The notes beneath the pieces were generated by a model. The model searched no databases. It had not been told where the DNA came from and saw only the letters and a program-made list of their open reading frames with translations. A stretch of 64,000 nt of DNA from Amphritea sp. (GTDB taxonomy: Bacteria; Pseudomonadota; Gammaproteobacteria; Pseudomonadales; Balneatricaceae): the NCBI RefSeq assembly GCF_016744155.1, contig NZ_JADGEW010000001.1:363714-427713 (forward strand), given 5' to 3'. Below, one piece after another: positions 1-64,000 of the stretch; position 1 is the first letter of the stretch; every line of letters begins with the position of its first letter. A program made the position numbers and the translations under genes.

Positions 1-284
1 TGGGATCGCGCACCCTCAACTAAAGCCGTTATGCAGTTGGTTAACGCTGGGCCGTGGGTCACGGTAGCCACACCGACCTTGCCTGATATTTTTGAGTACG
101 CCAGGGCCATTAACACAGAGCTACCTTCGATGGCTGCGGGTATAAATTTCCCCCCGCAGTGACGCACGTAATGATCGACCATAAATAGATTGGCATCTCC
201 CATGAGACCAAACATAGTATCGATGTCGTGATCGAGTACTGACTGTGCGATGGATTGGTAAACATTGGATGTATCGTTATTCAT
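1..284 (-). CDS. Thiamine-diphosphate-dependent enzyme, acetolactate-synthase-like (N-terminal part, cut by window edge)
   Basis: The first 94 codons of a minus-strand gene start at ATG 284 and run off the left edge. The translation has the layout of the pyrimidine-binding domain of ThDP enzymes: an opening that reads FGLMGDANLF, then a conserved glutamate in IEGSSVLMALAYSKISGK, then GVATVTHGPALTNCITAL. In this family the glutamate activates the thiamine cofactor. The substrate (pyruvate, benzoylformate, oxalyl-CoA or another 2-oxo acid) cannot be told from this fragment. The gene is divergent from an Lrp-type regulator across about 150 bases, so that regulator probably controls it. The class is clear; the specific enzyme is unknown. 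Confidence 0.8.
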   Translation of the reverse strand, partial: MNNDTSNVYQSIAQSVLDHDIDTMFGLMGDANLFMVDHYVRHCGGKFIPAAIEGSSVLMALAYSKISGKVGVATVTHGPALTNCITALVEGARS

Positions 285-434
285 GACGACCCTTAGCCTT
301 TCTAACAGCGACAACTAAATTTAATGACTATATTAAGCAGTTTAAGTGGAATGGGTTTTCTTTTTTTTACCATTTTTTCCATATAAATGGTTAAATTATT
401 CGATAATTAGTTGTTGAGAGGAAATATACTTCAA

Positions 435-890
435 ATGCAGTTAACTCCACGAGATCGATTGATTTTAAAGTTGCTAGCGACAGATAGCCGCACACCCAAC
501 GCCGACATTGCAGATCGCGTGGGAATTTCGCATTCGGCCTGTTGGAGGAGAATCAAGGCACTCGAGGAGGCTGGAATTATAAGCCGATACGGTATCGTAC
601 TAAACGAGGATAAGGCGGGTCTGAATTTTCGCGCCATTGTGATGATAACCCTATCCAAACACGAGCCAGAGTCTGGATCTGTGTTTGAACAAGCCATGGC
701 AGAGTGTGATGCTGTTGTGGATTGTTTCGCGACAACCGGCAACGATGACTACAATATGCACGTCGTCTGCGAGGACATTCAGGCCTACAACGAATTCTTG
801 GAGAAGTCCCTATTCAAATTGGGTTTGGTAGAAACCGTTCAAACCAACGTCATACTCAAGCAAATAAAACGGCGTGGATTAGGGTTTTGA
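435..890 (+). CDS. Lrp/AsnC-family transcriptional regulator
   Basis: This 151-residue protein has an N-terminal winged helix-turn-helix (about residues 5-55, including NADIADRVGISHSACWRRIK) and a C-terminal RAM-type ligand domain (about 65-145, with the GNDDYNMHV stretch). That is the full length and order of the Lrp/AsnC family, whose members bind amino acids and control their metabolism. I chose ATG 435, where the family match begins, with GAGAGGA upstream. A TTG at 411 would add eight unsupported residues. It is divergent from the ThDP-enzyme gene and is likely its local regulator. The first composite repeat begins 15 bases after its stop codon. Confidence 0.88.
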   Translation: MQLTPRDRLILKLLATDSRTPNADIADRVGISHSACWRRIKALEEAGIISRYGIVLNEDKAGLNFRAIVMITLSKHEPESGSVFEQAMAECDAVVDCFATTGNDDYNMHVVCEDIQAYNEFLEKSLFKLGLVETVQTNVILKQIKRRGLGF

Positions 891-905
891 TAAAAGCAGT
901 TTCTG

Positions 906-1378
906 GATCGCAACTGAGAGTGCGTGCTTGCTCGACGCGGCTTCGCCGCTTGCTAGTTGCTCGAAAAAGCAAAAGAAGGCATTAGCTCTCATTATTTGTT
1001 GTAGGAGCCGTGTTCTCACGGTGATTTAGGTTCTGATATTTGGGTGGTTTATTTCATTGCCTAAGTGATCCATTACTTTCTGTTCCGCTCTCGCCGATCG
1101 GGTCAAGACCTTTCAACAGCTAAAGGTCTTAACAATCTAAAGCCGCGCCCGCTGTTTGGTCGGCTTCGCCGACTTCCCTGCGCGTTTCGCTTAGAAACGG
1201 CGCTGTGGAACTCGCCCAAAAAACGGGCTCAGACAGTCCTCGCTCAATCCGTTTCCAAGCTGCAATGCTCGGCTGCACAGAGGGGAACTCATCCGTGCCA
1301 GCCTGTTAATCAGCAAATTTGAATGATTTTCATATACGGTGAATGAGTGTGTTAATCAATGACTCTGACCCATTGATT
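906..1378 (+). repeat. Composite interspersed repeat, copy A (complete)
   Basis: This stretch holds no credible gene and consists of four recognisable blocks. Block 1 (906-970) begins GATCGCAA and contains the hairpin GCGGCTTCGCCGC and then TTGCTCGAAAAAGC. Block 2 (999-1027) is a REP-like palindrome, TTGTAGGAGCCGTG and on. Block 3 (about 1064-1330) is a structured core with the hairpin AAGACCTTT/AAAGGTCTT, the hairpin GTCGGC-TTC-GCCGAC, and a long stem of 1189-1200 against 1249-1260. Block 4 is an end hairpin AATCAATG/CATTGATT at 1354-1378. Copies B, C and D recur to the right in the same orientation. Open frames across it are by-products of the repeat. Confidence 0.9.
999..1027 (+). repeat. 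REP-like palindromic element
   Basis: TTGTAGGAGCCGTG followed by CTCACGGTGATTT forms an imperfect hairpin (CCGTG/CACGG) of the REP type familiar from Pseudomonas, where the consensus also begins GTAGGAGC and ends GCGAT. It is a single unit here; paired units occur at 2890-2958 and 4909-4959. Confidence 0.75.
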
Positions 1379-1433
1379 GGATTCTAGGTTCGGTTTATTT
1401 ATCTGCAAAGTACAAAACCTGACTCCTGGAAAC

Positions 1434-2312
1434 TCAACGGGGTGTTTTCCAGGCATTGACGATATAGCTGGCTAAGGCATTACCCGCAGGACCCAGTTCC
1501 TTTCGATGTTCGAAGAGTAATTGATATTCTCCAAGCTCAGGCAGGTCCCATTTAGCATCTACCTGAACAAAGGGGGCTTTCATATGACTTTGTGGTAGTG
1601 GTGCAATGGCCAGGTCTGCCTCCATCGCTGCTTGCATGCCAGAGCTTTGGTCGCAGGCATAGGCGATACGGTATTCAATACCTTGTTTGTCTAATGCTTC
1701 GAGGGCCATCGTACGCCAACAGCAGCCACGGCTGGCAACAGCGAGAGGAAGGGGGTGGCTTTCTACCGCCAGACCACCGCTTCGGGTAGCCCAGATGAGT
1801 GGCTCGGTAAATACAACCTCACCACGCCTGGGATCCTGGCCTACATTTCCAGCCGTTAACAACGCCATATCAAGCTCACCCGAGTCTAATCGTGACAACA
1901 GTTCTGTACTGCTACCAGCGATGACATTAACGGCTACCGCGGGATGAGACCGGGCGAACTGTGCCAGCACCCTCGGCAGAACGCTGTTGGCGATATCTTC
2001 TGGAGACCCAAAACAGACCGTTCCTTCGATGCTGGGGGCTACAAACTGGCTGACGGCCTCTTGATTTAGCTTCAGTAAACGACGGCTATAGCTGAGTAAT
2101 ACCTCGCCTTCCGGGGTTAAACGAACCTGTCTCGCTTCGCGTAGAAACAAGCTTTTACCCAGGGTTTCTTCAAGACGCTTGATCTGCATGCTGACCGCGG
2201 CCGGAGAGCGAAAAACCTGCTCAGCCGCGCGGGTAAAGCTACCACTTTCTGCAATTGCGACAAAAGATCTTAATAGGTCGAACTCTAATAATGGAGGCGA
2301 GGTTGCAAGCAT
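1434..2312 (-). CDS. LysR-family transcriptional regulator (LrhA-like)
   Basis: The 292-residue protein has a LysR winged helix-turn-helix at residues 8-65 (FVAIAESGSFTRAAEQVF, then SMQIKRLEETLGKSLF) and a substrate-binding effector domain. Its FGSPEDIANSVLPRVLAQF segment resembles LrhA-type members, which have the same SPDDYAD-like motif after the linker. I placed the start at ATG 2312 because the HTH begins there; an open frame continues 34 codons upstream without family similarity. The DUF1127 gene at 2473 is divergent. LysR/DUF1127 neighbour pairs are common in proteobacteria, so DUF1127 is its probable target. The effector is unknown. Confidence 0.85.
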   Translation of the reverse strand: MLATSPPLLEFDLLRSFVAIAESGSFTRAAEQVFRSPAAVSMQIKRLEETLGKSLFLREARQVRLTPEGEVLLSYSRRLLKLNQEAVSQFVAPSIEGTVCFGSPEDIANSVLPRVLAQFARSHPAVAVNVIAGSSTELLSRLDSGELDMALLTAGNVGQDPRRGEVVFTEPLIWATRSGGLAVESHPLPLAVASRGCCWRTMALEALDKQGIEYRIAYACDQSSGMQAAMEADLAIAPLPQSHMKAPFVQVDAKWDLPELGEYQLLFEHRKELGPAGNALASYIVNAWKTPR

Positions 2313-2472
2313 AGCGATAACCAGTGTTAAGTTTTTCTTAATCCTTGCTTTAGTATTTTTAGTTTGTTTAAACAATGTCTGGGGGCCAGTATCTATTCCG
2401 AGGTCGCGACTCATTCAACAGTTTTAATCATTTTCACCGCTGGAGGCTGGTGGTGAATAGAGGAGTATCGCT

Positions 2473-2760
2473 ATGTTGTGCCATGAAATGAGGACTACAA
2501 AAACATCGACCACTATTCTTCAATCAATTGAAGATCGGGTCAGCTCCAGGCTTCGTTCGTTGCCGTTCATTCAGGCCTTAAAAGATTGGTATGCAGGCTA
2601 TTGCCGCCGACAGGTTTTAATCGACTTGCTTCGTTATGATGATCACATACTTGAGGATATGGGCCATACCCGGCAGGAGTTATTAGCGATATCGAAGCTG
2701 CCTTTGAGTACCGATGCTCACGAGGTTTTAAGGGAGTTGAAGGCGCTTAGATCGCAATGA
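2473..2760 (+). CDS. DUF1127 (YjiS-like) domain protein
   Basis: This 95-residue basic protein carries the DUF1127 signature in its second half: WYAGYCRRQVLIDLLRYDD, then HILEDMGHTRQELL. That is the small arginine/leucine-rich motif of YjiS-like proteins, some of which take part in phosphate, carbon or virulence regulation through RNA or protein binding. No biochemical role is set for this one. AGGAG at 2461-2465 supports ATG 2473; a second ATG at 2488 is possible. The stop codon lies inside the conserved first bases of composite repeat B (GATCGCAATGA), so the insertion of the repeat may have reset the C-terminus. Confidence 0.8.
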   Translation: MLCHEMRTTKTSTTILQSIEDRVSSRLRSLPFIQALKDWYAGYCRRQVLIDLLRYDDHILEDMGHTRQELLAISKLPLSTDAHEVLRELKALRSQ

Positions 2761-3140
2761 AGAGGCGTGAGTTGCTGGTGGTTCGTTGCTCGAAAAAGCA
2801 ACAGAGGAGGTGGGTTTAAGCAGAAGTTTCTTAACAATTATTGTGGGAGACGTGTCCTTCCCCAGATTCTAGGTTCGGTATATTGTCGTAATCGCGATGA
2901 GGGCATCGCTCCTACAGGAAGGCTGGCTTGTTGTAGGAGCCGTGCCCTCACGGCGATTCAGGCTCTGATGTTTGGGTGGTTTATTTCATTGCCTAAATGA
3001 TCCATTACTATTTGTTCCGCTCTCGCCGATAGTTTCTTGTGAAAAGTGAGGGGATATGTCCGTGCTAGACCATTCTTCAGTCATCTTGAATGGTTTGCTA
3101 ATTTTAAGACAGACTCAAGTAAAAGGGCTCTGATCCCTTT
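2750..3140 (+). repeat. Composite interspersed repeat, copy B (core deleted internally)
   Basis: It has the same order as copy A: block 1 remnants (GATCGCAATGAAGAG, TTGCTCGAAAAAGC; 2750-2803), a REP pair (2890-2958), then the left edge of the core (GTTCCGCTCTCGCCGATAG near 3015). The core jumps straight from AAAAGTGAGGGG to ATGTCCGTGC, leaving out the hairpins and variable stem found in copies A, C and D. The flank between the REP and the core (TTTGGGTGGTTTATTTCAT) is nearly identical to copy A. The right end is diverged, so the 3140 boundary is approximate. Confidence 0.8.
2890..2958. repeat. Inverted REP pair (BIME-like)
   Basis: AATCGCGATGAGGGC...GCTCCTACA (2890-2916) faces TTGTAGGAGC...CACGGCGATT (2931-2958). 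The two units are in opposite orientation with a short spacer, the layout of bacterial interspersed mosaic elements. Confidence 0.75.
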
Positions 3141-3215
3141 AACTCCCTATAACCTGCCGTTGTTACTGGGAGGAAGGGTGGCAACGATTACACTGTAAGC
3201 GGCTGCTCCGATAGG

Positions 3216-3256
3216 AAAAAATGCACTGAACACCACTGCTCGTCGGTGGTGTTCAG
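3216..3256 (-). terminator. Intrinsic terminator for the minus-strand thioesterase gene
   Basis: Read on the minus strand, a perfect 11-bp stem CTGAACACCAC/GTGGTGTTCAG (3256-3226) is followed four bases later by six T's (3221-3216). It lies about 105 bases beyond the stop of the thioesterase gene at 3361. Confidence 0.7.
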
Positions 3257-3265
3257 GCTAAGAAA

Positions 3266-3290
3266 TGGAACAACAGCAGGCGTTGTTCCA
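3266..3290. other. Perfect 9-bp hairpin TGGAACAAC/GTTGTTCCA
   Basis: A second perfect hairpin sits ten bases from the terminator stem, inside the 3' region of the thioesterase transcript. It has no T-tract. It could protect the mRNA 3' end or pause polymerase. No other feature is visible in 3140-3360. Confidence 0.5.
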
Positions 3291-3360
3291 CAGGCTGATC
3301 GGAGGGGTGTTGAAGCGCCTCTTAATTACTTGTAAGTCAAAGCGCTCTGGTCGAAGAGTG

Positions 3361-3810
3361 TTAGTCAAATATCTCTGGCTGTATCGGCTCCATCCCTAGT
3401 ATCAGATCCCGATAGTGTTGTGGTACTGCGGCTTTGCAGTTCTTTTCATAATCCACGCATACGACGACAGCATCGCCTTCTGCGGCTACCGCATTGTGCT
3501 CTGGGCTCCAAACCAGATGTTCCATAGTAAAGCGATCTTCTTCCAGACGAGTGATCCGGGTCGCTGAGATCACGTTGCCAGGAAAGGTCAGGGGGATCCG
3601 ATAACGGATCCGGCTGTCTCTTAAGATCGGGCCAATACCGCTCTCTTTCATTACGTCCAGATACTCACAATTTCCGAAATATGCCATGCGGGCACTTTCA
3701 AACCAGCGCAGATAGACCAGATTGTTCACGTGTTGAAAGGCATCCATCTCACCCCATGCAATGGGTATCTCCAGTTGTACCGGGAATCGTTCTAGAATTT
3801 CGCTACCCAT
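3361..3810 (-). CDS. Acyl-CoA thioesterase, 4-hydroxybenzoyl-CoA thioesterase (hotdog) family
   Basis: The 149-residue protein has the single hotdog domain of the YbgC/FadM type. The diagnostic motif AWGEMDAFQHVNNLVYLRWFE lies at residues 18-38; its Asp (MDAF) matches the catalytic aspartate of 4HBT enzymes, and HVNN precedes the long central helix. These enzymes hydrolyse acyl-CoA thioesters in the cytoplasm; the chain length is not predictable here. A paralogue at 17109-17522 shares the motif. The gene is divergent from the LysR regulator at 3990, which probably controls it. A terminator follows at 3216-3256. Confidence 0.88.
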   Translation of the reverse strand: MGSEILERFPVQLEIPIAWGEMDAFQHVNNLVYLRWFESARMAYFGNCEYLDVMKESGIGPILRDSRIRYRIPLTFPGNVISATRITRLEEDRFTMEHLVWSPEHNAVAAEGDAVVVCVDYEKNCKAAVPQHYRDLILGMEPIQPEIFD

Positions 3811-3895
3811 AATGGCCTCATGTTTTTTTCATGTTCTACCCGATCTATTTAGGCTGAATTTTAAGAATAAGTGAAATTTTTAATTATTATTCTTT

Positions 3896-3914
3896 CTATA
3901 AATTTAATTTATAG
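3896..3914. promoter_or_regulatory. Perfect 19-base palindrome, probable LysR operator
   Basis: CTATAAATT-T-AATTTATAG is a perfect 9-bp inverted repeat about one base. It sits between the divergent thioesterase and LysR genes and contains the T-N11-A pattern of LysR sites. A second palindrome, AGCTTAAGCT flanked by GATATC repeats, lies at 3943-3968 near the regulator's own start. Confidence 0.55.
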
Positions 3915-3989
3915 TAGTGATGAAAAGAGATGATTTCTCATCAGATATCGCTGAGCTTAAGCTGATATCAAGTCATTGGAGGCGGTTTG

Positions 3990-4868
3990 ATGGAAATTCG
4001 ACAGATACGTTACTTTCTGGCGGTACAGGAAACAGGCAGTTTCACTAAAGCATCGGAGAAAATGTTTGTGACTCAACCGGCGCTTTCAGCCGCAGTTAAA
4101 ACGCTGGAGCAGGAGCTAGGTGTAGAACTGCTAAGGCGTAGCCATAAGCAGGTTACTTTGACGCCGGCCGGCCGACGGTTTCGGGACCGGGCCTTTGCAA
4201 TACTAGCTGAATGTAATGCTGCCAAGAGCGAACTGAAGGCGGAACAGCATCCCCGTCAGCTACGTATAGGCGTGCTGGATACCTTGAATACTCCACCGAT
4301 TAATCAGCTACTGCATGAGTTTCATACCAGTTATCCGGAGATAGAACTGCACCTTCATTCCGGAAATAAGCTGGAACTGGCTAATAAGATAGGACAGAAC
4401 AAAGCAGACCTGCTGTTGACCTCGCTGTCCGGGGAAGACAGCTCAGAAACTCAGTTGCCACTCTATCAGGAACGATTCCAGTTGATGGTATCGCGACAGC
4501 ATGAACTGGCTAACCGGGCCAGTGTGCGGCTGGCTGATCTACACGGTTTGCCCTTCGTCCTGCGTAAAAACTGTGAAGTTTTGAACGAGGGAAAGCGGGT
4601 GTTTTTGGCGGAGCAGGCGCAGCCACATATTACCTGTCGCACCGATAATGATTCATGGGCACTAACCATGGTGCGGAACAACCTGGCCGCAGCAATACTG
4701 GCTGAAACGGTAATAGAAGAAGGTACGGTCAGTATTCCTATCGTGGATTTTGGTCTGGTGAGAACGGTCGCTTGTGTCTGGCGTGAGCATTCAGAACAGG
4801 AGACTGTACAAACATTTACCGCCTTTGCCGCCCAGGATAGCTGGCGAGGGTTGGCTAAGGTGGTTTGA
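3990..4868 (+). CDS. LysR-family transcriptional regulator
   Basis: This 292-residue protein begins with the classic LysR helix-turn-helix (MEIRQIRYFLAVQETGSF, then FVTQPALSAAVKTLEQELG, residues 1-58). An effector domain follows from about residue 90 (LRIGVLDTLNTPPINQLL). GGAGG at 3978-3982 places the start at ATG 3990, seven bases downstream; the in-frame TTG just before is not needed. It is divergent from the 4HBT thioesterase gene, with a perfect palindrome between them, so it most likely regulates the thioesterase and itself. The inducer cannot be read from the sequence. A strong REP-type hairpin follows at 4909-4959. Confidence 0.9.
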   Translation: MEIRQIRYFLAVQETGSFTKASEKMFVTQPALSAAVKTLEQELGVELLRRSHKQVTLTPAGRRFRDRAFAILAECNAAKSELKAEQHPRQLRIGVLDTLNTPPINQLLHEFHTSYPEIELHLHSGNKLELANKIGQNKADLLLTSLSGEDSSETQLPLYQERFQLMVSRQHELANRASVRLADLHGLPFVLRKNCEVLNEGKRVFLAEQAQPHITCRTDNDSWALTMVRNNLAAAILAETVIEEGTVSIPIVDFGLVRTVACVWREHSEQETVQTFTAFAAQDSWRGLAKVV

Positions 4869-4908
4869 CTAACGACTTTAGAGAATAAAGATGCTTTATC
4901 TGTCGGGG

Positions 4909-4959
4909 GGGGGCACGGCCCCTACAGGGCGGCTGGCTTGCTGTAGGGGCCGTGCCCCC
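4909..4959. repeat. REP pair forming a perfect 19-bp inverted repeat
   Basis: GGGGGCACGGCCCCTACAG (4909-4927) and its exact reverse complement (4941-4959) are separated by 13 bases, followed by GGCGATTTTTTT. The GC-rich stem with a T-tract a few bases later could also terminate the upstream LysR transcript. Confidence 0.8.
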
Positions 4960-5410
4960 ACGGCGATTTTTTTGGTTTCTATCCTGATGGTTAGTCAGTT
5001 CACTTCCTTGCAGCAGTAATTCATTATTTCTTGTTCCGCTCTCGCTGAGCGTTTCTTATGAAAAGAGAGTAGACCTTTCAACAGCTAAAGGTCCTAACAA
5101 TCTAAAGCCGCGCCCACTGTTGGGTCGGCTTCGCCGACTCCCCTGCGCGTTTCGCTTAGAAATGGTCTGCGACAGGCGAAGCCTGAACAGCTTCAGCTGG
5201 CCCGAAGGGTAGACGCTTGCGGCTATAAACTCGCCCAAAAAATGGGCTCAGACAGTCCTCGCTCAATCCGTTTCCAAGCTGCAATGCTCGGCTGCACAGA
5301 GGGGAACTCATCCGTGCCAGCCTGTTAATCAGCCAATTTGAATGGGCTTCATTTTTAAGGCACACTCAGGTAAATGGATATGTAAATCAAAGAGGGTTAT
5401 CCCATTGATT
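4909..5410 (+). repeat. Composite interspersed repeat, copy C (with extra hairpin domain, no block 1)
   Basis: This fills most of the gap between the LysR gene and the FAD oxidase. It lacks block 1. The REP pair (4909-4959) is followed by the core (about 5033-5340), which starts GTTCCGCTCTCGCTGAG and contains AGACCTTT/AAAGGTCC, GTCGGCTTCGCCGAC and the long stem 5154-5165 against 5268-5279. Compared with copy A it has about 60 extra bases inside that stem, themselves forming hairpins such as CAGGC-GAA-GCCTG and CCC-GAA-GGG. The end hairpin (5385-5410) is diverged. The remaining bases to 5500 form the oxidase leader. Confidence 0.88.
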
Positions 5411-5500
5411 TAGAAAGCCTTCCATGGAGCGTTGCCATCGGCTGCGGGTTCGATCTTTTAAATCATATTTCTAACGCGATAAATTTCAAGGACGCTCAAG

Positions 5501-6844
5501 ATGATCACCCTAAACACTTCTATTGCGTTTAATGACACACTGCCTGAAGAGGTCGACGTGGTGGTTATTGGCGGCGGCGTCATCGGTATATTCTCCGCCC
5601 TGAATATTGCGCGTTCAGGCCTTAGCGTTATGGTCATCGAAAAAGGTCGAATTGCCGGTGAGCAGTCGTCACGAAACTGGGGTTGGATCAGGCAGCATGG
5701 TCGTGATGCTGCAGAACTGCCCATCATGATGGAAGCGTCGCAGCTCTGGGAATCGATTGATAAGGAAGTTAAAGGCCGCACCGGGTTGAAGCGTGTGGGG
5801 GTGATGTATCTTTCGCAAACCGAAGCGGATCAGGTGAAACGCGAAGAGTGGCTGAGTATTGCCGCAGCCCATAGCGTTGATACCGTAGCATTGACTAGCG
5901 CTCAACTTGAGCAACATATTCAACTCGACCCGCAAACAAAAAACTTTTGGGCCGGGGCGACCTATACCGCCAGTGATGCCCGGGCAGAACCCTGGGAGGC
6001 GATTCCTGCTGTAGCAGAGTTAGCCCACAGCGAAGGTGTTCTTATCCGAGAGAATTGCGCCGTGCGTACACTGGATATCGAAGCCGGCCAAATCACCGGG
6101 GTTATTACTGAGGCTGGCCGCATCAAAACATCTCAAGTTGTCGTCGCGGGGGGCGCATGGTCATCACTGTTTCTGCGCCGCCACGGTATCAATATCCCGC
6201 AGTTGTCGGTACGCGCATCCGTGGCCAGAACAGCCCCGCTTAAAAGCATTACCACCACGAGTTTTGCGGATAAAAAACTGGCGGTGCGCCGACGTAATGA
6301 CGGGGGCTACTCCCTCGCACTCACCGATTCCCATGATCACTTTATAGGCCCTGATTCGTTTCGTTTATTACCTAAGTGGCTAAAAACGGGACTACAAAAT
6401 CTCCACGAAATCAGGCCCTGGATGAACGAAGTCGCTAACTCACCGGATGCCTGGCGAGTCGAACGCCACTGGGCGGCCGATGAGGTAAGTCCTTTTGAAC
6501 TCACCCGCATGCTCGACCCGGCTCCTGCCAAAGGTAAAGTCAAAGTGATGCAACAGCGCTTTGCGCAACGCTTCCCACAAATTGGCGAGCCTAAAATACT
6601 GGATGCCTGGGCGGGAATGATTGATGCGATGCCTGATATTGTGCCCATCGTTGATAGGGTGCCTGATTTTGAAGGGCTTATCGTTGCCACAGGGATGAGT
6701 GGGCATGGTTTTGGTATTGGGCCGGCGTTTGGGCGAATTGTTTCTCAGATTGTGAATAGGGAAGAGAGCGAGCATGATTTGTCGCGGTTCCGATTCTCTC
6801 GTTTTTCAGATGGTAGTGCGTTAGATATTGGGCCCAATGTTTAG
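5501..6844 (+). CDS. FAD-dependent oxidoreductase, DAO family (D-amino-acid dehydrogenase/glycine oxidase-like)
   Basis: The 447-residue protein opens with a dinucleotide-binding fold for FAD (VDVVVIGGGVIGIFSALNIA, residues 18-37; acidic strand end VIEKGR at 45-50). It then has the SSRNWGWIRQHGRD segment typical of one branch of DAO enzymes. The C-terminus has the second FAD contact (DAWAGMIDAMPDIVPIVD, then ATGMSGHGFGIGPAFG). These enzymes oxidise amino acids or secondary amines to imines; the substrate is not predictable. AAGGAC at 5488-5493 supports ATG 5501. It stands alone between composite repeats C and D. Confidence 0.88.
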   Translation: MITLNTSIAFNDTLPEEVDVVVIGGGVIGIFSALNIARSGLSVMVIEKGRIAGEQSSRNWGWIRQHGRDAAELPIMMEASQLWESIDKEVKGRTGLKRVGVMYLSQTEADQVKREEWLSIAAAHSVDTVALTSAQLEQHIQLDPQTKNFWAGATYTASDARAEPWEAIPAVAELAHSEGVLIRENCAVRTLDIEAGQITGVITEAGRIKTSQVVVAGGAWSSLFLRRHGINIPQLSVRASVARTAPLKSITTTSFADKKLAVRRRNDGGYSLALTDSHDHFIGPDSFRLLPKWLKTGLQNLHEIRPWMNEVANSPDAWRVERHWAADEVSPFELTRMLDPAPAKGKVKVMQQRFAQRFPQIGEPKILDAWAGMIDAMPDIVPIVDRVPDFEGLIVATGMSGHGFGIGPAFGRIVSQIVNREESEHDLSRFRFSRFSDGSALDIGPNV

Positions 6845-6856
6845 GGGCCGTAGCTA

Positions 6857-7372
6857 GACCGCAATGAAGAGCACATTGCTTGCTCGACGCGGCTGCGCAG
6901 CTTGCTAGTTGCTCGAAAAATCGTAAAGCTGAAGAAGAGGGCATTGGCTCTCTTTTTTGTTGTTGTAGGAGTCGTGCTGATATGCCCTCTGGGTACCTGC
7001 GTCGATTTCTTTTCTGATGGTTTTCTGTTCTTTTCATTGCCGCTGTAATTCGTTTCTTTCTGTTCCGCCTTGCTGGGCGGGTCAAGACCTTTCAACAGCT
7101 AAAGGTCTTAACAATCTAAAGCCGCGCCCGCTGTTTGGTCGGCTTCGCCGACTACCCTGCGCGTTTCGTTTTCCAATGACATGGGAAAAACTCGGTTGCT
7201 TCGCGCCCTCAAACAGTTCCCCATGCTATTCATTGAAAAACTCCAATGCTCGGCTGCACAGAGGGGGAATAAGTCCGTGCCAAATTGTTAATCAGCCCAT
7301 TTGAATGGTTTTCATATTTAAGGCACACTCAGTGAATGGGTATGTGAATCAATGACTCTGACCCCATTGATT
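6857..7372 (+). repeat. Composite interspersed repeat, copy D (different variable stem)
   Basis: It starts 13 bases after the oxidase stop. Block 1 (6857-6920) is close to copy A, but its hairpin reads CGGCTGCGCAG. A terminator follows at 6936-6958, a degenerate REP (TTGTAGGAGTCGTG) near 6963, then the core (about 7062-7310) and the end hairpin AATCAATG/CATTGATT (7347-7372). The outer core matches copy A closely, but between GCGCGTTTCG and CAATGCTCGGCTGCACAG the sequence is unrelated. That replaced part still makes a 12-bp stem (7168-7179 with 7230-7241). Confidence 0.9.
6936..6958 (+). terminator. Intrinsic terminator after the FAD oxidoreductase
   Basis: AGAGGGC-ATTG-GCTCTCT (one G-T pair) is followed directly by five more T's. 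It lies inside block 1/2 of composite repeat D, so the repeat supplies the terminator. Copy A has a decayed version (GGCATTAGCTCTC) without the T-tract. Confidence 0.7.
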
Positions 7373-7400
7373 TTGGATTAAATACATAAGGATTTGTTGA

Positions 7401-8860
7401 GTGTCTAAATATCATTTAGAACATGCTAAATATTCAAAATGGCTTAAGTCCCATACTTTTGAAAATTGTAAGTTAGACCGGAAAGAGTATGGTCACTTTA
7501 TTGCAGATTATATCTCCGGTGAAAAGGATGGCTTCGTACTAAATATTAATGGCGCATGGGGTTCAGGTAAGACTGAATTTCTAAAACGCTTGTATACACT
7601 TTTCATAAATAAAAGAACTCCTACTATCTACATAAACGCTTGGGAAAGTGATTTTTCAAAAGATCCTCTGACAGTCGTGACAAGTGAGCTTTTAGAACAA
7701 TTATCTCTTTTTAATGAAAACATTGGTGAGGATCTCAAGACAGTAAAGTCGCTATTAGGAAGAGTGATTAAGGGCTCTTTCTATGGAGCGGCAGGATTCA
7801 CAACACATAAACTTCTTGGTGATGCCACAATTGGGTCTGACTTGGCTAAGGAGCTATTAAACGATGAAAGCTCTATAAAGTTTATAGATGAATTAAAAGG
7901 TTCTTACCTTGTGCAGACAAGTGCTATCTCTGAGATTCGGATTCAGCTTGGTCAATTAGCTGAAGTCTTAGGAAATACTCGAGAAGCACAGCTGCCAGTA
8001 ATTGTTTTAGTTGATGAGCTTGATCGATGTCGACCTGACTATGCAATAGAAATGCTGGAGGTGATTAAACATTTTTTCCATACAAAAAACTTTGTTTTCA
8101 TAATTGCCACTGATACTAAACAATTATCTAATTCTATGAACGCAGTATACGGAAACAAGTTTGATTCTATAAAATACTTGCGCCGTTTTTTTGATAGAGA
8201 GGCAACTCTACCTAAGCCGGATATAGAACACTATTTAGACATTAAAAATTTCAGCCTTGAAGAGGCTAATAGTTCTCCAAATATAACTATCGCCCCAGGC
8301 TTGGTAACTGATAACGCTCAGACCTTGCAGAAATATGTTAGCTATTTCATCCGGGCATATGATTTAGAGATTCGTGATCTAGACCAAATTCTTGCAAAGC
8401 TTGAGTCATGCTTAAGATCAATTATTTCGACCGGAGAGAGAGACAAAAGCCCTCAGTTAATTGATTTTTTATGCTGTTAACGGCACTTCTAGAACACCAT
8501 TTATCACTTACTAGTTTCGATGAAAGAACAGATAAGAACAAACTTCAAAGCGAAGTACCCAATGATATTCCAATTGTTTATGATTTAAGCATATCGACTA
8601 TAACGTCGATGAGCCTACTTTTTTCAAGCTTACACCATCACAACGCTGTGCCTGGGTTTAGCCGGCGTCAAAATGATAGATATAAAATGGTCGGTTTTAA
8701 TGACTTTGAGGATCGTTCGGGTAACCTCTCAAATGATAAAAGGGAATTTTTAAATAGTTATATTAATGCTTTGAATACTCGTTCTTCTAACGCATCGACA
8801 AAGCACTGGCTTTGGTCTAATTATCAGAAGCTAGTTATGCTTGCAGGTACGATCGATTAA
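7401..8860 (+). pseudogene. KAP-family P-loop NTPase, split by a frameshift at a T6 run
   Basis: The first part (7401-8480, 359 codons) has Walker A GAWGSGKTEF (51-60) and Walker B VIVLVDELDRCRPDYAIEML (200-219), the KAP signature. The frame ends in SPQLIDFLCC at a run of six T's (8465-8470). The next frame (8471-8860) continues as MLLTALLEHHLSLT. One more T would join them as LIDFFMLLTALLEHH, giving one protein of about 486 residues, a natural reading. KAP NTPases include phage-exclusion PifA of plasmid F and are frequent on mobile DNA. The gene is clearly AT-richer than its neighbours, consistent with acquisition. It may be truly inactive, a sequencing error, or rescued by slippage. Confidence 0.82.
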
Positions 8861-8924
8861 TTGGAAGCAGAGCGCTGACGAGTCATTATTGTTTATAACT
8901 TATTGTTTGGTAAAACTTACACAA

Positions 8925-8948
8925 GGTTCGATCCCCGTCATCCCACTA
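8925..8948 (+). other. tRNA 3'-end-like fragment (possible integration scar)
   Basis: GGTTCGATCCCCGTC followed by ATCCCACTA resembles a T-loop (TTCGATC) plus the 3' acceptor strand and a CCA-like end. It looks most like valine or alanine tRNA tails, but I cannot fix the identity. The T-stem pairs only in its two inner pairs and no 5' tRNA half precedes it, so it is not a functional gene. It sits between the KAP gene and the conserved chromosome, where an att-site remnant would be expected. Confidence 0.35.
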
Positions 8949-8990
8949 AACACTGTAAAAAAGATCTCCTCAGGATGCTCTTCCCCAAAC

Positions 8991-9019
8991 AAAAAAAGAG
9001 AGCCCCAAGGCTCTCTTTT
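8991..9019. terminator. Bidirectional intrinsic terminator
   Basis: AGAGAGCC-CCAA-GGCTCTCT is flanked by a run of A's on the left and T's on the right, so it can end both the plus-strand KAP transcript and the minus-strand transcript from 9294. Confidence 0.85.
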
Positions 9020-9034
9020 AATCTTTTGATCTTA

Positions 9035-9084
9035 AGCTTTTTCGAGCCACGAACTACGAGCAAGTCGCGAAGCGACGTCGAGCC
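9035..9084 (-). repeat. Isolated inverted copy of composite-repeat block 1
   Basis: On the minus strand this reads GGCTCGACGTCGCTTCGCGAC, then CTTGCTCGTAGTT and GGCTCGAAAAAGCT, matching block 1 of copies A and D. It lies just after the stop of the minus-strand gene at 9103, so, as in the other copies, it follows a gene end in the direction of transcription. It has no core attached. Confidence 0.75.
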
Positions 9085-9102
9085 ACGTCTCAGCCCTTAA
9101 AA

Positions 9103-9294
9103 CTAATGAACCTCCGCATACTTCCGTTGTATCGCTATCAGCGCAGGCTGTGCTTCCAGGGGCGCATAAGCGATGGCCTGGTCGAATAGTTCTTTGTTCT
9201 CTTCGGAGAGACGTTCATCTTCATTCATAACAGAGAGTTTCTGCATCGCTTCGATAAACTTAGGGTGTTGTTTCTGTTTTTTGGCCGGTTTCAT
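9103..9294 (-). CDS. Small hypothetical protein, 63 residues
   Basis: A short basic N-terminus (MKPAKKQKQHPKFIEAM) precedes an acidic, helical middle (MNEDERLSEENKELFDQAI) and a C-terminus APLEAQPALIAIQRKYAEVH. AGGAGG lies eight bases before ATG 9294, the best ribosome site in this part of the window, which supports real translation. I recognise no family. It is 33 bases downstream of the parvulin gene on the same strand and is probably co-transcribed with it. The function is unknown. Confidence 0.6.
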   Translation of the reverse strand: MKPAKKQKQHPKFIEAMQKLSVMNEDERLSEENKELFDQAIAYAPLEAQPALIAIQRKYAEVH

Positions 9295-9327
9295 AGGAAC
9301 TGCCTCCTTAAGTTGGCAACTAGTCGT

Positions 9328-9606
9328 TTAGCTGCGATAGAGGGTCTGAATAAGATGAAAACCAAACTTCGTTTTCACCGGTCCGTGGATTTCCAGTACT
9401 TTCTTGCGGAAAACCACATCGTCGAATGCTTTTACCATGGTGCCCGGTCGGAACTCGCCCAGATCACCACCCCGTTTAGCAGAGTTACATTGAGAGTGCT
9501 TTTTTGCCAGACGGGCAAAGTCCTCCCCTTTCTCCAGTTGTTGCTTTAACTTTTCGGCTTCTGCTTTTGTCTTCACCAGAATATGCCGTGCTGATGCTAC
9601 AGCCAT
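9328..9606 (-). CDS. ppiC: Parvulin-type peptidyl-prolyl cis-trans isomerase PpiC
   Basis: The 92-residue protein is a single, free-standing parvulin domain without a signal peptide. It has ASARHILVKTKAEAEKL at the start, SQCNSAKRGGDLGEFRPGTM in the middle and KTKFGFHLIQTL at the end, which is the length and motif order of E. coli PpiC. It catalyses proline isomerisation in cytoplasmic substrates. The start ATG 9606 gives the family's usual N-terminus. The small gene at 9294 follows on the same strand, and dbpA lies upstream, 35 bases away, in the same orientation. Confidence 0.92.
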   Translation of the reverse strand: MAVASARHILVKTKAEAEKLKQQLEKGEDFARLAKKHSQCNSAKRGGDLGEFRPGTMVKAFDDVVFRKKVLEIHGPVKTKFGFHLIQTLYRS

Positions 9607-9641
9607 ATTAAAATACCTTGCTCAATACAGTAAAACTTTTT

Positions 9642-11048
9642 TTATAACATTCTTACTTTAAAGCGGCGGCCTTTGATCTTACCTTCGACCAAACGACTGT
9701 GGGCGTTACGCGCTTCTTCGCGTTTGACGGCCACATAGGCAGCATAGTCATAGATATCGATCTTGCCTACAACACTGCCATCGATGCCGGCTTCACCGGT
9801 CAACGCGCCGAGGATATCTCCCGGACGTATCTTATCTTTTCGACCACCGGCGATGCAGAGAGTTCGCATAACGGGCTTAGTGGGCTCATCCGAGCTGGCT
9901 TTTTTCAGGCTACTGAGAGATTCGGTCTGCAGTGTCTGGGACAGGTATTCGCTGATAATGTCCATTTTGTACTGCTCAGAATCACGGTAGATACTGATCG
10001 CCATGCCCTCTTTGCCTGCACGGCCTGTACGGCCTATACGGTGAACGTAGATCTCTGGATCACGGGGCAGGTCGTAATTGATAACCAGTGTCAGATCGCT
10101 GATATCCAGTCCACGGGCGGCGACATCGGTGGCGATGAGTATGGTGTTACTACGGTTGGCAAACTGAACTAATACCTGGTCACGGTCGCGTTGGTCCAGA
10201 TCGCCGTGCAGGGCTGCGGCAAAGTAGCCCAGATTACGCAGATGGTCTGACACTTCTCGACACTGATCTTTAGTGTTGCAGAAGATCGCGGTGGATTCCG
10301 GCTTGAAGTGGCTGAGTATCCGTACCAGCGCTTCAGGTTTTTTGGTTTTTTCCAATGCATAGAAAGATTGTGCTATCTGACCGGTGCTGTGTACCGCTTC
10401 GACGGTGACCTCGACAGGCTCAACCTGGAGATCTGAACTGAGTTTCTTAATGCCATCGGGATAGGTGGCTGAAAACAGCAGTGTCTGACGCTTTTTCGGT
10501 GTGTTGTCGATAACGCCTTCTATCTGCTCATAAAAGCCCATATCCAACATTCGGTCCGCTTCATCCAGCACGACGGTTTCGCAGCGGGACAGGTCGAGTT
10601 TGCCTTTACGGATCAGGTCCTGAATCCGTCCAGGGGTGCCGACGATGATATGTGCGCCATGTTCCAGTGAACCGATCTGTGGTCCAACGGACTGGCCGCC
10701 GCAGAGAATGACCAACTTCAAGTTGTCTTTAAACCGTGCCAGTCGACGAATCTCCTGAGCGACCTGGGTGCTGAGTTCCCGGGTTGGGCAGATGACCAGT
10801 GCCTGAGTGCCGAAATCCCGCTGATTAATTTTTAACAGCAAACCAATGGCAAAAGCGGCTGTTTTACCGCTGCCGGTTTTCGCTTTGGCGATAATATCTT
10901 TATTAGCCAGTACGTGGGGCAGGCTGCGCGCCTGGATCGGGGTCATCTCCTTGTAGCCAAGGTCAGCCAGGTTGCTGAGCATAGTAGGAGGCAGGTTCAG
11001 GGAGGAAAAAGAGGTATCAGACACGGTGTACTCGGGATCAGGGTTCAA
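9642..11048 (-). CDS. dbpA: ATP-dependent RNA helicase DbpA
   Basis: This DEAD-box helicase acts in 50S ribosome assembly. Visible motifs are the Q-motif region (GYKEMTPIQARSLP), motif I AKTGSGKT (56-63), DEAD (162-165), SAT in LLFSATYP and HRIGRTGRAG. The C-terminal domain (about residues 395-468, with LCIAGGRKDKIRPGDILGAL) is the DbpA RNA-binding domain that recognises hairpin 92 of 23S rRNA and separates it from RhlE/SrmB. Length is near the usual 457. The start is uncertain: TTG at 11048 opens the frame, while GTG at 11024 gives a terminus aligned with E. coli. A TATACT box lies at 11058-11063 on the minus strand. Confidence 0.93.
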   Translation of the reverse strand: MNPDPEYTVSDTSFSSLNLPPTMLSNLADLGYKEMTPIQARSLPHVLANKDIIAKAKTGSGKTAAFAIGLLLKINQRDFGTQALVICPTRELSTQVAQEIRRLARFKDNLKLVILCGGQSVGPQIGSLEHGAHIIVGTPGRIQDLIRKGKLDLSRCETVVLDEADRMLDMGFYEQIEGVIDNTPKKRQTLLFSATYPDGIKKLSSDLQVEPVEVTVEAVHSTGQIAQSFYALEKTKKPEALVRILSHFKPESTAIFCNTKDQCREVSDHLRNLGYFAAALHGDLDQRDRDQVLVQFANRSNTILIATDVAARGLDISDLTLVINYDLPRDPEIYVHRIGRTGRAGKEGMAISIYRDSEQYKMDIISEYLSQTLQTESLSSLKKASSDEPTKPVMRTLCIAGGRKDKIRPGDILGALTGEAGIDGSVVGKIDIYDYAAYVAVKREEARNAHSRLVEGKIKGRRFKVRML

Positions 11049-11135
11049 TTGGCCGCCAGTATACCTGAAATAGGCGATTTTCGCTGCTTTGTGATGACCG
11101 GTGGGTAACAGATTGTCGAGTAATCGCCGGCTGGA

Positions 11136-12029
11136 TTATCCGGTCGTCGCTAAAGGCTCCAGTGCGCTGGCGCTGGGTTGTAGGAACTCGCTGATATCGC
11201 CATCCAGTTTCAGGCTGAGGAGCTCATCCGCCCGGGTTTTGCCCCGGGTAATGGCTACGATAGGGATATTCAGTTGCGCCGCTTGTTTGCAGAAGCGAAA
11301 ACCGGAATAAACCATCAATGATGAACCGACAACCAATAGCGCATCCGATTGCTTGAGGCTGTCTAATGCACTGAATACCCGCTCCTTAGGAACGTTATCG
11401 CCGAAAAAAACTACATTTGGCTTCAACATGCCGTCACAGTCGGGGCAGTTAGTGACTTTGAAACCGCTGAAATCGATGCCGTCCAGATCTGCATCGCCAT
11501 CCGGTGCTGCAGAGGCGGTGTATTGGGCGAATTCTGGGTTCTCATCGGCCATCTGTTGATGGATCCGGTTGCGGTCGTGGAGTCTATCGCACGCCATACA
11601 GATCACCTGATCTGAGCGGCCGTGAAGGTCGATCACCTGTTGTTGTCCCGCCAGTTGATGTAGCCGGTCAACATTCTGGGTGACCAGTTGTTGGCAATAG
11701 CCTTTCTGTTCTAATAGCTGCAAACTTTCATGCACCGCATTGGGCCGGGCATTCGCCATCAGCGGCCAGCCGATCAGGCTCCTGGCCCAGAAACGCTGTC
11801 GGGTGGCATGGCTGGTCAAAAAATCCCGGTGTTGTACCGGTGGTTGACGTTTCCATTCGCCGTTTTTGTCCCGGTAATCAGGAATCCCGGATTGGGTACT
11901 GCAGCCGGCGCCGGTGAGGATAAACAACCGGGGGTGGCGGTGGATAAAGTCGGTTAGGGGCAGCGCTACTGATTGCACTACTGTCTGTGCTGTTAGTAGG
12001 GCTAAGGGTTGTTCTGTCGGATTCGTCAT
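11136..12029 (-). CDS. NAD-dependent protein deacylase, Sir2 (sirtuin) family
   Basis: The 297-residue protein has the sirtuin NAD site ILTGAGCSTQSGIPDYRD (37-54), TQNVDRLHQ (117-125), the catalytic histidine in DLHGR (His136) and two zinc CxxC pairs (C144/C147 and C195/C198). GSSLMVYSGF and the later TRGKTRADE complete the Rossmann fold. The DYRDKNGEWK stretch and the length resemble the SIRT4-like class II group, not CobB. It would remove acyl groups from lysines using NAD in the cytoplasm; targets are unknown. It lies upstream of dbpA on the same strand. Confidence 0.92.
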   Translation of the reverse strand: MTNPTEQPLALLTAQTVVQSVALPLTDFIHRHPRLFILTGAGCSTQSGIPDYRDKNGEWKRQPPVQHRDFLTSHATRQRFWARSLIGWPLMANARPNAVHESLQLLEQKGYCQQLVTQNVDRLHQLAGQQQVIDLHGRSDQVICMACDRLHDRNRIHQQMADENPEFAQYTASAAPDGDADLDGIDFSGFKVTNCPDCDGMLKPNVVFFGDNVPKERVFSALDSLKQSDALLVVGSSLMVYSGFRFCKQAAQLNIPIVAITRGKTRADELLSLKLDGDISEFLQPSASALEPLATTG

Positions 12030-12074
12030 AGGGACAGTGTAATCGGTAGCACCCCTAAGGCCAAAGAAAACTCC

Positions 12075-13409
12075 TTAATAGACGTAGAAATCGATCACCT
12101 CTCGAACCTTTTTTAAGGCGTCTTTCAAGGTATCCAGATCGACCGATCCTAGTGCCAGCCGTATTGCATGGGGGATATGGTCAGCGACGGCAAAGGGCTC
12201 TGCGGTGGACACCGATATATTAGCCTTCATCAGCGCCATGACTATCTGATCTGCCCGGGCCTCTTCAGGCAGGCGCAGCCAGATGAAGTAGGATGCCGGG
12301 TGGGTTATGTAGTCCAGTCCATCGAGTACCTGTCTGGCCAGTGATTGTCGGGCGGTGGCATCCTGACGTTTTTCTGATTCAAGCTGGGTAACGGTGCCAT
12401 CTTCGATCCAGCCGCAGGCGATGGCGGTCATCAGACTGGGCGTGTTCCAGGTGGTCGCCCTGATGGTGCGTTCGATCTGTGCTACCCAGCGCTCGGGTGC
12501 GGCGATAAAACCTATCCTAAAGCCGGTGGCGACGCTTTTCGAAAGCCCGGATACATAGATCGTTAATTCTGGCGCCAGGCTGATGAGTGGCGCAGGTGGG
12601 TTCTCAGCAAGGAAGGCGTAGGCGGCATCTTCGATAATCAGCAGTTTATGCTGGCGGGCGATAGCGACCAACTGTTCTCGCTGTGACAGATCCATTACCC
12701 AGCCCATCGGGTTATGCAGGGTTGGCATGCTGTAAACGGCTTTTACCCGTCGACTGCTGCACAGTTGTTCTAAGGCCTTCAGGTTCGGGCCATGGTCAGA
12801 CAGAGGGATAGCGACTAGCTCTAGCCGATGTACCTCGGCGAGTACTTTGAATCCTGAATAGGTCAGGGCATCAACGGCCACTACATCACCGGGATTGAGC
12901 AGTGACATCACGGTTGCCGCGAGACCGTGCTGCGCACCACTGACAAGGAAGATTTGCTCTGCAGCGACATTTAACCCCCGCTTTTCCAGATGTTTGGCGA
13001 CGATGGCGCGTTCATGCTGTCTGCCCGCGTGGGGTTGATAATGGAGCAGGGCTTCCAGATCACCGGAAATAGACAGCTGTCGCAGGGCTTTGCGTAGCAT
13101 CTCCGTCTGGCCGGGGATCGAGGGCGAATTGAAGTTGAGGTCGATCATACCTTCGGTCGTCGGGGGTTGATCGATACCGTGGCTTAGCGGCAGAGCGGTT
13201 TCCCGGACAAAGGTTCCGCGGCCGGTTTCACCGCTAACCAGCCCTATTGTTTCCAGTTCTGCATAGACTCGGGAAGCGGTTACCAGAGCAATGCCTTCTT
13301 TGGCGGCCAGCTGTCGGTGAGTTGGCAGTTGGGTGCCGGGAGGCAGGGTGCCTGAACGGATCTTGCTGGCAAACCTATCTACAAGCAATTTATAGCGTGC
13401 GCGGGGCAT
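12075..13409 (-). CDS. MocR-type regulator (GntR HTH fused to class I aminotransferase domain)
   Basis: The 444-residue protein joins a GntR winged helix (about residues 1-70: LLVDRFASKIRSGTLPPGTQ, then HRQLAAKEGIALVTASRVY) to a fold-type I PLP aminotransferase domain (100-440). The PLP lysine is in YVSGLSKSVATGFRIGF, and SMPTLHNPMG holds the usual cofactor contacts. MocR proteins use the domain as a sensor for PLP or an amino compound. I took ATG 13409, where the family begins; 22 upstream codons are unsupported. It is divergent from a DJ-1/PfpI gene, which is its likely target. Confidence 0.92.
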   Translation of the reverse strand: MPRARYKLLVDRFASKIRSGTLPPGTQLPTHRQLAAKEGIALVTASRVYAELETIGLVSGETGRGTFVRETALPLSHGIDQPPTTEGMIDLNFNSPSIPGQTEMLRKALRQLSISGDLEALLHYQPHAGRQHERAIVAKHLEKRGLNVAAEQIFLVSGAQHGLAATVMSLLNPGDVVAVDALTYSGFKVLAEVHRLELVAIPLSDHGPNLKALEQLCSSRRVKAVYSMPTLHNPMGWVMDLSQREQLVAIARQHKLLIIEDAAYAFLAENPPAPLISLAPELTIYVSGLSKSVATGFRIGFIAAPERWVAQIERTIRATTWNTPSLMTAIACGWIEDGTVTQLESEKRQDATARQSLARQVLDGLDYITHPASYFIWLRLPEEARADQIVMALMKANISVSTAEPFAVADHIPHAIRLALGSVDLDTLKDALKKVREVIDFYVY

Positions 13410-13565
13410 AGTGAGATGTATCCATGACAATTCTTTTATTGTATTGAATTTAGGCCATAGAATAGTTCTTATCAACTGCCTGATTCTACTGAAGAGCTTA
13501 TTAATAGAGCTCTTTAACCGAGTTCAATTGAAGGGTAAAACCCTGATGTATGAGGATACGACGCT

Positions 13566-14171
13566 ATGCATATCGCAATACTGACCTTCGACGGCTATAA
13601 CGAACTGGATTCGCTAATCGCGCTGGGGATTCTTAACCGGGTAAAACGCCCCGATTGGCGGGTATCAATCGCCAGCCCGACGCCACGGGTTGAATCGATG
13701 AATGGCGTGGTGCTGGAACGACATATTCCGCTGAGTGAGGTGAGTAGTGCCGATGCGGTGATCATCGGTAGTGGCATGAAAACCCGGGAGGTGGTTGCCG
13801 ATGAGGCGATTATATCGCAGCTGCAGTTAGACCCTTCCCGGCAGCTGATCGGTGCACAGTGCTCCGGTGCACTGTTGCTGGCTAAACTCGGGCTGCTGGA
13901 TGGGATGCCTGTGTGTACGGATCTGACCACTAAGCCCTGGGTACAGGAAGCGGGTGGGGAGGTGTTAAATCAGGCTTTTTTTGCCAAGGGTAACCTGGCC
14001 AGTGCCGGAGGTTGCCTCGCTTCACAATACCTGGCTATCTGGTTGCTGGCCCGACTGGAGGGGCTTGAGGTTGCAGAAGAGGCGATCTATTACGTGGCGC
14101 CGGTGGGTGAGAAAGAGACGTACGTAAACCGGGCGATGCAGAATGTTCGTCGCTACCTGCCCGTTGAATAA
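13566..14171 (+). CDS. DJ-1/PfpI-family protein
   Basis: This 201-residue protein has the DJ-1/PfpI fold: an N-terminal strand IAILTFDGYNELDSLIALG, ADAVIIGSGM, and the nucleophile elbow GAQCSGALLLAKLGLLDG, whose cysteine (about residue 99) is the expected reactive residue. Relatives include isonitrile hydratases, glyoxalases/deglycases and regulators without an attached HTH; this one has no DNA-binding domain. It starts from ATG 13566 opposite a MocR regulator about 156 bases away. The pair suggests an inducible response to an amine, aldehyde or vitamin B6 compound (inference). Confidence 0.85.
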   Translation: MHIAILTFDGYNELDSLIALGILNRVKRPDWRVSIASPTPRVESMNGVVLERHIPLSEVSSADAVIIGSGMKTREVVADEAIISQLQLDPSRQLIGAQCSGALLLAKLGLLDGMPVCTDLTTKPWVQEAGGEVLNQAFFAKGNLASAGGCLASQYLAIWLLARLEGLEVAEEAIYYVAPVGEKETYVNRAMQNVRRYLPVE

Positions 14172-14186
14172 CGAACAATTTACTGC

Positions 14187-14215
14187 AAAAAAAAACCGCG
14201 CAGTGCGCGGTTTTT
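14187..14215. terminator. Bidirectional intrinsic terminator
   Basis: AAAAACCGCGC-AGT-GCGCGGTTTTT sits between the convergent DJ-1 and malate synthase genes, with A's on one side and T's on the other. Confidence 0.92.
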
Positions 14216-14243
14216 CTAATGGTTCAGGGCTTATGCCCCGAAC

Positions 14244-16421
14244 TTATTTACCCTGTTTTGCCTTAGCTTCAAGGCGGCGGCGGTGCAAGACCGGCTCGGT
14301 GTAACCGTTTGGCTGGATACGACCCTGAATAACCAGCTCGACTGCAGCCTGGAAAGCGACGCTGTCATCGAAGTTTGGTGCCATTGGCGTGTATGCTGAA
14401 TCAAACGCGTTTTGGCGATCAACCACCGCAGCCATCCGCTGCAGTGTTTCCATTACCTGGGCTTCAGAGCAGATGCCGTGATGTAACCAGTTAGTGATGT
14501 GCTGGCTGGAGATCCGCAGCGTTGCGCGGTCTTCCATCAGGCCTACATCATTGATGTCTGGCACTTTGGAGCAGCCAATACCGTCATCGATCCAGCGAAC
14601 AACGTAACCCAGGAGACCCTGAGCATTGTTGTCTAACTCGTTCTGAATCTCATCAGCAGTCCAGTTAGGGTCAGTGGCAACCGGAACGGTAAGAATATCG
14701 TCCAGGCTAGCACGGCCGCGGCTCTTGAGTTCTTCCTGACGGGCGAAAACATCAACCTTGTGATAATGCAGTGCGTGTAGTGCAGCGGCTGTTGGTGATG
14801 GAACCCAGGCAGTGTTTGCGCCGGACAGCGGGTGTCCTATCTTAACCGCCAGCATGTTGGCCATCTGGTCAGGGATCGCCCACATACCTTTACCGATCTG
14901 CGCACGACCTTGCAGGCCACAGGCTAATCCATTATCAACGTTCCAGTCTTCGTAAGCACCGATCCAGGCAGAGGCTTTCATTTCGCCTTTGCGAATCATC
15001 GGGCCTGCTTCCATTGAGGTATGAATCTCGTCACCGGTGCGGTCGAGGAAGCCGGTGTTGATAAAGACAACACGGTCTTTGGCGGCGCGGATACACTCTT
15101 TCAGGTTAACCGTGGTGCGGCGTTCCTCATCCATGATGCCCATTTTCAGGGTGAAGGTATCCAGACCCAGAGCGTCTTCGATACGGCCAAAGAGTTCGTT
15201 GGCAAAGGCTACTTCTTCAGGCCCGTGCATCTTCGGTTTAACGATATACATAGAGCCGGTGGTGGTGTTGCTGAACTGGCCGGTACCTTTCACATCGTGG
15301 ATGGAGATCAGGCTGGTAAGCATGCCGTCCATAATCCCTTCAGGGATCTCGTAGCCTTCTTTGTCAATAATGGCGTTGTTGGTCATCAGATGGCCAACGT
15401 TACGCACAAACATCAGGCTGCGGCCTTTCAGGCTGACTTCTGTGCCATCAACACCGGTGTACTTACGGTCAGGGTTCATGCTGCGGGTGAAGGTTTTACC
15501 ACCTTTAGAGACCTCTTCGGTCAGGTCGCCCTTCATCAGTCCCAGCCAGTTCTTGTAGGCTACCACTTTATCTTCAGCATCAACCGCAGCGACTGAATCT
15601 TCACAGTCCATAATCGCGGTCAGCGCGGCTTCTACGACGATATCGCTGATGCCCGCTGCATCGGTAGAGCCTATCTGGCTGTTCCGATCGACTTTAACAT
15701 CCAGGTGCAGACCGTTGTGCTTCAGCAGTATTGAGTTGGGTGCGGTTGCATCACCGTTGAAACCGATCAGCTGTGATTCATCCTGCAGGCCTGTTTCAGA
15801 ACCGTTGGTCAGGGTAACAACCAGCTTGCCATCGAGAATGCTGTAGCGAACCGAGTCTTTGTGGCAGCCATCCGCCAGTGGGGCGGCTTCATTCAGAGTA
15901 TTACGGCCAAATTCGATAACCTTTGCGCCGCGTATCGGGTTATATGCTGCGGTAATCTCAGCGCCATCGGCTTCAGAGATCGCATCGGTACCGTAGAGCG
16001 CGTCATACAGGCTACCCCAGCGGGCATTTGCTGCGTTCAGTGCAAAGCGGGCGTTCATCACTGGTACTACCAGCTGTGGGCCTGCCATGGTGGCCATTTC
16101 AGGATCAACGTCGCTGGTGGTCGCGGAGAAGTCTTCGCCTTCAGGCAGCAGGTAATTGATCTCTTTCAGGAAGGCTTTGTAGGCAGCAAAGTCGAAACCC
16201 TTAGCTCGGTTTTCCCGGTGCCAGCTGTCGATCTGCTCTTGAATGGCATCACGCTTTGCCAGCAATTCGCGGTTTTTAGGCGCTAGATCATGAACGATAG
16301 CGTCCAGCCCAGACCAAAACTGCTCTTCAGTAACGCCGGTACCCGGAATTACTTGCTGGTTTACAAAGTTGTAAAGAACCTCGGCAACCTGTAGGCCGCC
16401 GGCTTGAATACGTTGACTCAT
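14244..16421 (-). CDS. glcB: Malate synthase G
   Basis: The 725-residue protein matches the monomeric G isoform (E. coli 723 residues), not the shorter A form. It condenses glyoxylate with acetyl-CoA to malate in the glyoxylate and glycolate pathways. Recognisable segments are [20 protein letters not shown] near the N-terminus, [57 protein letters not shown] and [19 protein letters not shown]. It is transcribed alone. No glycolate oxidase genes or isocitrate lyase lie nearby. A 260-base leader and a bidirectional terminator flank it. Confidence 0.96.
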
Positions 16422-16677
16422 AATTTACTGCCCCTTTGTAATCGTCCAGAATTCGGTGCGAGGCAACCGGATCCGGTGATTTTTTGTATGCCGCAATCCA
16501 GTGGCTCCTATCAGCGCTGCTGGTCTTAACGGCTTGTGCATCGCAACAATATCGTAAATATAGGGACCTGTCGCCCCTGATCGCGCCTAAAGTATGAGGG
16601 TTACTACCTAATTGGGTAGGTATTCATTTCACATTGTGGAAAAGCGCTTAGATGGGCTTCAGAAGGTGATATTCAGC
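16422..16677 (-). promoter_or_regulatory. Upstream region of glcB
   Basis: This 256-base gap has no gene. It holds a TATATT box (minus strand, 16562-16557) without a clear -35, and a near-perfect palindrome CTACCTAATTGGGTAG (16604-16619, 14 of 16 positions symmetric) further upstream that could be an operator for glcB. Nothing else stands out. Confidence 0.4.
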
Positions 16678-16682
16678 CATAA

Positions 16683-16707
16683 AAAAAGCTGCCCGAGGCA
16701 GCTTTTT
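16683..16707. terminator. Intrinsic terminator of the DUF4870 gene
   Basis: AAAAAGCTGCC-CGA-GGCAGCTTTTT lies 26 bases beyond the stop of the minus-strand gene at 16734 and is symmetric enough to work in both directions. Confidence 0.88.
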
Positions 16708-16733
16708 CATTGGATAAAGAAATGTTCTGACAA

Positions 16734-17084
16734 TCAGAATAGCCAGCTGGTTGGCTTAGGCAGTGGCTGTTGCTTATCCAGTGCACTCAAGCCTTTGACA
16801 CAGCGAACGATAAACCAGACGAGGTTTAACAGGAGAATCAGGAAGCCGATCATGATGGAGGTAGTGATGACGCCGATCACTGTATATAACAGTCCCATCC
16901 AGAACGTTCGGATCTGCCACTGATAGTGACTCTTCAGCCAGTCAGGTGCTTCTCCTTTATTGATATAAGCCATGACCAGGCCAATCAGACCGGTGATACC
17001 CAATACTAAGCTTGCCAGGTAGAGGATGTAGATGATTTTGGCATTACCGCCTTTGTTCTTTTCCTGTTCTGCAACATCATTCAT
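16734..17084 (-). CDS. DUF4870-family membrane protein
   Basis: This 116-residue protein has a polar N-terminus (MNDVAEQEKNKGGNAK) and three hydrophobic segments at about 17-42, 62-78 and 79-95. WLKSHYQWQIRTFWMGL lies between the first two, the loop that marks DUF4870/YtcA-like proteins. The family's function is not known. It starts 24 bases after the thioesterase gene on the same strand and is likely co-transcribed with it; a terminator follows. Confidence 0.8.
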   Translation of the reverse strand: MNDVAEQEKNKGGNAKIIYILYLASLVLGITGLIGLVMAYINKGEAPDWLKSHYQWQIRTFWMGLLYTVIGVITTSIMIGFLILLLNLVWFIVRCVKGLSALDKQQPLPKPTSWLF

Positions 17085-17108
17085 TCGCGTTAATCTCCTT
17101 TTTACGTA

Positions 17109-17522
17109 TTAAGAAATATTGTTGCGGATTATATCTGGCAGAGGCACGGAACGACCAGTGTTATGATCCATCCATACCACTTTCGAGTAGCCTTCGCTGT
17201 ATAGCTCATCAGGATTGTCGGTAGTGCTGAGTTCGTACCAGACCATAAAGCTGCTGCGGCCGATCTCACCGACTAAGCAATTTATATTTACTGTGGCCGG
17301 ATAGGTGATTGGACGCAGAAAGGTACAGCCGACATTGATGACGACAGGGTCGGTGCCGTTGCCATCCATGCTCGCGCCGATCTTAGCCAGAAGCTGTACC
17401 CGTGCCTCCTCCAGATAGCGCATATACAGTGCGTTATTGACGTGCCCATAGGCATCCATATCGCCCCAGCGAACCGGTATCTGACATTGGTGCAATGATC
17501 GGCGATTCTGGCTTTCGCTCAT
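17109..17522 (-). CDS. Acyl-CoA thioesterase, 4HBT (hotdog) family
   Basis: The 137-residue protein is a single hotdog domain with the catalytic motif VRWGDMDAYGHVNNALYMRYLEEAR at residues 17-41; the DMD aspartate and HVNN are as in YbgC and 4-hydroxybenzoyl-CoA thioesterases. It would hydrolyse acyl-CoA in the cytoplasm. It is a paralogue of the gene at 3361-3810. It is followed closely by the DUF4870 gene and preceded by the mechanosensitive channel gene, all on the minus strand, though the channel gene ends 44 bases upstream and coupling is uncertain. Confidence 0.9.
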   Translation of the reverse strand: MSESQNRRSLHQCQIPVRWGDMDAYGHVNNALYMRYLEEARVQLLAKIGASMDGNGTDPVVINVGCTFLRPITYPATVNINCLVGEIGRSSFMVWYELSTTDNPDELYSEGYSKVVWMDHNTGRSVPLPDIIRNNIS

Positions 17523-17565
17523 AACAATTTTCCTTTTGTGCCCTGTTTTATGTTGATGATTTTAC

Positions 17566-20500
17566 TTAATTTTTATCATCGTTGCCGGGGTTTTTGTCTG
17601 TATCGTTGCTTCTCAGGTGTAGATCCATCTGTGGGAAAGCGATCTCTATGTTGTGCTCACGAAATAGCTGGTCGATCGCCAGGTGCAGCTCATGGATCGT
17701 CCGGGTACGCTTATCCATTGAGCTTATATGGGCGCGCAGTTCAAAATCCAGCGTGCTGTTGCCAAAGGCGAGGAAGTAGGCCATAGGTTCAGGCTCTGAG
17801 AGTACGTTGTTGTTGGCTTCAGCCGCCTGCTTAAGCAGCTTAGTGACCTGATCGGTATCTGAACCGTAGGCGACACCCACGGGGATAACCACCCGAGTGA
17901 TAGCATCGGTCAGTGACCAGTTGATGAGCTGGTCGGTGATGAAAGTCTTATTAGGAATGATCACCTCTTTTCGATCCCAGTCAGTGATCGTAGTTGCGCG
18001 GATCTGAATACGACTGACGCTGCCGGTTACTCCACCGATAGTGACGGTATCGCCGATGCGAACCGGTTTTTCGAACAAGATGATCAGACCGGAGACAAAG
18101 TTGGCGACGATCTCCTGTAGGCCAAACCCCAATCCGACTCCCATTGCTGCTATCAACCACTGCAGTTTTCCCCATTCGAGGCCGAGGAAATTAAGAAAGC
18201 TGATCAGACCAATAATGATCAGGGTATATTTCAACAGTGTTGAGATCGCATAGCTGGTGCCGTGGGCCAGTGGCAGGTAGTTCAAAATCAGAAGCTCTAC
18301 CAGACTGGGCAGATTTCGTGCAGCAATAAAGGTGATGGTCAGTGCTGCCAGGGCAAACAGTATCTGTTTCAGGGTGATTAGGCTCTGTATGCCCTCTTCA
18401 GCGCTTTCGGTTGTCCAGAGAGTGACGGTGTCCAGTACCTCCAGTGCGGGAAGCGTCCAGCCGAGCGTGAACCATGCCAGGGTAAGGAAGATCAGCGTGG
18501 TGATCGTCTTCAATAGCATTGTGCCCTGCTCGGAGATGGTCTGCAGATCAATAAAGTTCTCTTGCAGTGGCGGAGGAGGGTCTTTTTGCTCCTCACGGGC
18601 GGAGAGTATTTCTGCCCGGCGGGCTCGTGCCTGGGCAAAATGAAGCTTTCGCTCCTCTATCAAAAGCCAGCGACGCCCCAGATGAAAAATCAGGTAAGCC
18701 AGAATGCCGATGCAGACTAATAGGAACATCAGCCCAATAAGAATACTGGCTGACAGGGTGTAGCCCCAAAGAATAAGCCCTGCCATGGTGATGTTAAAGG
18801 CGATGATTAAACCGATCCAGACACCGAGGTTATTCCAGAATCCTGGAGTATCGGTATTTTCCAGTTGTCGGGGAACGCTGTGTCTCAGGCTAATCCAGAA
18901 CAGAGTAAAGCTGATCGTTATCAGTAGCAGGGTCAGTCGCGCGGGGCCTGCGGTGACTGTGTCATTACCACTGAGGTCCAACAGGAAAAGCAGGGTGATC
19001 AGGGGTGTGTTGACCCAGAATAACCAGCTAAGCCGTTTTCTCAGTGTGCTGGTTGTTAATTCCGGTAGATTAAACTGGCCTTGTAACAGGCCGTTAGGCT
19101 GTTGCAACCACTGCATTATGGTCAGGTAGAGCCAGCTGATCAGGGCGAGAATATAGAACAGATTGCGGACGACAGCGTCATCTCCGTCTAACAGTCTACC
19201 CAGAACATAGAGAAACAGAGGAACAGGCAGAGCCACTAAAGGGCTGTATAACAGCGGCCTCAGGGTATGGCTGATGTGATCCAGACTGACATTACCTATC
19301 TGCTTACACCAGAGGGGCTGACGTTCATTCAGATAGCGGCGACAGAATAAGGCGATCGCAAGTGAAGCAAAAAGGATTGATATTGGCAGTGATAGTTTGT
19401 CACCGAGTTGATCGGCATAAGGTTGTAACAGGGCCGGTAACTCGTTGCCCATAGCGATGGAGCCACTGATGATCTGAGCGGGCCATTGGATGCTTACAGG
19501 TTCGGCACTGGGAAGCCATAAAAGGTGCTTGTTAAACAATGACTTACTATCGCTTATTTGAGCATTAAACTGCTCTTTAATCAGTAGTAACTGGGATAGC
19601 TCACTGATCTGTTTTTGCTGCAGTGTTCGTTGTTCCTGAATCAATTCGGTCAGGCTGGCTTCCAGCTGATTCAGTTTCATCAACTGTTGTTCCGATAGCT
19701 CTTGGGCCATTGCGGGTTGGAGTGGCTGGCTGAGTGTTAGTTGGCTCAGACGAAGTTCTTTAAGCCGGTTTTGGGTTGCTTCAGTTTTCAGTGTTTTGGG
19801 TAGCTGCTGAATATGCTTACGAACTTCGGAGCCGGTATAGCCAAGGCCGAGTTCCAGTTGTAACTGGATCGCATTGTATGTCTGTCGGATAACCTGTAAC
19901 TGTTGTTCCAGTTGCTTGCGATGTTGGATGGTTTGCTCGGTTTCAGCAAGCGCCAGGCGGATAACCGCAGCGGTTTCGTTATTACGGTTGAGCGCCTGCT
20001 GTAATATCGGGTTGCTGTCGGTATCGGATGATTCAAGCTGGCTGAGGGTCTTTTCTGCGGCGGCCCGGTTTACCTGCTGTAGCCGTAGTTCTGCTGCGTT
20101 TATCCATGCGGTGTAAGTTTGAATTCTGCTTTCAAGGCTTTTCTGGCCGAGTATGGCGAGTTCAGTCCGGCCGGGAAGCGCCAGTATTTCCAGTTCAGTT
20201 ACTTCCAGTGTTGATTCCAATACCAGTTGCTTGTAACTCAGTGCTTCGTTTCTGGCCTTTTGTAGCTCGGTTTCTTTTGCCGCAGCAGGGAGCGACTTAT
20301 TTGAATTGTTAAGTTGTTGTTGCAGTGTCGACTGCTTTTCGCGTTTACTAAGTAGTAATTTATCGCTGTCGCGAAGGGTGCGGTTAAGCTCATCCTGACT
20401 TTGTTCCAGATTGATCAGTCGGGCTTTTGTTTTGACCAGCGTAGCTTGTAGTTCAGTTTCGGCGATGTCTGCGGGTGGGAGTTCTGAATCAGGTTGCTGC

Positions 20501-20757
20501 GCAGGATTCTTAGCCTGCTCCAGTTGTTGTGGTAAGGCTTCAATCTCGCGCCGTAGATCCTCTGCCTGCTGGCGCAGCCTCAGGGTCTCCTGAATATTTT
20601 GAAGACTTTGCTGGTAGGCCTCTATAAATGGGCTTTCCGGGTCGCTTTCTAACTGCTGAAGTTGGCTTTTCAGCTGGTTCACTTCAGCTGTAAAATCATG
20701 GGATTCGGCGAAGCCTTTCAGGCTAAACAATATTAGAAAAATGAGTAACAGTCGCAT
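17566..20757 (-). CDS. Large mechanosensitive ion channel, MscK/MscM (KefA/YjeP) type
   Basis: The 1063-residue protein has a signal peptide (MRLLLIFLILFSLKGFAES), a long periplasmic coiled-coil domain rich in Gln, Leu and Glu (about 20-410), and multiple membrane helices (about 450-900). The C-terminal MscS core runs from about 870 to 1045: GLGFGLQEIVANFVSGLIIL, FEKPVRIGDTVTIGGVTGSV and VIIPNKTFITDQLINWSLTD. This is the architecture of MscK and YjeP, which open on membrane tension to release solutes after osmotic downshock. MscK and MscM cannot be told apart by reading alone. Confidence 0.9.
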   Translation of the reverse strand: MRLLLIFLILFSLKGFAESHDFTAEVNQLKSQLQQLESDPESPFIEAYQQSLQNIQETLRLRQQAEDLRREIEALPQQLEQAKNPAQQPDSELPPADIAETELQATLVKTKARLINLEQSQDELNRTLRDSDKLLLSKREKQSTLQQQLNNSNKSLPAAAKETELQKARNEALSYKQLVLESTLEVTELEILALPGRTELAILGQKSLESRIQTYTAWINAAELRLQQVNRAAAEKTLSQLESSDTDSNPILQQALNRNNETAAVIRLALAETEQTIQHRKQLEQQLQVIRQTYNAIQLQLELGLGYTGSEVRKHIQQLPKTLKTEATQNRLKELRLSQLTLSQPLQPAMAQELSEQQLMKLNQLEASLTELIQEQRTLQQKQISELSQLLLIKEQFNAQISDSKSLFNKHLLWLPSAEPVSIQWPAQIISGSIAMGNELPALLQPYADQLGDKLSLPISILFASLAIALFCRRYLNERQPLWCKQIGNVSLDHISHTLRPLLYSPLVALPVPLFLYVLGRLLDGDDAVVRNLFYILALISWLYLTIMQWLQQPNGLLQGQFNLPELTTSTLRKRLSWLFWVNTPLITLLFLLDLSGNDTVTAGPARLTLLLITISFTLFWISLRHSVPRQLENTDTPGFWNNLGVWIGLIIAFNITMAGLILWGYTLSASILIGLMFLLVCIGILAYLIFHLGRRWLLIEERKLHFAQARARRAEILSAREEQKDPPPPLQENFIDLQTISEQGTMLLKTITTLIFLTLAWFTLGWTLPALEVLDTVTLWTTESAEEGIQSLITLKQILFALAALTITFIAARNLPSLVELLILNYLPLAHGTSYAISTLLKYTLIIIGLISFLNFLGLEWGKLQWLIAAMGVGLGFGLQEIVANFVSGLIILFEKPVRIGDTVTIGGVTGSVSRIQIRATTITDWDRKEVIIPNKTFITDQLINWSLTDAITRVVIPVGVAYGSDTDQVTKLLKQAAEANNNVLSEPEPMAYFLAFGNSTLDFELRAHISSMDKRTRTIHELHLAIDQLFREHNIEIAFPQMDLHLRSNDTDKNPGNDDKN

Positions 20758-20897
20758 AAATTCTGCCTTCAGGTGGTCAGGATTACTATATACGCCTAAC
20801 GCGGTTGCACAAGGAATAAGTTGTGAATCTGATCTAAATTATAGAGTAAGCAACGCGTTATAATGCTTGCTGTGGGTGGGTGTGACAGAGTAGGGGA

Positions 20898-21863
20898 ATG
20901 GATATGCAGATGCTAAATGTCACCTTGTTACGTAACAAACTGCCCGTTTATAACCGGGAGGAGGGGGTTTGTAGCAGCGACATGCTGGAAGAGTATCTTG
21001 AGTGTTATCAGCTTAATCAGATCCTTCATGCCGGTCATAAACTTTACGCTACGCAGCAGACAGTGCTGGGTAGTACTCTGTTTGTGCAGCATTACTGCAG
21101 TCGCTATGAAAGCCGGGGTACGGTGGTTGTTCTGCATGGTTATTTTGATCACAGCGGCTTGTATCGCCACCTGATCTCTTATCTCTTGGAAAACAACTGG
21201 GATGTCTTGATATACGACCTTCCCGGGCACGGGCTCTCCCAGGGTGAGCCCCTCGCGATTGATAGCTTTGAAACATACGCCTGCCAGTTGACTGAACTGC
21301 TGAATAGCCGCCGGGATCGACTAAAAGGCCCCTGGGCTTTGCTTGGCCAGAGTACCGGTGCTGCAATACTGATAGAGCAGCAGTTGAAATTTGGCCATCA
21401 GGATTGGCCCATACAGGAGCAGATTTTTCTCGCGCCTTTGATACGCCCTTGTGGCTGGCAGGAAATAGCGAAGAAATATCGTTGGTTGAGGTACTTGCTC
21501 CGCTCCGTTCCCCGTACCTATGGTATGAGTTCCGGTGATCAGACCTTTCTTGATTTTGTTCGTTATGAAGATCCGCTGCAGCACCACAGGGTGCCGGTGC
21601 GCTGGATTGGCGCGATGTTAAGTTGGGTTGAGGGTGTAGAAAAACAGTTGGGACATCTGCCAACGACGCCTCTGTGTATTCAGGGTGTGGAGGATGAGAC
21701 GGTTGAGTGGCGGCACAATCTGGGCGTTATCGGTCGCTTATATCCCGGTCTGGAAATTAAGCTACTTCAGAAAGCACATCACCATCTGGTAAATGAGGAC
21801 ACGACAATCAGGCTGCAAATATTCAACCTGATACAGCAGGCGTTAAATCGAAAAGTCCGGTAA
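20898..21863 (+). CDS. Alpha/beta hydrolase, monoacylglycerol-lipase-like
   Basis: The 321-residue protein has VVVLHGYFDHSGLYRHLI (oxyanion region at His80-Gly81), YDLPGHGLSQGEP (107-118), the nucleophile elbow LLGQSTGAA (Ser152), an acidic residue in GVEDETVEW and a histidine cluster AHHHLVNED near residue 292. The catalytic triad order is that of lysophospholipases and monoacylglycerol lipases (Hydrolase_4). It has no signal peptide. It is transcribed alone, divergent from the channel gene; TATAAT at 20859-20864 is a possible -10 box. The substrate is unknown. Confidence 0.87.
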   Translation: MDMQMLNVTLLRNKLPVYNREEGVCSSDMLEEYLECYQLNQILHAGHKLYATQQTVLGSTLFVQHYCSRYESRGTVVVLHGYFDHSGLYRHLISYLLENNWDVLIYDLPGHGLSQGEPLAIDSFETYACQLTELLNSRRDRLKGPWALLGQSTGAAILIEQQLKFGHQDWPIQEQIFLAPLIRPCGWQEIAKKYRWLRYLLRSVPRTYGMSSGDQTFLDFVRYEDPLQHHRVPVRWIGAMLSWVEGVEKQLGHLPTTPLCIQGVEDETVEWRHNLGVIGRLYPGLEIKLLQKAHHHLVNEDTTIRLQIFNLIQQALNRKVR

Positions 21864-21879
21864 TAAAGTGCAAGACAAT

Positions 21880-21908
21880 AAAAAAGGCAGCCTGGGCTGC
21901 CTTTTTTC
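21880..21908. terminator. Bidirectional intrinsic terminator
   Basis: AAAAAGGCAGCC-TG-GGCTGCCTTTTTT lies between the convergent hydrolase and serA genes. Confidence 0.92.
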
Positions 21909-21935
21909 TTTTAAGTCTGACTCAGTAAGCCAGAA

Positions 21936-23168
21936 TCAGAACAGGCGACGGCAGCGAACAGTGCCCTTAACCTGCTTCAACTTGCTCAGCGCTACTTTAG
22001 AAGTATCCGCATCGACATCGATGACCACATAGCCAACTTTTTCATTGGTTTGCAGGTACTGGCCGCTGATGTTGATGTTGTTATCTGAGAATACGTTGTT
22101 GATCGCACTCAATACGCCTGGGATGTTCTCATGAACGTGCAACAGACGGTGAACGTCAGGATGCTCTGGCAGAGACACTTCAGGGAAGTTAACAGAGGTA
22201 ATGGAAGAACCATTGTCACTGTATTTGATCAACTTCTCGGCTACTTCGTAACCGATATTTTCCTGCGCTTCCAGAGTAGAACCGCCAACATGTGGAGTCA
22301 GGATAACATTGTCGAACTCGCGCAGAGGTGAGATGAACTCATCATTGTTAGTACGCGGCTCAACCGGGAATACATCAATCGCAGCTCCCAGCAGGCGCTG
22401 TTCTGACAGTGCTTTACAGAGCGCATCGATCACTACTACGGTGCCACGGGCAGCGTTGATAAAGATAGAACCTTGTTTCATCTCAGCGAACTGAGCTTCA
22501 CCCATCATATCTTTAGTTGCCGGCGTTTCCGGTACGTGCAGAGAAACGATGTCACAAGTGTTAAGCAGTTCTTTCATCGAACCCAGCTGAGTCGCGTTGC
22601 CCAGTGGAAGTTTGGTCACTACATCGTAGAAATAAACATCCATACCCAGGGATTCAGAGATCACGCTTAACTGTGAACCGATGCTGCCGTAACCGACGAT
22701 ACCAAGCTTCTTACCACGGATCTCATATGAGTTTTTAGCAGTCTTCTGCCACTCGCCACGGTGTGCCTTAGCATTTTTCTCCGCTACGCCACGCAGCAAC
22801 AAGATTGCTTCAGCGATAACCAGTTCGGCTACCGAGCGGGTGTTGGAGAACGGTGCGTTAAATACTGCAACGCCGCGCATGGTAGCGGCAGCCAGGTTGA
22901 CCTGGTTGGTGCCGATGCAGAAACAGCCGACAGCAACTAGTTTTTCAGCTGCTGCAAAGACTTCTTCGGTGAGCTGAGTGCGGGAACGGATGCCGATAAA
23001 ATGAGCATCTTTAACACGCTCAAGCAGTTCCGCTTCCGGTAGAGAACCGGTCAGGTATTCAATATTGGTGTAGCCGTGCGCATTCAGGGTATCCAGTGCT
23101 GACTGGTGCACGCCCTCCAGCAGCAGAATCTTGATCTTGCTTTTTTCCAGAGAGGTATTTTGGCTCAT
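21936..23168 (-). CDS. serA: D-3-phosphoglycerate dehydrogenase
   Basis: The protein is 410 residues from ATG 23168, the E. coli SerA length. It oxidises 3-phosphoglycerate to 3-phosphohydroxypyruvate, the first step of serine synthesis. It shows IKILLLEGVHQSALDTL at the start, the NAD site KLGIVGYGSIGSQLSVISES, the catalytic histidine in NVILTPHVGGSTLEAQ and a C-terminal ACT domain (about 335-410) used for serine feedback. Seventeen codons upstream of 23168 are open but unsupported. GTGATGT/ACATCAC inverted repeats at 23191-23219 lie in its promoter region. Confidence 0.96.
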   Translation of the reverse strand: MSQNTSLEKSKIKILLLEGVHQSALDTLNAHGYTNIEYLTGSLPEAELLERVKDAHFIGIRSRTQLTEEVFAAAEKLVAVGCFCIGTNQVNLAAATMRGVAVFNAPFSNTRSVAELVIAEAILLLRGVAEKNAKAHRGEWQKTAKNSYEIRGKKLGIVGYGSIGSQLSVISESLGMDVYFYDVVTKLPLGNATQLGSMKELLNTCDIVSLHVPETPATKDMMGEAQFAEMKQGSIFINAARGTVVVIDALCKALSEQRLLGAAIDVFPVEPRTNNDEFISPLREFDNVILTPHVGGSTLEAQENIGYEVAEKLIKYSDNGSSITSVNFPEVSLPEHPDVHRLLHVHENIPGVLSAINNVFSDNNINISGQYLQTNEKVGYVVIDVDADTSKVALSKLKQVKGTVRCRRLF

Positions 23169-23320
23169 GGTATGAATCTCATTTTTATGTGTGATGTTTC
23201 TGTGTGTGGCAGACATCACGGGATTAGCCGGTAAAAGAAAGGGCGCTATGTTAACACAGTGTTATAGGAAAAGGGGGAGCCCAAAAGGGGGAGAGTGGTG
23301 GATTTTTATTCAACTCAATA

Positions 23321-23364
23321 TGAATCCGAATCAACTAATAAAAAACTTACGTGATTCGGATTCA
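23321..23364. other. Perfect 13-bp inverted repeat downstream of ppnP
   Basis: TGAATCCGAATCA (23321-23333) is the exact reverse complement of TGATTCGGATTCA (23352-23364), with an 18-base AT-rich loop. It lies 25 bases past the ppnP stop and about 150 bases upstream of serA. It lacks a good T-tract on either side, so it may be an mRNA 3' structure, a weak terminator or an operator of serA. Confidence 0.65.
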
Positions 23365-23388
23365 TGCACTTCTTTTTCTACGGGCAGT

Positions 23389-23670
23389 TTAGCTGTAAAA
23401 GCACAGGTAAGCCGTCGGTTGAGCGACTTTCAGTTGAAAGCTCTGGTTGGCGGCAACATTGAACTCTGTACCGCTTGGAAAAGACAGCCATTCATCGCTG
23501 CCTGGTAGTTTCACAACCAGCTCACCGCTTACGACTTTCATCAGCTCATCTTCTGAAGTGCCGAACTCATATTCTCCGGCAGCCATAACACCTGATGTTA
23601 CTTTGCCTTCTGCATTTTCAAAACCGACAGACTTTACAGCGCCATCAAAATACTCGTTTACGGTCAGCAT
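23389..23670 (-). CDS. ppnP: Pyrimidine/purine nucleoside phosphorylase PpnP (DUF1255, YaiE)
   Basis: This 93-residue single cupin closely matches E. coli Ppn[20 protein letters not shown] at the start, [20 protein letters not shown] in the middle and [12 protein letters not shown] at the end. The enzyme splits many nucleosides with phosphate to free base and ribose-1-phosphate. AGGAG lies seven bases before ATG 23670; the ATG three bases earlier is too close to it. It is transcribed toward serA as a separate small unit. Confidence 0.93.
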
Positions 23671-23722
23671 CATGTTACTCCTATAAATGGGAGCGCTATA
23701 TTAGATATCTTTATAGAAGTTG

Positions 23723-24610
23723 TCACCTGTTTGAGGTAGATGGTGCATGTTCAAGCAGGTAATCAACAAAAGATCGATTGGCTCTGGAGAGATACCGCTG
23801 TTTACGCCAGGCGATGCAGAGGTTAAAGGTGAGTGGTTCGGTAAAAGGGATGCCGATCAGGTCACCGGCATCATCGATGGCGTGTTTTAGCAGGGCGGAG
23901 ATGCCGAATCCCTGTCTGACAATGGACTGAATTAGCGGGATTAGATTGGTTTCGAAGGTGATGTTCGGTGTGATCTGATACCGCTTTCCCAGCTCTTCAG
24001 TGACCTGGTGGTGGAAGAATCCCTCTTTAAACAGTACCAGTTCTTCCGCGAGAAACGTTTGGTAATCGACCGATGTCTGGCTGGCCAGCGGATGGTCAGC
24101 GTTCACGCAGACCAGTATCTCTTCCTGTAACAGGTGGATCTTTTCCAGCTGTTCAGACTCTTGGTCATCGACCACGATACCTATATCCAGTTCGCCCTGT
24201 TCGATTAGCTGGCGGATATGGGTTGTTCCGCCTTCCACTACGGAGAGTTGCAGCTCTGGATAACTGTGGCGAAAGCCCATCAGAAGTTCGGGCAGGTGAT
24301 AAGAGCCGAGGGTGCTGGGGATGCCTATCCGCACTTGTCCCTGGGTGAGCCCCGTGAGTTCCTGCATCTCCAGTTCGGCGTCGGCCACAGCCTGAATAAT
24401 TTTATCCGCATGTAGCAGTAATCGTTCGCCCTCATCGGTGAGGCTGATGCGCCGCTCATTACGGTGAAATAGTTTCAGACCCAGCTGATCCTCCAGTCGT
24501 TTGATCGACATGCTAACAGCCGGCTGAGCCAGGTGAAGCTTTTCTGCTGAGCGGGTGAAGTTTTTTTCCCGGGCAACGGTTTGAAAGCAGCGTAGTGAGC
24601 GGATATCCAT
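23723..24610 (-). CDS. LysR-family regulator next to a YnfM-type exporter
   Basis: The 295-residue protein starts MDIRSLRCFQTVAREKNFTR with a LysR helix-turn-helix (LHLAQPAVSMSIKRLEDQLG) and continues into an effector domain (VRIGIPSTLGSYHLPELL). An open frame extends 41 codons upstream, but the family match begins at ATG 24610. It is divergent from the MFS gene at 24749. E. coli has the same arrangement in ynfL-ynfM, which supports this being the exporter's regulator. The inducer is unknown. Confidence 0.9.
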   Translation of the reverse strand: MDIRSLRCFQTVAREKNFTRSAEKLHLAQPAVSMSIKRLEDQLGLKLFHRNERRISLTDEGERLLLHADKIIQAVADAELEMQELTGLTQGQVRIGIPSTLGSYHLPELLMGFRHSYPELQLSVVEGGTTHIRQLIEQGELDIGIVVDDQESEQLEKIHLLQEEILVCVNADHPLASQTSVDYQTFLAEELVLFKEGFFHHQVTEELGKRYQITPNITFETNLIPLIQSIVRQGFGISALLKHAIDDAGDLIGIPFTEPLTFNLCIAWRKQRYLSRANRSFVDYLLEHAPSTSNR

Positions 24611-24748
24611 GGGGCGACCTGAGCCTGTTGTGGGTAAAGCGACAAAACATACATCACAAGTATTTATAGATAGTATCACTATTATATATTTCTGTGATGC
24701 TTGGTCCGTTGCTATGCTTCTTAGCGTTCCCAAACGGAGATAGCGGTC

Positions 24749-25951
24749 ATGATTGAATCGGGTAGCAGGCAGTTCTGGCGGGCAACGATAGCGCTCTGTA
24801 TCGGATCTTTTATGATCTTTGCAAATGTTTATGTCACTCAGCCTATTTTGCCTGAGCTGCAGCGGGAGTTTGCACTCACTACACTTGAAGTGAGTTGGTC
24901 TTTTACGGTGACTACTTTAATGTTGGGGCTCTCTCTGCTGCTTTATGGACCGCTGTCGGATGCGCTTGGGCGACGTCGCTTGATGTTGCTGAGCATGAGC
25001 GGTGTGTGCCTCTGTACTTTGTTGCTGTCGCAGGTGGAAAGTTTTTCAACGCTGGTGCTGCTTCGAGGCTTGCAGGGTATTTGTCTTGGCGGATTGCCCG
25101 CGATCGCCATCGCTTATATGGGCGACGAGTTCTCCCGTAAAGCGTTGCTGGTGGCAGTGGGGCTGTATATCAGCGGTAATACATTGGGAGGCATTTCTGG
25201 ACGCCTGATCGGTGGTTTTGTGGGTGACTGGCTGGGCTGGGCCGATCTGTTTCTGGTGATGGGTGTTATCAGTGGTATCTGCCTTTCTCTATTCTGGTGG
25301 CTATTGCCACCATCGCAGCACTTCAGCCCCCAAGCGCTGCATCCGAAAACCATGTTGTCACAGTTATATAGCCATCTTTCTAACCCTCTGCTTTTATTGG
25401 TTTATTTAATAGGTGGTCTGAATTTCTTTATTTTTATTAATCAATACAGCTATATCATTTTTGTCCTGGCTGATGCGCCTTATCATCTGAGCTCGGTCTG
25501 GCTAGGCTTGCTGTTTCTGACCTATCTTACCGGTACAGTCGGCTCAACCTTGTCTGGTAAGGTGGCGCAGCGGCATGGTCAGCTACGTTGTATTATCGCA
25601 GGCATATTGATCCTGATAGGTGGTAGTTTGCTCACCTTAAATAGCTCTCTGTCAGTGATAGTAGTGGGTTTCTTCATCAACAGCTTTGGTTTCTTTTTTG
25701 CCCACTCCAGTGCCAGCAGCTGGGTCAGCCATCAGGCGACCCATGCCCGTGCCAGCGCTTCGTCACTTTATCTGGTGTTCTATTATTTGGGAGCCAGTAG
25801 TGGCGGTTTCTATCTCGATCCATTCTGGCAGTGGATGGGATGGTCGGGGATTGTCTTGGGTTCAGTGATTGTGTTGCTGATCACCCTGAGTCTGACGCTG
25901 GCATTGAGCTCGCTGAGCGCCAGGGGTATGATCAGAACCCACTCTTTTTAA
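24749..25951 (+). CDS. MFS transporter, YnfM-like
   Basis: The 400-residue protein has twelve hydrophobic segments and the MFS loop 2-3 signature YGPLSDALGRRRLMLLS (about 66-82). Similarity to E. coli YnfM is visible throughout: YVTQPILPELQREF, GLYISGNTLGGISGRLIGG, FLTYLTGTVGS, FFAHSSASSWVSHQA and ASSLYLVFYYLGASSGG. YnfM is a proton-driven inner-membrane exporter whose natural substrate is poorly defined (related to arabinose efflux proteins). GGAG lies just upstream of ATG 24749. The FAH-family gene follows after 31 bases and may share its transcript. Confidence 0.9.
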   Translation: MIESGSRQFWRATIALCIGSFMIFANVYVTQPILPELQREFALTTLEVSWSFTVTTLMLGLSLLLYGPLSDALGRRRLMLLSMSGVCLCTLLLSQVESFSTLVLLRGLQGICLGGLPAIAIAYMGDEFSRKALLVAVGLYISGNTLGGISGRLIGGFVGDWLGWADLFLVMGVISGICLSLFWWLLPPSQHFSPQALHPKTMLSQLYSHLSNPLLLLVYLIGGLNFFIFINQYSYIIFVLADAPYHLSSVWLGLLFLTYLTGTVGSTLSGKVAQRHGQLRCIIAGILILIGGSLLTLNSSLSVIVVGFFINSFGFFFAHSSASSWVSHQATHARASASSLYLVFYYLGASSGGFYLDPFWQWMGWSGIVLGSVIVLLITLSLTLALSSLSARGMIRTHSF

Positions 25952-25982
25952 CACTCTTCTTAATCACTGAGGGGCTTCGATC

Positions 25983-26645
25983 ATGCAGTACAAACATCGG
26001 TATGTAGATGGAACGGAAGCGGAACTTCCTGTTGGGAAAGTTGTGTGTGTCGGGCGTAATTATGCTGATCATGCGGCAGAGCTAAATAATCCGGTCCCTA
26101 CGACTCCTCTGCTGTTTATGAAGCCTTCAACTGCGATAGTCCCCATGGAGGAGCATTTTGAGGTACCGCTGGATTACGGTAGCGTGCATTTTGAAACGGA
26201 GATGGCGATTCTGATCGGTCAGCCGCTGAAGAATGCTAATAAATTTGAGATCGAAGATGCCATTGTCGGTGTAGGCTTGGCGCTGGACCTGACCTTGCGT
26301 GATCTGCAAAGCAAGTTGAAAGATCGGGGGCATCCCTGGGAAAAATCTAAGGCCTTTGATGGTTCATGTCCCCTGTCCGCTTTTCTAGAGCCCATAGCAG
26401 TGGGTGATCTGCAGGATCAGGCGATTCGATTAACGGTGAATGGTGAATTGCGCCAGAATGGTAATAGCAGCTTTATGTTGAATAAAGTGTTTCCGTTGAT
26501 CGCTTATATGAGCCATTATTTTACTCTTCTGCCAGGAGATGTGGTGATTACCGGAACGCCTGCAGGTGTGGGAGAAGTGAATCCGGGTGATAAACTGTTG
26601 GTTGAGTTGGGTAGCGGATTGCGAGTAGAAACTCAGGCGATCTGA
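25983..26645 (+). CDS. Fumarylacetoacetate hydrolase family protein (YcgM-like)
   Basis: The 220-residue protein matches the short FAH group: VGKVVCVGRNYADHAAELNN at the start, the metal-binding VHFETEMAILIGQ (two glutamates), KAFDGSCPLSAFLEP and DVVITGTPAGVGEVNPGD. Relatives act as acylpyruvases or oxaloacetate tautomerase/decarboxylases with a divalent metal. The exact substrate is not readable. GAGGGG precedes ATG 25983. It is followed 22 bases later by hemJ on the same strand. Confidence 0.9.
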   Translation: MQYKHRYVDGTEAELPVGKVVCVGRNYADHAAELNNPVPTTPLLFMKPSTAIVPMEEHFEVPLDYGSVHFETEMAILIGQPLKNANKFEIEDAIVGVGLALDLTLRDLQSKLKDRGHPWEKSKAFDGSCPLSAFLEPIAVGDLQDQAIRLTVNGELRQNGNSSFMLNKVFPLIAYMSHYFTLLPGDVVITGTPAGVGEVNPGDKLLVELGSGLRVETQAI

Positions 26646-26667
26646 ACAGGGATAAGGATAAGCAATT

Positions 26668-27081
26668 ATGTTGTGGGTTAAGGTGTTTCATATTCTGGCG
26701 ATGACCAGTTGGATGGCGGGTATTTTCTATCTCCCGCGTATCTTTGTGCACTATGTTGAGGGGCTTGACGCAGGCCAGGATGTTGACCGGTTGGCGATTA
26801 TGGCCGGTAAGCTTTACGGTTTTATGTCGATTATGGCACTTTTTACCCTGGGACTGGGGTTATGGCTCTGGTTTGGTTATGGCATTTCAGGGGCCTGGTT
26901 GCATGCCAAGCTGCTGTTTGTCGGGCTGCTGATCGGCTACCATTTCTGGTGTTTCGCCTATCTTAAGAAGCTGCGTGCCGGCACGCTGGATAATACTGGA
27001 CGTTACTTCCGATATTTCAATGAGTTGCCACTGATGATCTTTATACCGATTCTGGTATTTGTAGTGGTTAAACCTTTTTGA
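26668..27081 (+). CDS. hemJ: Protoporphyrinogen IX oxidase HemJ
   Basis: The 137-residue membrane protein has four hydrophobic segments and the HemJ start VKVFHILAMTSWMAGIFYLPRIFVHYVE, whose histidines and arginine are the conserved family residues. It ends with YFRYFNELPLMIFIPILVF. HemJ carries out the oxygen-independent step to protoporphyrin IX in heme synthesis. AAGGATA precedes the ATG. It lies convergent to ubiJ. HemE, an earlier step of the pathway, is encoded at 54973 in this window but not adjacent. Confidence 0.9.
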   Translation: MLWVKVFHILAMTSWMAGIFYLPRIFVHYVEGLDAGQDVDRLAIMAGKLYGFMSIMALFTLGLGLWLWFGYGISGAWLHAKLLFVGLLIGYHFWCFAYLKKLRAGTLDNTGRYFRYFNELPLMIFIPILVFVVVKPF

Positions 27082-27178
27082 GCTAAGAAATGAGAAAGGG
27101 GCTACAGCTGTCGCGGCTCTTATTATGAGGTCTATTTCAGACGTTATTTTTTAGGCCTGCAGTTTTAGCCGTGCTGTT

Positions 27179-27784
27179 TTAGTCCTGTTGTTCTAGTCGT
27201 TCAATGCGGGCGGTTAAACGTTCCGTTTCCTGGCGTATACGGTCGACCTCCGATGAAAATTGACTGATCTCGGGTGCGCTGGGCAGTACCCGTAACTCTT
27301 CCTTAAGATATTCCTCAAGATTCAGCATCAGACTATTGCCGGTATTAAGGTATAGATTGGCTTTCCAGCGCAAGTAGCGGGCTATCTCATGGGCGGGTAG
27401 ATCTCCCAGCAGCTGGGCGAGAATCGCTTCCCAGTCCAGTGCCGCATCAATTAATACCTTACTAAAGCGGGTGGCTAACGCACTGTCACCACTGACGTTA
27501 ATGCTTTTGCCAAACATAGCATCACTGTTATCTGCAGCAGTAAGTAAGCGGAAAAAGTCTGAGGCGCTGCCTGCCAGCGTGACATCTGCGTCATCACGCT
27601 CAAGCATATCGATCTGCAAGCCTCTTTCGCTGGGTTGTAGCGACAGTGAGGCTGCGGGCGAGGTTAGCTGGATAGCGATGACTTTGTTGCTTAGCTGGCC
27701 CAGTTGATCAACGGTTTCAGGGCTGAGCAGGAGTAACTTATTGAGGCTGGTTTCAGCCAGTGTCAGCAGTGTTGCGTTGATCAT
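27179..27784 (-). CDS. ubiJ: Ubiquinone biosynthesis accessory factor UbiJ (SCP2 domain)
   Basis: The 201-residue protein has an SCP2-like lipid-binding N-terminal half (LTSPAASLSLQPSERGLQID, DVTLAGSASDFFRLLT) and a helical C-terminus ending in EVDRIRQETERLTARIERLE. UbiJ binds hydrophobic ubiquinone intermediates and helps hold the soluble Ubi complex together. It follows ubiE by 45 bases, as in E. coli and Pseudomonas. The third gene of the usual trio, ubiB, is not downstream; hemJ comes from the other side instead. Confidence 0.9.
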   Translation of the reverse strand: MINATLLTLAETSLNKLLLLSPETVDQLGQLSNKVIAIQLTSPAASLSLQPSERGLQIDMLERDDADVTLAGSASDFFRLLTAADNSDAMFGKSINVSGDSALATRFSKVLIDAALDWEAILAQLLGDLPAHEIARYLRWKANLYLNTGNSLMLNLEEYLKEELRVLPSAPEISQFSSEVDRIRQETERLTARIERLEQQD

Positions 27785-27829
27785 TCTAGTGCCCTAAGTG
27801 TTCAAAAATAGGATTTAAGGATTAGGTAT

Positions 27830-28591
27830 TCAGGGTTTGATACCCGTATGCAGAGCGACGACGCCGCCAGTCATATTCTGGTATTTACACTGAACCAGGC
27901 CAGCTTCTTCCATCATCCCTTTAAGGGTTTCCTGATCTGGATGCATACGGATCGATTCAGCCAGATAGCGATAGCTTTCTTCATCACCGGCGATCAGCTT
28001 GCCGATTTTGGGCAGCAGGTTGAACGAGTAGATATCGTAGGCTTTGGTGAGTAGCGGATTTTTTGTTTTGGAAAACTCCAGCACCATCACTTTCCCGCCG
28101 GGTTTAAGTACCCGGGCCATCGAGGCCAGCGCTTTGTCTTTATGGGTAACATTACGCAGGCCGAAGGCGATAGTGATGCAATCGAAGGTGTTATCGGGGA
28201 AAGGTAGAGCTTCGGCATTAGCCTGAACGAACTCGACGTTACCGGTAATCCCTTTATCCATCAGTTTATCCCGACCCACATTGAGCATGGAATCGTTGAT
28301 ATCCGCCAGTACTACTTTGCCTTCAGGGCCAACCAGACGCGAGAACCGCATCGTCAGATCGCCGGTACCGCCAGCAATATCCAACACTTTATGACCCCGG
28401 CGGACACCGCTCTGTTCAATGGTTATGCGCTTCCAGATCCGGTGGACTCCCCCCGACATCAGGTCGTTCATTACATCGTACTTACTGGCGACAGAGTGGA
28501 AAACATCGGCCACTTTGTCCTGCTTTTCATCGACTTTAACCTGTTCAAAGCCGAAGTGGGTCTGGTCCTGAGATTCTTTCTGGTCAGTCAT
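27830..28591 (-). CDS. ubiE: Ubiquinone/menaquinone C-methyltransferase UbiE
   Basis: The protein has 253 residues from ATG 28591 (E. coli 251). It shows [20 protein letters not shown], the SAM-binding motif [20 protein letters not shown], the middle motif [20 protein letters not shown] and the C-terminal [15 protein letters not shown]. It methylates C-5 of the benzoquinol ring in ubiquinone synthesis and demethylmenaquinone where present. Nineteen further open codons upstream lack family similarity. It is first of the pair with ubiJ. Confidence 0.96.
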
Positions 28592-28737
28592 GGGAAACCT
28601 GTAATCTGCATAATTCGCGATGCCGCATTCTACCTTTGCGGCAGGCAATTGTCTTTATTCTTCCAAGATACACTGATCTGGCTATATAAATGGGTTTTGA
28701 CAGTAAGCTGTCGAGTTATCTATAAGTAACGACTACC

Positions 28738-29115
28738 CTAGCCTTTGGCGATCATATTGCCGTGCCGTGTTTCACCTGCAGCGGCTAGCGCTTCAAGGTA
28801 CTTGTTCCAGTATGTCGCCTGTTTATGGCAGAGATCATAAAGGTAGTCCCAGGTATACAGCCCGCTATCATGGCCATCATCAAAGATGATCTTCAGAGCA
28901 TAGTTACCGGCTGGCTCCAGGCCCTTGATACCGACCAGTTGCTTACCGGTTTGCAGTACGCCCTGGCCAATACCGTGGCCGCGAACCTCTGCTGAGGGTG
29001 AATGTACCCGAAGGTATTCAGCACTGAGTTCGAAGCTTTCCTGATCACTGTATATTAGTTCCAGTGTTCTGGATTTCGTATGCAGTTTGATATCTTGCGG
29101 CAGTGTTGCAGCCAT
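28738..29115 (-). CDS. DUF971 protein (gamma-butyrobetaine hydroxylase N-terminal-like domain)
   Basis: The 125-residue protein has the DUF971 features: LPQDIKLHTKSRTLELIYSD, FELSAEYLRVHSPSAEVRGH and DDGHDSGLYTWDYLYDLC. This domain forms the zinc-binding N-terminal part of gamma-butyrobetaine hydroxylases but occurs alone in bacteria next to hslVU, with no proven role. It follows hslU on the same strand, with a strong hairpin in the 56-base gap. In Pseudomonas the same gene sits in the same place. Confidence 0.88.
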   Translation of the reverse strand: MAATLPQDIKLHTKSRTLELIYSDQESFELSAEYLRVHSPSAEVRGHGIGQGVLQTGKQLVGIKGLEPAGNYALKIIFDDGHDSGLYTWDYLYDLCHKQATYWNKYLEALAAAGETRHGNMIAKG

Positions 29116-29126
29116 AACAGACTCCG

Positions 29127-29152
29127 GTGACGGAGCACGGTGGCTCCGTCAC
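29127..29152. other. Perfect 10-bp intercistronic hairpin between hslU and DUF971
   Basis: GTGACGGAGC-ACGGTG-GCTCCGTCAC has no T-tract on the minus strand (downstream bases are CGGAGTC), so it is not an intrinsic terminator for the operon. It may mark an RNA processing or stability boundary between hslVU and the DUF971 gene. Confidence 0.6.
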
Positions 29153-29171
29153 GCTTTCGTTTAAGGTGAGC

Positions 29172-30503
29172 TTAAAGAATATAGTGGCTCAGATCTTCAT
29201 CCTGGCTCAGTTCAGCCAGATACTGATCAACATAGGCACGATCAACGTTAATTGCCAAGCCGGAGTTATCCGACGCCGTAAATGAGATCTCTTCCAGCAG
29301 GCGCTCCATCATTGTATGTAGACGGCGGGCACCGATGTTTTCAGTTCTCTCATTGACCTGAAAGGCCAACTCTGCGATTCGTTCTATGCCGTCTGCGGCG
29401 AATTCGACAGTGACATTCTCGGTTGCGAGCAGGGCGCAGTATTGTTCTGTCAGAGATGCGTTAGGCTCGGTCAGAATGCGGCGGAAATCATCTGGTGTCA
29501 GTGCGTTTAGCTCAACTCTGATGGGTAGACGTCCCTGGAGTTCTGGAATGAGATCAGAAGGTTTGGACAGGTGGAATGCGCCCGAGGCGATAAAGAGGAT
29601 GTGATCCGTTTTGATCATGCCATATTTAGTCGTTACGGTGCTGCCTTCGATCAATGGCAGAAGGTCACGCTGAACGCCTTCCCGGGAAACTTCACCGCCG
29701 GTACCTTCACGCTTACAGACTTTGTCGATCTCGTCGAGAAAAACGATACCGTTTTGTTCGACCGCGTCGATCGCCATCTGTTTCAGTTCGTCGTCATTGA
29801 CCATCTTGGCCGCTTCTTCATCGATCACCTGCTTCAGGGCGTCTTTGACTTTAATGCGGCGAGATTTGGTTTGATTATTTCCCATATTGGAAAACATACT
29901 CTGCAACTGACTGGTCATTTCTTCCATGCCTGGAGGCGCCATAATCTCAACCCCAGCCGGTGTCTGGCTGAGATCAATATCGACCTCTTTGTCGTCTAGC
30001 TTACCTTCACGAAGCTGTTTTCTCAGCAGTTGACGGGTAGCGCTGTCAGCCTTCTTTTCTGGCTGATCGTCTACGCCTACAGGGCGGGCTGGGGGCAGTA
30101 AGGCATCGAGGATACGTTCTTCGGCTGAATCTTCAGCACGAAATTTAACCTTTTCCATCTCTTGCTCGCGCAACATTTTGATCGCCATATCCATCAGATC
30201 ACGGATGATGGTTTCGACATCGCGGCCAACGTAGCCGACTTCAGTAAACTTAGTCGCTTCAATTTTAATAAAGGGCGCGTTAGCCAGCTTTGCTAAACGT
30301 CGTGCTATCTCAGTTTTACCGACACCGGTAGGCCCGATCATCAGAATGTTTTTGGGTGATACCTCAACGCGCAGCTCAGCATCAAGCTGCATCCGCCGCC
30401 AGCGGTTACGCAGCGCGATAGCCACTGAGCGTTTGGCATCTGCCTGACCGATGATATGGCGGTCCAGTTCGGAAACGATTTCACGGGGTGTCATATTGGA
30501 CAT
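29172..30503 (-). CDS. hslU: ATP-dependent unfoldase HslU (ClpY)
   Basis: The 443-residue AAA+ ATPase (E. coli 443) has Walker [20 protein letters not shown] (about 57-75), the pore-loop motif [10 protein letters not shown], Walker [17 protein letters not shown] and a C-terminus ending LSHYIL. The last residues insert into HslV to activate it. It unfolds substrates such as SulA and sigma-32 for HslV. It lies 25 bases downstream of hslV in the same heat-shock operon. Confidence 0.98.
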
Positions 30504-30528
30504 GTGCGATTCTCTCTAGCTTATTCTT

Positions 30529-31068
30529 TCAGACTTCGGCTGCGGTGGACTGCAGCTGTTCTATAGTCAGGTTGGCGTTAGTGAATACGCAGATGCCTGC
30601 GGCGATCTGCAGACTTTTCTCCACTACATCACGGGCACAAAGGTCGCTGTTGGCAACCAGGGCGCGAGCGGCTGCCAGGGCATAGTTGCCGCCGGAACCG
30701 ATGGCGATAACCCCATCTTCAGGTTCGATAATGTCGCCGCTGCCTGAAATTAAATAGGTCTTGTCTTTGTTAGCGACCAGCATTAGCGCTTCCAGTTTGC
30801 GTAATACCCGGTCGCCCCGCCATTCACGGGCCAGGCTGACGACAGCATTAAAAATATTACCCTGATGCTTTTCTAGTTGTTGCTCAAACAGATCCAGCAG
30901 AGTGATAGCGTCGGCAGTACTACCGGCAAAACCGGTAATAACGTCGTGCTTTGCCAGGCGGCGGACTTTGCGGGCGGTGCCTTTCATTACGGTGTTGCCA
31001 AGTGAAACCTGGCCGTCACCACCAACAACGACCTGGTCGTCGCGTCGTACTGAAACAATTGTGGTCAT
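30529..31068 (-). CDS. hslV: ATP-dependent protease peptidase subunit HslV
   Basis: The 179-residue protein starts [20 protein letters not shown]. Removal of Met exposes Thr2, the N-terminal nucleophile of proteasome-type peptidases. It has [17 protein letters not shown] and [15 protein letters not shown] further on. Twelve subunits form the proteolytic core with HslU caps. A sigma-32-like promoter (31115-31142) and a perfect palindrome lie just upstream, separating it from the SPOR-domain gene. Confidence 0.98.
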
Positions 31069-31084
31069 GGGTCTGTTTTCCCGA

Positions 31085-31118
31085 ATATCTATACTCTATT
31101 TGCAATGAGTATAGATAT
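31085..31118. promoter_or_regulatory. Perfect 12-bp palindrome overlapping the hslVU promoter
   Basis: ATATCTATACTC (31085-31096) and GAGTATAGATAT (31107-31118) are exact inverted repeats around a 10-base loop. The right arm overlaps the -10 element of the sigma-32-like promoter. It may be an operator, or an RNA hairpin formed only when transcription reads through from argS. Confidence 0.7.
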
Positions 31119-31142
31119 GGGAGCATTGGACGTTATTTCAAG
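31115..31142 (-). promoter_or_regulatory. Sigma-32 (heat-shock) promoter of hslVU
   Basis: On the minus strand CTTGAAA (31142-31136) is followed after 14 bases by CCCATAT (31121-31115). This matches the known RpoH consensus CTTGAAA-N13-15-CCCCATNT. It lies 47 bases before the hslV start, and hslVU is a classic RpoH target. Confidence 0.8.
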
Positions 31143-31183
31143 GCTATGACGCGTCAGTGACAGCAGGAATCTGAAAACTAAAT

Positions 31184-31867
31184 TCAGTCTATCTGTCTGA
31201 GGAGTGGCTGGATATTTAGTCGTACCAGACGATCTTGTGCTTTGTTAAGCTGTGAACGGTTATCGAATGGTCCGGTGCGCACCTGATACCAGATACTTCC
31301 GTTGCTGTTGGTTACTCTGCGGGAATGAACGTTGGGTAAGCCTTCAAGGATCAGCTTCGCCCTCAGTTGTTCTGCATCTTTACTGTTCTGAAAGGAACCT
31401 ACCTGTAATACATAGGTGTGTTCAGACTTGGCATCCTTCGGCGTTGATTTGTAGGGCTCAACATTAGCAGTGTCGACTTCGCTTTCAGGCAAAATCTGAT
31501 AAAAGTCGAAGCGTTCGGATTGCTCTTCTACCGGAGGGCCTGATTTCTGCGTAGTTTTGCTGGCGGTTTTGTTTGATGTCTTTGCTGCTGGTTTGGCGGC
31601 GGGTTTTGTTGCCGGTTTAACCGCTGGTTTAGCTGCCGATTTTTTTGCAGTGCTAGTTTGAGCTGGGGTAGGCGTTTGAGTGGCTTTACTGTCGGGTTTT
31701 ACGCTGGTTAATTGCCACAATGCGTAGCCAAAGCCGACCAAAAAGACCAGGCTAATAATCACCCGGACCAGCGGAAACGGTTTTTTAACCGGCGCGCTCT
31801 TACGCCGCGGAGCTCGGCTAGCTGCCGATCCGCTGTTGCGTTTTTTTGCGTAGTCTTTGCGCGCCAT
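31184..31867 (-). CDS. SPOR-domain inner-membrane protein, FtsN-like
   Basis: The 227-residue protein has a basic cytoplasmic tail (MARKDYAKKRNSG), one membrane helix (about 33-53, VRVIISLVFLVGFGYALWQL), a low-complexity Lys/Pro/Ala linker (70-105) and a C-terminal SPOR domain (about 145-225: TYVLQVGSFQNSKDAEQLRA, WYQVRTGPFDNRSQL). This is the layout of FtsN, which binds denuded septal peptidoglycan in division. It follows argS by 12 bases and likely shares its transcript, as in Pseudomonas. Confidence 0.9.
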   Translation of the reverse strand: MARKDYAKKRNSGSAASRAPRRKSAPVKKPFPLVRVIISLVFLVGFGYALWQLTSVKPDSKATQTPTPAQTSTAKKSAAKPAVKPATKPAAKPAAKTSNKTASKTTQKSGPPVEEQSERFDFYQILPESEVDTANVEPYKSTPKDAKSEHTYVLQVGSFQNSKDAEQLRAKLILEGLPNVHSRRVTNSNGSIWYQVRTGPFDNRSQLNKAQDRLVRLNIQPLLRQID

Positions 31868-31879
31868 GGGAAATCCTTA

Positions 31880-33571
31880 TTACATTAGATCTGGTGCGCT
31901 GACACCCATCAGGTCGAGACCGTTCGCTAGTACATGCCGTACCGCGACTGTCAGGGTTAGGCGGGCATTTCGTAGCTCAGTATCATCAACCAGCGTCTTT
32001 TCTGAGTTGTAGTAGGTGTGGAAATCACTGGCTAGTTCGTACAGGTAAGTAGCGACCAGGTGTGGTTCGCGAATATCGGCAGCGCGCTTAACGACCTCTG
32101 GGTAACGTCCCAGTTTGATGGTCAGGCGTTTTTCCGATTCCAGTTCCAGCCGGCTTAGAGCGCTAAGGCCGGTTTCTTCATCCCACTGCAACGAGTTCTC
32201 GGCCAGCTTGCGGAAAATTGAGCAAACCCGTGCATGGGCATACTGGATATAGTAGACCGGGTTGTCGGCAGACTCAGAGCGAGCCAGATCGATATCAAAG
32301 TTCAGGTGGCTGTCAGACTTTCGGGCAGCCAGGAAGTAGCGGGTTGCATCTTTGCCGACTTCATCGATCAGGTCACGCAGGGTCAGGTAACTACCGGCAC
32401 GTTTGGATATTTTGACCTCTTCGCCGCCGCGCATAACCGTCGCCATCTGATGCAGCACGTAATCTGGCCAGCCCTTAGGGATGCCTGCATTCAGTGCCTG
32501 CAAACCGGCGCGCACCCGGGTGATAGTGCTGTGGTGATCGGCGCCCTGTTCATTGATAACGGTGTTGAAACCCCGCTGCCATTTGTTCATGTGGTAAGCA
32601 ACGTCAGGTACAAAGTAGGTGTAGCCGCCATCGGTCTTACGCATTACCCGATCTTTGTCATCGCCGAAATCGGTGGTGCGTAGCCACAAAGCGCCGCCCT
32701 CTTCGTAGGTATAGCCGCTCTTTATCAGCGTCTGTACGGCCTCTTCTACTTTACCTTCGGTATAAAGTGAAGACTCGAGGAAGTAGACATCGAAATCTAC
32801 ACCGAAAGCTTTCAGGTCCAGATCTTGCTCATGGCGAAGATAGGCCACGGCGAAGTGACGAATGCCGTCCAGATCATCAGCATCTTTAGTACCGGTATAG
32901 CTTTGATCTTCTGACTTAACGGTGTCGCCGCGCATGAAGCTTTCGGCCAGATCGACAATATAACCGCCACGGTAGCCATTTTCCGGCCAGCTGGGATCTT
33001 TAGGTGTCAGGCCTTTACAGCGAGACTGAACTGACAGGGCCAAATTGTTGATCTGCTGCCCGGCATCATTGTAATAAAATTCGCGGGTTACATCCCAGCC
33101 AGTGGCATCCATCAGGCGACAAAGGCAGTCACCAACAGCGGCACCACGTCCGTGGCCGATGTGCAGAGGGCCGGTCGGATTTGCGGAAACGAACTCAACC
33201 TGAACCTTCTTTCCAGCGCCGTCATTGTTTCGGCCGTAGGTTTCTTTCGCCTGAAGGATAGTTTTGATCAGGTTCCCGGTGGATGCGTCGCTGACAAAAA
33301 AGTTGATAAAACCTGGTCCGGCAATCTCGGTTTTATCTACATTTTCTGATGCGGGTAGTGCTTCACAGATTTTTTGTGACAGGGCGCGGGGATTAGTTTT
33401 TGCTGCTTTGGCCAGTGTCAGGGCAATGTTGGATGCAAAGTCGCCGTGAGACTTGTCGCGGGTGTTCTCTATCATGATGTTTGGCTGGGTATCAGCAGGC
33501 AGTGTGCCATCTTCAATCAGCGAGGTCAGGGCAGTACTAATCAGGTCCGCAATATGTTGTTTCATGCTCAA
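31880..33571 (-). CDS. argS: Arginyl-tRNA synthetase
   Basis: The 563-residue class I synthetase has the HIGH motif in [18 protein letters not shown] and a KMSKS-equivalent in [15 protein letters not shown]. It has the Arg-tRNA N-domain at the start and a DALR anticodon-binding domain at the end ([13 protein letters not shown] to VSAPDLM). A clear promoter precedes it at 33656-33684. The SPOR-domain gene follows on the same strand. Confidence 0.97.
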
Positions 33572-33655
33572 AAGATACCGGGTTAAATTCAGGGGCCAGA
33601 CTTTGATACGCAGTTTGAAAAAATGCTGCGTGTATGTCTGTAGAAAAGACCGCGT

Positions 33656-33684
33656 ATTATCCCTTTTCGCCTGTGCTTTGTTAA
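33656..33684 (-). promoter_or_regulatory. Sigma-70-type promoter of argS
   Basis: On the minus strand TTAACA (33684-33679), 17 bases and GATAAT (33661-33656) make a good vegetative promoter about 85 bases before the argS start. Confidence 0.65.
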
Positions 33685-33709
33685 CCCCTATAGAGAGGTT
33701 ATTTTTAGG

Positions 33710-35911
33710 CTAGAACATATCTACAGGGTCTACATCTACTGACCAGCGAACTTTCCTTGCGTCCGGATCAATTTCGGCCTGGTAAATTATGCTTTGTAGC
33801 TGTTGATGCAAGGCTTTTCGGTCTCGGCTTTGGAGTACCAGTTGTGCCCTGTAAAGACCTGCTCTTTTCTCCATTGGTGAAGGCAGGGGGCCCAGCCACT
33901 GGATTCCATTAGGTTGAAGAATGTCTTCTTCTAACATATTTCGCAGCTTGCTCAGGAAGCGCTCGGCTAAACCCTGATGGTTTGCTTCGGCTCTGAACAT
34001 TGCGCAATACAGAGAGGGAGGGAGTTGAGCCGATATTCGCTGGCTAAGTTCCTGCTCGGCAAAGGCCTGGTAGCCTTCGGTGACCAGACTGGTAATGGTG
34101 GGGTGATCAGCATGATAAGTTTGCATCACTACTTTTCCCGGATGCTCAGCTCGTCCGGCCCGGCCGGATACTTGTAGAATCAGCTGAGCAGTTCGCTCCA
34201 TTCCTCTGAAATCGGCACTGAACAGTCCGCTGTCAGCATTCAGAATGGCGACCAGAGTGACTTTAGGGAAATGGTGTCCTTTGGCCAGCATTTGCGTGCC
34301 CACAAGAATGCAGGGTTTGCCTTCATTAACCCGATCCATAATTTTCTGCATCGAATTTTTGCGTTGTGTTGTGTCGCGATCGACCCTGATAACCGGGAAT
34401 TCAGGGAAGAGTTTGAGCAGAGCTTCTTCAGTACGCTCGGTACCTGCGCCGATCGGTTTTAATTCTGAGCTGCTGCAGCTGTCACAGATATTGGGCACCG
34501 GTCGCTGGCTATCGCAATGATGGCAGTGTAGATGGAAGGGTTTGCGGTGAAGTGTCATGTGGGCATCGCAGCGCTTGCAGTCTGCCAACCAGCCGCAGTC
34601 GTGACACATAAGCGTGGGTGCAAAGCCCCGTCGATTGAGAAATATTAAGACCTGTGTGCCCTGTTGCAAGTGGCCACGGATCTGTTGGATTAGTGGTTCA
34701 GACAGTCCGTCTTGCAAGGGGAGCTGACGAATATCCAGTAGTTCGAATTTAGGTTGTTGGGCATTACCGGCTCTCTGAGTGAGCTTTAAATACTGATAGC
34801 GCCCCTGTCGGGCGTTATAAAGAGTCTCTATCGCAGGGGTGGCCGTGCCTAGTACGACAGGAATTTGCTCATAATTCCCCCGCATTACTGCCAGGTCCCG
34901 GGCATTATAACGAAACCCTTCCTGCTGTTTGAATGAGGTGTCATGTTCTTCATCAATAAAGATAACGCCGGGATTCTTTAATGGGGTAAAGATGGCGGAG
35001 CGGGTGCCGATGATAATCCGGGCTACCCCTTCCTTAGCCTGCAACCAGGCATCCAGCCTTTGTCGGTCGGTCAGGTTAGAGTGGAGTACCACCACCGGTA
35101 AATTAAATCGAGCTTTGAAGCGCGCGACTGTTTGGGGTGTAAGTCCTATCTCGGGTACCAGAATCAGTGCCTGTTTCCCTTCACGAATGAAATGTTCAAT
35201 TGCTTGTAGATAAACTTCGGTTTTACCTGAGCCGGTAACGCCCTGCAGTAGGTAAGGTGTAAAGCCTTTTTCCGCGGTAATGGCGCTGACGGCTGTCTGT
35301 TGTTCATCATTTAAGGTTAAAGGGACTTCGTGGAGAGGTTCTCTGTTTTGCAATTGGTGATCAGCTTTATGAACGAAGGATTCAGCCAGGTTCTTCTCTT
35401 CAAGCTTTTTAAGCAGGCTGGTCTGCCCTCCTTCTGCTCTAATGGCGTCTTCACTGATTCCGTTTGGATGGTCTAAAAGAAGTAATAAAAGTTCTCGTTG
35501 TCTGGCGGCTGTTTTCCCTAATTGTGAAATATCGGCATCTTTCGCTGCTCGCCACAGGTGTTGATGGGCGTATTCACAGGCTTCGCCTTTACGCAACAGA
35601 ACGGGTAAGGCCTGGCTTAGCGCATCGCCTAATGGATGCTGGTAGTAATTTCCGGCCCAGCGTGAAAGCTTAAATAGTGACTCGGGTAAGGGAGGGGTAG
35701 AATCAAGTACCGCAATGGCCGCTTTCAGTTTGTTTGCGGGAACCTCTGTAATCTCAGAAATCTCTATCAGAACCCCGGTCACTTCTCTGCGGCCAAAGGG
35801 TACCCGTACTCGTACGCCTGGTTGTAACCTTTCGATACAGCAGTCTTTTGGTGGCAGGTAATCGAATAGCCGTCGAAGTGGTGAGGGTATGGCTAGTCGC
35901 AGGTAAGGCAT
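33710..35911 (-). CDS. priA: Primosomal protein N' (replication restart helicase PriA)
   Basis: The 733-residue protein has the N-terminal DNA-binding domain (YLRLAIPSPLRRLFDYLPP), helicase motif I LLQGVTGSGKTEVYLQAIE, a DEEH box (IFIDEEHDTSFKQQEG) and eight zinc-binding cysteines between CHDCGWLADCKRC and CDSCSS inside the helicase lobe. It also has GRAGRAEHPGKVVMQT. PriA binds stalled or D-loop forks and reloads DnaB through PriB/DnaT or PriC. It is divergent from rpmE, as in Pseudomonas. Confidence 0.97.
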   Translation of the reverse strand: MPYLRLAIPSPLRRLFDYLPPKDCCIERLQPGVRVRVPFGRREVTGVLIEISEITEVPANKLKAAIAVLDSTPPLPESLFKLSRWAGNYYQHPLGDALSQALPVLLRKGEACEYAHQHLWRAAKDADISQLGKTAARQRELLLLLLDHPNGISEDAIRAEGGQTSLLKKLEEKNLAESFVHKADHQLQNREPLHEVPLTLNDEQQTAVSAITAEKGFTPYLLQGVTGSGKTEVYLQAIEHFIREGKQALILVPEIGLTPQTVARFKARFNLPVVVLHSNLTDRQRLDAWLQAKEGVARIIIGTRSAIFTPLKNPGVIFIDEEHDTSFKQQEGFRYNARDLAVMRGNYEQIPVVLGTATPAIETLYNARQGRYQYLKLTQRAGNAQQPKFELLDIRQLPLQDGLSEPLIQQIRGHLQQGTQVLIFLNRRGFAPTLMCHDCGWLADCKRCDAHMTLHRKPFHLHCHHCDSQRPVPNICDSCSSSELKPIGAGTERTEEALLKLFPEFPVIRVDRDTTQRKNSMQKIMDRVNEGKPCILVGTQMLAKGHHFPKVTLVAILNADSGLFSADFRGMERTAQLILQVSGRAGRAEHPGKVVMQTYHADHPTITSLVTEGYQAFAEQELSQRISAQLPPSLYCAMFRAEANHQGLAERFLSKLRNMLEEDILQPNGIQWLGPLPSPMEKRAGLYRAQLVLQSRDRKALHQQLQSIIYQAEIDPDARKVRWSVDVDPVDMF

Positions 35912-36003
35912 AGAAGAAGAGGCTCACATAGGGTCAGAGGGCACAGTGTATGTCTTTTTGTTTTCGCTGTTAAGCTGGGTGCTATAATGTAAAGTTAAAG
36001 GGC

Positions 36004-36032
36004 TTGCCTGGGTTTATAACAATGCGTATAAT
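36004..36032 (+). promoter_or_regulatory. Sigma-70 promoter of rpmE
   Basis: TTGCCT (36004-36009), 17 bases and TATAAT (36027-36032) give a near-consensus promoter 90 bases before rpmE. A second TATAAT at 35983-35988, with TTGTTT 19 bases earlier, may be a tandem upstream promoter. Confidence 0.8.
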
Positions 36033-36122
36033 CCGCGGCCTTATTCCCATAAGGCTTTATTGCCTGCATGCGGTGCCCGGCAAAAGATCGGGTGGCGGCA
36101 TACAAAACGACTGAGGTTTCAC

Positions 36123-36338
36123 ATGAAAAACGGTATCCATCCAGAATACACACCGATCAAGGCTAGCTGCTCTTGCGGTAATGTTGTTCAAACTCAATCT
36201 ACTATCGGTAAAGATATTCTTATCGATGTATGTAGTCAGTGCCACCCGTTCTACACTGGTAAGCAGAAAGATGCTACTACTGGTGGTCGTGTTGATCGCT
36301 TTAACAAGCGTTTCGGTGGTCGTGGTCTCGCTAAGTAA
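36123..36338 (+). CDS. rpmE: Ribosomal protein bL31 (zinc-containing form)
   Basis: The 71-residue protein has the zinc ribbon cysteines C16, C18, C37 and C40 (CSCG, CSQC) and the end [18 protein letters not shown]. This marks the C+ form that holds zinc and is replaced by the C- paralogue under zinc starvation. I used ATG 36123 because it gives the standard N-terminus [14 protein letters not shown]; the open frame extends 21 codons upstream. A strong promoter and terminator bracket it as a single-gene unit. Confidence 0.97.
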
Positions 36339-36355
36339 ACGAACCCGTATCTTTG

Positions 36356-36384
36356 AAAAAGGCACCCTTCGGGGTGCCTTTTTT
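36356..36384. terminator. Intrinsic terminator of rpmE
   Basis: AAAAAGGCACCC-TTCGG-GGTGCCTTTTTT follows the rpmE stop by about 17 bases. Confidence 0.93.
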
Positions 36385-36618
36385 GTTTTTGGGGGAATAC
36401 AGGTCTATTTGCATTAAACTTTGGCATAACTGGTTAAATTCTCTGTAAATGGGGCGTTGTTGTTCTGTAAATTCTGTTTACTCCGTCAAAAGTAGTAGAA
36501 AATACACTGATTATCGGGAAAATTTCAGAGATATAGGCTGTTTTGTCAGTTGAGAGGCAGGGTTCTTTTCTATATCATTCCTTCTCCGAATTTTTATAAC
36601 AACATTGGAACCGCGACA

Positions 36619-37890
36619 ATGTCTGAAGATATGAAACAAGCTGCACTCGATTATCACGAGTTTCCTCGCCCAGGTAAGATTAGTGTTGAACTTACCACTC
36701 CTGCTGAGTCTGCTCGTGATCTGGCTCTGGCATATAGTCCTGGTGTAGCTGAGCCTGTACGTGCTATCGCAGCCAATCCTGACGATGCATATCGCTATAC
36801 TGGTAAAGGTAATCTGGTAGCTGTTATTACTAACGGTACTGCGATTCTGGGTCTTGGTGATCTGGGGCCTTTGGCATCCAAGCCTGTTATGGAAGGTAAG
36901 TCACTGCTGTTTAAGCGTTTCGCCGGTGTAGACTCTATAGATATTGAAGTTGATTCTGAAAGCCCGCAAGCGCTGATCGATACTATTGCGCGTATTGCAG
37001 ATACTTTTGGTGGAATCAATCTGGAAGATATCAAGGCGCCAGAGTGCTTTGAAGTAGAGCGTGCACTGATCGAGCGATGCAAGATTCCAGTCTTCCACGA
37101 CGATCAGCATGGTACTGCGATTGTAACGGCGGCGGGTATGATCAACGCGCTGGAAATTGCAGGTAAGAAGCTTGAAGCAGCTAAGATTGTTTGTCTGGGT
37201 GCCGGTGCTGCAGCCAATGCGTGTATGACGCTTCTGGTCAACATGGGCGCGAAAGTCGAAAATATCTACATGATTGACCGTACCGGTGTTATCCATTCCG
37301 GACGTGAAAATCTGACACCTGAGAAAGCAGCATTTGCTTCTGAAACGGATAAGCGGACTCTGGATGATGCAATTGACGGAGCTGATGTGTTTGTTGGTCT
37401 GTCCGGTCCTAATCTGTTGAGTGGTGAGCAGCTGGCTAAGATGGCCTCTACTCCAGTAGTGTTTGCTTGTGCTAACCCTGATCCAGAAATTAAGCCAGAA
37501 CTGGCGCACTCTGTTCGTGATGATGTGATCATGGCGACAGGACGTTCAGACTATCCTAACCAGGTGAATAACGTGCTTGGCTTCCCGTTCATCTTCCGTG
37601 GAGCGCTGGATGTTCGTGCCTCCGCAATTAACGAAGAGATGAAAGCTGCAGCCGTTCTGGCGTTGGCTGAGTTGGCTAAAGAGCCTGTTCCTCAGGAAGT
37701 GCTGGATGCATATGAGTTGGATTCTCTGGAGTTCGGTCCTCAGTACATTATTCCTAAGCCGACTGACTCTCGTCTGCTGGGTGCTGTTTCTGGAGCTGTT
37801 GCTCAGGCGGCTATCGATTCTGGTGTGGCACGTTTGCCACTGCCGGATCACTACCCGCTGACTACTGTAGATGCATTGCTGAATAAGTAA
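36619..37890 (+). CDS. Malic enzyme (short form, without phosphotransacetylase domain)
   Basis: The 423-residue protein shows LAYSPGVAEPVRAIA, NGTAILGLGDLGPLASKPVM, the metal/substrate site FHDDQHGTAIVTAAGMINAL and the nucleotide site CLGAGAAANACMTLLVNMGA. It decarboxylates malate to pyruvate. It corresponds to the N-terminal part of MaeB but lacks the C-terminal PTA-like domain found in the about 760-residue enzymes, as in Pseudomonas. ATG 36619 fits the family; upstream codons do not. Whether NAD or NADP is used cannot be read safely. A 280-base leader and terminators isolate it. Confidence 0.94.
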   Translation: MSEDMKQAALDYHEFPRPGKISVELTTPAESARDLALAYSPGVAEPVRAIAANPDDAYRYTGKGNLVAVITNGTAILGLGDLGPLASKPVMEGKSLLFKRFAGVDSIDIEVDSESPQALIDTIARIADTFGGINLEDIKAPECFEVERALIERCKIPVFHDDQHGTAIVTAAGMINALEIAGKKLEAAKIVCLGAGAAANACMTLLVNMGAKVENIYMIDRTGVIHSGRENLTPEKAAFASETDKRTLDDAIDGADVFVGLSGPNLLSGEQLAKMASTPVVFACANPDPEIKPELAHSVRDDVIMATGRSDYPNQVNNVLGFPFIFRGALDVRASAINEEMKAAAVLALAELAKEPVPQEVLDAYELDSLEFGPQYIIPKPTDSRLLGAVSGAVAQAAIDSGVARLPLPDHYPLTTVDALLNK

Positions 37891-37901
37891 GCTCTCTGCA
37901 T

Positions 37902-37931
37902 AAAAAAACCCGGCCTTGGCCGGGTTTTTTT
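37902..37931. terminator. Bidirectional intrinsic terminator
   Basis: AAAAAAACCCGGCC-TT-GGCCGGGTTTTTTT lies between the convergent malic enzyme and penicillin-binding protein genes. Confidence 0.94.
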
Positions 37932-37960
37932 GTGTCTGATATTTCTGTCTGTAGAGCGAC

Positions 37961-40462
37961 TTAGAATATATCTTCAGCTTGAGCGCTACCGGTTGTGTTT
38001 TTCTGGTTTGGGTTGTGCGCTATTTCTTTTGGCGCAGAGTTCTCAGGGAATATCTCAAACAATGCGTCTTCCTGCCCGGGATAAGCGAGTAGGCCTGTTT
38101 TAGGGTCAATTCTGATGCTGACCATGCCGTCGGGCTGTGGATAAGATTGGTCAGGGCTCTCGCTCAGGGCTGTCTGCATAAATTCTATCCATATTGGCAG
38201 TGCGGCCGTTCCGCCAAATTCGCTGCGCCCCAGAGTCGATGGTTGATCAAACCCAACCCAGGCAGTGGCGACTACGTCACTGTTAAAGCCTGAGAACCAT
38301 GCGTCTTTCTGATCGTTGGTCGTGCCTGTTTTGCCGGCGAGATCTGACCGTTTTAAAGCAAGTGCTCTACGCCCCGTGCCGCGGGTGATAACGTCCTGCA
38401 TGATATTGTAGATCATGTAGGCTGTTTGCGGTTCCATCGTGCGTGTGGCGATCGGTAAATTTGTGATCCGCTGCCCTTCAAGTAACGCTGGTTTAGGCGC
38501 GGGCTCCTGATCGGCAATTGTGGAAGCTGACTCAGGTTCAGTGCCAGGTATTGATTTAGTTTGCATTAGACCGAATTCACTGGCTGGTTCTGTAATGTCC
38601 ACAACATAGGTGCATTCGGGACAGACAGTGGTTGGCTTTGCCCGATAGAGAGGGTTGCCATCGGAATCTTCGATATGGCTGATAAAATACGGGCTGACTT
38701 TAAATCCCTGATTTGCTAGTCCGGCATATCCTGTTACCAGCTCCAGTGGTGTTATGTCGGCGGTTCCAAGCGATAGTGATAGATTGTTTGGCAAGTAGTC
38801 TTTGTCGAAGCCAAACCGGGTTAAGAACTCAGTCGCGGTGTCTATCCCGATAGAGCGGAGAATGCGTATGGAAACAAGGTTTCTGGATTTATAAAGCGCT
38901 TCTCTGAGTCGCGTAGGGCCGTAAAATTTCTTGCTGTAGTTTTCAGGCCTCCAGTTGGATTCCAGGTTGCTGTCATGAAAAACGACCGGTGCGTCGTTGA
39001 TTATAGTTGCGGGAGTATATCCTTGCTCTAGTGCTGATGCGTAGATAAAAGGCTTGAGATTTGAGCCGGGTTGGCGTCTCGCCTGAGTGGCTCGGTTAAA
39101 TTTGTTATGGGTGAAATTAAATCCGCCTACGAGTGCTTTTAAAGCGCCGTCTTTTGGCGATAGAGCAGCGAAAGCGCCTTGTGCCCGGGGGATTTGGGAT
39201 AAGCGCCAGTTGTTTTCCCCGATAAGGCGAGCTCTTATTAGATCACCTGGAGCAAGAATGTCGTTCGCTTGTTTGGGTTTCTTTCCTAGTCTATTGGGGC
39301 CTTTGTGTTCCCGGGCCCACGCCATGTTTTCCCATGTCAGCGTCGCTGTGCCATAGCCCTTAATAAAAAGGGTGGCTTGTTGTTTTTCAGTTTTAGTGAC
39401 GATTGCAGGGATTAGTGAGCCGTATGTACGCTGTTTATTCAGGAAGGCAGTAAGGTCTGCTTCGGTAAATGAAGTTGTGGCTGTGGGTGTTTCAGGGCCG
39501 TAATATCCGTGCCTTTCAGTATATGCAAGAAGTCCATTTTCTACAGCTCTGTTTGCAGCTGCCTGCATGTTGCTATTTAGAGTGGTATATACGCGAAGGC
39601 CGTCAGAATATAATGTCTCGCCAAAGTGTTGATATAGCTCATTGCGAATCATTTCAGCAACATAGGGGGCATATAGCTCAATTTGGGTACCATGGTACTC
39701 TGCAGTCACGGATTCACTTTTTGCAGCGGTATAGTCTTCATCGTTAATGAAGCTGAGGCTGTGCATCCGTTTAAGTATCCAGTTTCGGCGTTCGAGGGCT
39801 CGGCTTGGATTGGTAATTGGGTTGTATGCAGATGGAGCTTTAGGCAATCCTGCTATCATGGCCTGCTGGGCCAGGCTTAGCTGATCTATGTTTTTGCCGT
39901 AATAGATGTTGGCAGCAGCTTGAATTCCATAGGAGCGGTGTCCGAGGTAAATCTTGTTTATGTAAAGCTCAAAAATTTCCTCTTTGGAAAGCTCTTGTTC
40001 AATTCTAAGGGATAGTAGTATCTCATTGAATTTACGGACAAAAGAGCGTTCTCTGGTGAGGAAATAGTTTTTAGCGACCTGCATTGTTATGGTGCTGCCA
40101 CCGCTTTGGATTTTTCCGGAGCTGACGAGTTGATATACCGCCCGAAACAGGCCTTTGATGTCTATGCCGATGTGTTCAAAAAAGTTACGGTCTTCGGCAG
40201 CTAATAACGCGTTTATATAGTTTTGAGGGATCTGGTCAAAATTGATAGGGGTACGGCGTTTTTCACCAAATTCGGAGATCAGTTTGTTGTCTTCTGAATA
40301 GATACGAAGTGGTGTCTGAAGTTGAATTTCTCGCAGAGTATCGACATCGGGAAGCTTGGGTGCGTAATAAAAATACGCAGAAGCAAGAGCCACGCCACCA
40401 ATAAAACAGCCCAGTATGGTGAGTTTGAGGCAAAGCTTAAGTAACGATGTCAGTATTTTCAT
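37961..40462 (-). CDS. mrcA: Penicillin-binding protein 1A (bifunctional transglycosylase/transpeptidase)
   Basis: The 833-residue protein has one N-terminal membrane anchor (about 9-30) and a GT51 glycosyltransferase domain with LLAAEDRNFFEHIGID, GGSTITMQVAKNYFL and RKFNEILLSLRIEQELSK. An inserted OB-like region follows. The transpeptidase has its active serine in RQPGSNLKPFIYA (SxxK), SRN in YKSRNLVSIRIL and KTGTTNDQKDAWFSG. It builds and crosslinks peptidoglycan in the periplasm. It is divergent from pilM, the conserved ponA-pil order. Confidence 0.96.
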   Translation of the reverse strand: MKILTSLLKLCLKLTILGCFIGGVALASAYFYYAPKLPDVDTLREIQLQTPLRIYSEDNKLISEFGEKRRTPINFDQIPQNYINALLAAEDRNFFEHIGIDIKGLFRAVYQLVSSGKIQSGGSTITMQVAKNYFLTRERSFVRKFNEILLSLRIEQELSKEEIFELYINKIYLGHRSYGIQAAANIYYGKNIDQLSLAQQAMIAGLPKAPSAYNPITNPSRALERRNWILKRMHSLSFINDEDYTAAKSESVTAEYHGTQIELYAPYVAEMIRNELYQHFGETLYSDGLRVYTTLNSNMQAAANRAVENGLLAYTERHGYYGPETPTATTSFTEADLTAFLNKQRTYGSLIPAIVTKTEKQQATLFIKGYGTATLTWENMAWAREHKGPNRLGKKPKQANDILAPGDLIRARLIGENNWRLSQIPRAQGAFAALSPKDGALKALVGGFNFTHNKFNRATQARRQPGSNLKPFIYASALEQGYTPATIINDAPVVFHDSNLESNWRPENYSKKFYGPTRLREALYKSRNLVSIRILRSIGIDTATEFLTRFGFDKDYLPNNLSLSLGTADITPLELVTGYAGLANQGFKVSPYFISHIEDSDGNPLYRAKPTTVCPECTYVVDITEPASEFGLMQTKSIPGTEPESASTIADQEPAPKPALLEGQRITNLPIATRTMEPQTAYMIYNIMQDVITRGTGRRALALKRSDLAGKTGTTNDQKDAWFSGFNSDVVATAWVGFDQPSTLGRSEFGGTAALPIWIEFMQTALSESPDQSYPQPDGMVSIRIDPKTGLLAYPGQEDALFEIFPENSAPKEIAHNPNQKNTTGSAQAEDIF

Positions 40463-40615
40463 GTTAAGTTATTTAAAGTTAAGTTGTTTATGGCCGAGAT
40501 ATTATATCTGTAAGAAAGTGTTAGCCACTAGTGAAACAGTGGTTTAATTTTTGATAAAACCGGGTTAGAGTCATTAATGCTTGGTATATGCGGAATATTT
40601 TAAGGACAAATCATT

Positions 40616-41677
40616 GTGCTCAGCTTTCTTAGCAAACAGGAAAAAGGATGGGTCGGCATAGATATCGGCTCTTCTTCAATCAAAATGGTGGCGCTGTCTA
40701 AGCGAGGTGGAACGCTTCGTCTGGACTCATACGCTATCGTACCCTTGCCAGCTTCGGCTGTGATAGAGAATAGTATTCAGGATATTGGACAGGTATCAGA
40801 AGCTATCGATAAAGGTGTGAAGCTCTGCGGTGGTGGTCTTACTACCTGCGTTGCTGCTGTTCCCTCCTCTGCGGTTATTGCTAAGAATGTTCAGTTGAGT
40901 AATGCTTTTTCTGAGTTTGAACTCGAAGAGCAGGTCAAGCTTGAGGCTGATCGTTTTATTCCCTATCCACTTAATGAAATAGCATTGGATTTTGAAGTAT
41001 TGGGCCCCGTAGAGGGATCCCCGGAGCTTAATGAGATTCTATTGGTGGCCTGCCGTCGTGATGATGTTGAGATGCGCGAAGATGCTATTAACAGTAGCGG
41101 CGTGAAGTGTGAAGTAGTTGACGTTGATCGCTTTGCTACTGAGCGTGTGGCGTCGCTGTTGGATAATGCAGATGAGGTAGGTGACCAGTTGATAGGCCTG
41201 GTTGATATAGGGGCTTCGACTTTAACCTTAAATGTCTTTAAGAACGGTAAGATTGTCTATGACCGCGAGCAGGCGTTCGGGGGGAATGATCTTAGTAACG
41301 TTATTCATCAGCAGTCAGGATTAGAAGCTGGCGAAGTTGAACATCTGCTCCGTAGTGGCGAGCTTTCCGAGGACCTGAAGCAGTCGGTCGTTCTTCCGTT
41401 TCGTAGTACTGTTTCTCAGCAGGTGTCCCGAGCATTACAGTTTTTCTACTCTTCGGGCCCCCATAACGAATTAAGTAAGTTATATATATTGGGTGGGACG
41501 GCAGCCATTGAAGGTTTGGCCGAACAGATGCAGGCAGAGGTTGGGGTCGTGGTTGAGACAGCCAATCCATTTGCAGGTATGGCGGTGGATCCGAAAATAA
41601 ATGCAAGTCGGCTTGATCAGGATGCACCTACTCTGGTTAAGGCCTGTGGCCTTGCACTACGCAGTTTTGAAGGGTAG
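40616..41677 (+). CDS. pilM: Type IV pilus assembly protein PilM
   Basis: The 353-residue actin-like cytoplasmic ATPase has GWVGIDIGSSSIKMVALSKR at the start, LVDIGASTLTLNVFKNGKI in the second nucleotide lobe and LYILGGTAAIEGLAEQM at the end. It binds the N-terminus of PilN and links the inner-membrane ring to the pilus motor. AAGGAC at 40602-40607 supports the GTG start at 40616. A possible promoter, TTGATA with ATTAAT 16 bases on, lies at 40551-40578. It is first of five pil genes. Confidence 0.96.
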   Translation: MLSFLSKQEKGWVGIDIGSSSIKMVALSKRGGTLRLDSYAIVPLPASAVIENSIQDIGQVSEAIDKGVKLCGGGLTTCVAAVPSSAVIAKNVQLSNAFSEFELEEQVKLEADRFIPYPLNEIALDFEVLGPVEGSPELNEILLVACRRDDVEMREDAINSSGVKCEVVDVDRFATERVASLLDNADEVGDQLIGLVDIGASTLTLNVFKNGKIVYDREQAFGGNDLSNVIHQQSGLEAGEVEHLLRSGELSEDLKQSVVLPFRSTVSQQVSRALQFFYSSGPHNELSKLYILGGTAAIEGLAEQMQAEVGVVVETANPFAGMAVDPKINASRLDQDAPTLVKACGLALRSFEG

Positions 41678-41682
41678 CGACT

Positions 41683-42231
41683 ATGGCAAAGATAAATTTA
41701 AGGGCCTGGCGCGAAGAGCTGGCTGCGGAAAGACAGAAACAGTTTGTTGTAAATATAGTCGCAGCGATTTTCCTGGCAGCAGCGGTGGTCTTTCTAATTG
41801 GTTTCTATATTGACATGCAAGCCGATAGACAAAAAGATCGTAATGATTTCCTGAAAAGTGAAATAGCTCAGCTGGATTTTCAGCTTAAAGAGATTAAAGA
41901 ATTAAAAAATCAGCGTGCTCGCTTACTGGATCGTCTGAATGCAATTCAGGATCTGCAGGGAACTCGTCCTCTTATAGTCAGAAGTTTTGATGAGATGGTT
42001 AGGGTGCTGCCGGATGGCGTTTATTACTCCTCATTGTCCAGAAACGGCAGTACTATTACTTTGCAAGGACGTGCCGAGAAGAGTGATGATGTTTCAAATC
42101 TGATGCGACAAATTTATGCCAGTATCTGGTTTGGTGAGCCAAACCTCTCAACTGTTGCTAATGATGCTGGTATGAAAAAATTCAACCTGTCTGTGCCGGT
42201 GCTGAAGCCCTCACTGGAAGAGGTGAACTGA
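41683..42231 (+). CDS. pilN: Type IV pilus assembly protein PilN
   Basis: The 182-residue protein begins with the conserved PilM-binding INLRAWREELAAERQKQF, followed by one membrane helix (about 21-44) and a periplasmic coiled coil with a ferredoxin-like fold. It pairs with PilO. It starts five bases after the pilM stop and ends one base before pilO. Confidence 0.95.
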   Translation: MAKINLRAWREELAAERQKQFVVNIVAAIFLAAAVVFLIGFYIDMQADRQKDRNDFLKSEIAQLDFQLKEIKELKNQRARLLDRLNAIQDLQGTRPLIVRSFDEMVRVLPDGVYYSSLSRNGSTITLQGRAEKSDDVSNLMRQIYASIWFGEPNLSTVANDAGMKKFNLSVPVLKPSLEEVN

Positions 42232-42232
42232 T

Positions 42233-42835
42233 ATGGCGATGGATGCGTTAAAAAATAGTTTTAAGGGTTTTGATGCAGATAATCTGGATCTGAGTACTTC
42301 GGGCAATTGGCCGGTGGGTGTTAAAGTGATCACCTATCTGCTAGTTTTTTCTCTTGTTGTTGGCGCTGGTGTTTATTTCTACATTACCGACAAAGAGAAA
42401 GTTCTTAATCGGGTAGTCAGTCAGGAAACAGGGCTTAAGCAGCAAGTTAGTATCAAAACCATTCAGGTTGCCAGCCTTGAACAGCTTCGTAAGCAGATGA
42501 AAGATGTTGAAGGACGATTTGCAGAGCTGCTGAAGCAATTGCCGACCGAAAAAGAAGTTCCAGGTTTGCTCGAAGATATTACTGAGATAGGTCGTTCTAG
42601 TGGCTTGAATATTCAGTCAATATCATTAGGTGGTGAGAAAAAGAATGAAATATTTATTGAGCTGCCGATAAACATCAAGGTGAGTGGTACTTATCACCAG
42701 ATGGGGCAGTTTGTAAGTGGGGTTGCTGCGATTCCTCGTATAGTGACTCTACATAACTACAGCATAAGCCCAGTTGGGGCTCAGCTTGATATGACAATTA
42801 GTGCGAAGACTTATCGCTATGATGATACAAAGTAA
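42233..42835 (+). CDS. pilO: Type IV pilus assembly protein PilO
   Basis: The 200-residue protein has a short cytoplasmic start, a membrane helix (about 27-50, VKVITYLLVFSLVVGAGVYF), a coiled-coil stalk and a periplasmic domain with LLKQLPTEKEVPGLLEDITE and TYHQMGQFVSGVAAIPRIVT. It heterodimerises with PilN. Its 3' end overlaps the pilP start, a sign of translational coupling. Confidence 0.95.
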   Translation: MAMDALKNSFKGFDADNLDLSTSGNWPVGVKVITYLLVFSLVVGAGVYFYITDKEKVLNRVVSQETGLKQQVSIKTIQVASLEQLRKQMKDVEGRFAELLKQLPTEKEVPGLLEDITEIGRSSGLNIQSISLGGEKKNEIFIELPINIKVSGTYHQMGQFVSGVAAIPRIVTLHNYSISPVGAQLDMTISAKTYRYDDTK

Positions 42836-43367
42836 GCTCTTGCGTTTTCTCATCCTTGTTCCTTTTCTTCTGGGTGGCTGTGTCTGGATCGAAGATGTCA
42901 GTGACCTTCGCAGCTTTGTTGCTCAGGAAAAACAGAAGAAAACGATTCGAGTCGAACCGTTGCCGGAATTTGAGTCCTATCATAGCTTCGTCTATGAAGG
43001 GGCGAGTATGCGTAGCCCCTTTAAACCCTTAGTTTCTATAATAAACTTTGAGAATGATGAAGAGGCCAGTGTTACAGGTAATAGTGGATTAACACCTGAT
43101 GTCGATCGCGAAAAAGCATATTTGGAAACTTTCTCACTGGACAATCTGGCGATGGTTGGCAGCATTAATATGAACGGTGATGACTCTCGCTGGGCTCTGA
43201 TTAAAGATAAAAAGGGAGAGGTCCATCGGGTTTCTGTCGGTGATTATATGGGGCTGGATTATGGCAAAGTAATTGCTGTTAACAGTGATAATGTTGAGCT
43301 TTTAGAAATTGTTACAAACGGCCGGGGTGGTTGGATGAAACGCCCTCGTAGTGTGGTGATGGACTGA
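42819..43367 (+). CDS. pilP: Type IV pilus lipoprotein PilP
   Basis: The 182-residue protein has a lipoprotein signal ending LVPFLLGGC and a C-terminal HR domain (LAMVGSINMNGDDSRWALIK, then HRVSVGDYMGLDYGKVIAV). PilP connects PilNO to the secretin PilQ. Two adjacent ATGs (42819, 42822) fit the signal sequence better than the GTG at 42801. Its TGA stop shares bases with the pilQ start (TGATG). Confidence 0.94.
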   Translation: MMIQSKLLRFLILVPFLLGGCVWIEDVSDLRSFVAQEKQKKTIRVEPLPEFESYHSFVYEGASMRSPFKPLVSIINFENDEEASVTGNSGLTPDVDREKAYLETFSLDNLAMVGSINMNGDDSRWALIKDKKGEVHRVSVGDYMGLDYGKVIAVNSDNVELLEIVTNGRGGWMKRPRSVVMD

Positions 43368-45475
43368 TGACGATGATGGTGATTACTGTGAATAAAAATA
43401 TTCAGTCGGGTAAGCTGGGATGCTCCGCACTCGCTAAAATGGCGGGAATGGTCATCGGCTTTTGGATGTTAGCTTTCAGTGCGTTCGCTGCTGATGCGAA
43501 GCTAATGTCATCTTCTTTCGTTGCGCTTCCCGATAATAAACTTGAAGTGCGATTTGATTTTGATGTTCCGCCTTCTGTGCCAAAGTCATATATGACTAAC
43601 TCTCCTGCCCGACTAGTGTTGGATATGTGGGGTGTTGAGAATGCTCAGGATAACCGCTTACTGGATGTTGGTAGTGGTAATGTTGACAATGTTAATTTTG
43701 CTCAGGTGGCCGGCCGTCTTCGCGTCGTTGTTAATCTGTTCGAGGCCTCTGCATATGAGATCAGAGCCGATGGCAATAGCCTTTTTCTGGTCGTCGGTGA
43801 TCGTGGAGAAGTAAAACGGAATAGTACTGCTGTAGCTCCTGTTGCTGCTGAATCAAAAGCTAAGCCGGTGATGTCAGATAAAACCCGGGTGAGCGGTGTT
43901 GATTTTGAGCGTACTGCTGAAGGCGGTGGTCGTGTCGTTATCTCCTTGTCAGATGATCGTGCTGGTGTAGATGTGATAGAAGAAGGCAATAACGTTGTTG
44001 TCAATCTTCTGGGTGTGGACCTGTCAGCCAGTATGCAGAATCGTATTGATGTGAAAGATTTTGCTACACCGGTAATGTTTATCGATTCCATGGCTAGTGG
44101 TGAGAACGCATCAATCTTGATTAAGCCTTCTGCTGAACCTTATGACTATATGGTCTATCAGACCAATAATCAGTTGGTTGTTGATCTGAAACCAACTACT
44201 CAAGCCGAGCTGGATCGTATCGAAGAAGAACGTTTTCCTTATCAGGGAGAGCGGATCGATCTTGATTTTCAGAATATTGAAGTACGTGCAGTACTTCAAA
44301 TCCTTGCTGAAGTTGCTGAGATGAATCTGGTAGTAAGTGAGGCTGTAGGGGGGAATATAACCCTTAGATTAAAGAATGTTCCCTGGGATCAGGCACTTGA
44401 TCTGGTTATGGCGACCAATCAACTGGATAAGCGCGAGATGGGTAATGTTCTTCTCATCGGTACGGCAGCAGAGATCGCTGAGCGTGAGCGTGTGGAGCTG
44501 GAAAGTAGTAAGCAGGTAGAAGAGCTAGCTCCATTGAGAACTGAGTTTATCCAGGTCGATTTCAGAAAAGCCTCAGATATGCTCTCGCGCCTTAATGAGG
44601 CTAAGTTGATCTCAGAGCGTGGCTTTATACTGGCAGATGATGAAACCAATGTGTTGATGGTGCGTGAAACTGCTAAGCGGATGGGTGATATTCGCTCTAC
44701 ATTACGTCGCTTTGATACAGAAGTAGCCCAGGTTCTGATCGAAGCTCGTCTGGTTACTGCCAATACCGATGTGTCTAAAGACTTAGGTATTAAGTGGGGG
44801 TTGGGTTACGGAGATACTGACTCAGCTGGCAATGCTATTTCTATTGGGAGTTCAATAGGGGGCGTTTCGTCACCAGGTAGTGTGCCTAGTGGTTTGATGA
44901 TAGATTTGGGTGCTGCTGTTACTTCACCGGCTTCTATCGCTGTAGGATTAGCTTCAAGTAGCGCCTTATTGCAGCTTGAGCTGTCAGCGCTGGAAACAGA
45001 TGGTCGGGTTGAAGTAATATCGCAGCCTAAAATTGTAACAACTAATGGTAAATCTGCGCTGATTCAATCAGGACAGGAGATACCGTACCAAACTGTTGAG
45101 GATGGCGAAGTTAGTGTACAGTTTAAAGATGTTGTGCTTTCTCTTGAAGTTACACCACGGATAAACCCGGGTGATCGAATCGCTATGGATCTGGTTATTA
45201 AAAAGGACTCAGTGGGAGATCTACTTCCCAATGGAGAAATCAGTATCATCAACAACGAACTGGAAACTTCAGTGGTTGTGGCTGATGGGCAAACTATAGT
45301 TCTGGGTGGCGTGTTTGAGAATGAAACCCGAAATGTAGTGAATAAAACTCCATTGCTTGGCGATTTGCCGGTATTGGGTCATTTGTTCCGCAATTCGTCA
45401 GAAAAAAATAGTAAGTCTGAGCTACTGATTTTTATTACACCTAAGTTGATCAGAGAGTCTCTGTCATCTCAGTAA
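43367..45475 (+). CDS. pilQ: Type IV pilus secretin PilQ
   Basis: The 702-residue protein has a signal sequence (about 28-42, ending SAFAADA), two AMIN domains that bind peptidoglycan (about 45-280), an STN/N0 domain ([20 protein letters not shown]), an N1 domain and the secretin barrel domain ([20 protein letters not shown], then [12 protein letters not shown]). It forms the outer-membrane gate for the pilus. It overlaps pilP by one base and is followed 10 bases later by aroK. Confidence 0.96.
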
Positions 45476-45485
45476 GGTTGTTGTA

Positions 45486-46004
45486 TTGAATATATTTCTT
45501 ATTGGCCCTATGGGAGCTGGCAAAAGCACCATAGGGCGTCTTCTTTCCCAAGAGCTGAAACTCGATTTTGTTGATTCAGATAAAGTAATTGAAGAGCGGG
45601 CAGGGGCCGATATTCCCTGGATCTTTGATGTTGAAGGTGAAGAGGGTTTTCGTAACAGAGAGGCTAACATTATCGATATTCTCAGTGCTGAGGATAATCA
45701 GGTGTTAGCCACCGGCGGAGGCGCTGTTCTTCGGAGTGATAATCGCTCTAATCTTCAGGGACGGGGTACGGTTGTTTATTTGCAAGCGTCTGTGGCCCAG
45801 CAGCTTGAACGAACCTCTCGTGATAAGAATAGACCTTTATTGCAAACACCTGATCCAAGTGTTGTTTTACATGCGCTTATGGAGCAGCGACACCCTCTTT
45901 ATATTCAGGTTGCTGATGTTGTTGTAGATACTGAGCGTCGCAACCCTAAAGCAGTGGTCAATGATATAATTGCCGAGCTTCGCGCGCAGCAGATTGTTAA
46001 ATAG
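45486..46004 (+). CDS. aroK: Shikimate kinase I (TTG start)
   Basis: The 172-residue protein phosphorylates shikimate in aromatic amino acid synthesis. The P-loop [15 protein letters not shown] begins at residue 6. [20 protein letters not shown] binds shikimate and [11 protein letters not shown] follows. No ATG fits: the frame starts with TTG at 45486, with TAAGG at 45473-45477 overlapping the pilQ stop, so translation may be coupled to pilQ. It is followed by aroB. Confidence 0.95.
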
Positions 46005-46018
46005 AGATAAGCCCCACC

Positions 46019-47095
46019 ATGCAAACACTGAATGTTGAACTCGGTGATCGTTCATACCCTATTTTTGTCGGAGCAGACCTGTTCCGAACTGAGCACTTAA
46101 AGCCCTATATCAAAGGTAACCAGATTCTGGTCGTGAGTAATGAAACTGTTGCTCCGCTTTATCTGGATCAGTTGAAAGCGGTCTTGCCAGCGGTTCAGAT
46201 CGATGAGGTTATTCTTCCCGACGGTGAACAGTTCAAAACCCTTGAGCAGCTTAATTCAGTATATGATCACCTGCTAAAAAAGCGTCATAACCGGACAACC
46301 ACGCTCATTGCATTGGGTGGCGGTGTTGTCGGTGATATGACGGGTTTTGCTGCTGCTTGCTATCAGCGTGGTGTTAACTTTATTCAGATTCCCACGACAT
46401 TGCTTTCACAGGTTGATTCTTCTGTTGGAGGAAAGACCGGTGTGAATCATCCGCTAGGAAAGAATATGATCGGTGCTTTCCATCAGCCCCAGGTTGTACT
46501 TGCCAGTGTTGATGTATTGCGTACGCTCCCTGATCGTGAGCTTTCGGCGGGTTTAGCGGAAGTGATTAAGTATGGCTTGGTCTATGATTCAGTCTTCCTT
46601 GATTGGCTTGAAGACAACATGTCAGGGTTAGTGGGGCGTGACTCAGTTTTGCTTAGTCGGGCTATCTATCGCTCCTGTGAGCTTAAAGCTGAAGTGGTTG
46701 CGCAGGATGAGAAAGAATCAGGTGTTCGGGCGCTGTTGAATTTAGGGCATACTTTTGGTCATGCCATAGAGTCCTGTCAGGGATACGGAAATTGGTTGCA
46801 TGGCGAGGCGGTAGCCGTAGGCACTGTGATGGCTGCAGACCTTTCTCAGCGTCTTGGTTGGATAAGCAGTGAGGACTACGCGAGAGTAGTGCGTATATTT
46901 AAATTGGCGAACTTGCCGGTTGCTGCGCCTGAGGGAATGACTGCTGACGAATTTATGGGTCTAATGGCTGTAGATAAAAAAGTTATTGATGGGCAGCTTC
47001 GTCTGATTTTATTGCGCTCTCTGGGAAATGCGGTGGTTACTGACCAGTTTGATCCAAAGGCGTTGCAGCAAACCTTAAACCATTTTACATCTTAA
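46019..47095 (+). CDS. aroB: 3-dehydroquinate synthase
   Basis: The 358-residue enzyme converts DAHP to 3-dehydroquinate with NAD and zinc. It has [59 protein letters not shown] and the zinc ligands in [11 protein letters not shown] and LHGEAVAVG. It starts 14 bases after aroK and ends 12 bases before the damX-like gene, the usual aroKB order. Confidence 0.97.
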
Positions 47096-47107
47096 GGGCG
47101 TGATCAG

Positions 47108-48706
47108 ATGGCTGAGATGAAAGGAAAAGATGCGCTAGCGGATGCGTTTGCGAGTGCAGAACAGCGTAAGAACTTCTTTTTTGAGCCTGCATCACGTCTA
47201 CAATTACTCGAAAAACTCGAGCATCTGAGTCGTTTCAGTGATTTTTTATTATTAGTCTCCGGTCCTTCTGGGTCAGGTAAAACTGTTTTGTTACAACAGC
47301 TTAAAGCTGTTGAGTCTGATCGTACCTTAAGGCTTTGTACTATAGATGCTGCAGAGAACAGTGGTTTAAATGCTTTGCTGGTCTCATTAAGTCAACAGCT
47401 TAGCCCTGAGATCGATACCGATGCTGATAATCAGCAGATGCTCAATGCGATCTATGAGTTTTCTCAGGTTATGGCGGTTGAACATATTCAGTGGTCAATT
47501 ATCGTCGACAATGCTGATCAGTTTGAAAAGCCAGCGCTCCAATTGTTATTGCAGATGCTCAGCGATGCTCAGGGGTTACCGCTGAAACCTCATTTACTGA
47601 TGGCTGCTGGTGAGGGTTTTGAGGCTAAGCTACAAGTCTTTGATGAGTACTCGGTTCTTGAGGCTCAGGTACATAATCATGAATTAGAAGCTTTTACGTT
47701 ACCTGAAGCAAAAAAATACTTATTACAGCGTTATAGCGCCTCGGCATCACTGTCCGATAAACAGTTACAGGCAGTATATGATGCATCGAAAGGCTATCCA
47801 GGTGGTTTGAATCAACAGGCTGAGCTGTTATTTCGCTCTGGCTCTGTCAGTAAGGTTCGTCAACCTGCAGCGATGACGAGAACATACTTTGTAAGTATTG
47901 CAGCGGTTTTGCTGCTGGTTCTATTTGGATCCCTATGGCAGTACTGGCCTGAAAATGAAAGCGAGAGTAATCGAACTCAGGTAGCGATTGAGTTACCTGT
48001 TGAAAAAGAAGCTGTTGCTGCTGAAGTATCTGAGCCAGTTAAGGACGTTAAGTTAAATCAGCCAGCCGCTTATACTCCGACTATAATCGTTGAAAAAGAA
48101 AACTCTTCTGTACCGGTCGTTAGCGAACCTGAACCTGTTAAAGAAACTCAGATTCGTTCTGAAATAGCAGTGCTAGAGACGGTTAAGCCTGAAGTTGAGC
48201 GACAGGAAGTAGCTGTTGTTCAGCCGGTAGCGCAGGCATCTGTATTGCCTAAACAAGTGCCAAAGCAATTGCCCGAGACAGTTATCCAGTTAGCTCAGGA
48301 TCCGGTTGTTAGCAAACCTGTTATAGCTGTTAAGCCTATCGAGTTGCCAAAACCTGCTCCGAAGAGAGAGGTTAAAGAAGTCGTAGTTACAGCAGATGTC
48401 TCTTTGACTGACTCAGAAGAGATGTTATTGAGTTGGCCTGCAACCGGTTATACTCTGCAGATGTTGGGCGCCGGTGTGAAAAGTAGCGCGGAGAAGTTTG
48501 TTCGTGCTCAGGCAGAGCCGCAGAAGTTTTACCTGTTTCAGACCCGTTATAAAAATAAACCCTGGTTTGTGGTAGTCTATGGTCAGTATAAGGATCGTGC
48601 TATGGCGCAGGCTGCTAGTAAATCTTTACCCGTTGCTTTGGCTAAACTAAAGCCTTGGGCAAGGACGATTCAGGGGATTCAAACGGATTTATCGACTAGA
48701 AAATAG
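47108..48706 (+). CDS. damX: DamX-like division protein (AAA ATPase, membrane helix, SPOR domain)
   Basis: The 532-residue protein has a cytoplasmic AAA ATPase domain (LLVSGPSGSGKTVLLQQLK, about 46-64), one membrane helix (about 258-278), a long low-complexity periplasmic linker rich in Val, Pro and Glu (about 290-430) and a C-terminal SPOR domain (YTLQMLGAGVKSSAEKFVRA to QGIQTD). DamX localises to the septum through SPOR binding of denuded glycan. No dam gene follows here; gltB comes next, as in Pseudomonas. Confidence 0.9.
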   Translation: MAEMKGKDALADAFASAEQRKNFFFEPASRLQLLEKLEHLSRFSDFLLLVSGPSGSGKTVLLQQLKAVESDRTLRLCTIDAAENSGLNALLVSLSQQLSPEIDTDADNQQMLNAIYEFSQVMAVEHIQWSIIVDNADQFEKPALQLLLQMLSDAQGLPLKPHLLMAAGEGFEAKLQVFDEYSVLEAQVHNHELEAFTLPEAKKYLLQRYSASASLSDKQLQAVYDASKGYPGGLNQQAELLFRSGSVSKVRQPAAMTRTYFVSIAAVLLLVLFGSLWQYWPENESESNRTQVAIELPVEKEAVAAEVSEPVKDVKLNQPAAYTPTIIVEKENSSVPVVSEPEPVKETQIRSEIAVLETVKPEVERQEVAVVQPVAQASVLPKQVPKQLPETVIQLAQDPVVSKPVIAVKPIELPKPAPKREVKEVVVTADVSLTDSEEMLLSWPATGYTLQMLGAGVKSSAEKFVRAQAEPQKFYLFQTRYKNKPWFVVVYGQYKDRAMAQAASKSLPVALAKLKPWARTIQGIQTDLSTRK

Positions 48707-48879
48707 TTTTTTTCGGTATTGTTTTTGCTAACAAAATTTTCCTCTGTTCGCTTATAATTTGTCCTTCCTGGCCTCGCTGTGTAAAATACCTGTCCCTTTT
48801 TCCCTATAAACACAACTGTGTCTGGAAAATGACGGCTTTAATATATTGATAATTAAGAACTTTTTGGTGGGATTCGTTT

Positions 48880-51800
48880 ATGAGCAAAGGTCTGTATCGC
48901 CCTGGTGAGTTCAAAGATAACTGTGGTTTTGGTTTGATGGCCCATATGCAAGGGGAGCCAAGTCACGATTTGCTGTTGAAGGCGATTGAAGCACTTGCAT
49001 GTATGACTCACCGTGGTGGAATCGCGGCAGATGGTAAGACCGGAGATGGCTGCGGATTGTTGATGCAGATGCCGGATACCTTTCTGCGCGCGGCCGCGAA
49101 GAGCGAACTGGGTGTTGAATTGGGAGAGAACTATGCCGTAGGTATGGTCTTCCTGTCTAAAGAACCTGCGCAGGCTGATGCGGCGCGTGAAACTTTAAAT
49201 AAAGAGCTGGCTGCTCAGGGATTGACGGTAGCTGGTTGGCGTATTGTGCCGACAGATGAAAGCTGTCTCGGCCCGATCGCTAAGGATACTCTGCCAAAGA
49301 TTGAGCAGGTATTTGTTACAACAGATAAAACTGATCGTGAACTGGCTATCAGTGTCTATACCGCTCGTCGTAAGACTGAAATCGCCCTGGCTGCGGATGA
49401 AGATTTCTATATCTGTAGTCTGTCAGACAAGGTTATCTCCTATAAAGGCCTGACGATGCCGGTCGATCTACCGGTATTTTATAAAGATCTGAGTGATGAA
49501 CGTCTGGAAACAGCGATCTGTACTTATCACCAGCGTTTCTCAACTAACACTGCGCCGCGCTGGCCTTTGGCTCAGCCTTTCCGTCTGCTGGCACACAATG
49601 GTGAGATAAATACCATCGACGGTAACCGTAACTGGTCCCGTGCCCGCTCCAGCAAGTTTGCAACTGAACTGCTACCGAACGTTGATGAGCTTCAGCCTAT
49701 CGTTAACACTACCGGTTCAGACTCATCCAGTATGGATAATATGCTGGAGTTTTTGCTCACCGGCGGCATGAACCTCTATCGTGCAGCGCGTATGATCGTA
49801 CCGCCTGCATGGCAGAATGTTGACACCATGGACGCTGAACTGCGTGCCTTCTATGACTATAACTCCATGCATATGGAGCCATGGGACGGCCCGGCTGGAA
49901 TGGTAATGACGGATGGTCGTTATGCTGTTTGTATGCTGGACCGTAACGGTCTGCGTCCGTCCCGTTGGGTGATGACCAAAGATGGCTTCATCTGTACGGC
50001 GTCAGAAATCGGTGTATTTGCCTACAAGCCAGAAGATATTGTTTCTCAGGGTCGTGTTGGTCCGGGTCAGATCCTCTCTATTGATACTCAGACCGGTGAA
50101 GTATTACATACCGCTGATGTCGATGATCGGTTGAAGAAAGCGCAGCCATATAAAAAATGGATGCGTGAGAATGCGCTGCCGCTTGAGCAGACCATGAATC
50201 TGACTGAAGAGTCTCAGTCTTTCTGTGAGATGACCCCGGAAGCGGTTAAAACTCACATGAAGATGTTCCAGGTCACCTTCGAAGAACGTGATCAGGTGCT
50301 CCGCCCACTGGGCGAGACGGCGATGGAAGCTGTTGGTTCTATGGGTGACGACAAGCCGATGGCGGTATTGTCTTCAAAAGAGCGTTCTGTCTATGATTAC
50401 TTCCGTCAGCAATTTGCTCAGGTAACCAATCCACCGATCGATCCGCTACGTGAAGCGATCGTTATGTCGCTGGAAACTTGTATTGGCGCTGAACGTAACG
50501 TTTTTGAAGAGTCTCCAGAGCATGCGCGCCGCGTAATTCTGACGACTCCGGTATTGTCTGCCAGTAAATTCCTGCGCTTAAAGAATAATACGGTAGACGG
50601 CTTTGGTGTCGCTCAGATAGAGCTGAACTATGATCCTGCCGTGATGGATCTGAAGGCTGCTATCGAGTCAGTTACCGATCAGGCAGTACAGCTGGTACGC
50701 GATGGTAAGGTTATCCTTATCTTGTCTGACTTTGCGATTGAAAAGGGTAAGTTGCCGATCCATGCCTCGATGGCAACGGGTGCCGTGCATCACCGTTTGA
50801 TTAATGAAGGCCTACGTGCTGATGCGAATATTGTGGTTGAGTCTGGCACCGTCCGTGACCCACATCATTTCGCTGTGTTGTTTGGTTTTGGTGCGACGGC
50901 TGTCTATCCATATCTGGCCTACAGGGTTCTAACAGATCTCTGCGCTACTAATGAACTGCAAATGAACTGGCTTGATAGCCATGAGAACTATCGTAAAGGT
51001 ATTAACAAAGGACTGATGAAAATCCTGTCTAAGATGGGTATCTCTACCGTTGCTTCATATCGGGGCGCGCAGTTGTTTGAAGCGGTAGGTATTAGTTCTG
51101 AAGTTGTTGATCTTTGTTATACCGGTGTAGCCAGTCGAATCGAGGGCGCTGATTTCAGCGACTTCCAGATAGATCAACAGGCGCTGTCTGAAGAAGCCTG
51201 GGTTGCCCGTAAGAAGATTAAACAAGGTGGTCTGCTGAAGTATGTACATGGTGGTGAATACCACGCTTACAACCCAGATGTGATCCGTACTATTCACTCT
51301 GCTGTTCGCAGTGGTGATTCTGCTGACTATCAAGAATATGCCGATCTAGTGAACAAGCGCGGTGTCGCTACTATCCGTGATTTGCTGGGGCTGAAAAAAG
51401 ACGCTAAGTCGATTCTGCTAAGTGACGTTGAGCCGGTTGAAAATATATTCAAACGCTTTGACTCTGCTGCGATGTCACTGGGTGCTCTATCTCCGGAAGC
51501 CCATGAGTGTCTGGCGATGGCGATGAACGAGCTGGGTGGCCGTTCTAACTCCGGTGAAGGCGGCGAAGATCCTGCTCGTCATGGCACGAACAAGCGTTCC
51601 AAGATTAAGCAGGTTGCGTCGGGTCGTTTTGGTGTGACGCCTGAATATCTGATCAATGCAGATGTTATGCAGATCAAGGTAGCTCAGGGTGCTAAGCCGG
51701 GCGAGGGTGGTCAGTTACCGGGCGGTAAGGTTAATAGCCTGATCGCACGTCTGCGTTACTCAGTACCGGGTGTGACACTGATTTCACCTCCACCGCACCA

Positions 51801-53334
51801 CGATATTTATTCAATTGAAGATCTGGCTCAGCTGATCTTTGATCTGAAGCAAGTAAACCCTGAAGGGCTGGTTTCGGTGAAACTGGTTTCCCGTCCGGGC
51901 GTTGGTACTATCGCCTGTGGTGTTGCTAAAGCCTATGCGGATCTGATTACGATCTCAGGCTATGACGGCGGTACCGCAGCGAGTCCGTTGACCTCGGTAC
52001 ATTATGCCGGCTCTCCATGGGAGCTTGGTCTTGCGGATGCACACCAGTCCTTGCGGGGTAATCATCTGCGCGGGAAGATACGTTTGCAGACGGATGGTGG
52101 CCTTAAAACAGGTCTGGATGTTGTGAAAGCGGCGATCCTGGGTGCTGAAAGCTTTGGTTTCGGAACTATGCCGATGGTTGCCGTAGGTTGTAAGTACCTG
52201 CGTATCTGTCACCTGAATAACTGTGCTACGGGTGTGGCAACTCAGAACGATGAGCTGCGGGATAAGCATTACCGCGGTACCGTTGAAATGGTTAAGAACT
52301 ACTTCCGCTTTGTCGCAGAGGAGACTCGTCAGTGGATGGCGACTGTGGGTGTTCGTACTCTGGAAGAGTTAGTAGGTCGTGTTGATCTGCTGGAACTGCT
52401 GGATGGCACCACGGCTAAGCATGCCAAGATTGATCTGTCTCCGCTTATCTCTGATGCAGATATCCCTGCGGAATATCCTCAGACCTGTCAGGTAGAGCAG
52501 AATGACCCTTACGACCTGGCGCAGCTGAATAGCAAGATGCTGGAGCTCGCGCAGCAGGCGATTAACGATAAATCTGGCGCTGAATTTGAGTTGGCTATTA
52601 CTAACTGTGATCGTTCAGTTGGTGCCCGGACATCGGGTGCTATTGCGAAAGTTCATGGCAATTTAGGCATGAGCGATAAGCCTATTCGCTTTAACTTTAC
52701 CGGACATGCCGGTCAGAGTTTTGGTGTATGGAATGCCGGTGGTCAGGAGCTGTACCTGGAAGGTGACGCGAATGATTACGTTGGTAAAGGCATGACCGGC
52801 GGTAAGATCGTTATCAATCAGCCGGATACGGTGACTTTTGCCAGTAATGAAACTGCGATTATTGGTAACACCTGCCTTTACGGTGCGACCGGTGGCAAAC
52901 TCTTTGCTGCAGGATCTGCAGGCGAACGTTTCGGTGTACGTAACTCCGGTTGCTATGCCGTAATCGAAGGTGCGGGTGACCACTGCTGTGAGTATATGAC
53001 AGGGGGTATGGTTACTGTACTGGGCGAAACAGGACATAACTTCGGTGCAGGTATGACCGGTGGTTTTGCCTATGTTCTGGATATGGATAACACCTTTGTT
53101 GATAAGTACAACCATGAGCTGGTGGATATCCACCGTGTGGCGCCCCAGCATATGGAAGAGTACAAGAACCACCTGCGTACCGTGATTATCGGCTTTGTTA
53201 CAGAGACCGGTAGTGCATGGGGCCAGCAGATGGTTGATAACTTCGATGATTATATTGGTCGTTTCTGGCTTGTTAAGCCTAAGGCGGCTAGTTTGGGGGC
53301 GCTGCTGGCTGATATGCGCTCGCGTCCAGAATAA
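48880..53334 (+). CDS. gltB: Glutamate synthase large subunit
   Basis: The 1484-residue protein is full length. A short propeptide precedes the class II amidotransferase nucleophile Cys15 ([15 protein letters not shown]). The central and FMN domains follow ([53 protein letters not shown]). The 3Fe-4S cluster site [19 protein letters not shown] and the C-terminal beta-helix ([19 protein letters not shown]) complete it. It moves the glutamine amide to 2-oxoglutarate. TATAAT at 48753 may be its -10 box. gltD follows after 72 bases. Confidence 0.98.
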
Positions 53335-53394
53335 TGGGTTCATCGAACAGATGTAATGATTTAGCTGTGTCTGCCTGCGGGCAGGCACTATTAG

Positions 53395-54828
<1,434 letters not shown>

Positions 54829-54844
54829 AGCAGCAGATGTTACG

Positions 54845-54872
54845 AAAAGGTCGCTTTGTGCGGCCTTTTTTT
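54845..54872 (+). terminator. Intrinsic terminator of gltBD
   Basis: AAAAGGTCGC-TTTGT-GCGGCCTTTTTTT, with one G-T pair, lies 16 bases after the gltD stop. Confidence 0.88.
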
Positions 54873-54972
54873 GTGTTCGAAAGTCTGAGGTGAGTTCCTA
54901 CGTTAGTTGTTCGCCCCAGCCGTCAAAAACCTGTAAAATGCCAGCAGTTTTGAATCTGAGTTGAGAAAAGTA

Positions 54973-56037
54973 ATGGCTGAACTGAAGAATGATCGTTTCC
55001 TGCGTGCGCTGATGCGTGAGCCTGTTGATGTAACACCGGTATGGATGATGCGTCAGGCAGGCCGCTATCTGCCAGAGTATCGTGCTACCCGTGCTCAGGC
55101 CGGTGACTTCCTGAGCCTGTGTAAGAATAGGGATCTTGCTTGTGAAGTAACTATCCAGCCTTTAGAGCGTTACGATCTGGATGCGGCTATCCTTTTCTCA
55201 GATATCCTGACAATCCCTGATGCTATGGGACTTGGGCTGTATTTTGAAGTAGGTGAAGGCCCGAAGTTTAAGAAGGTTATCCGTACTGAAGCTGATGTGG
55301 ATGCTCTGCCGGTACCAAAATCTGCCAGTGACCTGGATTATGTGATGAACGCGGTGAAGACTATCCGCTCGGAACTGAATGGTCGGGTACCTTTGATTGG
55401 TTTCTCTGGTAGCCCATGGACTTTGGCTACCTATATGGTTGAGGGCGGTTCCAGTAAAGATTTTCGTCATATCAAAAAGATGATGTATGCGACTCCTGAA
55501 GTGCTGCATCAGCTCTTAGCAAAGCTGGCGGAATCGGTAACCGACTATCTGAACGAACAGATTCGCAGTGGTGCTCAGGCGGTTCAAATTTTTGATACTT
55601 GGGGCGGCGCATTGAGCGGTCCGATGTATCAGGAGTTTTCGCTGAAATATATGCAACAGATCGCCAATGGCCTGATTCGCGAGAACGAAGGCCGTAAAGT
55701 GCCGCTGATTATGTTCACCAAGAATGGTGGTCAGTGGCTGGAAGCGATGGCAGAGTCTGGCGCTGATGCGATAGGACTGGACTGGACGACTAATATTGAT
55801 GATGCCCGTGCCCGTATAGGTGATAAAGTTGCCTTGCAGGGGAATATGGATCCGTCAGTATTGTACGGCACGCCTGAGCGTATCCGTGCTGAAGTTGCGG
55901 ATATTCTTGCACGTTATGGTAGTGGTCCTGGGCATGTGTTTAATCTGGGTCACGGTATACACCAGTTTGTTGATCCGGCTCAACCGAAAATTTTTGTTGA
56001 TGCGGTGCATGAACTAAGTGCTCAGTACCACGTCTAA
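54973..56037 (+). CDS. hemE: Uroporphyrinogen decarboxylase
   Basis: The protein has 354 residues from ATG 54973, the E. coli length. It has the substrate-binding [37 protein letters not shown] with the catalytic aspartate, [17 protein letters not shown] and [13 protein letters not shown]. It removes four carboxyls from uroporphyrinogen III in heme synthesis. A TTG four codons upstream opens the frame but is not needed. It follows gltBD as a separate unit. Confidence 0.97.
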
Positions 56038-56055
56038 CGTATTGAATTTTAATGG

Positions 56056-56076
56056 GAGGGCTTATGGCCCTCTTTT
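56056..56076 (+). terminator. Intrinsic terminator of hemE
   Basis: GAGGGC-TTATG-GCCCTC-TTTT begins 18 bases after the hemE stop. An ATG at 56052 opens a frame through this hairpin into the carbonic anhydrase gene, but the hairpin shows that this segment is not coding. Confidence 0.75.
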
Positions 56077-56093
56077 GTTATCTAACGGAATTG

Positions 56094-56831
56094 ATGGCTC
56101 CTGAGATGAAGCGACTGACAGAACTATTGGAAAGTAACCGTCAATGGGCGGCAAAAATCAATCAGGAAGATCCGGAATTTTTTGAAACCCTGGCGCAGCA
56201 GCAGGCACCTGAATATCTCTGGATCGGTTGTTCTGATAGCCGGGTTCCGGCTAATGAGATTGTAAATATGATGCCCGGTGAGCTGTTCGTGCATCGTAAT
56301 GTATCTAATCTGGTTGTGCATACTGATATGAACTGTTTATCGGTTATTCAGTACGCAGTTGAGGTGCTTAAAGTTAAGCACATCATGGTTGTTGGGCATT
56401 ACGGTTGCGGCGGTGTTAAAGCTGCGATTGAGACTACCCCGCATGGATTGATCGATAACTGGCTAAGGCACATTCGTAATGTCTATAACAAGCACCGAGT
56501 ATTATTGTCGGCTTGGGATAACTCCCATCAGCAACTGGATCGTTTGTGTGAATTGAATGTCATTGAGCAGGCTTACAATGTCTGTGAAACCACGGTGGTA
56601 CAGGAGGCTTGGTCGAGAGGACAAGAGGTAGCTGTGCACGGATGGGTTTATGGACTCAATGATGGTCTGGTCAATGATCTGGAATTCGACGCCTGTAGTC
56701 AGGATGATGTAGAAGAAGAATATCGGCTTGCGATTAAAAAAATCGAGAAGTTGCGTGAGTTGGCTTTTGTGTCTGAAAAGGGGCAAAACGCCCGCGGTTT
56801 GTGGGATAAACTACGTAAATTGTTTAACTAA
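56094..56831 (+). CDS. can: Beta-class carbonic anhydrase
   Basis: The 245-residue protein is similar to E. coli Can. Zinc and catalytic residues are visible: Cys46, Asp48 and Arg50 in IGCSDSRVPANEI, and His102 and Cys105 in VVGHYGCGGVKA. It hydrates CO2 to bicarbonate in the cytoplasm. The start is either ATG 56094 (with CGGAA six bases before) or ATG 56106, which matches the E. coli terminus. The earlier ATG at 56052 lies in the hemE terminator. Confidence 0.94.
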   Translation: MAPEMKRLTELLESNRQWAAKINQEDPEFFETLAQQQAPEYLWIGCSDSRVPANEIVNMMPGELFVHRNVSNLVVHTDMNCLSVIQYAVEVLKVKHIMVVGHYGCGGVKAAIETTPHGLIDNWLRHIRNVYNKHRVLLSAWDNSHQQLDRLCELNVIEQAYNVCETTVVQEAWSRGQEVAVHGWVYGLNDGLVNDLEFDACSQDDVEEEYRLAIKKIEKLRELAFVSEKGQNARGLWDKLRKLFN

Positions 56832-56853
56832 TCGGTTCTTGATTAGGTGACAT

Positions 56854-56883
56854 AAAAAAGCCTCGCAATAGCGAGGCTTTTTT
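56854..56883. terminator. Bidirectional intrinsic terminator
   Basis: AAAAAAGCCTCGC-AATA-GCGAGGCTTTTTT lies between the convergent carbonic anhydrase and metY genes. Confidence 0.94.
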
Positions 56884-56897
56884 GTGTGCTTTGAATA

Positions 56898-58172
56898 TTA
56901 CTTAGCGGCTTGCAGTGCCTGGTCCAGATCGGCCATCAGGTCATCGATATGCTCGATGCCGATAGACAGGCGAACCATGTCAGGGCTAACGCCAGCTGAT
57001 TTCAGCTCTTCATCGTTCAGCTGACGGTGAGTCGTTTCAGCTGGAATAGAGGCCAGTGACTTACAGTCACCGATGTTAACCAGACGCACGAAGATGTTAA
57101 GTGCATCGTAGAACTTAATGGTGGCTTCGCGACCAGCTGTCAGGCCAAAGCTGAGAATGCCGGATGCTTTGCCGTTCATATATTTCTTCGCCAGGGCGTT
57201 ATCCTTGTGGCTTTCCAGGCCGGCATAGTTCACCCAGGAGACCTGATCATGGTTTTCCAGATACTCTGCAATCTTCTGGGTGTTCTCGCAAATACGCTCC
57301 ATCCGCAGGCTCAAAGTTTCAATACCTTGAATCAGCAGGAAAGCGTTCATTGGAGAGAGTGCTGCGCCGGTATTACGCAGAGGCACTACCCGACAGCGTC
57401 CGATGAATGCGGCGGGGCCAAATGCATCGGTATAAACAACGCCGTGATAAGACACATCAGGGGTGTTTAGTAGTGGGAAACGGTCAGCGTGATCGGCCCA
57501 GGGGAAGTTGCCGGAATCAACAATGACACCGCCGATAGAGTTGCCATGGCCGCCGATATACTTAGTTGCCGCCTGAATGACGATATCAGCGCCGTGCTCA
57601 ATCGGACGCCATAGTGCTGGGCTGGCAACAGTGCTGTCAACGATCAGTGGCAGACCATGCTTGTGGGCCAGTTTGGCCAACGTTTCAATGTCAGCAATAC
57701 CGCCGGAAGGGTTGCCGATGGATTCACAGAAAATTGCGCGGGTGCGGTCGTTTATCTGCGCTTCCATAGCGGCAAAGTCGTCTTTGTTAGCGAAGCGTAC
57801 TTCGATACCCTGGCGTGGTAATGTGTGAGCGAACAGATTGTAAGTGCCGCCGTACAGCTCGCTGGTCGCGATGATGTTATCGCCGACTTCTGCGATAGTC
57901 TGAATCGCGTAAGTAATGGCCGCCATACCTGAGGCAACTGCCAGAGCAGCAACGCCGCCCTCCATCGCTGCTACGCGCTGTTCCAGTACGTCGGTGGTCG
58001 GGTTCATGATGCGGGTGTAGATGTTGCCTGGTACCTTCAGATCAAACAGGTCGGCGCCGTGCTGCGCGTTGTCGAATGCGTATGACGCGGTCTGATAGAT
58101 AGGTACAGCGACCGCTTTGGTGGTTTCTTCCGGGCTGTAACCGCCATGTACGGCAATGGTTTCCAGTTTCAT
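56898..58172 (-). CDS. metY: O-acetylhomoserine sulfhydrylase (MetY)
   Basis: The 424-residue PLP enzyme of the Cys/Met metabolism family starts MKLETIAVHGGYSPEETTKA. It has IYTRIMNPTTDVLEQRVAAM and the PLP lysine in IQAATKYIGGHGNSIGGVIV. The MetY-specific long form (about 425 residues against about 390 for MetB/MetZ) has the DAFGPAAFIGRCRVVPLRNTG type insert. It makes homocysteine directly from O-acetylhomoserine and sulfide. It is transcribed alone. Confidence 0.95.
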   Translation of the reverse strand: MKLETIAVHGGYSPEETTKAVAVPIYQTASYAFDNAQHGADLFDLKVPGNIYTRIMNPTTDVLEQRVAAMEGGVAALAVASGMAAITYAIQTIAEVGDNIIATSELYGGTYNLFAHTLPRQGIEVRFANKDDFAAMEAQINDRTRAIFCESIGNPSGGIADIETLAKLAHKHGLPLIVDSTVASPALWRPIEHGADIVIQAATKYIGGHGNSIGGVIVDSGNFPWADHADRFPLLNTPDVSYHGVVYTDAFGPAAFIGRCRVVPLRNTGAALSPMNAFLLIQGIETLSLRMERICENTQKIAEYLENHDQVSWVNYAGLESHKDNALAKKYMNGKASGILSFGLTAGREATIKFYDALNIFVRLVNIGDCKSLASIPAETTHRQLNDEELKSAGVSPDMVRLSIGIEHIDDLMADLDQALQAAK

Positions 58173-58273
58173 CTGAAGTTCCTCATGAGAAATATGATAC
58201 GTTAGTTTTCGTTCTTATATATATTACGTAGCGCTCGATTGTAGCTCTTCAGGAGAAGAAATAAAGTTCTCTT

Positions 58274-58303
58274 TTGTTCAAGGAGAGATAGTTCCGCTAG
58301 AAT
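58274..58303 (+). promoter_or_regulatory. Probable sigma-70 promoter of radA
   Basis: TTGTTC (58274-58279), 18 bases and TAGAAT (58298-58303) lie just upstream of radA, with GGAGAG before its ATG. Confidence 0.45.
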
Positions 58304-58330
58304 GCGCTGATACACCCACAGGAGAGTTCG

Positions 58331-59704
58331 ATGGCGAAGGCGAAGAGTGCGTATGTCTGTAATGACTGCGGTGCAGATTATTCCAAGTGGCAGGGGCAAT
58401 GTACCGCCTGTAATGCGTGGAATACCCTGACTGAGATTCGTCTTAGCAGTGCTAAAGCAAGTAGTGCACGGGGCGCCCGATATGAGGGCTATGCCGGTGC
58501 AGGTAATGTGGCCAAGGTGCAGGACCTATCTGAGGTTAACCTTGACGAAATGCCGCGGTTTGCCTCTGGCTCCAGTGAGCTTGACCGGGTGCTGGGTGGT
58601 GGATTGGTTCCGGGTTCCGCCATTCTGATCGGTGGTCATCCCGGTGCAGGTAAAAGCACCCTGTTACTGCAGACGATGTGTAGTCTGGCTCAGCGGATGT
58701 CAGCACTTTATGTCACTGGAGAGGAGTCTTTGCAGCAAGTGGCCTTGCGTGCACAACGGCTGGGTGTGAATAGTAATAATCTAAAAATGCTATCTGAAAC
58801 CAGTGTTGAGCAGATCTGCACTACTGCTGAGCAGCTTAAACCTAAAGTCTTGGTGGTTGATTCTATACAAGTTATGCATGTCGACGATGTGCAATCGGCG
58901 CCGGGTAGTGTGTCGCAGGTGCGAGAAGCGGCTGCATATCTGACCCGGTTCGCTAAGCAGACGGGGACGGTGTTGTTTTTGGTAGGACATGTAACTAAAG
59001 ATGGCTCACTGGCAGGTCCGAAAGTGCTGGAGCATATGATCGATTGTTCACTGCAATTGGAGGGCGACAGTGATGGACGTTTCCGTACCTTGCGGAGTCA
59101 TAAAAATCGCTTCGGTGCAGTCAATGAGTTGGGTGTCTTTGCTATGCTGGAGCAGGGGCTGAAAGAGGTAAAAAACCCTAGTTCCATATTCCTTAATCGC
59201 GGTGAGGTACCAAGTCCGGGAAGTCTGGTTATGGTTGTTTGGGAGGGAACCCGGCCGTTACTGGTGGAGGTTCAGGCGCTGGTGGATGAAAGTCATATGA
59301 ATAACCCGCGACGTGTCGCGGTTGGTTTAGACCATAATCGATTGGCGATGTTGTTGGCAGTATTGCATCGCCACGGCGGCTTACAAACCGGCGATCAGGA
59401 TGTGTTTGTTAACGTTGTTGGTGGTGTCAAAGTACTAGAAACCAGTGCCGATCTGGCACTTTTACTGTCGGTTGTATCAAGCTTTCGTGACCGGGCACTG
59501 CCGCAGGATCTGATTGTTTTTGGTGAGGTAGGGTTGTCAGGTGAAATCCGTCCCGTACCTAATGGTCAGGAGCGAATTAAAGAGGCGGCTAAGCATGGTT
59601 TCCGACGGGCGATCGTGCCTAAAGCGAATGTGCCGAAACAGTCTCTGGAAGGTATGACGGTGATAGGCGTGAGTCAGCTAGCCGAGGCGCTGGAGGCGCT
59701 GTAA
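58331..59704 (+). CDS. radA: DNA repair protein RadA
   Basis: The 457-residue protein has an N-terminal zinc finger (C10, C13, C24, C27), a RecA-like ATPase with Walker A GGHPGAGKST (101-110), the RadA-specific KNRFG motif (RSHKNRFGAVNELGVF) and a C-terminal Lon-like domain (SADLALLLSVVSSFRDRALP, VFGEVGLSGEIRPV). It acts in branch migration during recombination repair. It is convergent with the PilZ gene, with only three bases between them. Confidence 0.96.
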   Translation: MAKAKSAYVCNDCGADYSKWQGQCTACNAWNTLTEIRLSSAKASSARGARYEGYAGAGNVAKVQDLSEVNLDEMPRFASGSSELDRVLGGGLVPGSAILIGGHPGAGKSTLLLQTMCSLAQRMSALYVTGEESLQQVALRAQRLGVNSNNLKMLSETSVEQICTTAEQLKPKVLVVDSIQVMHVDDVQSAPGSVSQVREAAAYLTRFAKQTGTVLFLVGHVTKDGSLAGPKVLEHMIDCSLQLEGDSDGRFRTLRSHKNRFGAVNELGVFAMLEQGLKEVKNPSSIFLNRGEVPSPGSLVMVVWEGTRPLLVEVQALVDESHMNNPRRVAVGLDHNRLAMLLAVLHRHGGLQTGDQDVFVNVVGGVKVLETSADLALLLSVVSSFRDRALPQDLIVFGEVGLSGEIRPVPNGQERIKEAAKHGFRRAIVPKANVPKQSLEGMTVIGVSQLAEALEAL

Positions 59705-59707
59705 GAA

Positions 59708-60067
59708 TTATTTTGCGGTCAGGTGTTCCAGCTCGCGTTCCAGCAGGTCTTCGTTGCCCAGGTTCAGTTCTACCAGGCGGCGAAGGTGCGAAATACTGTC
59801 GATATCCATATTCTGAGCCTCAAAGCCCAGATACTCCCCCAGTTGGTGGCGTAAAATTACCGGCATGCGGATGATGATGTCGTCACTCAGTTTGAGAACC
59901 AGATCCGCGCTTTCGCCAACTTTCAGCATAGGGGTGATGATAACTGAGGTGAGTGCACCGCGAAAAGAGATGTCAATGAGATTCACAGGCCAGCTACAGG
60001 CTTCTGTTTGTACTTCACAGTCTGCATCAAAGGTTATTCGCTGAAAACGGCGCCGTTCTTCAGACAT
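59708..60067 (-). CDS. PilZ-domain protein
   Basis: The 119-residue protein starts with the c-di-GMP-binding RxxxR motif (EERRRFQRITFDADCEV) and continues to the second motif in LIDISFRGALT (the D/NxSxxG site), so it should bind cyclic di-GMP. It is a single PilZ domain, probably an adaptor for motility or surface attachment; no partner is encoded next to it. Its 3' end almost touches the radA stop. Confidence 0.9.
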   Translation of the reverse strand: MSEERRRFQRITFDADCEVQTEACSWPVNLIDISFRGALTSVIITPMLKVGESADLVLKLSDDIIIRMPVILRHQLGEYLGFEAQNMDIDSISHLRRLVELNLGNEDLLERELEHLTAK

Positions 60068-60173
60068 CTTTGTTCTCCTTATCCTAAATTGACAGTTGGC
60101 TGCGGCAACTGCCCTTCAGTTTAGAGCATATTGCTCGCTCAGAACATCTCTAGGGCTACCCAGTCTGTGGAAT

Positions 60174-60203
60174 AAAAAAACCGGCCCTCAAGGCCGGTTT
60201 TTT
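60174..60203. terminator. Intrinsic terminator of ettA
   Basis: AAAAAAACCGGCC-CTCAA-GGCCGGTTTTTT lies 24 bases past the minus-strand ettA stop and is symmetric. Confidence 0.93.
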
Positions 60204-60226
60204 ATAATACAGCGGATGCTGAGTTG

Positions 60227-61888
60227 TTACTTGGCGATGCGCTTGTATTTGATTCGCTCAGGCTGGTGGTCTTTACCGTGACGCTTCTTATAATCTTCTG
60301 CGTATTCAGTATAGTTGCCCTCAAAGAACGCAACTTTAGATTCGCCTTCATAAGCCAGCATGTGGGTACATACCCGATCCAGAAACCAGCGGTCGTGAGA
60401 GATTACTACCGCGCAACCAGGGAATGCCAGTAGTGCTTCTTCCAGTGCGCGCAGGGTTTCTACGTCAAGGTCGTTAGTCGGCTCGTCGAGTAACAGAACG
60501 TTACCGCCCTCTTTCAGCAGTTTGGCCATATGCAGGCGGTTACGTTCACCACCAGAGAGATCCTTAACAAACTTCTGCTGGTCTGAACCTTTGAAGTTGA
60601 AACGTCCACAATAGGCGCGAGATGAGGAGGTATAGTTACCGACAACAATATTGTCCTGGCCATCAGAGATCTCTTCCCAGACAGTCTTTTCCCCGGCAAG
60701 GTTGCGGCTCTGGTCAACATAGGCCAGTTTCACTGTTTCGCCTATCTCAATGCTACCCGAATCAGGTGTTTCCTCTCCCGTGATCATCTTGAAGAGTGTC
60801 GATTTACCCGCGCCGTTACCACCGATAATGCCGACGATAGCGCCCTGAGGAATGCTCAGAGAAAGATCTTCAAACAGTACCTTATCGCCAAAAGATTTGG
60901 TGACATTGTCCAGTACTATTACCTTTTCGCCCAAGCGAGGTCCTGGTGGAATGTAGATCTCGGAGGTTTCATTGCGAGTTTGGAACTCCCGGGAGTTCAT
61001 CTCTTCAAACTGACGCAGGCGGGCTTTGGATTTAGCCTGGCGTCCTTTCTGGCCCTGACGTACCCATTCCAGCTCGGCGTTAACTGCTTTGTGATGTGCC
61101 GCTTCCTGCTTGGATTCCATCTGCAGGCGGTTCTCTTTCTGTTCCAGCCAGCTGGAGTAGTTGCCCTCGTATGGAATACCGCGGCCCCTATCCAATTCCA
61201 GGATCCATCCGGCAGCGTTATCCAGGAAGTAACGGTCGTGGGTGATTGCCACAACAGTACCCGGATATTCCTGTAGGAATCGCTCAATCCAGGCGATTGA
61301 TTCAGCATCAAGGTGGTTGGTTGGCTCATCCAGTAGCAGCATGTCAGGTTTGTCGAGCAACAGGCGGCAAAGGGCTACCCGGCGTCGTTCTCCGCCTGAC
61401 AGGTTTTTGATGTCGGCATCCCAGGGCGGCAGGCGCATCGCATCAGCCGCGCGTTCCAGCATCGTGTCCAGATTATGGCCATCTTTTGCTGAGATCAGAT
61501 CTTCAAAGCGAGCCTGTTTTTTTGCTAGCTCATCAAAGTCTGCATCGGGCTCTGCGTAGGCGGCATAAACCGCCTCAAGGCCATCCAACGCTTCTTTAAC
61601 ATCAGAAACGGCTTCTTCTACAATCTCACGGACGGTTTTAGTCTCGTCCAGCTGAGGCTCCTGTGGAAGATAGCCGACGTTGATTCCGGGCATCGGGCGG
61701 GCTTCGCCGATGTATTCCTTGTCTTCACCGGCCATGATTTTAAGTAGGGAGGACTTACCGGAACCGTTTAGACCCAGAACACCAATTTTGGCACCCGGGA
61801 AGAACGATAGGGAGATGTCCTTAAGAATTTCTCGCTTGGGAGGCACTACTTTGCCAACCCGATTCATGCTGTAAACGTACTGAGCCAT
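60227..61888 (-). CDS. ettA: Energy-dependent translational throttle protein EttA (ABC-F)
   Basis: The 553-residue protein has two ABC domains without membrane segments. Walker A sites are GLNGSGKSSLLKIMAG and GGNGAGKSTLFKMITG; signatures are LSGGERRRVALCRLLL and LSGGERNRLHMAKLL. The interdomain arm (about 240-310) is EttA-like, and the start MAQYVYSMNRVGKVVPPKRE is diagnostic. It binds the ribosomal E site and gates entry into elongation according to energy state. It is transcribed alone. Confidence 0.97.
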   Translation of the reverse strand: MAQYVYSMNRVGKVVPPKREILKDISLSFFPGAKIGVLGLNGSGKSSLLKIMAGEDKEYIGEARPMPGINVGYLPQEPQLDETKTVREIVEEAVSDVKEALDGLEAVYAAYAEPDADFDELAKKQARFEDLISAKDGHNLDTMLERAADAMRLPPWDADIKNLSGGERRRVALCRLLLDKPDMLLLDEPTNHLDAESIAWIERFLQEYPGTVVAITHDRYFLDNAAGWILELDRGRGIPYEGNYSSWLEQKENRLQMESKQEAAHHKAVNAELEWVRQGQKGRQAKSKARLRQFEEMNSREFQTRNETSEIYIPPGPRLGEKVIVLDNVTKSFGDKVLFEDLSLSIPQGAIVGIIGGNGAGKSTLFKMITGEETPDSGSIEIGETVKLAYVDQSRNLAGEKTVWEEISDGQDNIVVGNYTSSSRAYCGRFNFKGSDQQKFVKDLSGGERNRLHMAKLLKEGGNVLLLDEPTNDLDVETLRALEEALLAFPGCAVVISHDRWFLDRVCTHMLAYEGESKVAFFEGNYTEYAEDYKKRHGKDHQPERIKYKRIAK

Positions 61889-62148
61889 TACACAACCTGT
61901 TAACTGTTATCTCGAAACTGCGCATATCTTAGCCCCACAGAGACATTATTGCCATTTGATATAGGGTTAAAACTTCATATGTATGAATGGTGAATGCCGC
62001 TTTATTGACGTGTTTATGCTTGTATCAGCATAGCGAACCTGATGCTGTTGCTGTTCAGATTGCTAAGGCGGATGAAAATAAACTCTTTATGAGTGAGATT
62101 CTCAATGAACTGATTCAGTTTCAAGTGCGCTTTGTATATAAATTCGAC

Positions 62149-62209
62149 TATAATACGCGGCTTTTCCAAGGCCCGGAATATAGGCGCTGTAATGGTGTTT
62201 GTCGGGCCT
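62149..62209 (+). promoter_or_regulatory. glyA promoter (-10) and leader stem-loop
   Basis: TATAAT at 62149-62154 is a strong -10 without a clear -35 (TGCGCT at 17 bases). About eight bases past the expected transcript start, AGGCCCG (62169-62175) pairs perfectly with CGGGCCT (62203-62209) around a 27-base loop in the untranslated leader. The rest of the 61889-62237 gap shows no convincing gene; a short open frame at 61987 lacks a ribosome site. Confidence 0.55.
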
Positions 62210-62237
62210 GTGCAAATCTCAACCTTGGGGACCGTTA

Positions 62238-63494
62238 ATGTTTAGCAAAGAGATGACTATCGCTGATTTTGATCCGGATCTATATGCTGCGATGCAGGCT
62301 GAGGCCACGCGTCAGGAAGAGCATATTGAACTGATCGCTTCCGAAAACTACACCAGCCCTCGGGTAATGGAAGCTCAGGGTTCTGAGCTGACCAATAAGT
62401 ACGCGGAAGGCTATCCTAATAAGCGTTACTACGGTGGTTGTGAACACGTAGATATCGTTGAGCAGTTGGCGATCGACCGTGCTAAAGAGTTGTTTGGTGC
62501 GACCTACGCGAACGTTCAGCCACACTCCGGTTCTCAGGCAAACGCAGCTGTTTATATGGCGCTTTGTCAGCCAGGCGATACTGTTCTGGGTATGAGTTTG
62601 GCGCACGGTGGTCATTTGACTCACGGTTCCGCTGTTAGCTTCTCCGGTCGTATCTACAAGGCGGTTCAGTATGGATTGAATGCTGAAACTGGCGAGATCG
62701 ATTACGATGAAGTTGAACGTCTGGCGCTGGAGCACCGGCCAAAAATGATCGTCGCAGGCTTCTCTGCATACTCACGTATCGTTGATTGGCAGCGTTTCCG
62801 CGATGTTGCGGATAAAGTTGGCGCGTTCCTGTTTGTTGATATGGCGCACGTTGCTGGACTGGTTGCTGCTGGTGTATACCCAAGCCCACTGTCTGTAGCC
62901 GATGTTGTAACTACAACAACGCATAAAACATTAGGTGGCCCACGTGGTGGTCTGATTCTGTCGGCAACCGCCGATGAAGAGCTGCAGAAGAAACTGAACT
63001 TCGCTGTATTTCCTGAATCCCAGGGCGGCCCTTTGATGCATGTTATCGCGGCTAAAGCGGTTTGCTTCAAAGAAGCGATGGAAGATGAGTGGAAAGAGTA
63101 TCAGGCTCAGGTTGTTAAAAATGCTCGCGTAATGGCCGGCGTCTTTATGGACCGTGGGATCAAAATCGTTTCAGAAGGTACTGATGACCATCTGTTCCTG
63201 GTCGACCTGATCGGTAAAGAGTACACAGGTAAAGATGCTGATGCGGCTCTGGGTCAGGCGAATATCACAGTTAATAAGAACTCTGTACCAAACGATCCAC
63301 GCTCTCCGTTTGTTACTTCAGGTCTGCGTATTGGTACTCCAGCGATTACTCGTCGAGGCTTCAAAGAGGCGGAAGCTGAACAGCTGACTAACTGGATCTG
63401 CGATGTGTTGGATAATATTGATAACCAGGATGTAATTAATACAGTGAAACAGAACGTTCTGGATATCTGTGCCCGCTTCCCGGTTTATAAGTAA
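62238..63494 (+). CDS. glyA: Serine hydroxymethyltransferase
   Basis: The 418-residue protein starts [20 protein letters not shown] at ATG 62238, preceded by GGGGA. It has [40 protein letters not shown], the PLP lysine in [16 protein letters not shown] and [16 protein letters not shown]. It interconverts serine and glycine with tetrahydrofolate, supplying one-carbon units. The ORF continues 13 codons upstream through the leader stem-loop, which I exclude. nrdR follows after a terminator. Confidence 0.97.
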
Positions 63495-63536
63495 ACCGTT
63501 ACAATAGAAACTGTTTTACAGATCAGTTTCACTATC

Positions 63537-63560
63537 GGGGCGCCATGTGCGCCCCGGTTG
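63537..63560 (+). terminator. Probable terminator of glyA
   Basis: GGGGCGC-CATGT-GCGCCCC (63537-63555) forms a strong stem, followed by GGTTGTTT, a weak T-tract. Some read-through into nrdR is possible. A second small stem GAAACTG/CAGTTTC lies at 63507-63530. Confidence 0.6.
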
Positions 63561-63596
63561 TTTATATAAATGCTTTGAAAAAAGTCTTTATATAAA
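63561..63596. promoter_or_regulatory. Pair of TTTATATAAA palindromes before nrdR
   Basis: Two identical 10-base palindromes at 63561-63570 and 63587-63596 are spaced 26 bases centre to centre. They lie in the promoter region of nrdR. They do not match the NrdR-box consensus well enough to be called one. Confidence 0.4.
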
Positions 63597-63668
63597 CACT
63601 ATTTTTAAGCATTAACGTAAACGCTTTTTTATAGCTGTTATAGCAGCTACGCTCTTTGAGGATGATAT

Positions 63669-64000
63669 ATGTACTGTCCGTTCTGTAATGCCCATGAAAC
63701 CAAGGTGGTGGACTCACGCCTGGTGGCAGAAGGGCAACAGATTCGCCGGCGTCGCGAATGTATCACCTGTCATGAGCGGTTTACCACCTATGAAACTGCC
63801 GAACTTCTGATGCCCCGCCTGATCAAAGCGGATGGCACTCGCCAACCTTTCGATGAAGATAAGCTACGCGCCGGAATTCAGCGCGCAGTAGAAAAACGTC
63901 CAGTCAGCGTAGAAGATATCGAAGCCTGCATCAGCCGTATCAAACAGCATCTGCGTGCAACGGGCGAGCGAGAGTTGCCTTCCCGTACAGTAGGTGAAGA
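63669..64000 (+). CDS. nrdR: Transcriptional repressor NrdR (N-terminal part, cut by window edge)
   Basis: The first 110 codons are present (usual length about 150). There is an N-terminal zinc ribbon (C3, C6, C31, C34: [27 protein letters not shown]) and the ATP-cone domain ([20 protein letters not shown]), which senses ATP/dATP. NrdR represses ribonucleotide reductase genes. GAGGA at 63657-63661 supports ATG 63669. The order glyA-nrdR is common, often followed by ribD, which would lie just outside the window. Confidence 0.96.

Follow-up and report, generated by a model that had tools for sequence, protein, structure and literature searches.

In minimal mobile elements of Neisseria, the genes enclosed by a given pair of conserved neighbours differ and are swapped by homologous recombination; to our knowledge, the edges of these elements carry no repeats or mobile element ends. 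Neighbouring pdif sites of Acinetobacter dif modules are inverted, and long structured repeats of a kind similar to the one described here seem common in Pseudomonas and Xanthomonas. Sedentary chromosomal integrons carry small accessory genes, toxin-antitoxin pairs among them, that are separated by structured attC sites of about 60 nt. Work on dif modules describes small accessory modules between recombination sites (pdif, XerCD) (PMC13141974, PMC6449649, PMC12907356). Published accounts portray MITEs, REPINs and the intergenic repeats of Pseudomonas as intergenic, hairpin-rich and biased towards gene tails, with inverted arms in several families (PMC2718517, PMC10969869); one of the Pseudomonas repeats, R200, measures 320 bp and is present in 47 copies in strain SBW25 (PMC2718517).

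The repeat analysed here has at its centre a structured core of about 220 nt. The core resembles MITEs, REPINs and Pseudomonas repeats in being intergenic, repeated, hairpin-rich and tail-biased, but it is long, shows covariation over several helices and can have kilobases of cargo between its arms (R200 was compared by description only). With dif modules, core loci have in common small accessory modules flanked by sites, although a dif site is much shorter than the core. As in minimal mobile elements, different genes are met between the same flanks (at hisF-hemB, valS and other loci); unlike in those elements, the edge is marked by a conserved structured repeat that is found again at many loci. 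Integrons likewise have structured sites between small accessory genes; in contrast to attC, the core is a multi-helix structure, often found as inward-facing pairs at scattered loci, in a genome with no integrase above cut-off.

Results

The window (the 64,000-nt stretch of Amphritea DNA analysed) contains four repeat stretches, all on the forward strand, at approximately 906-1380, 2760-3050, 4909-5411 and 6857-7372, much where the original prediction had them begin (906, 2750, 4909 and 6857). Three are near-complete copies; the second is a 5′ fragment and not a full copy. Copy 1 starts with a gene-end hairpin block (block A, 915-968), identified from the sequence and by a genome search and also found alone elsewhere in the genome. 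A REP-like hairpin follows (1000-1026; a terminator-like match at 1007-1022 is at shuffle level), then the core, from GTTCCGC to GTGCC (1082-1299; cmsearch 1082-1285, 195.2 bits, the 3′ end being read from the sequence), and an end hairpin, AATCAATG/CATTGATT (1354-1378; exact-motif search), separable from the core. The copy 2 stretch consists only of a block-A-like part, a REP palindrome (2890-2958) and the 5′ end of a truncated core whose 3′ half is absent (palindrome and core together 2890-3050; profile match 2965-3029, 19.5 bits). The third stretch begins at a REP palindrome (4909-4968, by sequence comparison), no block A being found there, and continues with a core whose long stem has an additional insert at its tip (5033-5318; cmsearch 5052-5304, 133.8 bits) and a diverged end hairpin, AAATCAA/TTGATTT (5384-5411). 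Copy 4 includes block A with a terminator-like stem at 6930-6959 (6874-6960; terminator scan), a core (7062-7281; cmsearch 7062-7266, 196.7 bits) and the end hairpin AATCAATG/CATTGATT (7347-7372; exact-motif search). The E values of the three cores range from 6.1e-63 to 2e-42, the two highest-scoring copies being members of the covariance model's own alignment. With the same model another copy, the fifth, was located 1.4 kb upstream of the window (C29:362050-362284), oriented like the others. Small, spurious ORFs lie inside the core (for example at 1065-1322 and 7017-7304) and are at risk of being annotated as proteins.

The repeats set apart an AsnC/Lrp gene; a LysR gene (reverse strand) with a 95-aa ORF (forward) at 1434-2760, 90% identical to a block of the related genome G015; a thioesterase gene (reverse) with a second LysR gene (forward) at 3361-4868; an FAD-dependent oxidoreductase gene (DAO, forward, 5501-6844); and a KAP NTPase ORF with an overlapping ORF in another frame (forward, 7401-8860). 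The KAP NTPase ORF matches PDC-S20 of PADLOC. The module labels given originally are confirmed except for DUF1127, the 95-aa ORF having no Pfam hit, and the 2-kb periodicity is present but merely equals module length. Recent transfer of the thioesterase/LysR module was suspected from protein identities of 98.0% and 94.5% with G008, and was dropped because the DNA identity is only 81%.

The unit is the structured core of about 220 nt and not the four-block composite once thought to act as one, since block A, the REP hairpin and the end hairpin each occur without the core. Among 29 matches to window positions 900-1395 in the same genome, 16 comprised block A alone and one comprised block A and REP, the core being absent from the match. 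G015 has a REP-like hairpin but no core at its sbcC locus. The exact 14-base end-hairpin motif occurs at five places in the window's genome, at two of which (contigs C21 and C33) no core was found; only these exact hits were used, because a search allowing two mismatches returned 58 matches against 40 in the reversed control. Blocks scattered independently through the genome, together with modules in a fixed order in all relatives, had been named as the signs of mere coincidence; the former is seen for these three blocks, but order and presence of the modules vary.

Base-pairing in the core is strongly supported by covariation. Two-sided changes are found in 30 of 38 pairs in an alignment of 22 cores, chosen from 113 of full length: window copy 1 and 21 of the 23 whose mutual identity stayed below 80%. 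Paired cells amount to 92.6% versus 71.3% in shuffles and the covariation score is 0.572 versus 0.168, neither value being reached in any of 500 shuffles. Searches with the Rfam 15 covariance models gave no match up to an E value of 1 in window positions 1-9000, and none in five related loci. No paper was found that contained two of six words taken from the core sequence, and among the literature matches listed for concept terms none was recognised as a description of the core. Scanning window positions 880-7500 for promoter-like and terminator-like sites found both at shuffle level. Across 91 cores, mismatches within pairs comprise 87 of the A-C type and 21 of the G-U type (p 0.003 by a sign test over pairs); this strand asymmetry is only suggestive, as the signal fades with the identity limit, from p 0.03 under 80% to 0.12 under 70% and none under 65% (6 versus 5).

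Orthologous slots hold different cargo. At several orthologous loci the flanks are approximately 75-94% identical, yet unrelated genes, or none, lie beside or between conserved cores, and some of the change-overs begin right at the core 3′ end. Between hisF and hemB, an inward-facing pair of cores encloses four unrelated cargos in four genomes, the left core adjoining the 5′ end of hemB; at a second locus in the same genomes the cargo likewise differs at conserved cores. After valS, a single core is followed by a 270-aa ORF, a 203-aa ORF (present in two genomes, in one of them split) or none at all; the cargo starts directly 3′ of GGTGCC and lies on the 3′ side of the core in all three cargo-bearing genomes. 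One locus has an empty core pair (110 bp) as against filled pairs in relatives, and another carries YefM/YoeB as against a DKNYY protein. At sbcC, the window's genome has a core and a 190-aa ORF, both missing from G015; the alignment of these two genomes, a single comparison, revealed neither a clean junction nor a target duplication. No cargo was clearly seen to have moved from one core locus to another. The names UDG, sbcC, valS, hemB, hisF, parvulin and DEAD helicase are putative assignments read from translations. Modules thus vary beside cores in relatives, as anticipated; but five congeners (G006, G007, G009, G011 and G014) also have different genes in the UDG-helicase region, where no core was found, and hence the core is not required for gene exchange. 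The idea that the repeat guides cassette insertion, recombination or amplification is partly supported: modules are gained, lost and replaced, with some change-overs at or inside the core, but amplification was not seen.

Single cases suggest that some cores may be composed of two copies, one contributing the 5′ part and the other the 3′ part. Cores of G004 and G013 resemble hybrids of window-type copies; both genomes are drafts (490 and 290 contigs, respectively), so these cores could be misassembled. In G010, similarity to the window starts 20 nt past the copy 3 core.

Of 274 Gammaproteobacteria genomes searched with the covariance model, 60, about one fifth of the sample, contain the core; the model also detected an inward pair on a Variovorax replicon. 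Copy numbers per genome are lower bounds, since at most nine candidates were scored in each genome of the class scan. Neighbouring cores are biased in orientation: 47 pairs face inward, two outward and 33 are co-oriented, in a set of 207 loci, 158 of which have 240 core hits of at least 25 bits (11 overlapping loci were left out). Orthologous loci of four Aliamphritea-group genomes were taken separately in this count, and the loci are no random sample, most having been chosen for holding a core. Removing those four genomes and two further overlapping loci, one of the overlaps involving the window itself, left 33 inward, two outward and 19 co-oriented pairs. That the co-oriented array envisaged from the window is the characteristic layout is not supported, inward-facing neighbours being commoner. 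Less than 200 bp separates the cores in 23 of the inward pairs, and 200-6000 bp in 24. A gene 3′ end lies on the 5′ side in 92 of 135 cores (at a score limit of 60 bits and with a leave-out list similar, though not identical, to that of the orientation count); this preference for tails might account in part for the inward bias. A pattern scan returned 101 stretches, 91 of them in the orientation-count set, where the profile placed a core in 84 and none in seven. Core-less pattern hits, including those in one MAG each of Bacteroidetes, Solirubrobacterales and Thorarchaeota and those in Mesorhizobium and Amnibacterium, are probably due to chance.

Discussion

Our leading interpretation, held with slightly less confidence than doubt, is that the core forms the edge of a slot whose cargo is exchanged by homologous recombination in the cores and the flanking genes; this route is our best guess. 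Most cores lie at gene ends, and many form an inward pair with the 5′ sides outward and the GTGCC 3′ ends inward. Accessory genes (toxin-antitoxin pairs, nucleases, defence genes and small orphan ORFs) would occupy a slot on the 3′ side of the core, and this slot may lie empty, be filled or receive new genes without loss of the cores and flanks. DNA from related cells would recombine within cores and flanking genes, thereby swapping the cargo beside the core. Direct arrays such as that of the window may have arisen through serial insertion and from half-pairs; they could also collapse from one core to the next. Speculatively, the fold might shield the site or, in single-stranded form, render it recombinogenic. 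Recombination confined to the flanks can also explain exchange at orthologous loci.

The core might instead be a structured element of gene tails, RNA or DNA (a transcript end, an insulator or a 3′ processing signal), found next to variable genes without any causal role because tails are safe landing places. The preponderance of gene 3′ ends on its 5′ side, the strong covariation and the core-free exchange in five congeners all fit this explanation, which we nonetheless deem somewhat unlikely: terminator-like and promoter-like sites are at shuffle level, the left core at hisF-hemB adjoins a gene 5′ end and the valS cargo lies on the 3′ side of the core. The mismatch asymmetry, a weak point, does not favour an RNA of the gene strand either. 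That unrelated gene-end repeats fell by chance between accessory genes is very improbable: block A, REP and the end hairpin do behave as independent gene-end elements, but the core is kept at orthologous slots while the cargo changes, and neighbouring cores are strongly oriented.

Core pairs could also be the ends of a non-autonomous, cargo-bearing mobile element, akin to a long-armed MITE or REPIN and served in trans by a transposase or recombinase. Inward symmetry at both short and long spacings, a systematic difference between left and right cores in the Aliamphritea group and the many copies per genome would agree with such an element. We judge it unlikely, as the one empty-site comparison (sbcC), which gave no clean junction, showed no target-site duplication, the outer ends of core pairs are poorly defined, and Pfam, run on 28 proteins encoded in slots or in intervals bounded by cores, matched no transposase or integrase (PADLOC was run on ten proteins). 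A genome-wide search of the window's own genome for Y1 transposases gave a single match, at 22.1 bits below the 23-bit cut-off, on which ground membership in the REPIN/RAYT family was rejected; a RAYT may have disappeared from this genome or be supplied by another. Dif-module membership, with 28-bp XerC/XerD sites at module edges, was rejected too, the best dif-like site in 113 cores matching the dif consensus at 16 of 22 positions versus 15 in random sequence. Small orphan genes, toxin-antitoxin cargo, a structured site and integron integrases above cut-off in seven of 17 genus genomes might recall a degenerate integron cassette array with cores as attC sites. This reading, scarcely credible, was rejected: the best integrase match in the window's genome scores 74.5 bits against a cut-off of 265 (draft assembly, 99.57% complete), the G015 integron has direct repeats of about 64 nt unlike the core, and neighbouring cores mostly face each other. 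At seven loci examined, six of them integrase loci, the core profile had no hit, and no attC-like family of at least 40 nt was seen at those of G008 and G016. It is also quite unlikely that the core is the folded single-strand site of an undescribed cassette system of Gamma- and Betaproteobacteria, independent of integron integrases, in which inward pairs would form a reusable slot and a putative enzyme would insert and remove cargo at the GTGCC end.

A covarying, widespread structure with no Rfam match calls for an explanation even if its link to cargo is passive. If cores guide exchange, they would explain how defence and toxin-antitoxin genes are gained at scattered chromosomal slots with no visible integrase or transposon, and would provide a sequence handle for such slots in the 60 core-bearing genomes of the Gammaproteobacteria sample.

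Structure of the repeat core

The window (contig C29, positions 363714-427713) belongs to a 4.15-Mb draft genome of Amphritea sp., and its small gene modules are divided by four co-oriented repeat stretches. The best conserved part of these is a core, GTTCCGC to GTGCC, lying at 1082-1299 (copy 1), 5033-5318 (copy 3) and 7062-7281 (copy 4), the second stretch holding a 5′ fragment of it. A fifth copy is found upstream of the window, and relatives carrying the core motif include Amphritea balenae and Aliamphritea spongicola. Among 22 diverse cores, 30 of the 38 pairs of the predicted structure show two-sided compensated changes. In the core alignment, 92.6% of paired cells are kept as pairs versus 71.3% in shuffles, and pairing drops to 30-45% with the partners displaced by 1-3 columns. 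Stems change sequence as a whole with pairing kept (e.g., GACCTTT/AAAGGTC and GACTTTT/AAAAGTC). These patterns mark the core as a nucleic acid with conserved structure. Rfam gave no match in window 1-9000 or in five related loci. Mismatches lean A-C over G-U on the strand as written, a signal that weakens, then vanishes, on thinning of the cores; the lean would suggest that the opposite strand is the one that folds. Paired cores at loci L096-L106 (Aliamphritea group) have consistently different 3′ ends on the left and on the right, like handed ends (e.g., CAGAAGGGG..CCGTGCC vs CATAAGGGG..GGTGCC).

The other blocks also occur apart from the core

The original prediction saw each repeat as one ordered composite of block A, a REP-like palindrome, core and end hairpin. 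Querying the same genome with the first composite (window 900-1395) produced 29 matches: 16 to block A alone, one to block A plus REP, and 12 to some core or leader. The exact end-hairpin motif is present at five sites of this genome, with no core found at two of them, and at the sbcC locus this genome shares a REP-like hairpin with congener G015 but neither core nor cargo. Thus, the composite dissolves as a unit, and block A, REP and end hairpin seem to be gene-end elements in their own right that collect in the same spacers. At C33:92896-93133 of this genome, no core was found between a block A and an exact end-hairpin motif that stand within ~200 bases of each other. A terminator-like stem (6930-6959) comes after block A of copy 4; terminator-like sites occur no more often than in shuffled sequence.

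Gene content varies at orthologous loci

Five modules separate a uracil-DNA-glycosylase-like gene (UDG) from a DEAD-box helicase gene in the window's genome. Both genes share a contig in six relatives. Of these, G015 carries LysR, the 95-aa ORF, pieces of the core and further genes; G008 has two cores with other genes besides; G005 has a 115-aa ORF and a single core; and G007, G011 and G014 have other genes and no core. The rest are comparable on one side only. There, G004 has UDG, core and FAD, then the contig end, and in G013 LysR is followed by a core and then by ORFs, one of which encodes an HTH regulator. FAD is accompanied by a core and a PIN_8 protein in G010, by a core fragment and Lamassu LmuA/LmuB in G016 (L148 11561-14422), and by an LmuB-like gene without core in G006 (L146 5524-7434); G009 has other genes without core. 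The proposal that modules are gained and lost units stands insofar as gene content differs among relatives, but exchange also occurs without the core (G006, G007, G009, G011, G014), and these core-free congeners count against a required role for it. Since G016 carries Lamassu genes and G006 an LmuB-like gene, the region beside FAD and the helicase is a place for defence genes, core or no core. At window 7401-8860, the match of the KAP NTPase ORF to PADLOC profile PDC-S20 covers only positions 12-331 of 464, and the ORF that follows lies in a different frame and overlaps it; a frameshift may therefore have disrupted this candidate defence gene.

In four Aliamphritea-group genomes (G001, G002, G003, G012), an inward pair of cores, 3′ ends facing each other, lies between hisF and hemB within 85-94% identical flanks, its cargo being a 142-aa ORF, a DUF1493 protein, two small ORFs or a DUF6119 protein. 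No core was found in the hisF-hemB stretches of 13 other congeners, several of them incomplete. In G002 (Aliamphritea spongicola; L097), a frame change seems to split each of hemB and hisF, in agreement with the low completeness estimate (78) of this genome. At a second locus (flanks 76-90% identical), two of these genomes carry a BRCT protein, one carries small ORFs and one an HNH nuclease. After valS, an orthologous core adjoins a 270-aa ORF in one case, a 203-aa ORF in another (G012, with a split version in G002) and no ORF in a third, the difference beginning directly 3′ of GGTGCC. Another pair is empty in G001 and filled in G002 and G012, with the right core only in G003; at a further locus the cargo is YefM/YoeB (G003), a DKNYY protein (G012) or small ORFs (G002). 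In the window's genome, an inward pair with one partial core encloses a 4.2-kb island that includes an AbiU2-like gene; core and island are both absent from this site in G005.

Distribution and orientation

A covariance model detected the core in 60 of 274 Gammaproteobacteria genomes and 50 of 222 genera (E 1e-5 or better). Two inward-facing cores on a Variovorax paradoxus replicon score 91.8 and 91.7 bits and adjoin an annotated HigB-family toxin and regulator. Aeromonas and Pasteurella sequences matched more weakly (43.4 and 14.1 bits), and a Burkholderia stretch gave no match. Neighbouring cores in 158 loci are inward in 47 cases (23 with gaps under 200 bp, 24 at 200-6000 bp), co-oriented in 33 and outward in 2; a recount leaving out the four Aliamphritea-group genomes and two overlapping loci gave 33, 19 and 2. 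Inward neighbours being commoner, the window's co-oriented array is the less typical form.

Nature of the element

Membership of an integron was rejected for the core array on two tested features, integrase and repeat type. G015 does contain an integron integrase with ~64-nt direct repeats between small ORFs (L342 9743-13904), a distinct cassette system within the genus. Among the papers listed in literature searches, none was recognised as describing the core. The R200 repeat of P. fluorescens (320 bp, 47 copies in SBW25; PMC2718517) could be related.

Two rival explanations are live. The core might be a passive gene-tail element: a gene 3′ end lies on its 5′ side in 92 of 135 cases, a placement that could account for some of the inward bias. 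Alternatively, it might be an element mobilised in trans. In our reading, the core marks the boundary of a gene slot whose content can be exchanged. Two cores look like hybrids with a joint inside: the only core of G004 is similar to the upstream copy in its 5′ part and to copy 3 in its 3′ part, and that of G013 follows copy 3 to the central-stem loop, is like copy 4 just after, then diverges. Both genomes being drafts, misassembly at repeats is possible. Around FAD, similarity between G010 and the window starts 20 nt beyond the copy-3 core and continues through that of copy 4. Slot exchange would most likely proceed by homologous recombination in cores and flanks.
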